NCBI GenBank assembly: GCA_016781925.1
Contig: JADDPH010000091.1
Location: 97,017 to 140,811 of the forward strand
Origin: Sphaerobacteraceae bacterium
GTDB lineage: Bacteria; Chloroflexota; Chloroflexia; Thermomicrobiales; UBA6265
Length of the DNA: 43,795 nucleotides
Direction: 5' to 3'
Shown here piece after piece: positions 1-43,795 of this stretch. Every line of letters starts with the position of its first letter. Positions within the stretch are counted from its first letter, which is position 1. A program made the translations under genes and the position numbers. The notes under the pieces were generated by a model that did not search any database, was not told where the DNA came from, and saw nothing but the letters and a program-made list of their open reading frames with translations.

Positions 1-323
1 CAGGCGAGACCGCGATGGCGGCCGCCGAGCGGGCGCTAAAGGAGCGGACCGGGCTGATGCCGGTTGACGCCTATTCCGCCGATTACATCAACCAGTTCTA
101 CGACCATGAGAGTGACACCATTATTTTGGCGCCGGTCTTCGCGTTCACCGTGGCGCCCCGCGCTCGGGTCCAACTCGGGGAGGAGTACGCCGATAGCGCC
201 TGGTGTGACCGCGAAGAGGCAACGGCCCGCCTGCTTTGGGCCGGGCAACGGTGGGCGGTCCGCCACATCGACGACGTGATCGGCATGGGCAGCGACGACG
301 CGGAGTTTTACAGGGTCCGCTAA
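1..323 (+). CDS. Nudix hydrolase family protein, 5'-truncated
   Basis: The reading frame is open to the left edge, so the N-terminus is missing and the Met at 15 is probably internal. The first visible residues, [18 protein letters not shown], align with the Nudix box (G-x5-E-x7-R-E-U-x-E-E-x-G-U). The downstream part ([20 protein letters not shown] followed by a hydrophobic helix) matches the C-terminal half of dihydroneopterin-triphosphate or dATP pyrophosphatase-type Nudix proteins, which hydrolyse nucleoside diphosphate-X bonds. The box is degenerate: at the R-E-U-x-E-E-x-G positions it reads R-A-L-K-E-R-T-G, so two of three acidic metal ligands are absent. Activity is therefore doubtful. 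It ends about 50 bp before the uvrB promoter. Confidence 0.65.
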
Positions 324-373
324 TACGGTCCGGTCAGTCGCGGTGCCACCCGCGGCCCCTGAGTCCAAGCGGG

Positions 374-394
374 TATAATTCAGGGGATTTCCCC
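374..394 (+). promoter_or_regulatory. Candidate uvrB promoter -10 and overlapping palindrome
   Basis: A perfect TATAAT lies at 374-379, 51 bp before the uvrB ATG. No good -35 hexamer is visible 16-18 bp upstream. The near-palindrome GGGGATTTCCCC at 383-394 covers the expected transcription start and could be an operator. It does not look like a LexA box of the GAAC-N4-GTTC or CTGT-N8-ACAG type. Confidence 0.45.
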
Positions 395-430
395 GCCCCA
401 CGCGCGACGCAATGTCGCTTTGGAGACCCC

Positions 431-2443
431 ATGCCCGACTTCAAAATCGTCTCCGATCTGCGCCCGACCGGGGATCAGCCGGGCGCTATCGAAGCCCTTG
501 TCGAGGGCCTCAGCAGCGATCAGAAGTTCCAGACGCTGCTTGGCGTCACTGGTTCAGGCAAGACCTTCACGATGGCCAACGTCATCGAGCGGGTCAACCG
601 GCCCACGCTCGTGCTCGCCCACAATAAGACACTTGCCGCTCAGCTCTACGCGGAGTTCAAAGAATTCTTCCCGCATAACGCCGTGGAATACTTTGTCTCC
701 TACTACGACTACTACCAGCCTGAAGCCTACGTGGCCCGCACCGACACCTTCATTGAGAAGGATGCCGACATCAACGAGGAGATCGACAAACTTCGCCACG
801 CCGCCACCCGCGCACTGCTGACCCGCAGGGATGTCGTGATCGTGGCATCGGTCTCCTGCATCTACGGCCTCGGCTCCCCTGAGGAGTACGGAAAGACGGT
901 GGTTTCACTCCGCTGTGGCGGTCAGGTGCGCCGCGACCGGGTCATTCGCCATCTGATCGACATTCAGTACGACCGCAACGACATGACCCTGGTCCGCGGC
1001 AGCTTCCGCGTCCGGGGAGACACGCTTGAGATCTTCCCGGCCTATGAGGAGATCGCCGTCCGGGTTGAATTCTTTGGGGACGAGGTCGAGCGAATCGTCG
1101 AGGTGGATCCGCTCACCGGGGAACTCCTGGTCGAGCGGGTCGAAATGGATATCTACCCGGCCAAGCACTTCGTCACGAGTGCCGACAAGCTCGCGGTGGC
1201 GATGAAGGACATCGAGGCGGAGTTGGAACAGCGCCTGGCGGAACTGGAGGGCCAAGGAAAGATTTTGGAGGCAGCCCGCCTGCGCCAGCGGACGATGTAC
1301 GACCTGGAAATGATGCAGGAGGCGGGATACTGCTCCGGTATCGAAAACTACTCCATGCATCTCTCCCGGCGCCGGCCGGGCGAGCAGCCCTCCACGCTAC
1401 TGGACTACTTTCCCGACGACAGCCTCTTCTTCATCGACGAGTCCCACATCTCCTTGCCTCAGGTCCGGGGGATGTATTCGGGGGATCGCGCTCGCAAGGA
1501 TGTGCTTGTCGAGCACGGGTTCCGGCTCCCGTCCGCCCGGGATAACCGCCCGCTCACGTTCAGCGAGTTCGAGCGCATGGTTCACCAGGTCATCTTCGTC
1601 TCCGCGACGCCAGGACCCTACGAGCAGGAGCATAGCGAGCAGATCGTCGAGCAGGTGATTCGGCCGACAGGGCTGATCGATCCGGCGATCTCGGTTCGGC
1701 CGACCAAGGGTCAGGTTGACGACCTCCTCGCAGAGATCAACGCGCGGGTCGCGAAGGGTGAGCGGGCTCTGGTCACGACACTGACGAAGCGCATGGCCGA
1801 GGATCTCGCGGACTATCTCAAGGAGATGGGTGTCCGCACCCACTACCTCCACAGCGAGATCGAGACCCTGGAGCGAATCGAGATCCTGCGAGATCTCCGG
1901 CTCGGCGTGTACGACGTGGTCGTCGGCATCAATTTGCTCAGGGAGGGGTTGGACCTGCCAGAGGTGTCCCTGGTCGCCATCCTGGATGCCGATAAGGAAG
2001 GCTTCCTTCGTTCCGAAGGCTCCCTGATTCAGACCATCGGTCGGGCGGCACGGCACGTCGAAGGACAGGTCATCATGTACGCTGAGACCATGACGCGGTC
2101 AATGAAAGCTGCCATCGACGAGACCTATCGCCGTCGTGCCGTCCAGTTGGCGCACAACGAGGCTCACGGTATCCAGCCCCGAGGCATCGTCAAGGAGATC
2201 AAGGACATCACTGACCGCGTCCGCGCCGCCGCCGAGGAGCAGGCCGAGTACCAAACAGGCTCGGGCTCCCGGGCGGGTGTCATCGCGGAGATTCCGCGGG
2301 ACGAGTTGGCCCGGATGGTGAAGGATTTGGAATCCCAGATGAAGACGGCTGCCCGGGATCTGGAATTTGAAAAGGCCGCGCTGCTGCGGGATCAGATCGT
2401 CGAACTGCGTCGCATCATTGAGCTGGACCCGGTCGCTCGCTAG
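431..2443 (+). CDS. uvrB: Excinuclease ABC subunit B (UvrB)
   Basis: DNA damage-recognition helicase of nucleotide excision repair. It receives damaged DNA from UvrA and recruits UvrC for incision. The 670-residue protein has the family's normal length. It shows the N-terminal [15 protein letters not shown] block, a Walker A loop GVTGSGKT near 38-45, the beta-hairpin [10 protein letters not shown] at 91-100, the Walker B-like FIDESH, the motif SATPGPYE, motif [11 protein letters not shown], and a C-terminal UVR domain ([14 protein letters not shown]) that contacts UvrC. The ATG at 431 follows GGAG at 422 and begins exactly where family members begin; the frame is open further upstream but overlaps the Nudix gene. 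It is the first gene of a co-directional run reaching about 8.8 kb. Confidence 0.98.
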
Positions 2444-2454
2444 GTCCTACCCCC

Positions 2455-3606
2455 ATGGAGGAACTCTCTGTTTTGCTCCGAATCACTTGTCTTGTCAGCC
2501 GTCATCCCGCCCCGTGGCGTCTAGCCCGTCTCCTGCTGCTTGTTGCCGTCTTCGTCCTTGGCTTCTCCGGGACCGGTGGGGCTGGGCACCCGTTATCCGT
2601 CGAGGCGAGTTTCCCCATCGTGCCCCGGGCGACACCGGACGGCTCGGAAGACACCTCCTGTCCCCAACTCGCGCCCATCCCCCCGGAGCAACCGGCGGAG
2701 GAAGAAGACGACGCAGAAGCGGGGGGTGCGTCGGGCGAGGTCGCGGAACAACTGCCGCCCGCCGACCTCCCGACGACCAATGTGCAAGGGCTGAGCTTCA
2801 GGCTGGAGTCAACCCTCTCGGTCGGGTTCACGGGCATTTCCTCCGAAGCGCCTGTCTACCGTCTGGTACCGCCGGCTCCTACTGCCGAGGCCACAGCGGC
2901 ATTGGCGGAGCGCCTAGGGATCGACGGCCAGGTTGACGACCGGGGGGGAGACACCTTCGTTGTCTCCGGAAACGGCGACCTGTTTGTCACCCCAACCTTG
3001 ATCCAGTACATCTCCGCCGAACCGACGGCCGAGGGGGACCCGCCGGGCGACGAGGAGGCGGTGGCGCTTGCGCGTGACTGGCTGCGCGAGGCCTGCCTGT
3101 TCCCGCCGGATCTGGGCACCGGGACGGTCGTGAGCCGAACCGAAGAAAGCGCCCGGGTTGTCGTGCTTTTCACGCCAGTGGAGCCCGAACTGCTCCTCGC
3201 GGCCCATCCAAGCATCACCGTCTCCCTTGGTCCAGACGGAACAGTGCTCGAAGCCTCCTCTCGGTGGGCGTCTATTCTGCGCGACGAACGCTATCAATTG
3301 CGGCCGGCCGAAGATGCCTGGCGGCAGATCGAGCGTGGCGAGGGCTTCATCGAGGCAACATTCGGCGAGGAGACCTTCCCGCAGGGCGCGGAGGTCGTAG
3401 GAACTGCCGAGTACACCAGCATCGAAATCGGCTACACGACCGCTGGTCTCCCAGGCGAGGAGCAGTTCCTTGAGCCCGTGTTCGTTTTTTCCGGGCGGGT
3501 GACACCTGAGGGCGGAGACCAGTCCTACCCCGCACGAGCGTTCGTGCCCGCCCTTGCCGACAGTGGGAGCCCGGTTGGCGTCTCCAACTTCCCGAGCGCG
3601 GCGTGA
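2455..3606 (+). CDS. Exported protein of unknown function
   Basis: The 383-residue product starts 11 bp after uvrB. An Arg-containing N-terminus is followed by a hydrophobic stretch (LARLLLLVAVFVLGFSG, about 23-39) that looks like a signal peptide or anchor. A low-complexity acidic/Pro linker (about 60-110) comes next, then a globular region. The C-terminal half (a Tyr-rich region, an EDAWRQIERGEGF segment, and a Pro-Val-phenylalanine stretch before the end) vaguely recalls YycH/YycI- or PepSY-like extracytoplasmic domains, but no family can be named. GGAGG lies just inside the ATG, so a TTG at 2473 is an alternative start. It touches aroQ at its 3' end and is probably cotranscribed. Confidence 0.7.
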   Translation: MEELSVLLRITCLVSRHPAPWRLARLLLLVAVFVLGFSGTGGAGHPLSVEASFPIVPRATPDGSEDTSCPQLAPIPPEQPAEEEDDAEAGGASGEVAEQLPPADLPTTNVQGLSFRLESTLSVGFTGISSEAPVYRLVPPAPTAEATAALAERLGIDGQVDDRGGDTFVVSGNGDLFVTPTLIQYISAEPTAEGDPPGDEEAVALARDWLREACLFPPDLGTGTVVSRTEESARVVVLFTPVEPELLLAAHPSITVSLGPDGTVLEASSRWASILRDERYQLRPAEDAWRQIERGEGFIEATFGEETFPQGAEVVGTAEYTSIEIGYTTAGLPGEEQFLEPVFVFSGRVTPEGGDQSYPARAFVPALADSGSPVGVSNFPSAA

Positions 3607-3608
3607 CC

Positions 3609-4115
3609 ATGGCGACTTCGCCATCCTCGTCTCCCGGAGGCGAAACTGGTCATCCGCGTCGGATCCTGGTGATCCACGGTCCAAACCTCAATTTACTGGG
3701 GACGCGGGAGCCTCATCTATACGGTGCCACGACCCTGAGCGAGTTGAACGAGTCGCTGCGGGACATGGGCAGCCGCGCATCCCCTCGGATGGAGGTCGAG
3801 ACATTCCAGTCGAACCACGAGGGCGCGCTGATTGATATGATCCAGGATCGTGGAGCGGGGTGCTGTGGTATCATCGCCAACCCGGGCGGACTGACCCACT
3901 CCAGCGTAGCCTTGCGCGACGCGCTCGCCGCTGTTGCGCGCCCCGTGGTGGAAGTTCACGTCACGAACATTCACGCCCGGGAAGCGTTCCGGCATCGCTC
4001 GCTCATTGCACCCATTGCGCTCGGTCAGATTGCCGGGCTGGGCATCGAAGGGTACCGTTTGGCCCTTCGCTTTTTCATCGAGCGGGAAGCCGCACGGGAG
4101 TCCTCGACAGCATGA
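3609..4115 (+). CDS. aroQ: Type II 3-dehydroquinate dehydratase
   Basis: Catalyses dehydration of 3-dehydroquinate to 3-dehydroshikimate, step three of the shikimate pathway. Family signatures are all present: ILVIHGPNLNLLGTREP, the catalytic-Tyr segment LYGATTL, FQSNHEGALID, IIANPGGLTHSSVALRDAL and VEVHVTNIHAREAFRHRS. The type II enzyme is a small dodecamer of about 146 residues; this one has 168 because of an extra Ser/Gly-rich N-terminal segment of about 17 residues before RRILVIHG. A GTG at 3603 overlapping the previous stop is an equally possible start. The 3' end overlaps the next gene by ATGA. Confidence 0.96.
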   Translation: MATSPSSSPGGETGHPRRILVIHGPNLNLLGTREPHLYGATTLSELNESLRDMGSRASPRMEVETFQSNHEGALIDMIQDRGAGCCGIIANPGGLTHSSVALRDALAAVARPVVEVHVTNIHAREAFRHRSLIAPIALGQIAGLGIEGYRLALRFFIEREAARESSTA

Positions 4116-5227
4116 GCCTCCGTCTGCAACGACTCCGCGATCTTGCAGCCGAGCGCCAGCTCGACGGAATCCTCGTCACCCATCCTTCCAACCGGTTCTA
4201 CCTCAGCGGCTACTCCGGTGAAGATGACCCTCCGAACGAATCAGCGGGGGTCCTGCTGATCGGCGCAACCACGGCGCTCCTGTTTACTGGGGCAACGAAC
4301 GTCGCGTGGGCTGAGGCGGAGGCGCCGACGTTCACCACCAAGCCCTGGACGCGGCCGTGGGCCGGTTTTCTCGTTCAGGTCCTGCGCGATCTGGGGTGGA
4401 AACGGATGGGGTTTGAGGACGACGCCGTTCTCTACGCGACCCACCGCGACCTTTGCGCCGGCCTTGACGGTCAGACTGAACTGGTTCCTCTCGGCGATGC
4501 GGTGGACAAACTGCGCTCTGTTAAAGAACCGGTAGAGCTGGAGGCATTGGCGAAGGCGATCTCAATCACCGACGCTGCCTTCGTCGCTGCCACAGCCGAT
4601 CTTGAAGTCGGCATGACGGAGCGCGATTTGGCGCGCCGGATCGAGCGGGAGCTGCGGGAGCGAGGAGCGGAGCGGGAGGCGTTTCACACCATTGTGGCCG
4701 CTGGACCCCACGCGGCTCGCCCCCATCACGCTCCGACGGACCGCCCCATCGAACGCGGCGAGCCTGTGATTATTGACATGGGCGCGCATGTGGACGGCTA
4801 CAACGGTGACCTTACGCGCACGACGTGGATCGGCCATCCGACCGAGGAACTACGACGGGTGTACGCTTCCGTCGAAGCCGCGCAGCGCGGCGCGTTGGGC
4901 GTGATTCGTGACGGCGTCGCGGCAAAGGACGTCGACGCGGCGGCCAGATCAATACTGACAGCCGCAGGCCTGGGCGAGGCGTTCAGTCACGGGGTTGGCC
5001 ACGGCCTCGGGGTGCGGGTACACGAGGCACCGAGCGCGGGTCAGATGTCCGAGGACATCCTTCACGCCGGCCAGGTTCTCACGGTGGAGCCCGGCGCTTA
5101 TCTCCCCGGCTGGGGCGGGGTGCGAATCGAGGACGTGGTTGTCGTCGAGCCAGGCGGCTACCGGATGCTCACCGGCGCCCCGAAGAAGCAGTCCGAGACA
5201 AGGGATACTGGAGGGACAACCGCATGA
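4112..5227 (+). CDS. pepP: M24 family Xaa-Pro aminopeptidase
   Basis: Cytosolic dinuclear-metal aminopeptidase expected to remove N-terminal residues preceding proline. The 371-residue product has a creatinase-type N-terminal domain (about 1-130) and a pita-bread catalytic domain. All five metal ligands of the M24 family can be placed: Asp in IIDMGAHVDGY, Asp in NGDLTRT, His in GVGHGLGVRVHE, Glu in TVEPGAYLPG and Glu in VRIEDVVVV. ATG 4112 is chosen because it overlaps the aroQ stop (ATGA) and precedes MSLRLQRLRDL; the frame is open further upstream but only inside aroQ. Placement directly before efp is a common bacterial arrangement. Compare the degenerate M24 protein at 37514-38683. Confidence 0.93.
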   Translation: MSLRLQRLRDLAAERQLDGILVTHPSNRFYLSGYSGEDDPPNESAGVLLIGATTALLFTGATNVAWAEAEAPTFTTKPWTRPWAGFLVQVLRDLGWKRMGFEDDAVLYATHRDLCAGLDGQTELVPLGDAVDKLRSVKEPVELEALAKAISITDAAFVAATADLEVGMTERDLARRIERELRERGAEREAFHTIVAAGPHAARPHHAPTDRPIERGEPVIIDMGAHVDGYNGDLTRTTWIGHPTEELRRVYASVEAAQRGALGVIRDGVAAKDVDAAARSILTAAGLGEAFSHGVGHGLGVRVHEAPSAGQMSEDILHAGQVLTVEPGAYLPGWGGVRIEDVVVVEPGGYRMLTGAPKKQSETRDTGGTTA

Positions 5228-5784
5228 TTGACACCGGAGACATTCGGAAGGGCTCAACCTTCGATCTCGACGGGCGCCTGGTCAAGGTGATTGATTTCTC
5301 CCATAACAAGCAAGGACGCGGCTCCGCACAGCTACGGATGACCTTGCGCGATTTGCGAACGGGCTCGACCACCACCCACACCGTCCAGGCTGGGGCGCGG
5401 TTCACGTCTGTGCGTCTTGATCGCGCCCATGTTCAGTTCCTCTACGCGGAGAGTGGTCGGTATCACTTTATGGACACAGATACGTTCGAACAAATCGAAC
5501 TGGACGAGTCCTCTGTCGGAGATGTGGCGAAGTACCTGAAAGAAAATGATGTCGTTGACCTCATGACCTACAACGGCGAACCGATTGACATCGAACTGCC
5601 GACATCGGTCACCTTGACTGTGGTTCAGACCGACCCTGGTTTCAAGGGCGATACGGCCACCGGAGGCACGAAGCCGGCGACTATGGAGACCGGTTTGGTG
5701 GTGAGCGTGCCGTTGTTCGTCAGCGAAGGCGACAGGCTTAAAGTGGACACCCGAACGGGCGATTACATCGAGCGGGTGTACTAA
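5224..5784 (+). CDS. efp: Translation elongation factor P
   Basis: Binds ribosomes stalled at polyproline stretches and promotes peptide-bond formation. At 186 residues it has the usual three-domain length, opening with MIDTGDIRKGSTFDLDGRL and closing with DYIERVY preceded by the conserved VDTRTG segment. The tip of the domain I loop reads NKQGRGSAQLRM, placing Arg at residue 32. This is the position rhamnosylated by EarP in organisms such as Pseudomonas, rather than the lysine that EpmA modifies. No modification gene is visible nearby. Overlaps the preceding peptidase gene by ATGA and abuts accB. Confidence 0.97.
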   Translation: MIDTGDIRKGSTFDLDGRLVKVIDFSHNKQGRGSAQLRMTLRDLRTGSTTTHTVQAGARFTSVRLDRAHVQFLYAESGRYHFMDTDTFEQIELDESSVGDVAKYLKENDVVDLMTYNGEPIDIELPTSVTLTVVQTDPGFKGDTATGGTKPATMETGLVVSVPLFVSEGDRLKVDTRTGDYIERVY

Positions 5785-6288
5785 GTGTCCCTCGACGATG
5801 CTCCCGTCCGTGGCAACGGACGAGCGGGTGACGCGCCCGCGATGAGTGATGTGGTCGAGGCAGTGCACACCCTCATCGACCTCATGGGCAGCGGTGGCAT
5901 TCGGGAACTGGATCTCTCGTTCGGGGATGTCGCAATCCGCCTCCGAGGCCAGGGTCACGCTATCAGTGCTGCTCCGCCAGTAGTGCTTCCCGGCCCCGGA
6001 GCATCATCTCCGGCCGTCGAACCCCGGGACACCGGCAGTTTGATCACGGCGCCCATGATCGGCACCTTCTATTCCTCCCCATCACCCGGTGACCCACCGT
6101 TCGTAGGAGTCGGAGAACGCATCGAAGCTGGCCAGGTCGTCGGGATCATCGAAGCGATGAAGATCATGAACGAGATCGTCGCCGACCGGGCCGGGGTCAT
6201 CACCGACATCTTGGTTGCCAACGGGGAGGCTGTCGAGTACGGATCGCCCTTATTCCGCCTGGCCCTTGAGGACACCTTCGTCGGGTGA
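5785..6288 (+). CDS. accB: Biotin carboxyl carrier protein of acetyl-CoA carboxylase
   Basis: Carries the biotin that is carboxylated by AccC and delivers CO2 to acetyl-CoA for malonyl-CoA synthesis. The C-terminal biotinyl domain starts at the Pro-containing [18 protein letters not shown] and contains the biotinylation motif [13 protein letters not shown]. The N-terminal segment ([12 protein letters not shown]... GDVAIRLRG) is typical AccB, joined by an Ala/Pro linker. GTG 5785 directly follows the efp stop with no gap. ATG 5842 (residue 20, MSDVVEA) is a good alternative because the family-like part starts there. Unusually, the biotin carboxylase gene accC does not follow; xseA overlaps the stop instead. 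Confidence 0.95.
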
Positions 6289-7496
6289 GCGCCCGCGTCG
6301 TTCCCGTCGGGCTCCTCACCTCCTACGTACGGGAAGTGCTTGAGACGGACGCCGTCCTCGCGGACGTGTGGATCGAGGGCGACGTCTCGAATGCTTTCCA
6401 GGCTCAGTCTGGGCACGTCTACTTCACGGTGCGTGATGACCATGGGCAGCTCAAATGCGCCCTGTTCCGCGCATACGTGGCCCGGCAGCGTTATCTCCCT
6501 CGGGTTGGTGATGCGGTGGCGGTTCATGGTCGCGTGTCGCTCTACGAGCGGGATGGCTCCATCCAGCTCTACGCCGACTTGGTGCAACCCGCGGGGCTCG
6601 GCATCCTGGCTCTCCAGCTTGAGCAGCTCCGGCAGCGCCTAGAGGCCGAGGGCCTCTTTGAACCGAGCCGGAAGCGAACCCTGCCCGCTGCACCAAAGGT
6701 CATCGGGGTCGTCACGTCGCCGGACGGTGCCGTCTGGCACGACATCCAGAACGTGCTTTCCCGCCGGTATCCCTTGGCCGAGTTGATCCTTTCGCCGACC
6801 CCCGTTCAGGGTCACGACGCTGCAGAGGCCATCGTGGCGGCGATTGAGGCGATTCAGGAGCAGAGGCGGGTCGACGTGGTGATCCTGGCACGGGGTGGCG
6901 GCTCTGCGGAAGACTTCATGGCCTTTAACGACGAGCGGGTCGTGCGGGCGATTTTTGCCTGCCGTGTGCCCATTGTCGCGGGTATCGGCCATGAGACCGA
7001 CTGGTCGCTGGCCGATGAGGTTGCCGATCTTCGCGCTCCGACACCTTCGGCTGCCGCGGAACTCTGTGTTCCCTCTCTCACCGAGATCACCCAGCGGCTG
7101 GAGTATCTTGGTGAACGACTGGGCGACGCGATGACCGACATCATCGCGTCGGCGCGCGAGGAGGCGGTTCTCCTCGACGATCGCCTCCGCCGTCTGACCC
7201 CCCGAGGGCAGATTCAGACCACCCAACGCTTGGTTGACAACCTCTCAAGCCGGGTGGTTGGACGAGGCCGGGAGCTGATCGAGATCCATTGGCGTCAGGT
7301 GGACAACCAACGCCAATTCTTGGCAGTACTGAATCCGGACCGGACATTTGACCGTGGGTACGCACTGCTCCATGACGCCTCAAACCGCCCAATCCTAAAC
7401 GCGAGCAACGTCAGTGTGGGCGACTTTCTGCACATCCACCTCGCCTCCGGTCGAATCGAGGCTGAGGCCACCCGCGTTTGGAACGACAAACCGTGA
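6285..7496 (+). CDS. xseA: Exodeoxyribonuclease VII large subunit
   Basis: Catalytic subunit of the single-strand exonuclease ExoVII, which degrades DNA into oligonucleotides from either end. The product has 403 residues, with an N-terminal OB-fold ([14 protein letters not shown]... [16 protein letters not shown]) and the catalytic core containing [14 protein letters not shown], the highly conserved [19 protein letters not shown], and [20 protein letters not shown]-type residues. A helical region follows, then a C-terminal segment with RGYALLHD. It begins with GTG overlapping the accB stop (GTGA) and ends overlapping xseB in the same way, so translation of the three genes is probably coupled. 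Confidence 0.97.
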
Positions 7497-7816
7497 GAGG
7501 GTCAGGTATCGGCGTGAACAACGAAGCGGAGCGTCAGCCATTCGATCCCGTCGTCGAATGGCAAAGTGCATTGGATGGAGGATCCTTCGAGGAGACCTAT
7601 ACCTCATTGGAAGAGGTGGTTGCGCGTCTGGAGCAGGGTGGACTGCCACTGGAAACGTCCCTGGCCTACTATGAGCTTGGCGTCCGGCTGGGAGAACGAT
7701 GTGCCCATCTTCTCGAACAAGCGGAGTTGCGGGTCAGCCAGCTGGAACAAATCGGCAGGTTCAACGGTGACACTGAAGTCTGGCACGAGAACGGCGACGG
7801 CGATTCCTTTGCCTGA
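7493..7816 (+). CDS. xseB: Exodeoxyribonuclease VII small subunit
   Basis: Small helical subunit of ExoVII; several copies bind one XseA. The core is the conserved SFEETYTSLEEVVARLEQGG, followed by LPLETSLAYYELGVRL and a final heptad-like helix ending ELRVSQLEQIG. The product is 107 residues with GTG 7493 (overlapping the xseA stop as GTGA). A second GTG at 7514 gives 100 residues and has a purine-rich stretch upstream, so the start is not settled. Both are slightly longer than the usual 70-80 residues because of N- and C-terminal tails. Confidence 0.93.
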   Translation: MRGSGIGVNNEAERQPFDPVVEWQSALDGGSFEETYTSLEEVVARLEQGGLPLETSLAYYELGVRLGERCAHLLEQAELRVSQLEQIGRFNGDTEVWHENGDGDSFA

Positions 7817-7831
7817 CTCCTGGCTCGACCG

Positions 7832-8845
7832 CTGAGCCGTGACGAGCCACTCCCGATCGGCAAACTGCCGCCGGAGCTTCTCAGCCGTCTGGTGAGCGAG
7901 TACGCGGTATCCGACCCGTCGGTCCTCGTCGGACCAGGTCTCGGTCGCGACGCGGCAGCAATCCAGGCGGGAACGGCAACCCTTGTCGTCAAGACCGACC
8001 CCATCACTTTTGCCACAGACCACGCCCCGCTCTACCTTGTGGACGTGAATGCCAACGACGTTGCCTGTCTCGGCGCGGTGCCCCGCTGGCTCGTTGTCAC
8101 CGCCCTCCTCCCAGCGGGAGCAACCACGCCTCCCATGGTGGAGCAGCAGTTCAGAGAGCTGAGAGACATCTGTACCGCTCGCGGCATCTCGCTCGTGGGC
8201 GGCCACACGGAGATCACGGCCGCCGTCAACCGGCCGATACTGGTTGGAACCCTCATTGGAGAGGCTGCCGAAGGGCAGCTGTTGGTGCCTGGGGGCGGGC
8301 GACCGGGAGATCGTCTCCTCGTGACCAAGGGGATCGCCATCGAAGGGACGGCCCTTCTGGCGAGGGAACTATCGCAGCAGTTGACGGCGGCCCTCGGCAG
8401 GGATGTCGTCGAGGCTGCAGCGAGGTTGCTCGAAAACCCTGGCATCTCCGTCGTCAAGGATGCGGCCATCCTGCTTGAAGCGGGAGGGATTACGGCTCTT
8501 CACGATCCCACCGAGGGTGGGCTGGTCACCGGGGTGCGAGAACTGGCCGAGGCGTCAGGATGCGGAGCGACCCTCGTCGCGGGCGAGGTGCCCGTGCTAG
8601 AGCCAACCGCGGCCGTCGCTCGCCACCTCGGTCTTGATCCGCTGGGCCTGCTGTCTTCCGGCTGTCTCCTCGCCTCCGTCGATCCGGGCGCGGTAGAGCG
8701 GCTAATCGCCGCTGGCTCAGCGGCTGGAATTCCCGTGCGGGAATGCGGAATGCTGACACCGCCCGAGGAGGGATTCGTCCTTCGGGGGGACAAAGCTATG
8801 TCGATGCCCATCTTCTTGAGCGATGAAGTAACCCGGGTGCTCTAA
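7832..8845 (+). CDS. AIR synthase-related (HypE-like) protein
   Basis: ATP-binding protein of the PurM/HypE/ThiL/SelD superfamily. In HypE itself the role is ATP-dependent dehydration of a thiocarboxamide to the cyanide ligand of NiFe hydrogenase. Here the N-terminal glycine/acidic segment LVGPGLGRDAAAIQ, the ISLVGGHTEIT loop, the PGDRLLVTKGIAIEG segment and HDPTEGGLVTGVRELAEA are clear. HypE's C-terminal Cys motif (PRIC-type) is absent. No other hyp genes are in the window, so the substrate is unknown. The first ATG/GTG/TTG in frame is GTG 7892, but the codons before it encode LPIGKLPPELLSRLVSEYA, a conserved N-terminus of this family. No standard start exists between 7814 and 7892; CTG 7832 (or 7820) is the best guess. 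Confidence 0.85.
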   Translation: MSRDEPLPIGKLPPELLSRLVSEYAVSDPSVLVGPGLGRDAAAIQAGTATLVVKTDPITFATDHAPLYLVDVNANDVACLGAVPRWLVVTALLPAGATTPPMVEQQFRELRDICTARGISLVGGHTEITAAVNRPILVGTLIGEAAEGQLLVPGGGRPGDRLLVTKGIAIEGTALLARELSQQLTAALGRDVVEAAARLLENPGISVVKDAAILLEAGGITALHDPTEGGLVTGVRELAEASGCGATLVAGEVPVLEPTAAVARHLGLDPLGLLSSGCLLASVDPGAVERLIAAGSAAGIPVRECGMLTPPEEGFVLRGDKAMSMPIFLSDEVTRVL

Positions 8846-8992
8846 GGGGATATGTATGTTCGAGTGACGTTACTCTAAGGCACTGGTGACACGCGGCAAT
8901 TGCAAGATCGAGGATCACCATGAGACGAGGAGCGCCGTCGACCAGTCCAATGTTGAGGTGCTCCAGGGGAAACAACCAAAAGGAGATGCCGA

Positions 8993-9964
8993 GTGGCCAA
9001 GACAATGCCGGGGCTCGTGGTCGCCAGCAGCAACGGGCGGGTTGGGATCACGGAGGCCGTTGACGTGCTGCGGACGGGAGGGAGCGCCCTTGAGGCCGTC
9101 GTGGCGGGGATCAAGCTCGTCGAGGCGAACCCGAACGACCACAGCGTCGGCTTCTCCGGCCTGCCCAATCTGCTAGGGGAGGTGGAACTGGATGCAAGCG
9201 TCATGGTGGGTCAAGGACTCACCGCCGGCGCGGTTGGTGGTCTCCAGGGCTTTCAGGACGCTGTCGAGCTCGCTCGTATGGTCATGGAGGAGCTTCCTCA
9301 CTCCCTGATCACCGGGGAGGGCGCGGCACGCTTCGCATCCGAGATGGGAATGTCACCGGTCGAACTCCTCACTGATGAGGCAAGCCGGATCTGGCGAGCC
9401 CGGCTTGAAAAGGGCCAGGAGACCGGGGATGTCTCTCAGCGACGCTTTGCCGAGAAAATCGGGGAGATCGTGCGGCGAGTCAGTCAGGATCCTGAGAAGC
9501 CGGCCCCTCCTCACGGCACGGTCAACTTCATCGCCCGCGACCGGGAAGGTCGGCTGGCCGTCGGAGTGAGCACATCAGGCTGGGCCTGGAAGTATCCCGG
9601 CCGGCTCGGCGACTCCCCAATCATCGGGGCGGGCAACTATGCTGACGATCGGTGGGGAGCCGCCGCCTGCACCGGGCGGGGAGAAATGGCCATGCGCTGC
9701 TGCACCGCTCACAGCGTTGTCACGTTCATGCGCTGCGGGATGTCCCTCTCCGAGGCCCTCACCACGGCCATGCAGGATCTCCGGGCGCTAGATGACCCGT
9801 ACGCCAGTGAGATGAATATCGTGGCCGTCGATCGCGATGGCGGTCATGGGGCCGCCTCCACCACCGCCGGCAAGACCTACATCTTCATGGATGAGAGTAT
9901 GGAGAGCTACGAAGAGCCGACAAGGATGCATGTGCCGCTCGTCGATTCGCCTCGCTGCGCCTGA
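8993..9964 (+). CDS. Glycosylasparaginase-type Ntn hydrolase (asparaginase family T2)
   Basis: Self-cleaving N-terminal nucleophile hydrolase related to N4-(beta-N-acetylglucosaminyl)-L-asparaginase and isoaspartyl peptidase. It should hydrolyse amide bonds at the side-chain carboxyl of asparagine/aspartate. The precursor has 323 residues. The cleavage site and nucleophile are H174-G175-T176 (PPHGTVNFIARD), followed by GVSTSGWAWKYPGRLGDSPI, GAGNYADD and the CTGRGEMAMR segment that holds substrate in the family. The Trp found in the N-terminal TWPF of human-type enzymes is not present (ASSNGRVG instead), so the leaving group may differ. GTG 8993 is fixed by AGGAGA at 8981-8986. A role in clearing beta-Asp-Arg dipeptides from cyanophycin is possible but unsupported by proximity. 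Confidence 0.9.
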   Translation: MAKTMPGLVVASSNGRVGITEAVDVLRTGGSALEAVVAGIKLVEANPNDHSVGFSGLPNLLGEVELDASVMVGQGLTAGAVGGLQGFQDAVELARMVMEELPHSLITGEGAARFASEMGMSPVELLTDEASRIWRARLEKGQETGDVSQRRFAEKIGEIVRRVSQDPEKPAPPHGTVNFIARDREGRLAVGVSTSGWAWKYPGRLGDSPIIGAGNYADDRWGAAACTGRGEMAMRCCTAHSVVTFMRCGMSLSEALTTAMQDLRALDDPYASEMNIVAVDRDGGHGAASTTAGKTYIFMDESMESYEEPTRMHVPLVDSPRCA

Positions 9965-9992
9965 ACCGCCTGTGCGCCGAGCCCACGAATCG

Positions 9993-10526
9993 ATGATCCC
10001 GAGGAAGATCACCGTGCGCGCAGCAGGGCGCACTATGGTCCTCAGGAAGGGGCGCGACGAATCGGAGCAGCATGTGCTCCTCAAGGCGCTGGTGTTCGCA
10101 CTCTACGCTGACCGCTACTCTGGCCTGGCGGTCGAAGTCTCGGTCGGTCATCGGTACAAGCCGGACCTCGTGGCCTTGGACGACGAAGGGAGGCCGCTGT
10201 TGTGGGCCGAGTGCGGCCAGACCGGAAGAGACAAGATCGCCCACCTCCTCCGTAGGCTCCCGGACACGCACCTCGTCTTCGCCAAACAGGCCACCCGGCT
10301 CGATCCGTTGGAGCAGATCATTCACCAAGGGTGGCCGAACAGAGGGAGAACCGGACCCGTCGAACTCCTGTCATTTCCCGCTGACGCGGCACATCACCTG
10401 GAGGCGGCCGCCCTCACGCCCTGCCAGCCCGAGGAACGGGTCATGTTCGGCGGTTCTAACGCACTGGTCCGATCCGACTACGGTCGGAAGGCCGGCGGGG
10501 CTTCCCGTTCCGGAGTCGCGATCTGA
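9993..10526 (+). CDS. YaeQ-like PD-(D/E)XK-fold protein
   Basis: The 177-residue protein lies 28 bp after the Ntn hydrolase. A helix ESEQHVLLKALVFALYADRY is followed by EVSVGHRYKPDLVALDDEG and then LLWAECGQTGRDKIAHLL. The order Glu - PD - E-x-G matches PD-(D/E)XK nuclease-fold proteins, and the last segment resembles the WIELGQPDEKRI block of E. coli YaeQ, which is of similar length (about 181). The usual catalytic Lys of E-x-K is replaced (ECGQ), so nuclease activity is uncertain. The C-terminal 30 residues are low-complexity. No strong ribosome binding site is seen, and ATG 10035 is an alternative start. The assignment rests on pattern recall only. Confidence 0.55.
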   Translation: MIPRKITVRAAGRTMVLRKGRDESEQHVLLKALVFALYADRYSGLAVEVSVGHRYKPDLVALDDEGRPLLWAECGQTGRDKIAHLLRRLPDTHLVFAKQATRLDPLEQIIHQGWPNRGRTGPVELLSFPADAAHHLEAAALTPCQPEERVMFGGSNALVRSDYGRKAGGASRSGVAI

Positions 10527-10720
10527 TGGCGGTCCGAATAGGAGCCACGCCGCAGCGAGGCAGGCAAACCGACAAGGGTGAGCGGAGGATCTATTCTCCC
10601 CCTCCCGTCCGCAGCGGAAAGACCTTGGTTTGGAGGTATTGCTCAGGCGCTCTCACGTCCGCGTGCTGACACCAGAGGCACTCGTTTTCAATGGAGGGCA
10701 TCTGACAGTCGGCTCCGGTG

Positions 10721-12583
10721 CTACACGTCGCGGTTCAGGGTCTCCAAAAACTCGCTGTTGGTCTGCGTCTTGGAAAGACGGCTGAGCAGCAATTCTGTAC
10801 CTTCGCTGCCCCCGAGCATCGAGACCATCCGCCGCATCGTCCAGACTTGGCGTAGGTCGCTCTCGTTCAACAGCAGCTCTTCCCGGCGGGTGCCAGAGCG
10901 CTGGATATCGATGGAGGGGTAGATCCGGCGCTCCGCGAGTTTGCGGTCAAGGTGCAACTCCATGTTGCCCGTGCCCTTGAACTCCTCGTAGATGACATCG
11001 TCCATCCGGCTGCCGGTGTCGATGAGGCAGGTCGAGACGACAGTCAAACTCCCTCCGCCTTCGATATTTCGCGCCGCACCAAAGAACCGTTTCGGCGGAT
11101 AGAGCGCTACGGGGTCAATGCCGCCGGAGAGCGTCCGTCCGCTCGGCGGCACGGCGAGGTTGTACGCCCGTGCAAGACGCGTGATGGAGTCGAGCAGGAT
11201 CGTGACATCCTTGCCCCCCTCGACCAGGCGCTTCGCCCGCTCCAGGGCCATCTCCGCAACCTTCGTGTGATCCTCAACCGGCTCGTCGAACGTGGAAGAG
11301 ATCACCTCGCCCTCGACCGAACGGCGCATATCGGTCACTTCCTCCGGCCGCTCGCCGATCAAGCAGACCATGAGGTGCATTTCAGGGCAGTTCGCCGTGA
11401 TGCCGTTCGCGATGGACTTCAGCAGGATCGTCTTTCCCGCCTTGGGGGGCGAGACAATCAACCCGCGCTGGCCCCGTCCGATCGGCGCCACCAGGTTCAG
11501 CAGCCGGGTCGAGAGGATGTTCGGTTGCGTCTCCAGATTGATTAACTCGAGCGGAAAGATCGGCGTCAGACTGTCGAACGAAGGGCGCCGCCGAGCCGTC
11601 TCGGGATCAACGCCATTCACCACCTCGACCCGCAACAAGCTAAAGAATTTTTCGTTGTCCTTCGGGGGGCGAACCTGACCCGAGACACGATCACCGGTAC
11701 GAAGACCGAAGCGCCGAATTTGGGACTGAGAGACGTAGATGTCGTCCGGCCCCGGCAGGAATCGTTGGCCCCGCAGGAAGCCGAAGCCATCCTCGATGAT
11801 TTCCAGCACCCCGTCACCAAAGATGTTGCCCTCTGCTTCGGTTTGGGCGCGAAGGAGTTTGGCGATCAGGTCTGGCCGCTTCATCCGGCTGTAACCGGAC
11901 AGCCCCATGGTCTGAGCGATCTCGTACAGATCCTCGATGGGCTTCGTCTCCATCTCAGAGACGTTGAGGTGAGGACCTGATCCGTTCTTCGGAGGGGACA
12001 CGGTGGGCGGCGCGGAAGGAGCCGGCATCGGACGAGACCGCGGCGTCGGATGGGGGGGCGCCGTGACCGTCCGTTCACGACCGTTGGCCCCTGGCTTCGC
12101 CATCTCCCGCTCTTGGCGAACTTGCCGGTCCCCACGGTCGTTCCGGTCCGACCGCTCCCGCCGTGGCGGTCGCTCGGCCCCGGCCCGCCGTTCCGGACGT
12201 TCCGTCCGCTCCCCACGAGCCTGATGCTCCTGGGGGCGTGCTCGCCGCTCCGGAGGTCTCTGGTCTTCTGAGACCACGCTTCCGGCCGTCGCGGAATCAC
12301 TCGCTGCCGGAGGCAGGGGTGTCTCCACCGGGGCGGGGAGATCCACTGGAGAAGCAGCGACCGGTTCTACCTCCGGTGCAACCGCCGCCTCTTGAGGTGC
12401 CTCCGCCGGGGATGATGCCGGAGGTGCCTCGCCCCCGCCACCGTCGCTGGGAACGACCTCCGGAGTCGCGACCGGGACGGCAGCCGGCTCCGCCACCCGC
12501 TTCCGGGATCGCGTCGCGCGAGGGCGAGGCGCCGGCTTTTCCTCCGTCGCGACGGCTGTCACGTTCTCTTCCACGGCGGACAA
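10721..12583 (-). CDS. rho: Transcription termination factor Rho
   Basis: Hexameric RNA-dependent ATPase/helicase that ends transcription at Rho-dependent sites. From TTG 12583 the protein has 620 residues: a disordered Ala/Pro/Arg/Glu-rich N-terminal part of about 190 residues with many RPER/RRER-like repeats, then the Rho N-domain ([20 protein letters not shown]), a cold-shock-like RNA-binding domain ([15 protein letters not shown]), the Q-loop and Walker A region [19 protein letters not shown], and [14 protein letters not shown]. The TTG start is chosen because GGAGG sits 7 bp upstream (12591-12595); the frame is open to 12712. Basic insertions of this kind are known in high-GC bacteria and help RNA binding. 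Transcribed after glpX across a 411-bp gap that holds its own promoter candidate. Confidence 0.97.
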
Positions 12584-12994
12584 ACGCGTTCCTCCAGGGT
12601 TCTTCGCAGCAGAGCTGCCGCTCTCACGATCACAACATTGCAGGATGGAGCGCTGAGGTCGTTGGATTCCCTTGGTCCCCATGATCGGCGGACCGACCTC
12701 CGCCCAAGCCAACGCAGCGCACGGGAGCGCTTGCCGGCATTAACGGCACCAGGATCCGATCAACATCTCAGCGCCGGTAGGGCAGGGATTTTAGGGCCAG
12801 GCTCTTACAGCTTCTCCACAGGTGAATGATGGAGATCGGCGATAGGCAGGGGATGATTACGCTCGCCGAGACGCAAGTTGATACTAGCACTGCCTTTGCG
12901 CTGTCGTCAACTACCCCAGTATTCGCGACATCCCATGCAAATCAAGGGGGCACGCACGGAAAGCAAGTATCGAACTCTCCCGGCGTAGGTCCGG
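12584..12994 (-). other. 411-bp gap between glpX and rho (rho leader region)
   Basis: I see no gene in this stretch on either strand. On the - strand it carries the promoter candidate at 12881-12910 and roughly 290 nt of untranslated leader before the rho TTG. Long rho leaders are known in other bacteria to mediate Rho autoregulation; whether this one does cannot be read from the sequence. Confidence 0.5.
12881..12910 (-). promoter_or_regulatory. Candidate rho promoter
   Basis: Reading the - strand, TTGACG (12905-12910) is followed after 18 bp by TAGTAT (12881-12886). A TGC directly before the -10 forms an extended -10 (TGCTAGTAT). The same TGCTAG arrangement occurs in the rplS promoter candidate. 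Confidence 0.6.
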
Positions 12995-13981
12995 TTAGTC
13001 AAACGGGAACGGCGCATACTGCCCAAGTTTGGAGAGTTGGTGGGTCGCGTCCACCGTCCGTACAGTTCCCGATTTCGACCGCATCACGATCGACTGGGTG
13101 GTCGCGCGATCCCCCGCGTAATGGACCCCGCGGAGCAGTTCACCGTCCGTAATGCCCGTGGCGGCGAAAAAGACATTGTCGCTGGAGACGAGGTCGTCGA
13201 GCCCGAGTACCCGGTCAGTGTCGATGTTCCGCTCCTGCACGATGCGGCGCTCTTCATCATTCCTGGGCCACAGCTTGCACTGGAGATCGCCGCCAATGCA
13301 CTTGAGCGCACAGGCCGCGACGACAGCCTCCGGCGCGCCGCCAATGCCCAGCATAACGTCGATCCCAGTCCCTGGCATCGACGCCATGACAGCGCCAGCC
13401 ACGTCACCGTCGGTGATCATTTTGATCCGGGCCCCGGCTTCCCGCACCTGTTGAATCAGCGTCTCATGACGGGGCCGGTCCAGGATCACGACCGTCAGAT
13501 CTCCAATGCCCTTGCCCTTGGCGCGAGCGATTCGATCGAGGTTTGCGGCCACGCTGTCATTGATGTCGATCTGACCGGCGGCATCCGGTCCAACGGCGAT
13601 CTTGTCCATGTACATGATGTCGGGCGAGGCGTACATCGTGCCCCGCTCGGCGACGGAGAGAACAGTGATCGAGTTGGGCATGCCGAACGCCAGCAGACGC
13701 GTCCCGTCCACGGGGTCAACCGCGATGTCCACCTTCGGCTCGTCGGCGCAGCCGACCTCCTCGCCGACATACAGCATTGGGGCCTCATCCTTTTGCCCCT
13801 CGCCGATCACGACCACCCCATTCATCTGAATAGTGTCCAGCACCATCCGCATGGCATCGACCGCGGCCTGATCGACGGCCTCCTTGTCCCCTCGGCCCAT
13901 CCACCGGCCAGCCATCAGGGCAGCCGCCTCGGTAACCCGGACCAACTCCAACGCAAGGTTCCGGTCCATCGTCTCGGCCAT
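12995..13981 (-). CDS. glpX: Class II fructose-1,6-bisphosphatase (GlpX)
   Basis: Hydrolyses fructose-1,6-bisphosphate to fructose-6-phosphate in gluconeogenesis; Mn-dependent and unrelated in sequence to class I FBPase. The 328-residue product is full length. It has the N-terminal MDRNLALELVRVTEAAALMA, IGEGQKDEAPMLYVGE, the metal-binding DPVDGTRLLAFGMPNSI, YMDKIAVGP, and the substrate-binding GIGGAPEAVVAACALKCIGG. The ATG is preceded by AGGTGAGGTGAG. It lies 43 bp downstream of the dinG-like gene on the same strand. Confidence 0.97.
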   Translation of the reverse strand: MAETMDRNLALELVRVTEAAALMAGRWMGRGDKEAVDQAAVDAMRMVLDTIQMNGVVVIGEGQKDEAPMLYVGEEVGCADEPKVDIAVDPVDGTRLLAFGMPNSITVLSVAERGTMYASPDIMYMDKIAVGPDAAGQIDINDSVAANLDRIARAKGKGIGDLTVVILDRPRHETLIQQVREAGARIKMITDGDVAGAVMASMPGTGIDVMLGIGGAPEAVVAACALKCIGGDLQCKLWPRNDEERRIVQERNIDTDRVLGLDDLVSSDNVFFAATGITDGELLRGVHYAGDRATTQSIVMRSKSGTVRTVDATHQLSKLGQYAPFPFD

Positions 13982-14024
13982 CTCACCTCACCTTTCGTTG
14001 CCACGGCACGGCCAGCCGCGAGAT

Positions 14025-16868
14025 TTACCTGAGCCAGTCGGCCGCCGAGTACGGCAAGTCAGCCGCGCTGCCCACGTCAATGGTGCAGTCCGGTAGCGAC
14101 TGCACAAACGATGCCCCGTACCGTTTCGAGATCACTCGACGGTCCAGGATCGCGCAGACTCCTCGGTCTCGGCTGCTGCGGATCAGACGGCCAAACCCCT
14201 GTTTGAACTTGAGCACCGCTTGAGGCACCGCGTACTCCAAGAACGGCTGCTCGAACAACTCGCTTCGCGCCGCAAAGACTGGCTCGGATGGCACCGCAAA
14301 CGGTAGCTTGGTAATAACGAGCAGGCTTAGGGCGTTGCCAACGACATCGACCCCTTCCCAGAAGGTGGAGGTGCCTAACACCACGACGTTCGGAGAAAAC
14401 CGGAGCCGGTCTACAAGCTGTCGAGGACTACCATCCGTCCTCTGGGCCAGCACCAGAACGCCTTGCTCTTCTAACGGTGCCTTGATCGCCCGGTAGGTTG
14501 CTTGCAGCGCCGCATGAGACGTGAAGAGCACCAGGGCCCGCCCGCGGGTCGCCCCGCAGAGTTCAACGAGCGTGTCCTGCAGCCGTCGCTGGTAGCCGGG
14601 CTGGTTCGGCTCCGGGATATCGTCCACCACATAGAGCAGCGTCGACTCCCGGTAGTCGAAGGGAGAGGCAACAGCTAGCTCCTCCGGCGCCTCAAGTCCG
14701 AGCCGCTCCGCGGTGTAGTCGAACGTCCCATCGGTCGTCATGGTCGCTGAGGTGAGCACTACCGACCTAAGCCGTGAGAAAAGTTGCTCCTGGAGCACCT
14801 GTCCCACATGGAGTGGGGCCGCGTGGACCGAGGCCTCTCCGCTGCTCGCGCTCCGCTCAATCCAGTAGACCGCCCCCGGGTCCGGCGTGCCCACCGCCGA
14901 CTGGAGCTTGACGGCCACCTCTGAGAGCCCCCGAATCGACACCCCTAGTGCGACAATCAAATCCTCTCGCTGCTGCGCATCCGCCTCGTCCGATTCATCG
15001 GAATTGAGCCGCTCCAGCGCTTCGAGATACCACCTGAGCTGCCCTTCAAGGTCCCGAAGCTGGCGGTCCAGGCGCTCCCAAACCAGCTCGATCTCCACCC
15101 AGCTGCCCTCGCCGCGCACCGACCGCGTCACCCGGAGCGTCCGGCCGAATCCACCCCGGTCATCGTCATCACGCAGCGCCACCTCCCGCAGGCGGCTGAA
15201 GAGGTCAGCCACCTCGGACCGGGTGGCACGGGCCAGATCATTCACCTGGGCCAGGCGGTCAATGGCAGCTGATGCCCGCCGTTTCCCGACGTCGTCCTCC
15301 GTCATCCTCCCAAGGTAGCCGACAACCGTCGGGACGGTTCCAGACTGGACCGCGCCCTCGTCCCGTACCGCTGCGTCGAGTTGCTCCAAGACGGCGCGCT
15401 GGTCCACCGAGAAGCCAAACTGAGTGGTCGCTTGCTCTTCCAGATGGTGGGCTTCATCGACGATGAGGCGGTCGTATTCCGGAAGAACCCGCGATCCCGC
15501 CACCGCGTCTGATAGCAGCAAGGCGTGGTTGACGACAACAACGTGGGCATGCTCGGCCCGACGTCGGGCGCGGTACAGAAAACACTGGTTGCGTTGCTGG
15601 TAGACGCAGCGGGAAGCCACACACGCGTTCTCCTCCTCAGCGAGGTGTCTCCAGAGCGTCTCTTCGTCCCCGTCCAGTCGCAGCTCCGCGCGATCCCCCG
15701 TCTCCGTGGTTCCCAGCCACAGCATCACCTTCGCACGAAGCTGCGCTTCCACGGGGTCGTGGGTCGGCTGCCGCTGGCCGGTAAACCACCGTCGAAGACA
15801 AAGGTAGTTCGTTCGTCCCTTCAGGACCGCTGCGCGAAAAGGAGGGCTCTCGCCGTCTGCTGCTAAGGCGCGCTGAAGATCGGGGATGTCCTTCCGGAAG
15901 AGCTGGTCCTGCAGCGCTAAGGTATTCGTGGAGACGACGACCGGTTCCCCCCGCTCCGCCGCATACAGGGCAGCGGGGAGGAGGTAAGCGACACTTTTCC
16001 CAGTTCCAGTTCCTGCCTCCACCACCAATTGGCCGTCGTCGTCCAGCGCCCTGGCAACACCGTTCGCCATCGCCTCCTGCTGACGGCGATACTCGTAGTG
16101 CGGCACGACATCGCTTAATGGGCCGCCCCCGGCCAACATCCCAGCGACGACATCAGGATCGATCCGCTTCGTCGATCCGGTCGGCCGCAACGGGTCTGGC
16201 CGATCAAGCGCAGCCAGAAACGCGAGCTCGTGAGGACCACGGCCGGCGTGTTCCGCCTGGGTGAAGAGCGGCCCTCGAAACCGGCGGTCGGCCATGGCCG
16301 CGAAGAGCTGAGCGGTTGGCCAGCCCGCCACACGGGCATACGACGCGACTTGGTCTAACGTCGACGCGTCGTATTGCTCCAACTCTTGGATCAGGGCTCG
16401 AAAGACGCCGGCCGACGTGGCGGCGTCATCCAGCGCCCGGTGTCCAGGAAAAGCCGGCACATTCAGGCGGGCCGCCACCGCGGCGAGACTGAAGGACGGC
16501 ATGTCGGAGAGCAGCAGCGTCGCAAGCTGAAAGGTGTCATAGACCGGATTGGGAAGGACGAGGCCGGCTGCGTCCAGCATCGCCACGTCCATTCCTACCG
16601 AGTGACCGACGATCGGACGCCCCGCTAGAAGCTGGCGCAGCCGTGGGGTAATGTCGCCAAGTGTTGGCGCCGCTTGCAGTTCCTCCTGACGGATACCAGT
16701 CAACGTGGCGATGTCGAGCGACAACCGGCTCCTGGGACGGACAAGCGCCGAAAAGCGGTCAATCTCGCCGTCTACGTCAAATGCGATCGCCGCAACCTCG
16801 ATAATCTCGTGCCGAGAGGGATCCATACCGGTGGCTTCGACATCGAGAGCCACGTAGGAATCAGGCAA
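14025..16868 (-). CDS. dinG: DnaQ-type exonuclease / DinG-family helicase fusion
   Basis: Two-domain DNA repair protein of about 947 residues. The N-terminal DEDD 3'-5' exonuclease (about 1-170) has ALDVEATGMDP, VGHSVGMDVAML and HRALDDAATSA, giving Asp-Glu, Asp, and His-Asp. The XPD/DinG-like superfamily 2 helicase has Walker A VVEAGTGTGKSVAYLLPAAL, Walker B VDEAHHLEEQA and the late motif QGFGRLIRSSRDRG. Cysteines in NYLCLRR, NACVASRC and NQCF, between motifs I and II, are placed like the four ligands of the XPD iron-sulfur cluster. B. subtilis DinG has the same fusion without the cluster. TTG 16868 follows GGGAG by 8 bp and is preferred over TTG 16883. Confidence 0.93.
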   Translation of the reverse strand: MPDSYVALDVEATGMDPSRHEIIEVAAIAFDVDGEIDRFSALVRPRSRLSLDIATLTGIRQEELQAAPTLGDITPRLRQLLAGRPIVGHSVGMDVAMLDAAGLVLPNPVYDTFQLATLLLSDMPSFSLAAVAARLNVPAFPGHRALDDAATSAGVFRALIQELEQYDASTLDQVASYARVAGWPTAQLFAAMADRRFRGPLFTQAEHAGRGPHELAFLAALDRPDPLRPTGSTKRIDPDVVAGMLAGGGPLSDVVPHYEYRRQQEAMANGVARALDDDGQLVVEAGTGTGKSVAYLLPAALYAAERGEPVVVSTNTLALQDQLFRKDIPDLQRALAADGESPPFRAAVLKGRTNYLCLRRWFTGQRQPTHDPVEAQLRAKVMLWLGTTETGDRAELRLDGDEETLWRHLAEEENACVASRCVYQQRNQCFLYRARRRAEHAHVVVVNHALLLSDAVAGSRVLPEYDRLIVDEAHHLEEQATTQFGFSVDQRAVLEQLDAAVRDEGAVQSGTVPTVVGYLGRMTEDDVGKRRASAAIDRLAQVNDLARATRSEVADLFSRLREVALRDDDDRGGFGRTLRVTRSVRGEGSWVEIELVWERLDRQLRDLEGQLRWYLEALERLNSDESDEADAQQREDLIVALGVSIRGLSEVAVKLQSAVGTPDPGAVYWIERSASSGEASVHAAPLHVGQVLQEQLFSRLRSVVLTSATMTTDGTFDYTAERLGLEAPEELAVASPFDYRESTLLYVVDDIPEPNQPGYQRRLQDTLVELCGATRGRALVLFTSHAALQATYRAIKAPLEEQGVLVLAQRTDGSPRQLVDRLRFSPNVVVLGTSTFWEGVDVVGNALSLLVITKLPFAVPSEPVFAARSELFEQPFLEYAVPQAVLKFKQGFGRLIRSSRDRGVCAILDRRVISKRYGASFVQSLPDCTIDVGSAADLPYSAADWLR

Positions 16869-16929
16869 GCGGGTTTCTCCCAAAAGCGGTTGCGGTGGGC
16901 GCTCCTAGGCGGCGGCTACGATTGTGAAG

Positions 16930-18102
16930 CTACCGTGGCGCCGTTACTTCCCCGGTGTCGGCGAGATCCTGGGCGAGCTCAAGGGTGACGAGGCCAAGCT
17001 GCGCGAGACCGGTCGAGACAGGATCGAGGTCGATGAATTCGTCCTCCCGGTGCACATTGCCTCCCGATGTCAGCCCGAGGCAGATGGCCGGAATTCCACG
17101 GCTAATCGGAATGTTGGCATCCGTGCTTGAAGCGTCACAGACCGGGTCAAGACCGAGGCCCGAAAGCACACCGGTCGCCACCTCCACGACGCGACTGTCG
17201 AGCGGGACAACCCCTGCGGGCCGTTCCCCCAGAACCTCCTGCTGAACCGTAATCTCACCCCGTCCCGCCTGCGTGACGAGGCGGTCAACCCGATCACCCA
17301 CCTGAGCTAGCGCGGACTCGTCGATGGACCGCAGGTCAAGAACGAAGGAGGCCGTGGGGGCAATGGTGTTGACGGAGATGCCCCCCTCGATCAGCCCAAC
17401 GTTCAGGGTCGTCTTCGGATGAGCAGGGAGCTCTAAGGCATCGAGGTCATGAATCAGAGCGGCCAACGCGTGAACGGCGCTGGGACGGCCATAATCCCCC
17501 CAGCTATGTCCGCCTGGTCCCTTTAGTGAGACGCGCAGGCGCCGGCTTCCCACAGCGATGTGGGTTATCCGTCCGAGATTGTGTCCCTCGATGGCTACCG
17601 CCACCCCGAGACGCGGCAGAGCGTCGACCACAGCGCGCATCCCGCGCAGGTTGCCCAGCCCCTCTTCCCCAACCGGAGCTGCAAGGATCACGTCAACCTC
17701 TGGGGAGACGCCCATCTCCTTCAGCAGGTCTGGGACACACAGAAGCGCAGCCACCCCGAGGCTGTTGTCTCCCACCCCCGGACCGGTTAAGCGGCCTTCG
17801 CGCTCGGCGATGGGTAGCGGAGTCCCGGCAGGAAAGACCGTGTCCAAGTGGGCGGCCAGCAGGACGGGTGGGCCACTGGTGCGACCAGGAACCACCCCTA
17901 CCACGTCGCCCAGGTCGTCCACCGTCACATCTCGCAGGCCACGGCGTCGCGCTTCCTCAGCCACGAAGGCGCTCCGTGCCCCTTCCTCGCCGGTCGGTGC
18001 TGCAATCGCGGCGATGCGGGCGGTCAAATCAACCACCTGCCTTCTCGTAGCCTCGGCTGCGCTCCGCGCTGCCGCGATGCGAGGCCCGGTCAAGGACTGC
18101 AA
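16930..18102 (-). CDS. M20 family metallopeptidase
   Basis: Zinc-dependent exopeptidase or deacylase of the M20/ArgE/DapE/PepT type; about 390 residues. The metal-site residues are in order: His in LAAHLDTVFP, Asp in GPGVGDNSLG, the Glu pair in VGEEGLGN, Asp in SSTDANIP and His in GGNVHREDE. The dimerisation domain has the conserved GGHSWGDYG. GNVHREDE near the end resembles tripeptidase-like members. Start: TTG 18102 lies 7 bp from GGAGG; the frame is open to 18171 but without a ribosome binding site. Substrate unknown. It is divergent from sdhA. Confidence 0.88.
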   Translation of the reverse strand: MQSLTGPRIAAARSAAEATRRQVVDLTARIAAIAAPTGEEGARSAFVAEEARRRGLRDVTVDDLGDVVGVVPGRTSGPPVLLAAHLDTVFPAGTPLPIAEREGRLTGPGVGDNSLGVAALLCVPDLLKEMGVSPEVDVILAAPVGEEGLGNLRGMRAVVDALPRLGVAVAIEGHNLGRITHIAVGSRRLRVSLKGPGGHSWGDYGRPSAVHALAALIHDLDALELPAHPKTTLNVGLIEGGISVNTIAPTASFVLDLRSIDESALAQVGDRVDRLVTQAGRGEITVQQEVLGERPAGVVPLDSRVVEVATGVLSGLGLDPVCDASSTDANIPISRGIPAICLGLTSGGNVHREDEFIDLDPVSTGLAQLGLVTLELAQDLADTGEVTAPR

Positions 18103-18465
18103 CCTGCCTCCTCCTCGCTCCAAAAGCGATCCGTGAACGACACATGCAAGGGGGTGAGGCTCCCACGACAAGGCGGGGGCGACGAGGCCGAGTATACACC
18201 TCCCCCTCCCTCAGCACGGTCCACGGGATCGTTCGTTGATCCACTCGGGCATGCCTGCCGCTCCCCCAGCAGGACCGAGCGACCGTCGGGCCGCCTTCCA
18301 CTGCGACGACCTTGACACCCATGCCGTGCCGCCGTAGGTTTCGAGCAGGAGGGGGGGCGACCGCCTCGCTGCCAAACCCGCCCGCTCGAGTGCCGGCCCG
18401 CTTCATGCCCGCCCCACTGCTGCCCGTGCTACTCGTCAATCGTCGACGCCCCCGGAGGGATCTCC
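18103..18465 (+). other. Divergent intergenic region, M20 peptidase / sdhAB
   Basis: No gene is seen. The - strand has TATACT at 18192-18197, a possible -10 for the peptidase gene, without a good -35. The + strand contains the sdhA promoter candidate at 18312-18340 and GGAGG just before the sdhA ATG. Confidence 0.45.
18312..18340 (+). promoter_or_regulatory. Candidate sdhAB promoter
   Basis: Consensus TTGACA at 18312-18317 is followed after exactly 17 bp by TAGGTT at 18335-18340, a weak -10 matching TATAAT at three of six positions. This would give a leader of about 120 nt before sdhA. Confidence 0.45.
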
Positions 18466-20196
18466 ATGGCCTATCATCGCTTTGATGCCGTGATCGTCGG
18501 CGCTGGGGGGGCTGGCCTGATGGCCGCGATCCAGCTTGCCGGCAAGGCCAATATCGCCGTGGTAAGCAAGCTCTATCCGCCCCGGTCCCACACCGGCGCG
18601 GCACAGGGCGGCATTAGCGCTGCTCTGGGCAACACCGAGGAAGACCACTGGCAGTGGCACATGTTCGACACGGTGAAGGGCGGCGACTACCTCGTAGACC
18701 AGGATGCCGCCGCCGTGCTCTCTCGCGAGGCCATCGACGCGGTCCTCGAACTGGAGCACATGGGACTCCCTTTCAACCGGACTCCCGAGGGCAGGATCGA
18801 CCAGCGGCGGTTCGGCGGTCACACCCGCAATTACGGCGAAGGCCCCGTCCGCCGCGCCTGCTTCGCCGCCGACCGAACCGGCCACATGATCATCCAGACG
18901 CTCTACCAGCAAGGCATCAAGCACAACGTCAACTTTTTCGACGAGCACCACATGTTGGACATCCTCTTCACCGAGGATGGTCAGTGCTGCGGCGTCGTCA
19001 CCTTGGAGATTAAGACGGGCGAAATTCACACGATCCACGCGAAGGCCGTCTTGATCGCGTCGGGTGGCTTCGGTCGTGTGTTCAAAATCACGTCAAACGC
19101 TATGGCGGGCACCGGTGACGGCGTGGCCCTCCCCTACCGCCGTGGCGTCCCTTTGATGGACATGGAGTTCTACCAGTTCCACCCAACTGGCATCTATAAG
19201 CTCGGCATCCTGCTCTCCGAGGCGGCGCGCGGGGAAGGTGGCATCCTGCGAAACGGCAATGGCGAAGCGTTTGCGGAGCGATACGCCCCGACCCTCAAAG
19301 ACCTCGCGCCGAGGGACATGGTCTCCCGCTTCATCTATCAGGAAGTCAAGGAAGGCCGAGGGGTTGAGGGCAAAGATTATGTCCACTTAGACTTGACCCA
19401 CCTGTCGCCGGAGGTTATCGACGCCAAGCTGCCAGACATCACGGACTTCGCCCGCACCTACCTCGGGGTCGAGCCGAAGACCGAACTCGTCCCGATCCAG
19501 CCGACCGCGCACTACGCCATGGGCGGGCTGCCAACCGATGTTGAAGGTCGGGTGATCCGGGATCCGCAATCGACTGTCATCCCCGGCTTCTACTCCGCCG
19601 GCGAAGCGGCTTGTGTCTCCGTGCACGGCGCCAACCGCCTGGGCACCAATTCGCTCGTGGATCTTGTTGTCTTCGGCAGACGGGCGGGTCGCCACATGCT
19701 GCAGTTCATCTCTGAGGCCACTCTGCCTCCACTGCCTCGTGACCCGGAGTTCACGGCCCGCGGCGAACTGGCCAACTTGCTCGAGCGGACGAACGGAGAA
19801 AATGTGGCTGATATCCGCCGCGAGATGCAGGCGGTAATGATGGACAAGGTCTCTGTGGTCCGTGAATCTCAGGGCCTGAGAGAAGCACGTGAATCCATCA
19901 GCCAGCTCCGGCAGGCATACCGACACGTGGCCATCGACGACCACGGGACGCAGTTCAACACCGACCTGCTTGAGGCGCACGAACTCGGCTGCATGCTCGA
20001 CTGCGCCGAGGCGATCGTCGAGGGAGCGTTGGCGCGGGAGGAGAGTCGGGGCGCCCACTACCGGGACGATTTCCAGAAGCGTGACGATGCCAACTGGCTG
20101 GCCCACACCCTCATCTATAAGAGTTCCGGCGGGCTACGAATGGAGAAGAAGCCCGTCACCATCACGGAGTTCGAGCCTAAGGAGCGCAAGTACTAA
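18466..20196 (+). CDS. sdhA: Succinate dehydrogenase flavoprotein subunit
   Basis: Oxidises succinate to fumarate at a covalently bound FAD in complex II of the TCA cycle and respiratory chain. The 576-residue product is full length. It has the dinucleotide-binding [10 protein letters not shown] at 12-21, the FAD-linking His42 in [48 protein letters not shown], the active-site region [28 protein letters not shown] and [17 protein letters not shown]. The ATG follows GGAGG. sdhB follows after 50 bp. Cytochrome/anchor subunits SdhC and SdhD are not adjacent on either side. Confidence 0.98.
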
Positions 20197-20246
20197 GGAG
20201 CCGACGGCCGCGGGCCGATCGTCAATGACTCGTCAAGGAGCTTTCT

Positions 20247-20945
20247 ATGGAGGTCACTCTTCGAATCAAGCGGTACAACCCGGACAGTGACGTCAAACCG
20301 CATTTCGAGGAGTATGCGGTCAACGTTGAGCCTACCGATCGGGTGCTGGACGCCCTCAATGAGATCAAGTGGCACCATGACGGCACGCTCACCTACCGGC
20401 GATCATGCGCTCACGGCGTCTGCGGGTCCGACGCGATGCGCATCAACGGCCGAAACCGCCTGGCCTGCAAGATTTTAATGCGGGAACTCGGCAAAAAGAT
20501 CACCCTGGAGCCGCTCATCGGCTTCAAGGTCATCAAAGACCTTGTCGTGGATATGGACCAGTTTTTCGCCAGCTACAAGTCGGTCAAGCCCTACCTCATT
20601 GCGGAGGACGCCCCAAGCGCCGGCGAGCGGCTCCAAAGCCCGGAGGACCGGGAGCGGTACGACGACACCACGAAGTGCATCCTCTGCGCGGCCTGTACGA
20701 CCGCCTGCCCGATCACCTGGACCAGCGAGGAGTTCGTGGGCCCGGCCGCCATCGTCAACGCTCACCGGTTCATCTTCGACAGCCGCGACCAGGGAACAGC
20801 GGACCGCCTCCGGATTCTCAACACCCGCTCGGGGGTCTGGAGGTGCCGGACGATCTTCAACTGCACCGATGCCTGCCCGCGAGGTATCGAGGTCACCCGG
20901 GCAATCGAGCAAGTCAAGCGCGCACTGCTCTACGAGCAGATCTGA
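20247..20945 (+). CDS. sdhB: Succinate dehydrogenase iron-sulfur subunit
   Basis: Transfers electrons from SdhA to quinone through three Fe-S clusters. The 232-residue protein carries the [2Fe-2S] ligands in YRRSCAHGVCGSDAM and NRLAC, the [4Fe-4S] motif CILCAACTTACP, and a further Cys set in WRCRTIFNCTDACPRGIE, which normally completes the [3Fe-4S] and [4Fe-4S] sites. AAGGAG is 6 bp before the ATG. The gene ends just before a perfect hairpin at 20951-20980 and is convergent with parB. Confidence 0.98.
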   Translation: MEVTLRIKRYNPDSDVKPHFEEYAVNVEPTDRVLDALNEIKWHHDGTLTYRRSCAHGVCGSDAMRINGRNRLACKILMRELGKKITLEPLIGFKVIKDLVVDMDQFFASYKSVKPYLIAEDAPSAGERLQSPEDRERYDDTTKCILCAACTTACPITWTSEEFVGPAAIVNAHRFIFDSRDQGTADRLRILNTRSGVWRCRTIFNCTDACPRGIEVTRAIEQVKRALLYEQI

Positions 20946-20950
20946 GACAC

Positions 20951-20980
20951 GCCGGCAGGGACCGATGGAGCCCTGCCGGC
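20951..20980. terminator. Hairpin between convergent sdhB and parB
   Basis: GCCGGCAGGG (20951-20960) and CCCTGCCGGC (20971-20980) form a perfect 10-bp stem with a 10-nt loop, 5 bp after the sdhB stop. No U-run follows on either strand, so it may act as an RNA 3' end stabiliser or a Rho-assisted terminator. Confidence 0.7.
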
Positions 20981-20997
20981 GCTTCGGTCCCTGCTTC

Positions 20998-21951
20998 CTA
21001 CCAGTCGTCTTCGGCGACGAGGCGGCGGAACAGCGCGTCCAACTCCTCGTCTGAGAAGTAATGGATGGTGAGTGCGCCACCCACGCCACCGCGATTCCGC
21101 TTAAAGCTCACCTTGGTTCCCAAGGCGGCACGGAACTGATCTTCCAAGCGAGCGGCAGTGAGGTCGGTCTCAGATGTCATGCTCTCGCCCGTAGACCTCG
21201 CTTCGCCCCAGCGTCTCACCAGCTCTTCGGTCTGCCGCACGGTCATGCCGCGCTTGAGCACCGTCTGGAGGGCTCCGACCTGATCGGCCGCGGTCGGCAG
21301 ACCCAGCAGCGCCCTTGCATGCCCCTCGGAAATCACGCCGGCGTTGAGCGCCGCCTGGATCTGCTCCGGCGCGGCGAGCAGGCGCAGGGTATTGGTCACG
21401 CTCACCCGGGAACGTCCCACGCGTTCGGCGACTCGGGCTTGAGTCAGTCCGAACTCCTCGATCAGTTGGCGGTAGGCAGCCGCCTCCTCAAGGGGCGACA
21501 GATCCGCTCGGACCACGTTCTCCACCAACGCGAGTTCGAGCATCGCCTGCGGCGCGGCGTCCTTCACCAGAATCGGAACGACCGTCAACCCGGCCAGACC
21601 GGCTGCCCGCCACCGTCGCTCCCCTGCGATCAAGACGTAGCGGTCTCGCTCCTCACTCCGGGTCACGATCAACGGCTGGATGATCCCGTGGGTACGGATG
21701 GATTCCGCCAGGGTTTCCAGCTTCGTGGGATCGATGTTTGCGCGGGGCTGATACGGATTCGCCTGGATAGAGTTGATGTCGACCTGGAGATTCGGACCAC
21801 CTGGCTCGGTGTCCGGCAAGGTGGGGATCAACGATCCCAAACCCCGCCCGAGACCTCCGCGACGCGGGACAGGACCGGCACCGGAGCGCTGTGTCGTCGG
21901 GGCGTCGGCCTGATCGAGCTGCGGCGAGGAATCGCCCATCGAGTCCACCAT
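20998..21951 (-). CDS. parB: ParB/Spo0J family chromosome partitioning protein
   Basis: CTP-dependent clamp that loads at parS and spreads along DNA for chromosome segregation. The 317 residues include the N-terminal GLGRGLGSLIP ParA-interaction motif, the CTP-binding NPYQPR and AGERRWRAAGLAG boxes, LVENVVRADLSPLEEAAAY, a helix-turn-helix (TQARVAERVGRSRVSVTNTL) and a C-terminal dimerisation segment ending in ALFRRLVAEDDW. A second in-frame ATG at 21939 is also a plausible start. parA, usually immediately upstream, is missing; the upstream neighbour is a divergent membrane protease. I saw no parS-like TGTTTCACGTGAAACA nearby. Confidence 0.95.
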   Translation of the reverse strand: MVDSMGDSSPQLDQADAPTTQRSGAGPVPRRGGLGRGLGSLIPTLPDTEPGGPNLQVDINSIQANPYQPRANIDPTKLETLAESIRTHGIIQPLIVTRSEERDRYVLIAGERRWRAAGLAGLTVVPILVKDAAPQAMLELALVENVVRADLSPLEEAAAYRQLIEEFGLTQARVAERVGRSRVSVTNTLRLLAAPEQIQAALNAGVISEGHARALLGLPTAADQVGALQTVLKRGMTVRQTEELVRRWGEARSTGESMTSETDLTAARLEDQFRAALGTKVSFKRNRGGVGGALTIHYFSDEELDALFRRLVAEDDW

Positions 21952-22072
21952 CTCCGTTCGTTCGACCGTCGGACGGAACGAAGTCTAGCACCCGCGGGTC
22001 CCGGCATGGCTGCGCGAACTGCCTGCCGCACGACTCAGCCATGGAGACCTGTGCCGTATACTTCCGACCCTG

Positions 22073-22139
22073 CCGCCCCGTCCTGGGCGGCGGTTTCGTG
22101 TCTACCCATCGGGGCGGCCACTGCGGAGTGGCCGGGAGC
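22073..22139 (+). promoter_or_regulatory. Two hairpins in the leader of the CPBP protease gene
   Basis: GCCGCCC/GGGCGGC (22073-22079 and 22086-22092, 6-nt loop) is followed by CGGCCACT/AGTGGCCG (22116-22123 and 22128-22135, loop GCGG). The second stem ends at the GGGAG (22135-22139) that serves as ribosome binding site for ATG 22142. The structure could modulate translation. A possible -10, TATACT, lies at 22058-22063 with no clear -35. Confidence 0.45.
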
Positions 22140-22141
22140 AC

Positions 22142-23092
22142 ATGACGCCATTGGAAGCCATCCTGACCGCCGCCGTCTACGGCGGCATCCTGCTCATCAT
22201 CTATGGGGTGGTGTACTGGGCGCATCGGGCGCAAACAGATCGCTCGGCCTTCGTCGGACTCTACCTGCTGCTCGGCTTCCCCGGCGGGCTGCTGGCCCTG
22301 TGGGGCTTTGCCACGCTCGTCGTCAACGGCGAGTCCTGGGGTTGGCGCTACCTGCTCGTGGGGCTTGGGTTGGCGCTGCCTCTGGTCAAACCCCTTCGGC
22401 GCCTCGTTGCGTCATTCACTCGCATCGATCCAAGTTCGTCCGTAGACATGGTGGGCCTGAGCGCATTACTCGCGGCGCTCAGTCTGCTCGCCCTCGTCGT
22501 GGCGCAATCGAACGGCAACGCGATCGATCCAGAAACCATGGAGTCGCCTAATTCAATAGATCTCCTTGCCCAGGCCGTCTTTCTATCTCTCATGGCCTAC
22601 GTCCTCGTCGGGGTCGGGATCACGCGATCTTTTCGGCAAGCGACTGAACGGCTGGGCCTCGCTCTACCCGGTCCCCGGACTGTGTTCATCGCCCTAGGAG
22701 CCGTCCTAGTTGGCCTCGTTTTCAGTGCCGTGGGCGGCGCGCTCACGGCCCAGTTTCAGCCTGACCTCTACGATCAGGTGGAGAATGTCACGACTGAGCT
22801 TACGGCTGAGGTGCAGAATCCAGTCGGTGCCCTCCTCCTTGGCATTACGGCAGGTGTCGGCGAGGAACTTCTCTTCCGCGGCGCGGTTCAGCCGCGCTTT
22901 GGGCTGCTCCTTACCTCCCTGACCTTCGCGTTTCTCCATGCACCTCAGTACGGATTCTCGTTTGTCATCTTGGGTCTTTTTGGAGTTGCCGTTCTGCTCG
23001 GCGTCGAGCGGATGCGTTACGGCACCGTCGCGGCTATCATCACCCACGCTGGGTTCAACACCCTCGCCGTCCTCGCCGAAACCTATTTGTAG
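22142..23092 (+). CDS. CPBP family intramembrane metalloprotease
   Basis: Integral membrane protein of the CAAX protease/bacteriocin-processing (Abi) family. The 316 residues have about eight hydrophobic segments. The family motifs sit in the C-terminal third: GEELLFRGAVQPRFG (Glu-Glu and Arg), FAFLHAPQYG (His) and the final ITHAGFNTLAVL (His and Asn). These residues form the intramembrane active site in Rce1-type proteases. A hydrophilic stretch SPNSIDLLAQ separates the two halves. Substrate unknown; members process peptides or membrane proteins, or act in immunity to bacteriocins. It stands alone between parB (divergent) and the cyanophycin-type ligase (38-bp-class spacing not observed; 87 bp). 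Confidence 0.88.
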   Translation: MTPLEAILTAAVYGGILLIIYGVVYWAHRAQTDRSAFVGLYLLLGFPGGLLALWGFATLVVNGESWGWRYLLVGLGLALPLVKPLRRLVASFTRIDPSSSVDMVGLSALLAALSLLALVVAQSNGNAIDPETMESPNSIDLLAQAVFLSLMAYVLVGVGITRSFRQATERLGLALPGPRTVFIALGAVLVGLVFSAVGGALTAQFQPDLYDQVENVTTELTAEVQNPVGALLLGITAGVGEELLFRGAVQPRFGLLLTSLTFAFLHAPQYGFSFVILGLFGVAVLLGVERMRYGTVAAIITHAGFNTLAVLAETYL

Positions 23093-23107
23093 CAGACCCT
23101 CCACCGA

Positions 23108-23135
23108 GGCCGGTGGCCGGTGGCCGGTGGCCGGT
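23108..23135. repeat. Four tandem copies of the 7-mer GGCCGGT
   Basis: Four perfect, contiguous GGCCGGT units lie in the 87-bp gap between the CPBP gene and the Mur-type ligase gene. The next bases are AACC. Seven-base units in a noncoding gap suggest slippage, or a dispersed intergenic repeat family. Confidence 0.9.
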
Positions 23136-23179
23136 AACCTTTCAAGCATCCCCCGAGCAACACGAGTGAGGAGGCCGCC

Positions 23180-24811
23180 TTGGAGCTGGTCGAGATTCGG
23201 GATCTAGACGGCCCCAACATCTTCCTCCTTGAGCCCGCCATCAAGGTGGAGCTGAGCTGGTCGGACCAGGACATCGGCCCTGAGGCACTTGCGGATCTTG
23301 CGCGCCGTAGCGCTTCGCTTGCTCCACATTTGGAGTCTGGATCAGGACTCGACGGCCTCGGGCATCTCTGGCGGGAGATTGTGGCGGCCCTGCATCGGCA
23401 GGCAGGTATCGAGGTGCCAGAGACGGTCTGGCGGCAACTGGAAACTGCAGGCCGTGTGGTGGTCGCCTACGGGTGGCAACGGCGAGCCTTTGCCCTCGAG
23501 GTAGCGAAGGTTCTCGCCGGCCTGGCCACCGGAGGCGAGTTGGACCCGCTGACGACTCATCGCCTGCAATCCCTGCTTGCCCAGCCTGCCACCGAGCAGG
23601 ACCAACCGGCATTCCTGCCGGATTCCGCACGCACGGTGCCGATCATCGCGATCACTGGCACAAACGGCAAGACGACGACGACCCGGTTGATTGTTCATAT
23701 CCTGCGGGAGGCTGGCCGCCGTGTGGGCTGGTCATCCTCGGCCGGGGTGTTCATCGAAGGCGACCAAGTCCTCGACGGTGATTACACCGGGCCGACGGGA
23801 GCCCTTCGAGTGCTCCGGGACGCTCACGTTGACGTCGCGGTGCTGGAGACTGCCCGCGGCGGAATTCTTCTCCGTGGCCTCGCCTACGAGAGCAACGACG
23901 TTGGGGTATTCACCAACGTCAGCCCGGATCACCTGGACCTCCATGGCATTCGGACGGTGGAGGGCCTGGCAAGGGCGAAAGCGACGGTACTGCGGGTGAC
24001 GCGCCCCGATGGCTACACCGTACTTAACGCCGACGATCCCCTGGTCGTGGCTCTGAACGGCACCCTGCGAGCACGCTCATTCCTCATCTCCCGCCGGCAC
24101 GACAATCCTCACGTCGCAGCGCATCAGGAGGAAGGTGGCGCGACTCTGGTCGTTGCGGACGGTGCGCTCGCCTTGACGATGGAGGGCATCGAGACGAGGA
24201 TCGTCGCTCTTTCCGACATCCCGATGACCTTCGGAGGCCGAGCCGGACACATGGTCGAAAACGCCCTTTGCGGCGCCGCGGCATGTCTTGGCCTCGGTCT
24301 TTCCGCGGGGGACGTTGCGAGCGGCCTCGCCTCGTTCCGCAACTCTCCTCAGCAGAACACGGGGCGGTTGAACGTCTACGACATCGACGGGGTGACAGTC
24401 ATCGTCGACTATGCCCACAATGAGGCGGGACTCAAGAATTTGCTTGAATTCGGCCGCGGGTACCTCGGCGAAGGAGGCCGCCTCGTCAGTATCATCGGCA
24501 CGGCCGGGGACCGCACGGACGATGCCCTGCGCGCCCTTGGAGCCATGGCGGCGAACGCTAGCGATCGCGTCATCATCAAACGAACGACCAAATACCTACG
24601 AGGCCGCTCGGCGGCGGAGATGGACCGGCTCTTCCAAGAGGGGATCAAAGCGGGCAACGGCAAAACTGCTCCGGTGGAGCCGAGTGAACAGGATGCTCTC
24701 CGCTCCGCGCTCACCGATACCCGTCGGGGAGACGTGATCACGATGATGTGCATCGAGCAGGTGGCGGAGGTGCAACGAGACTTGTCCGCTCAGGGAGCAC
24801 CGCTCTCGTAG
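23180..24811 (+). CDS. CphA-related Mur-type ligase lacking the ATP-grasp domain
   Basis: The 543-residue protein starts at TTG 23180, set by GAGGAGG 5 bp upstream. Residues 1-150 match the N-domain of cyanophycin synthetase: IRDLDGPNIF corresponds to CphA RTAVFRGPNVW, GLGHLWREIVAALHRQAG to MGHVLEHVALELQNLAG, and VVVAYGWQRR to NVVYQYQQED. The Mur-ligase domain then starts directly, with P-loop AITGTNGKTTTTRL near 157-170, LETARGGILLRGLAYE, TNVSPDHLDLHG, and the C-terminal DYAHNEAGLKNLLEF. The ATP-grasp domain, which adds Asp to the backbone in CphA, is absent. Presumably it ligates an amino acid to a carboxylate with ATP; the substrate is unknown. It is convergent with cphA (35-bp gap). Confidence 0.88.
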   Translation: MELVEIRDLDGPNIFLLEPAIKVELSWSDQDIGPEALADLARRSASLAPHLESGSGLDGLGHLWREIVAALHRQAGIEVPETVWRQLETAGRVVVAYGWQRRAFALEVAKVLAGLATGGELDPLTTHRLQSLLAQPATEQDQPAFLPDSARTVPIIAITGTNGKTTTTRLIVHILREAGRRVGWSSSAGVFIEGDQVLDGDYTGPTGALRVLRDAHVDVAVLETARGGILLRGLAYESNDVGVFTNVSPDHLDLHGIRTVEGLARAKATVLRVTRPDGYTVLNADDPLVVALNGTLRARSFLISRRHDNPHVAAHQEEGGATLVVADGALALTMEGIETRIVALSDIPMTFGGRAGHMVENALCGAAACLGLGLSAGDVASGLASFRNSPQQNTGRLNVYDIDGVTVIVDYAHNEAGLKNLLEFGRGYLGEGGRLVSIIGTAGDRTDDALRALGAMAANASDRVIIKRTTKYLRGRSAAEMDRLFQEGIKAGNGKTAPVEPSEQDALRSALTDTRRGDVITMMCIEQVAEVQRDLSAQGAPLS

Positions 24812-24820
24812 CGTTCCCCT

Positions 24821-24835
24821 CGGCCGGCACGGCCG
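24821..24835. terminator. Short hairpin between convergent ligase genes
   Basis: CGGCCG - GCA - CGGCCG forms a perfect 6-bp stem in the 35-bp gap between the + strand Mur-type ligase and the - strand cphA. There is no T-run. It could end transcription from both sides only weakly. Confidence 0.4.
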
Positions 24836-24846
24836 GACGTATCAGC

Positions 24847-27489
24847 CTACTGCATGCCGTCGCTGCTGCTCTGGGTCAACTCCTCCCAGACTTTGACCGG
24901 CTTGTCGACAAAAAGCACAACGAGATCGTTCTTCGTCGCCCGCTCGACCGCCGTCTTGCTGGCCTCCACTTCGTCGAGCACGATCGAGACCCGGTCAGGA
25001 TCGAGCCCGGCACCAGTAACGGCCTGGTGCAACTTCCCAGCGACCTCCCCACGGGTCCGGCCGCGCGGGTTGTCATCCTCCCGGATCACAATCTCGTCGA
25101 ACGCACGCCCGGCGATCGTGCCAAAGGCTTCCATGTCATGGTCGCTTCGGTCGCCCGGAAGAGAAATCATGGCGATCGTGCGGTCCGCCTCCATCCGCTT
25201 GACAAAATCGGTCATCGCTTCCAAGCCGGCGACATTGTGGCAGTAGTCCATGAGGATGCGCCGCCCGTTCAACTCCAGGAGGTTGAAGCGGCCTGGGGTC
25301 TGATAGAAGGTGCTGGTGAACGTCCGAAGCGCCTGGCGGATGTACTCGAGCTGAACGTCGCCGGCGAAGGCGGCGGCGGCGGCGGCCATGGCGTTTGCAA
25401 TGTTGACCCGGGCTCGCCCTTCGAATGTGGCGGGGATCTGACTGGCGAGCAGCAAGCTGGTATCCCGCTTGTGCTCAATCAACGTAATCATCTCGCCCTG
25501 GCGGGTCTTCCGCAGAACGACCGCCTTCCCGCGCTCCCGGACGTGGTCGCGGATGACCGGGTTCTCCTCGTCCATGCTGAAGTAGATAATTTCGCCCCGG
25601 GCCCGGTTGGCCATCTCCACGGTCCACTTGTTGTCGGCGTTCAACACGCTCGCGCCGTCCCGCAACACCGATGCCGGTACGACCGCCTTCACGCGTGCCA
25701 GGTCCGCGAGGGTGTCCACGCCGCGGAGGCCGAGGTGATCGCTGGTGACGTTGGTCACCACCGCGATGTTGCACCGGTCGAAGCCCAGGCCGGATCGAAG
25801 AATGCCGCCACGGGCCGTCTCCAGCACCGCGAAGTCCACCGCGGGGTTCTTCAGGACCATCTGCGCGCTAGACGGCCCGCTGGTATCCCCCGCCATAATC
25901 TGGGTGCCGTCGATGTAAATCCCGTCGGTCGTCGTCAAGCCCACCCGCCGGCCGGCCGTCTTCATGATGTGGGTGATCATCCGGGAGGTCGTGGTCTTCC
26001 CGTTGGTCCCTGTCACCGCAACGATCGGGATGCGAGACGGGCTGCCTCCGGGGAAGAGCATGTCGATCACTGCCCGCCCGACGTGACGAGGGTGCCCCTC
26101 CGTCGGGTGGGTATGCATCCGGAAGCCAGGGCCAGCATTCACCTCGACGATTGCCCCGTTGGTCTGACGGACGGATTGGGAAATGTCAGACGTGACGAAG
26201 TCGATCCCGGCGACATCGAGGCCGACCACCATCGCGGCCTGCTGAGCCATCTGCAGGTTATCGGGGTGAATATCGTCGGTACGATCGATGGATGTGCCGC
26301 CGGTACTCATGTTGCCGGTCAGCTTCAGCTGCACGAAGCGGTCCGCCTCCGGCACGTCGTCCAGCGTGAGGCCCTGCCGCTCCAGCACCTCCATCGTCTG
26401 GGAATCCACGGTGATCCGGGTCAGGATTTTTTCGTGGCCGACACCGCGCCGTGGGTCGGCATTGGTGCGATCGATCAGATTCCGGACCGTACTCGTGCCA
26501 TCTCCAACCACGTGAGCGGGGACGCGTTCAGCAACAGCCACGACCTGCCGATCCACGACCAGAATTCGATAGTCCTTCCCCGTGATGTAGCTCTCGACAA
26601 CGACGGTGCCAGCCCGGCTTTCGGCCAGCGCGACTCCGAAAAACTCCCGGACCTCGGCTTCACCAGTCAGATTGATGCAGACACCCCGGCCGTGGTTGCC
26701 GTCTAGCGGCTTCAGCACCACGGGGTAACCGATGCGGCCTGCGGCGCGGACCGCCTCCTCCTCTGTCCGGACCACGGTGCCCCGCGGCACGGGAATGCCG
26801 ACATCCTGCAGCAGCCGGTTGGTCAGCTCCTTGTTGGACGCGATATCCACCGCGATGTTCGGTGAGGCCGATGTGACGGTGGCCCAGACCCGCTTCTGGT
26901 ACTTCCCATGGCCAAGCTGGACCAGCGAGCGGCGGGGATCGAGACGGAGAACCGGGATGCCCCGGCGCTCCGCCTCGCTGACGATGGCACCAGTTGAGGG
27001 ACCGTAGGCGAGCCGCTCCGCGAGACGGATAACGCGCTCTTCCATCTCTTGAACAAAGTCGAACTCTGGCTCTTCACCGTAGATTAAGTGGTTGAGCAGC
27101 CGAACACCGAGCTCGCCCGCCGCGATTCCAACATCTTCCTGCTGGTACTGGTAGACAACGTTGTAGACGCCGCGCTCATCCGTGGTTCGCGTTTTGCCGC
27201 GAATCACTTCGGCTCCCGCGAGATTCTGCAACTCGAGGGCCACATGCTCCAGCACGTGCCCCATCCAGGTGCCCTCACGCATGCGCTGGAGAAATCCTCC
27301 CGGGCGACCCACCGAGCACCCATGGTCGTAGAGGGACGGCAGCAACTCTGTCAGATGCTCGTAGAAGCCCGGAATCTTGTTGGTGGGTCGGTCTTCCAAG
27401 TCGCCGATATCGACGACGTGATGGATCACCGGAACCCGCGCCCACACGTTCGGACCCCGGAAGACGGCAGTTCGCCGAATCGTCAGCAC
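24847..27489 (-). CDS. cphA: Cyanophycin synthetase
   Basis: ATP-dependent polymerase that adds Asp to a poly-Asp backbone and Arg to each side chain, making multi-L-arginyl-poly-L-aspartate granules in the cytoplasm. The product has 880 residues, the normal length. The N-domain (about 1-160) contains IPGFYEHLTELLPSL and EGTWMGHVLEHVALELQ. The ATP-grasp domain (about 165-475) has GHGKYQKRVWAT, SNKELTNRLL, KPLDGNHGRGV and VEVNAGPGFRMHTHPTEG. The Mur-like domain has P-loop VTGTNGKTTTSRM near 491-503, LETARGGILRSGLGFD and DYCHNVAGLEAM. GTG 27489 is chosen because AAGGGA lies just upstream; GTG 27507 is also in frame. It follows cphB on the same strand after 184 bp. Confidence 0.96.
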   Translation of the reverse strand: MLTIRRTAVFRGPNVWARVPVIHHVVDIGDLEDRPTNKIPGFYEHLTELLPSLYDHGCSVGRPGGFLQRMREGTWMGHVLEHVALELQNLAGAEVIRGKTRTTDERGVYNVVYQYQQEDVGIAAGELGVRLLNHLIYGEEPEFDFVQEMEERVIRLAERLAYGPSTGAIVSEAERRGIPVLRLDPRRSLVQLGHGKYQKRVWATVTSASPNIAVDIASNKELTNRLLQDVGIPVPRGTVVRTEEEAVRAAGRIGYPVVLKPLDGNHGRGVCINLTGEAEVREFFGVALAESRAGTVVVESYITGKDYRILVVDRQVVAVAERVPAHVVGDGTSTVRNLIDRTNADPRRGVGHEKILTRITVDSQTMEVLERQGLTLDDVPEADRFVQLKLTGNMSTGGTSIDRTDDIHPDNLQMAQQAAMVVGLDVAGIDFVTSDISQSVRQTNGAIVEVNAGPGFRMHTHPTEGHPRHVGRAVIDMLFPGGSPSRIPIVAVTGTNGKTTTSRMITHIMKTAGRRVGLTTTDGIYIDGTQIMAGDTSGPSSAQMVLKNPAVDFAVLETARGGILRSGLGFDRCNIAVVTNVTSDHLGLRGVDTLADLARVKAVVPASVLRDGASVLNADNKWTVEMANRARGEIIYFSMDEENPVIRDHVRERGKAVVLRKTRQGEMITLIEHKRDTSLLLASQIPATFEGRARVNIANAMAAAAAAFAGDVQLEYIRQALRTFTSTFYQTPGRFNLLELNGRRILMDYCHNVAGLEAMTDFVKRMEADRTIAMISLPGDRSDHDMEAFGTIAGRAFDEIVIREDDNPRGRTRGEVAGKLHQAVTGAGLDPDRVSIVLDEVEASKTAVERATKNDLVVLFVDKPVKVWEELTQSSSDGMQ

Positions 27490-27544
27490 GGTGCTTCCCT
27501 TTCGCACGACAGGATCCTGATGGGACCCACCCCTTGGAGCAACC

Positions 27545-27563
27545 GGACGGCCCGGTGCCGTCC
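27545..27563 (-). other. Hairpin in the cphB-cphA spacer
   Basis: GGACGGC and GCCGTCC form a perfect 7-bp stem with a 5-nt loop, about 56 bp before the cphA start on the - strand. It could be an attenuator or a processing/stability element setting the ratio of cyanophycinase to synthetase. There is no T-run on the cphA-sense strand. Confidence 0.4.
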
Positions 27564-27673
27564 TTGCCTTAGCTCACCGTCAACCGGCACCGAACGCTGC
27601 CCGGTGCATCCGCCTCCAGCCAGACCAGTTCCGGCCGGGCAACCCGTTCCTCTGTCCGAGTCAAGATCCAGCC

Positions 27674-28540
27674 CTAGCGATCGAGGAGGCGACGAGACCG
27701 GAGATCGAACCTCCGTCCCGGCGTCAGAATGTGAAGGAGGGCACCGCTGACGGTAATGCCCCCATGACCCTTGACATCTGAGATGTCCGAGTACATCTGG
27801 CTCCCGTCGACAATTGTGACGCTGTGTCGTCCGATCACCTCTAATGTCCCCTGGTGGTCAATGAGCGCCGCCGTGTCCTCGTCGACACCGACACCGATGA
27901 GGCCAGGATTGGAGGCAACAAGCGCCAGGAGGCGGCCGACACGATCGCGCTGGCGGAAATGCTGGTCGATGATGACGTCCGACACCAGCCCAAACCCGGC
28001 AACCATGTGCGCCATTCGCTGCCGAGGTGTGCCGCCGCTTGCCCCAAAGCCGACCATGTGGGATGACAGGATTGAGGCGCCGGCACTCGTGCCCGCAATG
28101 ACCGCCCCGTCCGCATTCCGCTCGCGGACGAGCTCGCCCGCTCGGGTCCCACCGATGATGGTGGAAAGCCGCATTTGATTGCCACCGGTCAGAAAGATGC
28201 CAGAGGCATCCTGGAGGAGATTGATGGGGGCGTCGCCATTCGCATCCGCCCGGTTGGCGATGAAGACGACCTCGGCACTACGAACGCCCATGCCCAAGAA
28301 CAGAGCCTTGTAGCGCTCCCCCGCGGACTCAATCGACGAAGCCGTGGGCACAATCGCGATGCGGGCATCCCTGCCGCCGGCGACCTGAACGAACGTGGAG
28401 AGAATGATCTTGTCGTCGAGTTTGTCCTCCGCGCCGCCAATGGCCATGATCGGACCACGATTCGCGGTCGCCGATGGGACAGAACTCGTTCCGCCCGCGA
28501 CGGCAATGTCGGCATGCTCACCCATGTGGCCGCATTCCAC
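27674..28540 (-). CDS. cphB: Cyanophycinase
   Basis: Serine peptidase of family S51 that cleaves cyanophycin exolytically to beta-Asp-Arg dipeptides. The 288-residue protein shows GPIMAIGGAEDKLDD near the N-terminus, ARIAIVPTASS, IFLTGGNQMRLSTII, the nucleophile elbow AVIAGTSAGASILS with the catalytic Ser in GTSAGAS, DQHFRQRDRVGRLL and GVGVDEDTAALI. All are typical of CphB. The first about 28 residues are poorly conserved-looking, so the start (GTG 28540 or ATG 28525) is uncertain. No secretion signal is evident, consistent with intracellular mobilisation. First gene of a cphB-cphA operon; divergent from the methionine-synthesis gene. Confidence 0.96.
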   Translation of the reverse strand: MECGHMGEHADIAVAGGTSSVPSATANRGPIMAIGGAEDKLDDKIILSTFVQVAGGRDARIAIVPTASSIESAGERYKALFLGMGVRSAEVVFIANRADANGDAPINLLQDASGIFLTGGNQMRLSTIIGGTRAGELVRERNADGAVIAGTSAGASILSSHMVGFGASGGTPRQRMAHMVAGFGLVSDVIIDQHFRQRDRVGRLLALVASNPGLIGVGVDEDTAALIDHQGTLEVIGRHSVTIVDGSQMYSDISDVKGHGGITVSGALLHILTPGRRFDLRSRRLLDR

Positions 28541-28841
28541 CTTCCATGCGCGCCGGCACGATGAGCCATTGGAGCAACGCGAAGGATGTCATCGGTCGGC
28601 AATCTCCGACGCCGTTCCTCAGGCGATTCCTCATCAGAGGACTGTAGCGCGGGGCGCCAGAGCCCGTCAATCACGGTTGCCCTCGCGCCCTCGACCGTTT
28701 TCGCTGCCGTCGGCCGGCGGATCAGGAGGGAAGCAGGTATGCTTATATGATCCTGCGTTTTGGACCTTCCTTCGGTCGTCGGTCCCCACGTGTGATCTTC
28801 ACCGGCGACCGTCGCGTGCTGGTCTCTCCTGAGGATGTCTG
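28541..28841. other. Divergent promoter region, cphBA / MetH-MTHFR gene
   Basis: No gene is supported in these 301 bp. The - strand has a promoter candidate for cphBA (28641-28670). For the + strand gene, TGC-TTATAT at 28740-28748 resembles an extended -10 but no -35 fits. The flanking GCAGG/CCTGC (28733-28737 and 28752-28756) is a small inverted repeat around it. I recognise no SAM, cobalamin or THF riboswitch. Confidence 0.4.
28641..28670 (-). promoter_or_regulatory. Candidate cphBA promoter
   Basis: On the - strand, TTGACG (28665-28670) and TACAGT (28641-28646) are separated by 18 bp. This would give a leader of about 95 nt before cphB. Confidence 0.5.
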
Positions 28842-30743
28842 ATGCCGCATCCCCTCGCTGATCGCCTAGCCTCCGCCCCCCTTCTTCTTGATGGAGCGAT
28901 GGGGACGATGCTCTACGACGCCGGCGTGTCTCTCGACGACTGCTTCGATGCCTTGAACCTCACGCGACCCGAGCTGGTGGCGTCGGTTCACCGGCAGTAC
29001 ATCGCGGCCGGGGCGGACATCATCGAGACCAACACCTTCGGCGCGAATGGCTATCGCCTAGAGCCATTCGGACTTCAAGACAAGGTCCGGGACATCAACC
29101 GCCGGGCAGTCAAGATCGCCCGCGAGGAGCGGGAGATCAGCGGTCGACCCGTGTTGATCGCGGGATCGGTGGGCCCGACCGCGCGCACGCTGGCATCGTT
29201 CGGCACGGCCGACTCCGCGGCAGTGCAGGACGTGTACCGCGAACAAGTGGAGGCCCTCCTTGAGGGCGGTGTCGACCTGCTCTCACTGGAGACGATGGGC
29301 AGCCTTGATGAGATGACCGCTGCCATTAGCGCGGCACGTGAGGCCTCCGACCTCCCCATCATCGCCCTGCTCACCTTCGCGGAGGACGGCCGGACGATCT
29401 CCGGCAACACCCCGGAGGCGGTGGTAGATGTCCTCTCTCAGACTGGCATCACCGTCATGGGCGCCAACTGCTCTGTTGGACCCCAGCGAATCCTGCCAGT
29501 CCTCACCTCGATGCGTGACCGGGCGAGAGCGATCGGATGGGACGATCTGTCACTGGCCTGTATGCCGAACGCTGGGTGGCCGGCTCATGTGGGGGGTCGG
29601 GTCATCTATCGAAGTTCCCCTGAATACTTCGGGGCCTTCGCGCGTCAGGCCGCCGAGGCGGGGATCCAACTCGTCGGCGGCTGCTGTGGCACAACTCCGG
29701 ACCACACGCGGGCGATGCGGTCAGCACTAAACGCCTGGTCGACGGAGCGCGCGGCCTTCGGCACCTCCAACCTTGAAGACTCCGAGCCAGTCGAGGGTGC
29801 CGCATCCTCCCCGCCTCGTCGTGCCTCGACGGTGGAGTTGCTCGCGCCGGAAGGTCCGACGGAGGTCGCCCAAAAGCTGGGAAGGCAGTTCCTGGTCAGC
29901 GTTGAGATCGATCCTCCGAAAGGTTTCAACCCCGCGAAGGCCCTCGCCGGGGCCCGCCTCCTCAAAGAGGCCGGCGTCGACGCCATCAATGTCGCTGATT
30001 CGCCGATGGCGCGGGTTCGGATGAGCGCGATGACCCTCTGCTACCTGATCCAGCATCAGGTCGGCATCGAAACCATCCTGCACTTCACCACGCGAGATCG
30101 CTCGTTGATGGGGCTGCAGTCGGAGCTCCTGGGGGCACATGCGGTCGGGATTCGCAACATCCTGGCCCTCACCGGTGATCCACCAAGCCTTGGAGACTAC
30201 CCAGACTCCTCTGCTGTCTACGATGTGGACTCCGTCGGCTTGGTCCGCGTCTTGAGCCGCCTCAATGAGGGCTGTGACTCGGCAGGAGCCTCGATCGGGC
30301 GAATGGCGAGCTTCACGATTGCCTGCGCGGTTGACCCGATACGCGAGGACCTTTTGACGGAAGCCAACCGGCTCCGGGCAAAGCTTGCGGCCGGCGCCAA
30401 CGTCGTGATGACTCAGCCGATCTTCGATCTCGCGGTCTGGCACCGCTTCTTGGAAATCTACGGCGAACCCGGTATCAACGTTCCCGTCCTCCTAGGTATC
30501 CTGCCACTGCAAAGTTCCAAGCACGCCGAGTTTCTCCACAACGAGGTCCCAGGCATCACCCTCACGGACGAGGCGCGGGATCGCATGCGCCGGGCAGGAG
30601 CGGACGGCCGCCGTGAAGGCGTGCGGATGGCGCAGGATCTCCTACTAGAGGCCCGGCCTCAGGTCCAGGGCATTTACATCATGCCCTCGTTCGGACGCTA
30701 CGAGGTGGCCGCGGAAGTGTTAGAGGTACTCGGGAAACCCTAA
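28842..30743 (+). CDS. Bifunctional homocysteine S-methyltransferase / methylenetetrahydrofolate reductase
   Basis: The 633-residue fusion resembles B. subtilis YitJ. The N-terminal homocysteine methyltransferase domain (about 1-300) has LLLDGAMGTMLYDAGV, DIIETNTFGANGYRL, and the zinc cysteines in GANCSVGP and GGCCGTTP. The C-terminal MTHFR domain (about 335-633) has VSVEIDPPKGFNP, HFTTRDRSLMGLQSELLG, ILALTGDPP, VVMTQPIFD and GIYIMPSFGRYE. MTHFR makes 5-methyl-THF. The first domain lacks the cobalamin and folate modules of MetH, so it would use another methyl donor (for example S-methylmethionine) or cooperate with separate modules. ATG 28842 has GAGG 9 bp upstream. The two domains are joined by a Ser/Glu-rich linker. 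Confidence 0.95.
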   Translation: MPHPLADRLASAPLLLDGAMGTMLYDAGVSLDDCFDALNLTRPELVASVHRQYIAAGADIIETNTFGANGYRLEPFGLQDKVRDINRRAVKIAREEREISGRPVLIAGSVGPTARTLASFGTADSAAVQDVYREQVEALLEGGVDLLSLETMGSLDEMTAAISAAREASDLPIIALLTFAEDGRTISGNTPEAVVDVLSQTGITVMGANCSVGPQRILPVLTSMRDRARAIGWDDLSLACMPNAGWPAHVGGRVIYRSSPEYFGAFARQAAEAGIQLVGGCCGTTPDHTRAMRSALNAWSTERAAFGTSNLEDSEPVEGAASSPPRRASTVELLAPEGPTEVAQKLGRQFLVSVEIDPPKGFNPAKALAGARLLKEAGVDAINVADSPMARVRMSAMTLCYLIQHQVGIETILHFTTRDRSLMGLQSELLGAHAVGIRNILALTGDPPSLGDYPDSSAVYDVDSVGLVRVLSRLNEGCDSAGASIGRMASFTIACAVDPIREDLLTEANRLRAKLAAGANVVMTQPIFDLAVWHRFLEIYGEPGINVPVLLGILPLQSSKHAEFLHNEVPGITLTDEARDRMRRAGADGRREGVRMAQDLLLEARPQVQGIYIMPSFGRYEVAAEVLEVLGKP

Positions 30744-30746
30744 CAA

Positions 30747-30784
30747 CCCGAGAATGGACGACGCTCGTCGTTGCCCGACTCGGG
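30747..30784 (+). terminator. Stem-loop after the MetH-MTHFR gene
   Basis: Outer arms CCCGAG/CTCGGG (30747-30752 and 30779-30784) enclose an inner stem ACGAC-GCTC-GTCGT (30758-30771), starting 4 bp after the stop. No U-run follows. The 3' part overlaps the -35 of the rplS promoter candidate. Confidence 0.45.
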
Positions 30785-30799
30785 CCAGCGTGCTAGACT
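30771..30799 (+). promoter_or_regulatory. Candidate rplS promoter with extended -10
   Basis: TTGCCC (30771-30776), a 17-bp spacer and TAGACT (30794-30799) preceded by TGC form an extended -10 promoter. The TGCTAG core is shared with the rho promoter candidate. Confidence 0.6.
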
Positions 30800-30805
30800 C
30801 CGAAC

Positions 30806-30924
30806 TGTGCCCGCCATCCTCGGGTTGGCTGGTATGCGCTCAGAACGAATACGACGATGAGGAACCGAGGCGGCGTTTTCACGCGCTGAATGAGGGTCGC
30901 TTCGGGCTCGGGGGATGAGGCACG
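30806..30924 (+). promoter_or_regulatory. Structured 5' leader of rplS (candidate)
   Basis: About 119 nt lie between the predicted transcription start and the rplS ATG. CCTCGG (30818-30823) can pair with CCGAGG (30865-30870), and an upstream CCG (30811-30813) can pair with CGG (30871-30873) across a bulge. Leaders of ribosomal protein genes often carry feedback sites, but this pairing has no comparative support. Confidence 0.3.
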
Positions 30925-31278
30925 ATGGTCGCGCAGTTGATCCGCTCCCTAGAATCAGAACAATACAAGGGTGAAGTTCCGGTCTTTGGCCCAGGCGATA
31001 CGGTCCGCGTCCACGCCAAGGTCGTCGAAGGGAACCGCGAGCGAATTCAGGTCTTTGAAGGCGTGATCATCCGCCGCCGCGCGGGCGGCATCAACGAGAA
31101 CTTCACAGTTCGCCGGATTGCGTCTCACGGCATCGGCGTTGAGCGGACATTCCTGCTCCACTCGCCTCGGATTGACCGTGTGGAAGTCGTCCGCCGAGGC
31201 CGAGTGCGTCGGGCGAAGCTCTACTACCTTCGTGGCCTCACCGGGAAAGCGGCCCGGATCAAAGAGCGCCGGACCTAG
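30925..31278 (+). CDS. rplS: 50S ribosomal protein L19
   Basis: Large-subunit protein at the 30S-50S interface. The 117 residues match the family length. Conserved features are [60 protein letters not shown] and the basic tail [20 protein letters not shown]. In many bacteria rplS follows trmD and precedes lepB or rnhB; here rnhB and yraN follow, matching the second half of that order, but trmD and rimM are not upstream. It has its own promoter candidate and terminator. Confidence 0.98.
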
Positions 31279-31336
31279 TCCTGCCGCGTTCAGCGTGGCA
31301 CGCCGAATAACGAGTGACAGCACGGCGCGGGAGTGG

Positions 31337-31365
31337 GGGGAGGCAGTGGAAGCTGCCCCCCTTTT
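31337..31365 (+). terminator. Terminator after rplS
   Basis: GGGG-A-GGCAG (31337-31346) pairs with CTGCCCCCC (31353-31361), with one bulged A and loop TGGAAG. TTTT follows at 31362-31365. It lies about 60 bp after the rplS stop and ends before the rnhB start. Confidence 0.65.
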
Positions 31366-31403
31366 CTCGTTGCAAGTCTCGTGACGCTGAAAGGGTCTTG
31401 GGC

Positions 31404-32051
31404 GTGAGGCCGGGAGACATCGCGCCGACCCTTGACTACGAGATTCCCTTTTGGCAAACGGGCAGTCGCGTGGTGGCGGGTGTGGACGAGGTCGGCCGCG
31501 GTGCCTTGGCGGGTCCGCTGGTCGCCGCTGCCGTCGCCCTTCCAGTTGGTCTCGGTGAGACCGGCACCGCTCTCACTCAGGCCCTCCTTGGGGTCCGGGA
31601 CTCCAAACAACTGTCCCCTCGGCTTTGCGAAAAGATGCTGGCTCAGGTTCTCCACGTGGCAGTGTGCAGTGCTGTCGGCGTGGTTCCTCCTGAGGAACTG
31701 GATGTCGTTGGTCTCAGCGCCGCCAACCGAATCGCGATGGAGCGGGCCGTCCTTGCCCTGCCGGTTCCGCCTGATGCCCTGCTCCTCGATGCCTGCATAA
31801 TCGACCTTGGTTGCCCCCAAGTTGGAATCGTAGACGGCGATGCTCGCTGCCTCTCGATCGCCGCAGCCTCCATTCTCGCCAAGGTGACCCGGGATCGGAT
31901 GATGGTGGACTGCCATCACGACGATCCGAGGTACGGATTCAACCACCACAAGGGGTACGGCACCGCGGCCCACATCGCCGCACTGCGGAAACATGGTCTA
32001 AGCCCGCTTCACCGCCACAGCTTCGCCTGCCTCCCGCCTGCCGCCCCATGA
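31404..32051 (+). CDS. rnhB: Ribonuclease HII
   Basis: Cleaves RNA in RNA-DNA hybrids and removes single misincorporated ribonucleotides. The 215-residue product shows VAGVDEVGRGALAGPLVAAA (first Asp-Glu of the active site), VRDSKQLSPR, LLLDAC (third acidic residue), LSIAAASILAKVTRDRMM and GFNHHKGYGTAAHIAAL, ending in RHSFAC. GTG 31404 follows AAAGGG by 8 bp and gives the family-typical beginning RPGDIAPTLDYE; the frame is open upstream to 31314 but that part overlaps the terminator of rplS. The stop overlaps the yraN start by ATGA. Confidence 0.96.
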   Translation: MRPGDIAPTLDYEIPFWQTGSRVVAGVDEVGRGALAGPLVAAAVALPVGLGETGTALTQALLGVRDSKQLSPRLCEKMLAQVLHVAVCSAVGVVPPEELDVVGLSAANRIAMERAVLALPVPPDALLLDACIIDLGCPQVGIVDGDARCLSIAAASILAKVTRDRMMVDCHHDDPRYGFNHHKGYGTAAHIAALRKHGLSPLHRHSFACLPPAAP

Positions 32052-32425
32052 CGCCAACCTCACGTCGACGCCTCGGTACTTTCGGGGAGCAGGTGGCGCG
32101 GCGTCACCTGGAGGCGAAAGGGTACGTCTTTGAAACAGCGGCTTGGCGCGGTCCGTCTGGCGAACTCGACTTGGTCATGAGGCACGCCGACGAAGTGGTC
32201 TTCGTTGAGGTCAAGACGCGACACGGGGAAGAAATGGGACGGGCGGAGGAAAGTCTCTCCCGCCGGCAGCAGCGCATCCTCCTCGCGACCGCGGCGGCCT
32301 ACGTAGAAGGCCATCCGGACCTGGACGACCCAATCTGGCGCATCGATCTCGTGGCCGTCACCCTGGACAGCGTTGGCATCGTACGCCGGGTGTCGCATGT
32401 GGAGAATGCGGTCCTCGACGGCTGA
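32048..32425 (+). CDS. yraN: YraN/UPF0102 family protein
   Basis: Small protein with an endonuclease-like (PD-(D/E)XK or Holliday-junction resolvase-like) fold, of 125 residues, commonly next to rnhB. The family block RRRLGTFGEQVARRHLEAKG is followed by AAWRGPSGELDLVMR and EVVFVEVKTRHGEEMGRAEE (Asp ... Glu-x-Lys, the catalytic-like triad), then SLSRRQQRILLATAAAYVE and the final WRIDLVAV. Biochemical role unproven in most bacteria. Translation is probably coupled to rnhB through the ATGA overlap. Confidence 0.95.
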   Translation: MTPTSRRRLGTFGEQVARRHLEAKGYVFETAAWRGPSGELDLVMRHADEVVFVEVKTRHGEEMGRAEESLSRRQQRILLATAAAYVEGHPDLDDPIWRIDLVAVTLDSVGIVRRVSHVENAVLDG

Positions 32426-32534
32426 TGCCCTCCTTGCTGAGTGCTTCCTTAATGGCACAAAACTTGCTCAACGGACCGGGGCGGCACGAAGGGTTGTCGC
32501 GTGTTCTCCAAGCGTTGGGTAGGAGGAATTCGGC

Positions 32535-33143
32535 ATGGTCCACGCTCGACATCGGCTCCTTGCGTACAGCGCCGTGATCGCGCTTCTCGCCTTCGTCGGG
32601 ATTGGCGGGCTTCGCGGCTACGCGCAGGACGCCACACCGGGGGCCGGCGCCATGGCGTCTGTGCCTCATCCGGCCCATATCCACGCGGGGAACTGCGAAA
32701 CCCTCGACCCGAACCCGCTCTTCCCGCTCGCCGATGTTTCTATGCCCACCGCGGACATGGGGATGATGGCGTCGCCGATGGCCTCACCGATGGCTGGCGG
32801 TATGATGGGCTCCATGACTGCCACGTCAGCAGCTTACAGCACTACGACGCTCGACATCGCGCTGACTGATATTCTGGCGGCGGAACACGCGATCAACGTC
32901 CATGAGAGTGCGGAGAACATCCAGAACTACATCGCCTGCGGCGCCATTGGCGGCATGGCAGGTGACGATGTTTTCGTCGGCCTCAGCGAGGTGAACAACT
33001 CCGGATTCAGCGGCATCGCCTGGCTGCACGCCAACGAGGACAACACCACGACCGTCACCGTCTTCCTGGCACAAGGCCTGGCCGGCGGCACCACTGGGGC
33101 CGGGATGGACATGGCGACGCCCATGGCTTCCCCAGTCTCCTAG
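32535..33143 (+). CDS. Secreted Met-rich protein of unknown function
   Basis: The 202-residue product has a clear signal peptide (MVHARHRLLAYSAVIALL, then AFVGIGGLRGYAQDA with a cleavage site near AQD). The mature N-terminus has HPAHIHAGNC, resembling the HxxHIH motif of CHRD- or cupredoxin-type extracellular proteins. A Met-rich stretch (about residues 73-95: many MASPMA, GGMMG units) follows, then DILAAEHAINVHESAENIQN, YIACGAIGG, and a C-terminal beta region GFSGIAWLHANEDNTTTVTV. MASP recurs at the C-terminus. His and Met clusters suggest copper binding outside the cell, which is inference only. The ATG has GGAGG 8 bp upstream; a strong terminator follows. It is monocistronic. Confidence 0.85.
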   Translation: MVHARHRLLAYSAVIALLAFVGIGGLRGYAQDATPGAGAMASVPHPAHIHAGNCETLDPNPLFPLADVSMPTADMGMMASPMASPMAGGMMGSMTATSAAYSTTTLDIALTDILAAEHAINVHESAENIQNYIACGAIGGMAGDDVFVGLSEVNNSGFSGIAWLHANEDNTTTVTVFLAQGLAGGTTGAGMDMATPMASPVS

Positions 33144-33173
33144 AGCGAACCCCCTTCGGCCTGACCACCTTTC

Positions 33174-33216
33174 GAGAGCGCGGCCCAAAACAATGGGCCG
33201 CGCTCTCCGCTTTTTT
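33174..33216 (+). terminator. Strong Rho-independent terminator
   Basis: A perfect 14-bp stem (33174-33187 with 33194-33207; GAGAGCGCGGCCCA and its complement), a 6-nt loop AAACAA and a run of six T at 33211-33216. It is the clearest intrinsic terminator in the window and follows the secreted Met-rich protein gene by 30 bp. Confidence 0.95.
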
Positions 33217-33349
33217 CCTCTCCTTCTCGCCCCTTGAAGGGGCACGCACCCTGTAGAGTGCTGCTCCAGACGTAGCCAACCAAGGATCCCTATCCGCCTC
33301 ATGACCAAACCCCTGTTAAGATGCCCGTAGCGAGAGGGCTGTTTGGGGG

Positions 33350-34606
33350 GTGGAGGACCACGAGTTGGCAGGGATGAATGGATCAACGCCAGTGAGAGAG
33401 GCCATCCTAGGGGCGGCTCCCGCCTTTTACGGTGCCATGACGCAGTTCGCCGAGCGCCTCGTCCAGACGCCCAGCATGCCGGGCGAAGAGGGCGACATCG
33501 CCGACATCGTCGCAGAGACCATGCGCTCCCTCCAATACGACGACGTCTGGCGCGATGGCGCGGGCAACATCATCGGCGTCCTTCGTGGCACTGCCTCAGG
33601 ACCCACCGTTCAATTTAACGCGCACCTTGACCATGTATCGCCCGGCGCACACACCCTATGGGCCCGCCCTCCATACGGCGGCGTGATTGAGAAGGACATC
33701 CTCTACGGGCGAGGCGCATCAGACGTGAAGGGGGCTCTGGCCTCCCAAGTCTTCTTGGTCCCTGTGCTGCGGGGAGCCGGACTGCGGCCCGCGGGCGATG
33801 TCTACGTCACCGGAGTCGTGCTGGAAGAGGTTGGTGGGTTTGGCAGCGAGTACCTCGCGAAGGAGATGCCGACGACCTACGCCGTCCTGGCCGAGGCCAC
33901 GAACAACCAAATTTGCCGTGGACACCGGGGGCGTACCTTCGTCAGGGTGACATTCACGGGTCTCTCCGTGCACGCGAGTGCGCCAGAGCGGGGCGGAAAT
34001 CCCCACTTCGCCGCCGCGCGGTTCCTGCTGGGTCTCCGTGATCTGCCCATGGTCACGCACCCGACCTTCGGTGCGTCGAGCGTCGCCCCGACGCTGATCG
34101 AGACCGATCAAACGAGCGGGAATGTGACCCCGGGCACCGTCTCGTTGTTTTTGGATTGGCGAAACGTTCCCACCGAGGGCGTCAACGAGATTTTCAGCGG
34201 CTTGGAGCCGATCCTCCGGGCAGCCGAGGCTGACGCACCCGGCGTGACCGGAACGATGGAGGCGGTCGGGCGACCCGTGCAAAGCTACACCGGCCTGTCC
34301 GCCACGATGCCACCGACCCGGGGGTTCGAGACCAAGGAGGAAGACCCAGTGCTCCTTGCCGCCCACAAGTGTTTGGAGCATGTGCTGGACCGTCCGGTCG
34401 ACATTGGAACCTGGACCTTTGCCACGGACGGAGGCCACCTGGCTCACCACGGAATCACGACGATCGGATTTGCCCCTGGTGAAGAGCGGTTCGCCCACAC
34501 CATCCATGACCAGGTTGACCTCGGAAAGATGCGTGAAGCCCTGGCCGGGAATGCGGCACTCGCCCTAGCATTGACCTCCCTCGAAAGCCCGAGGAATCCC
34601 GTGTGA
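33350..34606 (+). CDS. M20 family peptidase, YgeY-like
   Basis: The 418-residue metallohydrolase has a complete zinc site: His in NAHLDHVSPG, Asp in GRGASDVKGALAS, Glu-Glu in VVLEEVGGFGS, an acidic residue in AEATNNQICRGHRG, and His in RFAHTIHDQVDLG. The C-terminal pattern WTFATDGGHLAHHG followed by ITTIGFAPGEERFAHT is typical of the YgeY/ArgE-like branch, whose members hydrolyse acylated or carbamoyl amino acids. It differs in sequence from the M20 protein at 16930-18102. Start GTG 33350 (AGAGGG about 10 bp upstream) or ATG 33374. The 3' end overlaps moaB by GTGA, yet no link to molybdenum cofactor synthesis is obvious. Confidence 0.9.
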   Translation: MEDHELAGMNGSTPVREAILGAAPAFYGAMTQFAERLVQTPSMPGEEGDIADIVAETMRSLQYDDVWRDGAGNIIGVLRGTASGPTVQFNAHLDHVSPGAHTLWARPPYGGVIEKDILYGRGASDVKGALASQVFLVPVLRGAGLRPAGDVYVTGVVLEEVGGFGSEYLAKEMPTTYAVLAEATNNQICRGHRGRTFVRVTFTGLSVHASAPERGGNPHFAAARFLLGLRDLPMVTHPTFGASSVAPTLIETDQTSGNVTPGTVSLFLDWRNVPTEGVNEIFSGLEPILRAAEADAPGVTGTMEAVGRPVQSYTGLSATMPPTRGFETKEEDPVLLAAHKCLEHVLDRPVDIGTWTFATDGGHLAHHGITTIGFAPGEERFAHTIHDQVDLGKMREALAGNAALALALTSLESPRNPV

Positions 34607-35163
34607 CCAACGACACCCTGATTCCGCCAAGCCCCGCCCCAGAACATCGGGCAGCTAGCTCAACCAGGCTCCGATGCGCGGTCTTGACCGTGAGTGACAC
34701 GCGAACGGAGCAGACGGACGGAAGCGGCTCCCTGATCCGTCGTCTCCTTGTGGAACACGGTCATGAGGTGGTCGACTACCGCATCGTGCCTGACGAGCCC
34801 ACTCAGATCACCGAGGCGTTCCGGTCGTGGACAACCGAAGGCGACGTCCAAGCCATCATCAGCAATGGAGGAACCGGCATCGCCCGGCGCGACACGACCT
34901 TCGATGTCGTGTCAGCACTTCTCGAGAAGCGACTGGACGGATTCGGAGAGTTGTTCCGCATGTTGAGTTACGCCGAGATCGGCGCGGCCGCTATGATGTC
35001 GAGAGCAGTCGGCGGCACGTTGCATGGAAGAGCCGTGTTCGTTCTTCCTGGGTCGTCGAACGCGGTCGCTCTCGCGATGGAGCGACTGATCTTGCCGGAA
35101 CTCCCCCATGTCGTCCATGAACTCTCCAAGCATGACCCGCCCTCGACCGCAGAGGGACGATGA
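34603..35163 (+). CDS. moaB: Molybdenum cofactor biosynthesis protein MoaB/MogA type
   Basis: Adenylylates molybdopterin before molybdenum insertion. The 186-residue protein has an N-terminal tail of about 25 residues, then LRCAVLTVSDTRTEQTDGSG, HEVVDYRIVPDEP, the family signature AIISNGGTGIARRDTTFDVV and FRMLSYAEIGAAAMMSRAVGG. The C-terminal FVLPGSSNAVALAMERLILP completes the MoCF-binding fold. GTG 34603 overlaps the M20 stop. moaA is present at 41942-42985 on the other strand, so part of the cofactor pathway is dispersed over 8 kb here. Confidence 0.94.
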   Translation: MTNDTLIPPSPAPEHRAASSTRLRCAVLTVSDTRTEQTDGSGSLIRRLLVEHGHEVVDYRIVPDEPTQITEAFRSWTTEGDVQAIISNGGTGIARRDTTFDVVSALLEKRLDGFGELFRMLSYAEIGAAAMMSRAVGGTLHGRAVFVLPGSSNAVALAMERLILPELPHVVHELSKHDPPSTAEGR

Positions 35164-35232
35164 GGAGTGGAGAGCCCTAGAATGCGCCCGCTATCCATCA
35201 GGTACGTGCTCCCGCTATGGAGACAATAGACC

Positions 35233-36591
35233 GTGGTTGAACAAACGAACGCCTCCCGGGCCAAAGCCCGCAAACCACAGGTTCTCAAAGGCTTTCGAGA
35301 TCATCTGCCCGGGCAGATGATCCTCCGGCAGCGCATCATGGCGATCGTCCGGGAGGTTTTTGAGCGCCACGGGTTTGAGCCGCTGGACACGCCGGCCATC
35401 GAGTATTTGGAGGTTCTCTCGGGGAAGGCAGGCGAGAACGAGAAGCTGATGTACCACTTCGCGGACCAGGGGGAGCGTGAGGTCGGCCTTCGATATGACC
35501 TTACGGTGCCGCTGGCTCGCGTCGTGGCCATGCACCAAAACGATCTCGTGCTGCCCTTCAAGCGTTATCACATGGCGCCTGTCTGGCGGTCGGAGAAACC
35601 TCAGCGAGGCCGGTTCCGGGAGTTCTGGCAGTGCGACGCCGACATCGTCGGATCGCCCTCCATGCTGGCCGATGCCCAAGTCGTCTCTGTCATGATCGAC
35701 GCCTTGGGTGCAATCGGCCTCCCCTCCGTCACGATTCGCATCAATCATCGAAAGCTGCTCGAAAGCCTTGCCCGCGCCGCTGGCGTACCAGACGCCCAGG
35801 CCGTCGGCGTCTACCGAATCATCGACAAACTCGACAAGATCGGCGGGGCCGCGGTGGTGGCGGAACTCGAACGCTCGGGGATCTCAGCGAGCGCCGCTAA
35901 GCGCGTCCTCGACCTTGTCGGCCGCACGGGAAAGCCTGACGATGTCCTCCATGTGCTCCGAGAAGACCTAGAGGGAATTCCCGGAGCCACCGAGGCGGTG
36001 GACCAGCTGGCCGACTTGTTCGGGTATCTTCACGAACTCGGTGTACCAGCCGACCGCTACGCCCTGGATCTGGCACTGGCGAGGGGCCTTGACTACTACA
36101 CGGGACCGGTCTTTGAGGCGACCGTCGAGGAGCCAAAGGTTGGTTCGGTCGCCGGGGCAGGACGCTACGACGGCCTAATTGGCACCTTCCTCGGACGGAC
36201 GGTGCCAGCCTCCGGCATGTCGCTTGGTTTGGAGCGGATCATCGAGGTCGTCGAGCAGTTTTCGTTGCTGCCGAGCAGATCCAGTGTGGCCGATGTCTTC
36301 GTTCCCGCTTTCCCTGACGCCATCGCGGCCGGGGCGACCATCACGACCATCTTGCGTGGAGCCGGGCTGCACGTCGACCAGTCAGTCCAGCCGCAACGTA
36401 GTGTCGGGGAGCAACTCAAATACGCCGGCCGCAAAGAGGTGCCTGTTGCCGTAATCGTGGGCGCCGCAGAAGCGGAGGCAGGGGTGTGCAATGTGAAAGA
36501 CCTTCGCACAGGTGTCCAGGAGACGTGCCCGCGAGACCAAGTGGTGGATCAGGTACTGTCCTTGCTCGCGCGCACGGAATCCGGCACCTAG
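35233..36591 (+). CDS. hisS: Histidyl-tRNA synthetase
   Basis: Class II aminoacyl-tRNA synthetase, 452 residues. It shows KGFRDHLPGQMILRQRI, GENEKLMYHFADQGEREVGL, RYDLTVPLARVVAMH, motif 2 FKRYHMAPVWRSEKPQRGRF followed by REFWQCDADIVG, the HisRS signature LARGLDYYTGPVFE, AGAGRYDGLIG and a C-terminal anticodon-binding domain (VADVFVPAFPD, then QLKYAGRKEVPVAVIVG). The RYDLT motif, instead of the RPEGT of E. coli HisRS, marks the branch shared with archaea, eukaryotes and some bacteria. GTG 35233 follows GGAG by 10 bp. I see no T-box leader in the 69-bp upstream gap. Confidence 0.97.
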   Translation: MVEQTNASRAKARKPQVLKGFRDHLPGQMILRQRIMAIVREVFERHGFEPLDTPAIEYLEVLSGKAGENEKLMYHFADQGEREVGLRYDLTVPLARVVAMHQNDLVLPFKRYHMAPVWRSEKPQRGRFREFWQCDADIVGSPSMLADAQVVSVMIDALGAIGLPSVTIRINHRKLLESLARAAGVPDAQAVGVYRIIDKLDKIGGAAVVAELERSGISASAAKRVLDLVGRTGKPDDVLHVLREDLEGIPGATEAVDQLADLFGYLHELGVPADRYALDLALARGLDYYTGPVFEATVEEPKVGSVAGAGRYDGLIGTFLGRTVPASGMSLGLERIIEVVEQFSLLPSRSSVADVFVPAFPDAIAAGATITTILRGAGLHVDQSVQPQRSVGEQLKYAGRKEVPVAVIVGAAEAEAGVCNVKDLRTGVQETCPRDQVVDQVLSLLARTESGT

Positions 36592-36742
36592 CGTTAGCGG
36601 CCCTTGAACCGCATGGCAGGAGCCTGGTCGGATGCGCTGGCAGCGCGATGGCTGCTGCGGGACCATCGAGGGGCTGAACGAAACGGGATGTGGAATCTTG
36701 GCTTTGACCAGGACCGGGACAGATAAGGAGAAGCGAGATTCG

Positions 36743-37447
36743 ATGGTGGAATCGACACCAGAAGCGTTTCAGGTCTACATGCTCGTCGTCGCCCATCCAG
36801 ACGACTCCGAGTTTTCCTCGGCGGGCACAGTGGCCCGCCTTTGCCAGGACGGGAAACGCGTCATCATCATTCAGGTAACCTCGGGGGATCGGGGAACGTC
36901 TGATCGGTCTGTCCACCCCGACGAGCTTGCCGCCACGCGTGAGGCAGAGCAGTTGGAAGCTGCTCGCCGCCTTGGGGTGGCCGAGGTGGTGTTCCTGCGG
37001 TGCAAGGATGGCGGATTGGTGCCGGATCTCGATCTTCGGGAGAAGGTCGTGCGGATGATTCGAATGCACCGCCCCGACGTGGTTATCACCCACGATCCCT
37101 TCAGACCCTATGCGTTTCATCCCGATCATCGTGCGGTCGGCTTTGCCACCCACGACGCCGTCTACCCCACCGCCCGCGACCACCTCTACTTTCCCGAGCA
37201 CCTTGAGGAGGGCTTGGAACCCCACAAGACCGCTGAGATTTGGTACTTCGGGGCGGAGACGCCCGATAAGTTCGTGGACATTACGGGCACATTTGATACC
37301 AAGATTGACGCGTTGATGGCCCACGTGAGCCAGGTCGGCAGCGCAGAGACCCTCCGGGAGAGGATGCGAGAGCGAGCAGCAGAACTTGCGAGCGGACAGG
37401 ACTTCGAGCTCGCGGAGGCGTTCAAAGTGGTGCATATGCGGCGGTGA
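36743..37447 (+). CDS. PIG-L family deacetylase
   Basis: Zinc-dependent N-deacetylase of the LmbE/PIG-L family, acting on N-acetylglucosamine-type or related small molecules. The 234-residue product has the zinc motif VVAHPDDSEF, VTSGDRGTS, TREAEQLEAARRLGV, VVITHDPFRPYAFHPDHRAV (third His of the site) and a C-terminal helix. ATG 36743 is preceded by AAGGAG 12 bp upstream; the frame is open to 36632 but those codons do not resemble the family. It heads a probable three-gene unit with the M24-fold protein and the galactokinase-like gene. BshB-, MshB- and chitobiose-type enzymes belong here, so the substrate is open. Confidence 0.92.
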   Translation: MVESTPEAFQVYMLVVAHPDDSEFSSAGTVARLCQDGKRVIIIQVTSGDRGTSDRSVHPDELAATREAEQLEAARRLGVAEVVFLRCKDGGLVPDLDLREKVVRMIRMHRPDVVITHDPFRPYAFHPDHRAVGFATHDAVYPTARDHLYFPEHLEEGLEPHKTAEIWYFGAETPDKFVDITGTFDTKIDALMAHVSQVGSAETLRERMRERAAELASGQDFELAEAFKVVHMRR

Positions 37448-37513
37448 GCCCGCCCACTGGATCGCCGCCGATCGATCTGCCGCTGAGGGGAACCATCGAC
37501 GCTGGAGGCGATT

Positions 37514-38683
37514 ATGGATCGCGCGCGTGAGTTTCGGGCGAAACACGGGCGGGTCGTCGGGTTCCTGGAGCAGGCTGGACTCGACGGCATACTGCTCCGG
37601 ACACGGTCGAACCTATCTTGGCTGGGGTCAGGACCGGCTGATGGAGCGTCCCTCGACGCGGTTCAGGGATCGCGCTCCGAGATTTGGCATCAGTCCGATA
37701 CCGGCGTGATGGCGTTTGTCGTTTCCCGCGAACGCGTCACGCTCGTAACCGAAAATATCGAGTTGCCTCGCCTCCTTCGGGACGAGTTCCCGGACCTCGA
37801 CCTTGATGTTGTGGCGCAGCCGTGGCACGAGAGCGATGTCGTCCGAGCCACGGTCGACAGCTTGCCAGGTCCGCACAAACTTATTGGCACGGACCTCGCC
37901 GACGCCCCGCTCGTGCAAGCCTTCCAGAACCACGGTGTCTCCCTGGTTGACCTCCGGGACCAAATCACCGAGCTCCGCGCCAGCCTCCTGCCGAGGGAGT
38001 TGGAGCGATACCGTTGGCTCGGCGCCACCGCCTCCGTCGTGATGACCGAGGTCTGCCGCGAAATTCGCCCCGGCACGCCTGAGTCAGCCGTCGTGGCGGA
38101 CGCTCACCGGCGGCTGCGCAAGGTGGGCATCGCCCAGGAGGTCGATATTGTCTGCGCCGACGACCGGCTCTGGCAGGATCGGCATGGCTTGTACAGCGAC
38201 CGTCGGATCGAGCGAGTGGCGATGGTGGTCTTCTGCGCTCATAAATGGGGCCTCGTCGCGAACCTGACGCGAATGATCCACTTCGGCCCGGTCCCGGATT
38301 CTTTGGCCGATCGCCATCGTGCCATCGCCAATCTCGACCGGCGGATCATGGACGCGACAACTCCAGGTGTCGCCCTCGCCGACATCTTCACCGGCACCCT
38401 CATCCCCGGGTATGCCGACATCGGCGAGCCTGACGCCTGGCGCGATCACCACCAGGGCGGCTCGACGGGATACAGCGGCCGGGACCAGCGGGTCACGCCC
38501 ATGACAGAGGGCACGGTCCAGATCAATCAGGCGTTCGCGTGGAACCCGTCACTCCCAGGGGCCAAGAGCGAGGATACCTTTGTGACCACGGAACGGGGCG
38601 CGGAGGTGCTCACCCTCGACGACGCCTGGCCGCGGTACGAGGAGTCGGGACGCCCAGCGATCCTTTCCCTAGGCACCCGGTGA
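37514..38683 (+). CDS. M24 peptidase-like protein with degenerate metal site
   Basis: The 389-residue protein has the two-domain architecture of Xaa-Pro peptidases: an N-terminal creatinase-like domain (LEQAGLDGILLRTRSNLSWL) and a pita-bread domain preceded by LRASLLPRELERYRWLGATA. In active M24 enzymes the ligands are D-D-H-E-E. Here the Asp pair is replaced (MVVFCAHKWGLVANLTRMIH), the His loop reads RDHHQGGSTGYSGRDQ, the first Glu is Asn (VQINQAFAWNPSLPG), and only the last Glu remains (AKSEDTFVTT). It is therefore probably a non-peptidase member, perhaps creatinase-like, or a binding protein. ATG 37514 has GGAGG upstream. It overlaps the kinase gene by GTGA. Confidence 0.88.
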   Translation: MDRAREFRAKHGRVVGFLEQAGLDGILLRTRSNLSWLGSGPADGASLDAVQGSRSEIWHQSDTGVMAFVVSRERVTLVTENIELPRLLRDEFPDLDLDVVAQPWHESDVVRATVDSLPGPHKLIGTDLADAPLVQAFQNHGVSLVDLRDQITELRASLLPRELERYRWLGATASVVMTEVCREIRPGTPESAVVADAHRRLRKVGIAQEVDIVCADDRLWQDRHGLYSDRRIERVAMVVFCAHKWGLVANLTRMIHFGPVPDSLADRHRAIANLDRRIMDATTPGVALADIFTGTLIPGYADIGEPDAWRDHHQGGSTGYSGRDQRVTPMTEGTVQINQAFAWNPSLPGAKSEDTFVTTERGAEVLTLDDAWPRYEESGRPAILSLGTR

Positions 38684-39918
38684 GCGCGGATGTGACGGCG
38701 GCTCCAGCGACGACGCGTGCCCTCGCTGGAGCAAGAACGGCCTATGGGGAGGACTGGGCACCCTCCGTGCGGGCCATAGCGCCCGGCCGGATCGAACTCC
38801 TCGGCAATCACCTGGACTACAACGGCGGCCCTGTGTTGGCAGCGGCCATCAACCGGGTTGTCACGGTGCTGGCGAGGGACCTAGAAGGGGCGGACAGCCG
38901 CATTCGTGTGGTGGCCACGGACGTCGGAATGGGTCCCGAAGAACTCCAGGTCACGACACTGGCGGGGTGGCGCCATGGTGCTCCCCCGGCCAGCCCCTTC
39001 GATTATGCGCGGGGACTTGTCGCGGCGGTGCAGGAACGGCCGGGCCTAGGGCTCCGGATCCCCTCGGAGATCACGTTCGCCGGGGACGTACCGATCGGGT
39101 TCGGGTTAAGTTCGTCCGCCGCCCTCTGCGTTGCCCTTGCCTCAGCACTGGTTCGGCGGCCGTTGGAGGTGAAGCAATGGGTGCTGCTGGCTCAGGAGGC
39201 GGAGCACCGGGCAGGAACGCCCTGCGGCACCATGGACCAAGCGGCCTCGGTCGCGGGCGGGGTGATCCGATACGACGCCGCCACGCTGGCCGTCGAACAC
39301 CTTCGGCCTGATTTGGGCAACCTGACGTTCATCGTGGCCGACTCCGGCGTAGATCGATCCCTCGGCGCCTCCGCTTACCCCACCCGCGTCTCGGAAGCGG
39401 GCCAGATCCTGGAAATGGCGAAAGGGACGTTCAGAGAGGACATCCCACATTTGGCGGCAATCGATCGGGACCAGATGGACCGCCTCATCGCGCACGGATT
39501 AACGCCTGTACTCAGCCGCCGACTGCTCCACATCGTCTCGGAAGCCCAGCGGGTGGAGCTGGGAGTGGCAGCGCTTCGCCAGAGCGACTGGCCGACCTTT
39601 GGCGACCTCATGACGGCATCCGGCCTCTCATCGGCGACCGACTATGACGTGAGTCATCCCCAGGTGGAAGAGCTCGTCGGCCACATTTTGGCAGTGGAGG
39701 GCGTTCTTGGGGCAAGAATGATGGGCGGGGGTGGGGGCGGCACCGCCCTAGCCCTCCTCCCCAGCGACCGGGTCGGCGCTTTAGAAGCGGCTCTCCGCCA
39801 AAGCTACTACGCCCGCTACGGCATGAACGATCGCCAGGATCTCGTTCAGCGGTGCGCGTTCGCGCCGGGAGCCCGTGTCGAAACCGAGTCCCTTACCGCG
39901 GCCGATGTGGAGCGATAA
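38680..39918 (+). CDS. Galactokinase-like GHMP kinase
   Basis: Phosphorylates a sugar (probably galactose or a related hexose/amino sugar) with ATP. The 412-residue protein shows the substrate motif APGRIELLGNHLDYNGGPVL, the GHMP ATP loop VPIGFGLSSSAALCVALA, the catalytic-base region GTPCGTMDQAASVAGG and the C-terminal MMGGGGGGTALALLP. Classical galactokinases have GEHTDY; here Asn replaces Glu (GNHLDY), as in the GNHTDH of some Bacteroidetes/Firmicutes enzymes. No galT, galE or galM is near. GTG 38680 overlaps the M24 stop (GTGA); the frame is open upstream to 38539, inside the M24 gene. Confidence 0.85.
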   Translation: MSADVTAAPATTRALAGARTAYGEDWAPSVRAIAPGRIELLGNHLDYNGGPVLAAAINRVVTVLARDLEGADSRIRVVATDVGMGPEELQVTTLAGWRHGAPPASPFDYARGLVAAVQERPGLGLRIPSEITFAGDVPIGFGLSSSAALCVALASALVRRPLEVKQWVLLAQEAEHRAGTPCGTMDQAASVAGGVIRYDAATLAVEHLRPDLGNLTFIVADSGVDRSLGASAYPTRVSEAGQILEMAKGTFREDIPHLAAIDRDQMDRLIAHGLTPVLSRRLLHIVSEAQRVELGVAALRQSDWPTFGDLMTASGLSSATDYDVSHPQVEELVGHILAVEGVLGARMMGGGGGGTALALLPSDRVGALEAALRQSYYARYGMNDRQDLVQRCAFAPGARVETESLTAADVER

Positions 39919-39927
39919 GGAAACCGT

Positions 39928-39943
39928 GAGCAGAGAGCTGCTC
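39928..39943. terminator. Small hairpin downstream of the kinase gene
   Basis: GAGCAG - AGAG - CTGCTC forms a perfect 6-bp stem 9 bp after the galactokinase-like stop, between convergent genes. It is followed by CTTGC only, so it is a weak terminator candidate. Confidence 0.4.
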
Positions 39944-40016
39944 CTTGCACGCCTCCTGATCCCACGACTGCTGAACCGTGGCCGCGTCGAGCAGACGACG
40001 CAGGGCGGGAAACGGC

Positions 40017-40334
40017 CTACCAGCCCAGGAGGGCGCGTTTCGACTTGCGCTTGATGTCGCGGCTCCCTCGCCGGCGGTTTCGGTAGGCGGTGGTGAGGTG
40101 CTGGCCGCTGACCGGGTCAAGGACGAGGACGGTACCTTCCAATCGCCGAAGCCGGTCCTCACGCCGATGCTCAGCAGGGATGTCGCGGCGTCCGAGGTGG
40201 ACGAAGCAGGCCTTCCCGGTGTGGAGAACGCGGCCGTGGGCGAAGACGTACCCGACATCTTCGTAGCTCAGGTTGCGCTGAGCGAGGCGACGACCGGCGT
40301 GCTGGGAGATGCTTGAGATCCTTTGCGTGCGCAC
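40017..40334 (-). CDS. Small DUF4258-like protein
   Basis: The 105-residue basic protein contains ISQHAGRRLAQRNLSYEDV followed by GYVFAHGRVLHTGKACFVHL, then GRRDIPAEHRREDRL, LEGTVLVLDPVSGQHLTTAY and RNRRRGSRDIKRK. The pattern (His..Arg-x-x-x-R..., Val-Ile-x-G, then a Thr-Val-Tyr strand and a basic tail) is that of DUF4258, a domain with RelE/BrnT-like small toxin folds, in a variant I recall from Chloroflexota. GTG 40334 is preceded by AAGGGGGG. No partner antitoxin gene is seen next to it. It has an unusually strong promoter with a palindrome at the start site. Confidence 0.72.
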   Translation of the reverse strand: MRTQRISSISQHAGRRLAQRNLSYEDVGYVFAHGRVLHTGKACFVHLGRRDIPAEHRREDRLRRLEGTVLVLDPVSGQHLTTAYRNRRRGSRDIKRKSKRALLGW

Positions 40335-40419
40335 CCTACCCCCCCTTCGCGACGTCCTGTTCCTCCGCCCGGATGGCTCTCCTTCCCCAGTACCACCTGC
40401 CCGGTACACCTCGGGCGAG

Positions 40420-40456
40420 TGTACGTACATTATGTAGGCCGGGACTCCTCTGTCAA
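40420..40456 (-). promoter_or_regulatory. Near-consensus promoter with palindrome, DUF4258-like gene
   Basis: On the - strand, consensus TTGACA (40451-40456), a 16-bp spacer and CATAAT (40429-40434, five of six -10 matches). The perfect 10-bp palindrome TGTACGTACA (40420-40429) overlaps the edge of the -10 and the expected start site, where a repressor could bind. It is the best promoter match found in the window. Confidence 0.75.
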
Positions 40457-40487
40457 GGCCCCGCCGTTCAACCAAAAGGATAATCGT

Positions 40488-41480
40488 TTAGTAGCCTTCC
40501 GCCAGGTCCACCACGTTTCGGAGCGGCTGGCCGGTGATAAACCGATCGATATTGTCCTCGAAAAGATCGAGTGCTCGATCCCAGTAGCGCGGAGTGCCAC
40601 CCGACGTGTGCGCGGTGATGATGACGTTCTCCATCGCCCACAGTGGCGAAGCGGCCGGCAGCGGTTCCGGATCCGTGACGTCGAGCCCAGCGCCAGCAAT
40701 GCCGCCCTTGTGGAGGGCATCAATGAGATCTTCCGTCCGGACCACCCCACCCCGGCCGATGTTGTACAGGTAGGACGAGGGCTGCATGGTGGACAAGAGT
40801 CGCCGGTCGAACAGGCCGGCGGTCTGTGCGGTGAGGGGCAGGCAAATGGCGACATGATCGGCCAGAGGGAGGAGATCCGGCAACTCCTCGACGGTGCCTA
40901 TCCGCTGAATACCGTCCGGCACCGGCTGGTTCAACCGGCGCCGGACTCCGAAAACCTCCATCCCAAACGCCGACGCCCGCTGAGCGAGAGCCATACCGAT
41001 GTCCCCCAGTCCAACCACGAGCAGCCGCTGATTGTGCAGTTCGAAGACGTGCGAACGCACCACGTCGTCTTTCCACTCGTGTTTGATCTGGTTGCGAAAC
41101 AGGGTAGGGAACCCGCGCGCGAAAGAGAGCATCATGGCCATGACGTGTTCTGCAATGTTGACGGCATGAACCCCGCTGGCGTTCGTGAGAAGAATGCCGC
41201 GCTGGATCAGGACCGGGTGCAGTACGCCCTCGACGCCTGCCCCACCTGTTTGGAGCCAGCGAAGAGCAGGCGCTGACTTCACATCCTCTGGATCGAGGTG
41301 CCAGGTGGCAACCGCATCCGCATCAGCGACCGCTTCGCTCACCCGGGAAGATTCCACAGATCGGAAGTCGACATCCGGAAAGCGGGCCCGGAGGCGGGCC
41401 AGGTGAGTCTCAGTAAAGGGCAGGGCGATCACCACTGTACGCAGTCCGCGATCCCCATTCCTCGCCCGCTGGTCACCCAC
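40488..41480 (-). CDS. D-isomer-specific 2-hydroxyacid dehydrogenase
   Basis: NAD(P)-dependent reductase or dehydrogenase of 2-oxo/2-hydroxy acids. The 330-residue protein has the substrate loop LQTGGAGVEGVLHP, GVHAVNIAEHVMAMMLSFAR, the Rossmann motif LLVVGLGDIGMALAQRASAF, HVAICLPLTAQT, and the catalytic set Arg in YNIGRGGVV, Glu in VTDPEPLP, His in ITAHTSGGTP. An Arg after the Rossmann strand (GVRRR) suggests NADP preference. GTG 41480 has GGGAGG 6 bp upstream; the frame runs open to 42164, but the extra 228 residues are low-complexity and overlap moaA, so they are rejected. Substrate not predictable; glyoxylate/hydroxypyruvate reductases are relatives. Confidence 0.9.
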   Translation of the reverse strand: MGDQRARNGDRGLRTVVIALPFTETHLARLRARFPDVDFRSVESSRVSEAVADADAVATWHLDPEDVKSAPALRWLQTGGAGVEGVLHPVLIQRGILLTNASGVHAVNIAEHVMAMMLSFARGFPTLFRNQIKHEWKDDVVRSHVFELHNQRLLVVGLGDIGMALAQRASAFGMEVFGVRRRLNQPVPDGIQRIGTVEELPDLLPLADHVAICLPLTAQTAGLFDRRLLSTMQPSSYLYNIGRGGVVRTEDLIDALHKGGIAGAGLDVTDPEPLPAASPLWAMENVIITAHTSGGTPRYWDRALDLFEDNIDRFITGQPLRNVVDLAEGY

Positions 41481-41941
41481 CCTCAGCCTCCCGTCGCCCG
41501 TTTGATCGTGCCGGAGCGGCAGCTCAGCACCGGCATCAGAACGTGAACGGGGCCACGGGCGCCGATCCAGTCCCGCCAGCCCCTTACCTACGCCGATCGC
41601 CCCGGCAGAGACTCCGCGGCGTGCGATAACCCGTCCCCAATGTGCGCTCCGGAGAGGCGGGGTCGTGGTGGAACGAGTGGCGAGATGGCGGTCGCTGCCA
41701 CTGCTCGGAGCGCGATTAGTTCCCTTGTTCCACCGCAGGTGCCCAGATGGTTCGCCAGGCCCTCGCCTTCCCGATCGAGCTTGCCCCCTGGCGCCGCCTC
41801 CCCGCGCCGCGAGATTTTCGAAGATGCGGACGTGACCGCCGTGGCGACAGATGACGTCTGTGAACTTCTCGCGGTGAAAGCGTCGGGTTGACGTCGAGGC
41901 AGGACCATACGGCAGGCGGCGAAACCGGGGTAGGACGCCGG
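41481..41941. other. 461-bp gap without a supported gene
   Basis: Open frames exist on both strands (for example 41640-41891 + and 41588-41908 -). Their products are Arg/Ser/Pro-rich with no family resemblance and no ribosome binding site, as expected for GC-rich noncoding DNA. No repeat, tRNA or clear promoter was found. A decayed gene cannot be excluded. Confidence 0.5.
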
Positions 41942-42985
41942 TTACCCTCCGATTTGAGACATGCCGCGAACGGTTTGACGGTCCCCCTCTGCCAGCCCAT
42001 GCCCCCAGGGCTTCCGCCAGATGCCGGCTCGCATTTGACGCGCAATCGCGGCATCGTCCGCGCCACATCGCATCAGATCGCGCAGGTCCACCTCGTCTCC
42101 ACGCAGCAGACACAGGCGAAGCTTGCCGTCGGCCGTCAAGCGCACGCGATTGCAGAAGGCGCAAAAGGGAGCGGAGACAGGGGAAATGAACCCGATCGTG
42201 CCGGCTGCACCCCGAATACGCCAGACCCGGGCCGGATCGTCAGGGGGAGCCTCAACCTGCTCGAGCGGGCCGAAGCGCTCCTCAAGCCGAACTTGGGTCT
42301 CCTCGGAGGTAACCAAGCCCTCGTCGTGAACCGTCCCAACCCCCTCCAGCGGCATAATCTCCAGGAACCGCACCTGCCAGGGTCGGTCGAGAGTGAGGGC
42401 CGCGAGGTCACCCACTTCGTGCTCGTTCTGGTTGCGGACCACAACCGCATTCAGCTTGACCGGCCGAAGTCCAACCGCCTCGGCGGCTTCAATCCCCTGC
42501 CAAACCAGGTCGAGCCGCCCACCACGGGTAATCGCCTTAAACTTCTCAGCTTCCAGTGTGTCGATACTGATGTTGACCCGGTCAAGACCAGCCGCCCTAA
42601 GGTCAGCCGCGAGGCGCCCCAACAGCAGCCCGTTCGTGGTCATCGAGAGTTCGGTGATGCCGGGGAACGCCTTCATGGCTCGCACGAGTTCGACGATGTG
42701 AGGGCGAATCGTGGGCTCTCCACCGGTCAGCCGCAGTTTGGTGAAGCCCAGATCCGCGGCAATGCGGACCACTCGGAGCAATTCCTCGTCGGTCAGCAAC
42801 TCCTCCCGTCGCTGGAACTTCATGCCCAACGCCGGCATGCAATAGACACACCGGAAGTTGCACCGGTCGGTGAGGGAGATCCGGAGGTAGGTCATCGCCC
42901 GGCCGTAAGCGTCGCGCGTGAGCGTCACCGGGGAGACGGCGGTATCGGAGGACGAGCGACGCGACGTTGGGAGGATAAGGACCAC
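41942..42985 (-). CDS. moaA: GTP 3',8-cyclase (molybdenum cofactor biosynthesis MoaA)
   Basis: Radical SAM enzyme that converts GTP to 3',8-cyclo-7,8-dihydro-GTP, the first committed step of molybdopterin synthesis together with MoaC. The 347 residues include the N-terminal SAM [4Fe-4S] motif TDRCNFRCVYCMP, LTGGEPTIRPH, MTTNGLLL, VRFLEIMPLEGVG, the second cluster Cys set in SAPFCAFCNRVRLTADGKLR with LCLL, and the C-terminal Gly-Gly (SQIGG). GTG 42985 follows AGGAG by 7 bp; GTG 43012 is also in frame. A weak promoter candidate (TTGACC 43107-43112, 18 bp, TAGTGT 43083-43088, - strand) lies in the 200-bp gap upstream, and TATAAC follows at 43054-43059. No Moco riboswitch was recognised. Confidence 0.97.
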   Translation of the reverse strand: MVLILPTSRRSSSDTAVSPVTLTRDAYGRAMTYLRISLTDRCNFRCVYCMPALGMKFQRREELLTDEELLRVVRIAADLGFTKLRLTGGEPTIRPHIVELVRAMKAFPGITELSMTTNGLLLGRLAADLRAAGLDRVNISIDTLEAEKFKAITRGGRLDLVWQGIEAAEAVGLRPVKLNAVVVRNQNEHEVGDLAALTLDRPWQVRFLEIMPLEGVGTVHDEGLVTSEETQVRLEERFGPLEQVEAPPDDPARVWRIRGAAGTIGFISPVSAPFCAFCNRVRLTADGKLRLCLLRGDEVDLRDLMRCGADDAAIARQMRAGIWRKPWGHGLAEGDRQTVRGMSQIGG

Positions 42986-43185
42986 CGAGATACTCCTGAG
43001 TCGAGCGTCCACAACGACACCGATAACGGCGGCGTGAATTCGACCAACGGGTTATAGCCAACCATTGACTATCCTAGGGAGCACACTACCACCGCCCCTC
43101 GGTCACGGTCAAACCGGACAAACGAGCGGTGATGTTGCGGTCGCATGGAGGCGCGACATCTCACGCCACCACGTGCCCTCCGTCT

Positions 43186-43795
43186 TCAATCTATCTCCTG
43201 GTCGGCCCGGTACCGCAGGACCGAAGGCGTCCGAAGGGCAACCGCTGCGGCGGCAAGGGCCGCCCCGGTTCCACCAATCACCACGGAAGCGACAGGGCCG
43301 AGGAGGGCGGCCGTAACCCCAGCCTCGAACTCGCCGAGCTGCGGCCCACCCATCGCAAAGGTCGAGTGAGCGGCGGCCACCCGTCCGCGATACTCATCCG
43401 GTGTGGCCAAGCTGCGGAGGGCATGCCGCCAGGCCATGCTTGCCGCGTCGGCCGCACCGCTTACAGCGAGAGCCGCGACGGCAGCCGAGGCGGTTCTGCT
43501 CAGGCCGAACCCGACGCTCGCCAGTCCATAGATGACGACCGCTCCCAGCACGCCCGCACCGGGACGGGAAGGGGGACGAAGCGTGCCCAGCAAGAGGCTT
43601 CCTACCAGGGCACCAGCTGCGGGTGCGGCGTAGAGGAGACCGAGGCCCTGAGCGTCGAGGCCGAGAACGTCGGCGGCGAAGACCGGTAGCAGCGCCGTGC
43701 TCGCTCCGAAGAAGGTGGCAAGAAAATCGACGGTCATCACGCCGAGGAGTACCGGCGCCCGCCGGAGAAACCGAAGACCGTCCAGCGCCGCCGCG
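43186..43795 (-). CDS. MFS transporter, N-terminus beyond the window
   Basis: The frame is open to the right edge, giving about 202 C-terminal residues of a membrane protein. The sequence LDGLRFLRRAPVLLGVMTVDF followed by LATFFGASTALLPVFAADVL is typical of the MFS_3/EntS-like exporter branch, where it begins the second six-helix half. Further helices are GLLYAAPAAGALVGSLLLG, GAVVIYGLASVGFGLS and AAVAALAVSGAADAASM; the loop LRSLATPDEYRGRVAAAHST contains the conserved DEYRGR. It ends ALRTPSVLRYRADQEID. These proteins export siderophores, drugs or unknown compounds. The internal GTG/ATG at 43740/43737 are not the start. Confidence 0.88.
   Translation of the reverse strand, partial: AAALDGLRFLRRAPVLLGVMTVDFLATFFGASTALLPVFAADVLGLDAQGLGLLYAAPAAGALVGSLLLGTLRPPSRPGAGVLGAVVIYGLASVGFGLSRTASAAVAALAVSGAADAASMAWRHALRSLATPDEYRGRVAAAHSTFAMGGPQLGEFEAGVTAALLGPVASVVIGGTGAALAAAAVALRTPSVLRYRADQEID

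Follow-up and report, generated by a model that had tools for sequence, protein, structure and literature searches.

What might a protein with the fold of an M24 metallopeptidase do in an operon of sugar genes, once its metal site is gone? The question is raised by an open reading frame on the forward strand (37514..38683, ATG start, 389 aa) of the window, the whole stretch of 43,795 nucleotides that we analysed from a Sphaerobacteraceae bacterium of the Chloroflexota. We label this protein and its family M24*, for an M24-fold protein without a metal site. Peptidase_M24 (PF00557) is the sole Pfam family over threshold in the window protein (1.8e-7, residues 169-293); there is no match to PF01263, the family of GalM. 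The neighbours described in the initial annotation are indeed in place. The gene for a PIG-L (GlcNAc-PI de-N-acetylase family) protein (36743..37447, forward strand; PF02585, 1.4e-32) ends 66 bp upstream, and the stop codon of M24* overlaps the start codon of a sugar kinase gene in a GTGA at 38680-38683. This downstream gene (38680..39918, forward strand) encodes a galactokinase-type GHMP kinase (PF10509, 7.8e-15), which reaches 175 bits vs the NCBIfam galactokinase equivalog cut-off of 227 bits. The order of PIG-L, M24* and kinase recurs in four relatives (L002, L004, L054 and L055). A partnership with PIG-L as the key to function was set aside, as the neighbour survey places this adjacency mainly in the window's own lineage. 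The window further contains a paralogue (4112-5227) that is a canonical M24 dipeptidase and has the full set of metal ligands, and an M20 hydrolase (33350-34606) that is close to the selenium-metabolism-linked YgeY model (235 bits, cut-off 321) and has a MoCF-type protein and HisRS downstream of it.

The family search of the collection returned at least 568 M24* relatives, and the best 80 of these span many phyla; further copies are found on plasmid records from Thermus, Nostoc, Pantoea and haloarchaea. Two sets of sequences were used to judge conservation. Set A3 comprises the window protein and 71 of the 80 best loci (72 sequences); its members were fetched by the HHQGG and AWNPS patterns, so that these two motifs are biased in it. 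For set A2, loci whose translations contained errors were excluded, along with a number of others. The second set consists of 64 homologues (38 from Bacilli, 26 from Chloroflexota) picked by overall similarity alone, with identical rows and sequences shorter than 330 aa excluded. In the following, counts are given for the 72 and the 64 sequences in this order, and all codons lie on the forward strand.

M24 metallopeptidases are recognised by five ligands, Asp, Asp, His, Glu and Glu, and the window protein does not have this set. The ligand positions were mapped by aligning the family profile to Pyrococcus prolidases and to the canonical paralogue of the window. Both alignments bear out the proposal that four of the five ligands are lost, with only Glu353 kept, and the strings quoted for it, MVVFCAHKWGLVANLTR, DHHQGGSTGYSGRD and VQINQAFAW, are all found in the reading frame. 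One assignment had to be corrected: the first Glu ligand had been equated with Asn338, and its position is actually occupied by Gln339, one residue further on, because the Q339-E353 spacing of 14 residues equals that between Glu1 and Glu2 of prolidases. At the Asp1 position stands Cys241 (38234..38236; Cys in 53/72 and 53/64), an assignment that depends on our placement of a two-residue alignment gap. Asp2 is replaced by Asn250 (38261..38263), where nearly all homologues have Ser, Asn or Ala, the metal-ligand His by Gly316 (38459..38461; 72/72 and 64/64), and Glu1 by Gln339 (38528..38530; 69/72 and 58/64). The changes extend beyond the ligands. Arg323 (38480..38482; 72/72 and 64/64) takes the position of the second-sphere His in the HE motif of prolidases, and in the segment Lys351-Glu353 (38564..38572) the lysine replaces a prolidase Arg next to the retained Glu2, both residues being fixed in 72/72 and 64/64. 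Two histidines are candidate acid/base groups: the retained active-site residue His224 (38183..38185) and His313 of HHQGG (38450..38452), each found in 72/72 and 63/64.

The altered pocket is conserved throughout the family. A3 has 25 invariant positions. In the similarity-selected set, R86, W104, E190, R218, R223, R253, Y300, G315, G316, R323, W343, N344, P345, G349, K351, E353 and T355 are identical in 64/64 sequences, and W36, E83, H224 and H313 in 63/64. The question whether homologues keep HHQGG and the other altered residues can thus be answered positively in both sets, except for the first His of the motif: H312 is His in 43/64 and Leu in 21/64, and is therefore not essential. Conservation of the altered residues in both sets rules out decay or sequence error, and since it extends across phyla it upholds the preference for a metal-free activity or a ligand-binding role over decay. 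We also considered a peptidase with shifted ligands; this was rejected, as in the profile alignment three of the lost ligand positions hold neither Asp nor His and the fourth holds Gln. The sequences support the view that a widespread family has lost the metal site, and M24* would accordingly work without a bound metal.

The fold was described as full length, and this proved correct. An AlphaFold2 model of the window protein built with 72 aligned homologues has a mean pLDDT of 96.2 and a pTM of 0.94, and it superposes on the pita-bread fold of prolidases over about 350 residues (Z 34.7 for the best match, in which 350 residues align), followed by creatinase (Z 33.1-33.3) and EutD (Z up to 32.8). 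By sequence, canonical Xaa-Pro dipeptidases/prolidases come nearest among solved structures and also provide the best chains; no close relative was found there. Compared with prolidase and aminopeptidase P (M24B; 1wy2, Z 32.7; 1pv9, Z 30.8), M24* shares the full-length fold, and with the Pyrococcus prolidases also the His224 position and the second metal-ligand Glu, whereas Asp1, Asp2, His and Glu1 have become Cys, Ser/Asn, Gly and Gln, the second-sphere His has become Arg, and the Arg of VRIED has become Lys. Creatinase and ectoine hydrolase carry out metal-free acid/base catalysis in a pita-bread pocket, and creatinase presumably has a His at the position equivalent to H224. The likeness of M24* to creatinase (1chm, 1kp0, 7yto) and to the ectoine hydrolase EutD/DoeA (6twj, 6twk, 6yo9) is one of fold; sequence identity is 14-18%, and the M24* genes surveyed here lie in free-sugar operons, unlike creatine or ectoine clusters.

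Gene neighbourhoods point to free sugars. Our first sample comprised 122 M24* loci from Chloroflexota, genome contigs and plasmids; gene calling missed M24* in 10/122 of these and in 2/40 loci from Bacilli, and the neighbour counts exclude these loci as well as three duplicates (L001, L003 and L006). Operon neighbours in the first sample include galactokinase, FGGY kinases, L-fucose-isomerase-type proteins, AraA, XylA and class II aldolase, and further sugar ABC transporters, GalT and URO-D-like proteins. The gene is found as FucI-M24*-FGGY at L026, L037 and L121, as AraA-M24*-FGGY at L035, as XylA-FGGY-M24* on plasmid pVV8 of Thermus thermophilus HB8 (L051), as galT-galK-M24* at L063, and as galK-galT-GH42-galE-M24* at L086, an order that also holds in close relatives. 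Regulators of the ROK and LacI types commonly occur next to the gene, and some operons contain GMC, SDR or Gfo/Idh oxidoreductases. Sugar genes are more frequent near M24* than far from it (29/96 vs 20/261, p=3e-7), a comparison that is partly circular because the families were drawn from the same neighbourhoods. When the genes called in the 122 loci were searched with a profile from 20 GalM sequences, none proved to be GalM-like. Some lineages carry M24* beside RelA/SpoT, RdgB or SMC and not beside sugar genes, which counts against a role in sugar mutarotation. RdgB is the neighbour at L024, L025, L028 and L031, RelA/SpoT at L027 and three other loci, and SMC at L076, L081, L082, L093 and L114; M24* sometimes stands between galK and SMC.

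The 38 called copies from Bacilli, one of them from a relative outside the 299-genome set described below, are divided among 18 galactose, nine hexuronate, three xylose and two fucose-isomerase-type contexts, which together account for 32/38, and a remainder of four with other sugar genes and two with no sugar genes. The commonest order, galT-galK-galE-M24*-ROK, has M24* in the slot of galM; 18/38 copies lie beside galK and hold such a GalM-like position with galK, galT and galE, and GalM was absent within five genes of M24* in all 38. The families of the hexuronate clusters were checked and comprise UxaB, the KduI/IolB type, UxaA, KdgK and KDPG aldolase. In the clusters at L200, L207, L215, L225, L228 and L230, M24* repeatedly has a KduI/IolB-type cupin (PF04962) as its neighbour; this cupin may be their uronate isomerase.

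A free aldose is the entry point of all these sugar pathways, and galM is the one gene that the Leloir operons seen here lack; we therefore tested whether M24* replaces GalM. The p-values in these tests ignore kinship among genomes. Among 299 genomes of Bacilli, M24* was found in 37, PF01263 (Aldose_epim) in 167 and galactokinase (TIGR00131) in 161, and GalM is present in 12/37 carriers of M24* vs 155/262 others (p=0.0026). The 12 carriers with both count against the replacement. Within the galK-positive genomes the complementarity is sharper: Aldose_epim occurs in 10/30 with M24* vs 125/131 without it (p=2.7e-13), and only 6/161 have neither. When M24* was called inside the galactose operon itself (17 genomes), a single genome, G405, gave an Aldose_epim match, and a weak one (2.6e-28). 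At the level of operons, we compared 80 galK loci from Bacilli of about 15 kb each (roughly every second one listed, and four more): 12 have M24* alone, 18 GalM alone, none both and 50 neither (p=0.059). By parsimony on the galK tree of these loci, the presence of M24* changes seven times and that of GalM eight times, so that no single clade accounts for the pattern.

The complementarity is weaker in Chloroflexota, and this test is a weak one. Here, 301 genomes gave M24* in 45, Aldose_epim (PF01263) in 100 and the galactokinase signature in 207. Carriers of M24* are more often galK-positive (41/45 vs 166/256 others, p=2e-4), and within the galK-positive genomes GalM accompanies M24* in 10/41 vs 73/166 without M24* (p=0.03). 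Over all 301 genomes, depletion of GalM in the carriers was not significant (11/45, p=0.23). Two facts from this phylum count against a mutarotase: 93 galK-positive genomes have neither M24* nor GalM, and Aldose_epim is present in those 11/45 carriers, the genome of the window among them. Its Aldose_epim gene lies at a contig end (G000:C10:25-783). Of 22 M24*-carrying genomes, the majority of them picked for their sugar operon, 16 lack PF01263; RbsD/FucU is present in 10/22 of the same selection, which again counts against a mutarotase.

A closer view is offered by the family of Bacillus sp. NTK071, with 15 genomes. M24* is found in 10/15, all 10 are galK-positive and none has a full-length GalM; a full-length GalM (E<1e-80) is present in exactly the three galK-positive genomes without M24* (G382, G384 and G387), and the two galK-negative genomes have neither. 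Two of the carriers (G383 and G388) have a weak Aldose_epim gene of about 1e-26. The operon of the carriers reads LacI-type regulator, galK, galT, GH42, galE and then M24*, and the same gal operon stops at galE in the three genomes with GalM. G384 stands apart from G382 and G387 on the galK tree (some supports are low), which suggests two events. Against the mutarotase reading, the GalM of these three genomes lies outside the gal operon. Moreover, the galactose operon of G389 has all its other genes but ends in a disrupted M24* (L339, G389:C7), which matches a relative in two stretches, residues 1-233 and 340-365, and GalM was not found in this genome; this counts against a strict need for the function.

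Considering the predicted fold, the conserved non-metal pocket, the galM-slot position and the distribution complementary to GalM, we judge it probable that the substrates of M24* are free aldoses and that it is, most likely, an aldose 1-epimerase (mutarotase) that replaces GalM. In such an enzyme, the conserved Arg/Lys/Trp set R218, R223, R253, R323, K351 and W343 would hold the sugar, and H224, H313 and E353 are candidates for the acid/base catalysis that would open the pyranose ring. This would supply the anomer that galactokinase, or the isomerase for xylose, arabinose, fucose or uronate, requires. Both the reaction and the catalytic residues are putative, the latter modelled on creatinase and ectoine hydrolase. 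As the window protein shares the fixed residues of the family, it likely catalyses the same kind of reaction as the other members, and it may do the same job as the copies in Bacilli.

Other explanations need to be weighed against a mutarotase. It is unlikely that M24* is a metal-free hydrolase acting in the manner of creatinase or ectoine hydrolase on a sugar derivative, such as a glycosylamine, lactone or acyl-sugar. The high rank of creatinase and EutD among the fold matches, the adjoining PIG-L deacetylase and the oxidoreductases of some operons would suit this proposal; however, galT-galK-galE operons contain no lactone or amide step, PIG-L is a neighbour mainly in a single lineage, and such a hydrolase is not expected to follow the absence of GalM. 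We regard as very unlikely a non-catalytic sugar-binding or regulatory protein, comparable to the use of the M24 fold in Spt16. The Spt16 domains do have the same fold (Z about 28-30) and ROK or LacI regulators often adjoin M24*, but those operons usually have this regulator of their own, many polar residues of the former catalytic pocket are fixed, and complementarity with an enzyme would be unexpected for a regulator.

A different isomerisation of free aldoses, either a C2, C3 or C4 epimerisation or an aldose-ketose conversion, would agree with the position of M24* beside isomerases and kinases of several pathways. We consider it highly improbable, since these operons already have an isomerase (XylA, AraA, FucI-type or KduI-type) and galE, and we know of no carbon epimerisation missing from the Leloir pathway. 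That M24* is a decaying or still-active metallopeptidase is barely credible, even if sequence databases name its relatives M24 family metallopeptidase: other residues stand at the ligand positions and are conserved across phyla, the frames are intact in nearly all copies, and a canonical M24 paralogue sits in the same window.

Returning to M24* as a mutarotase, two known kinds of enzyme provide the comparison. GalM (aldose 1-epimerase, PF01263) occupies the same slot of the galactose operon with a complementary genome distribution, and is an unrelated sequence family; its fold differs from the pita-bread fold. The RbsD/FucU mutarotases (PF05025) share the association with sugar operons and the reaction proposed here, although they belong to a different family and can co-occur with M24* in one genome. 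A search of mainly open-access literature and term searches in PMC2873477, PMC5902678 and PMC5507952 yielded no M24 protein tied to mutarotation or to a galactose operon.

We incline to the view that M24* is an unrecognised structural class of mutarotase: a metal-free pita-bread protein that occurs in many bacterial phyla and in haloarchaea under the name of a metallopeptidase. It may have displaced GalM in Leloir operons several times and may serve a broad range of aldoses, including galactose, xylose, arabinose, fucose-type sugars and hexuronates. If this is true, a peptidase fold was put to use in mutarotation, adding a second kind of metal-free pita-bread chemistry to that of creatinase and ectoine hydrolase. 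A large set of proteins named M24 metallopeptidases would then be misnamed, and the missing mutarotation step of galactose and other aldose pathways would be assigned to a gene in many bacteria.
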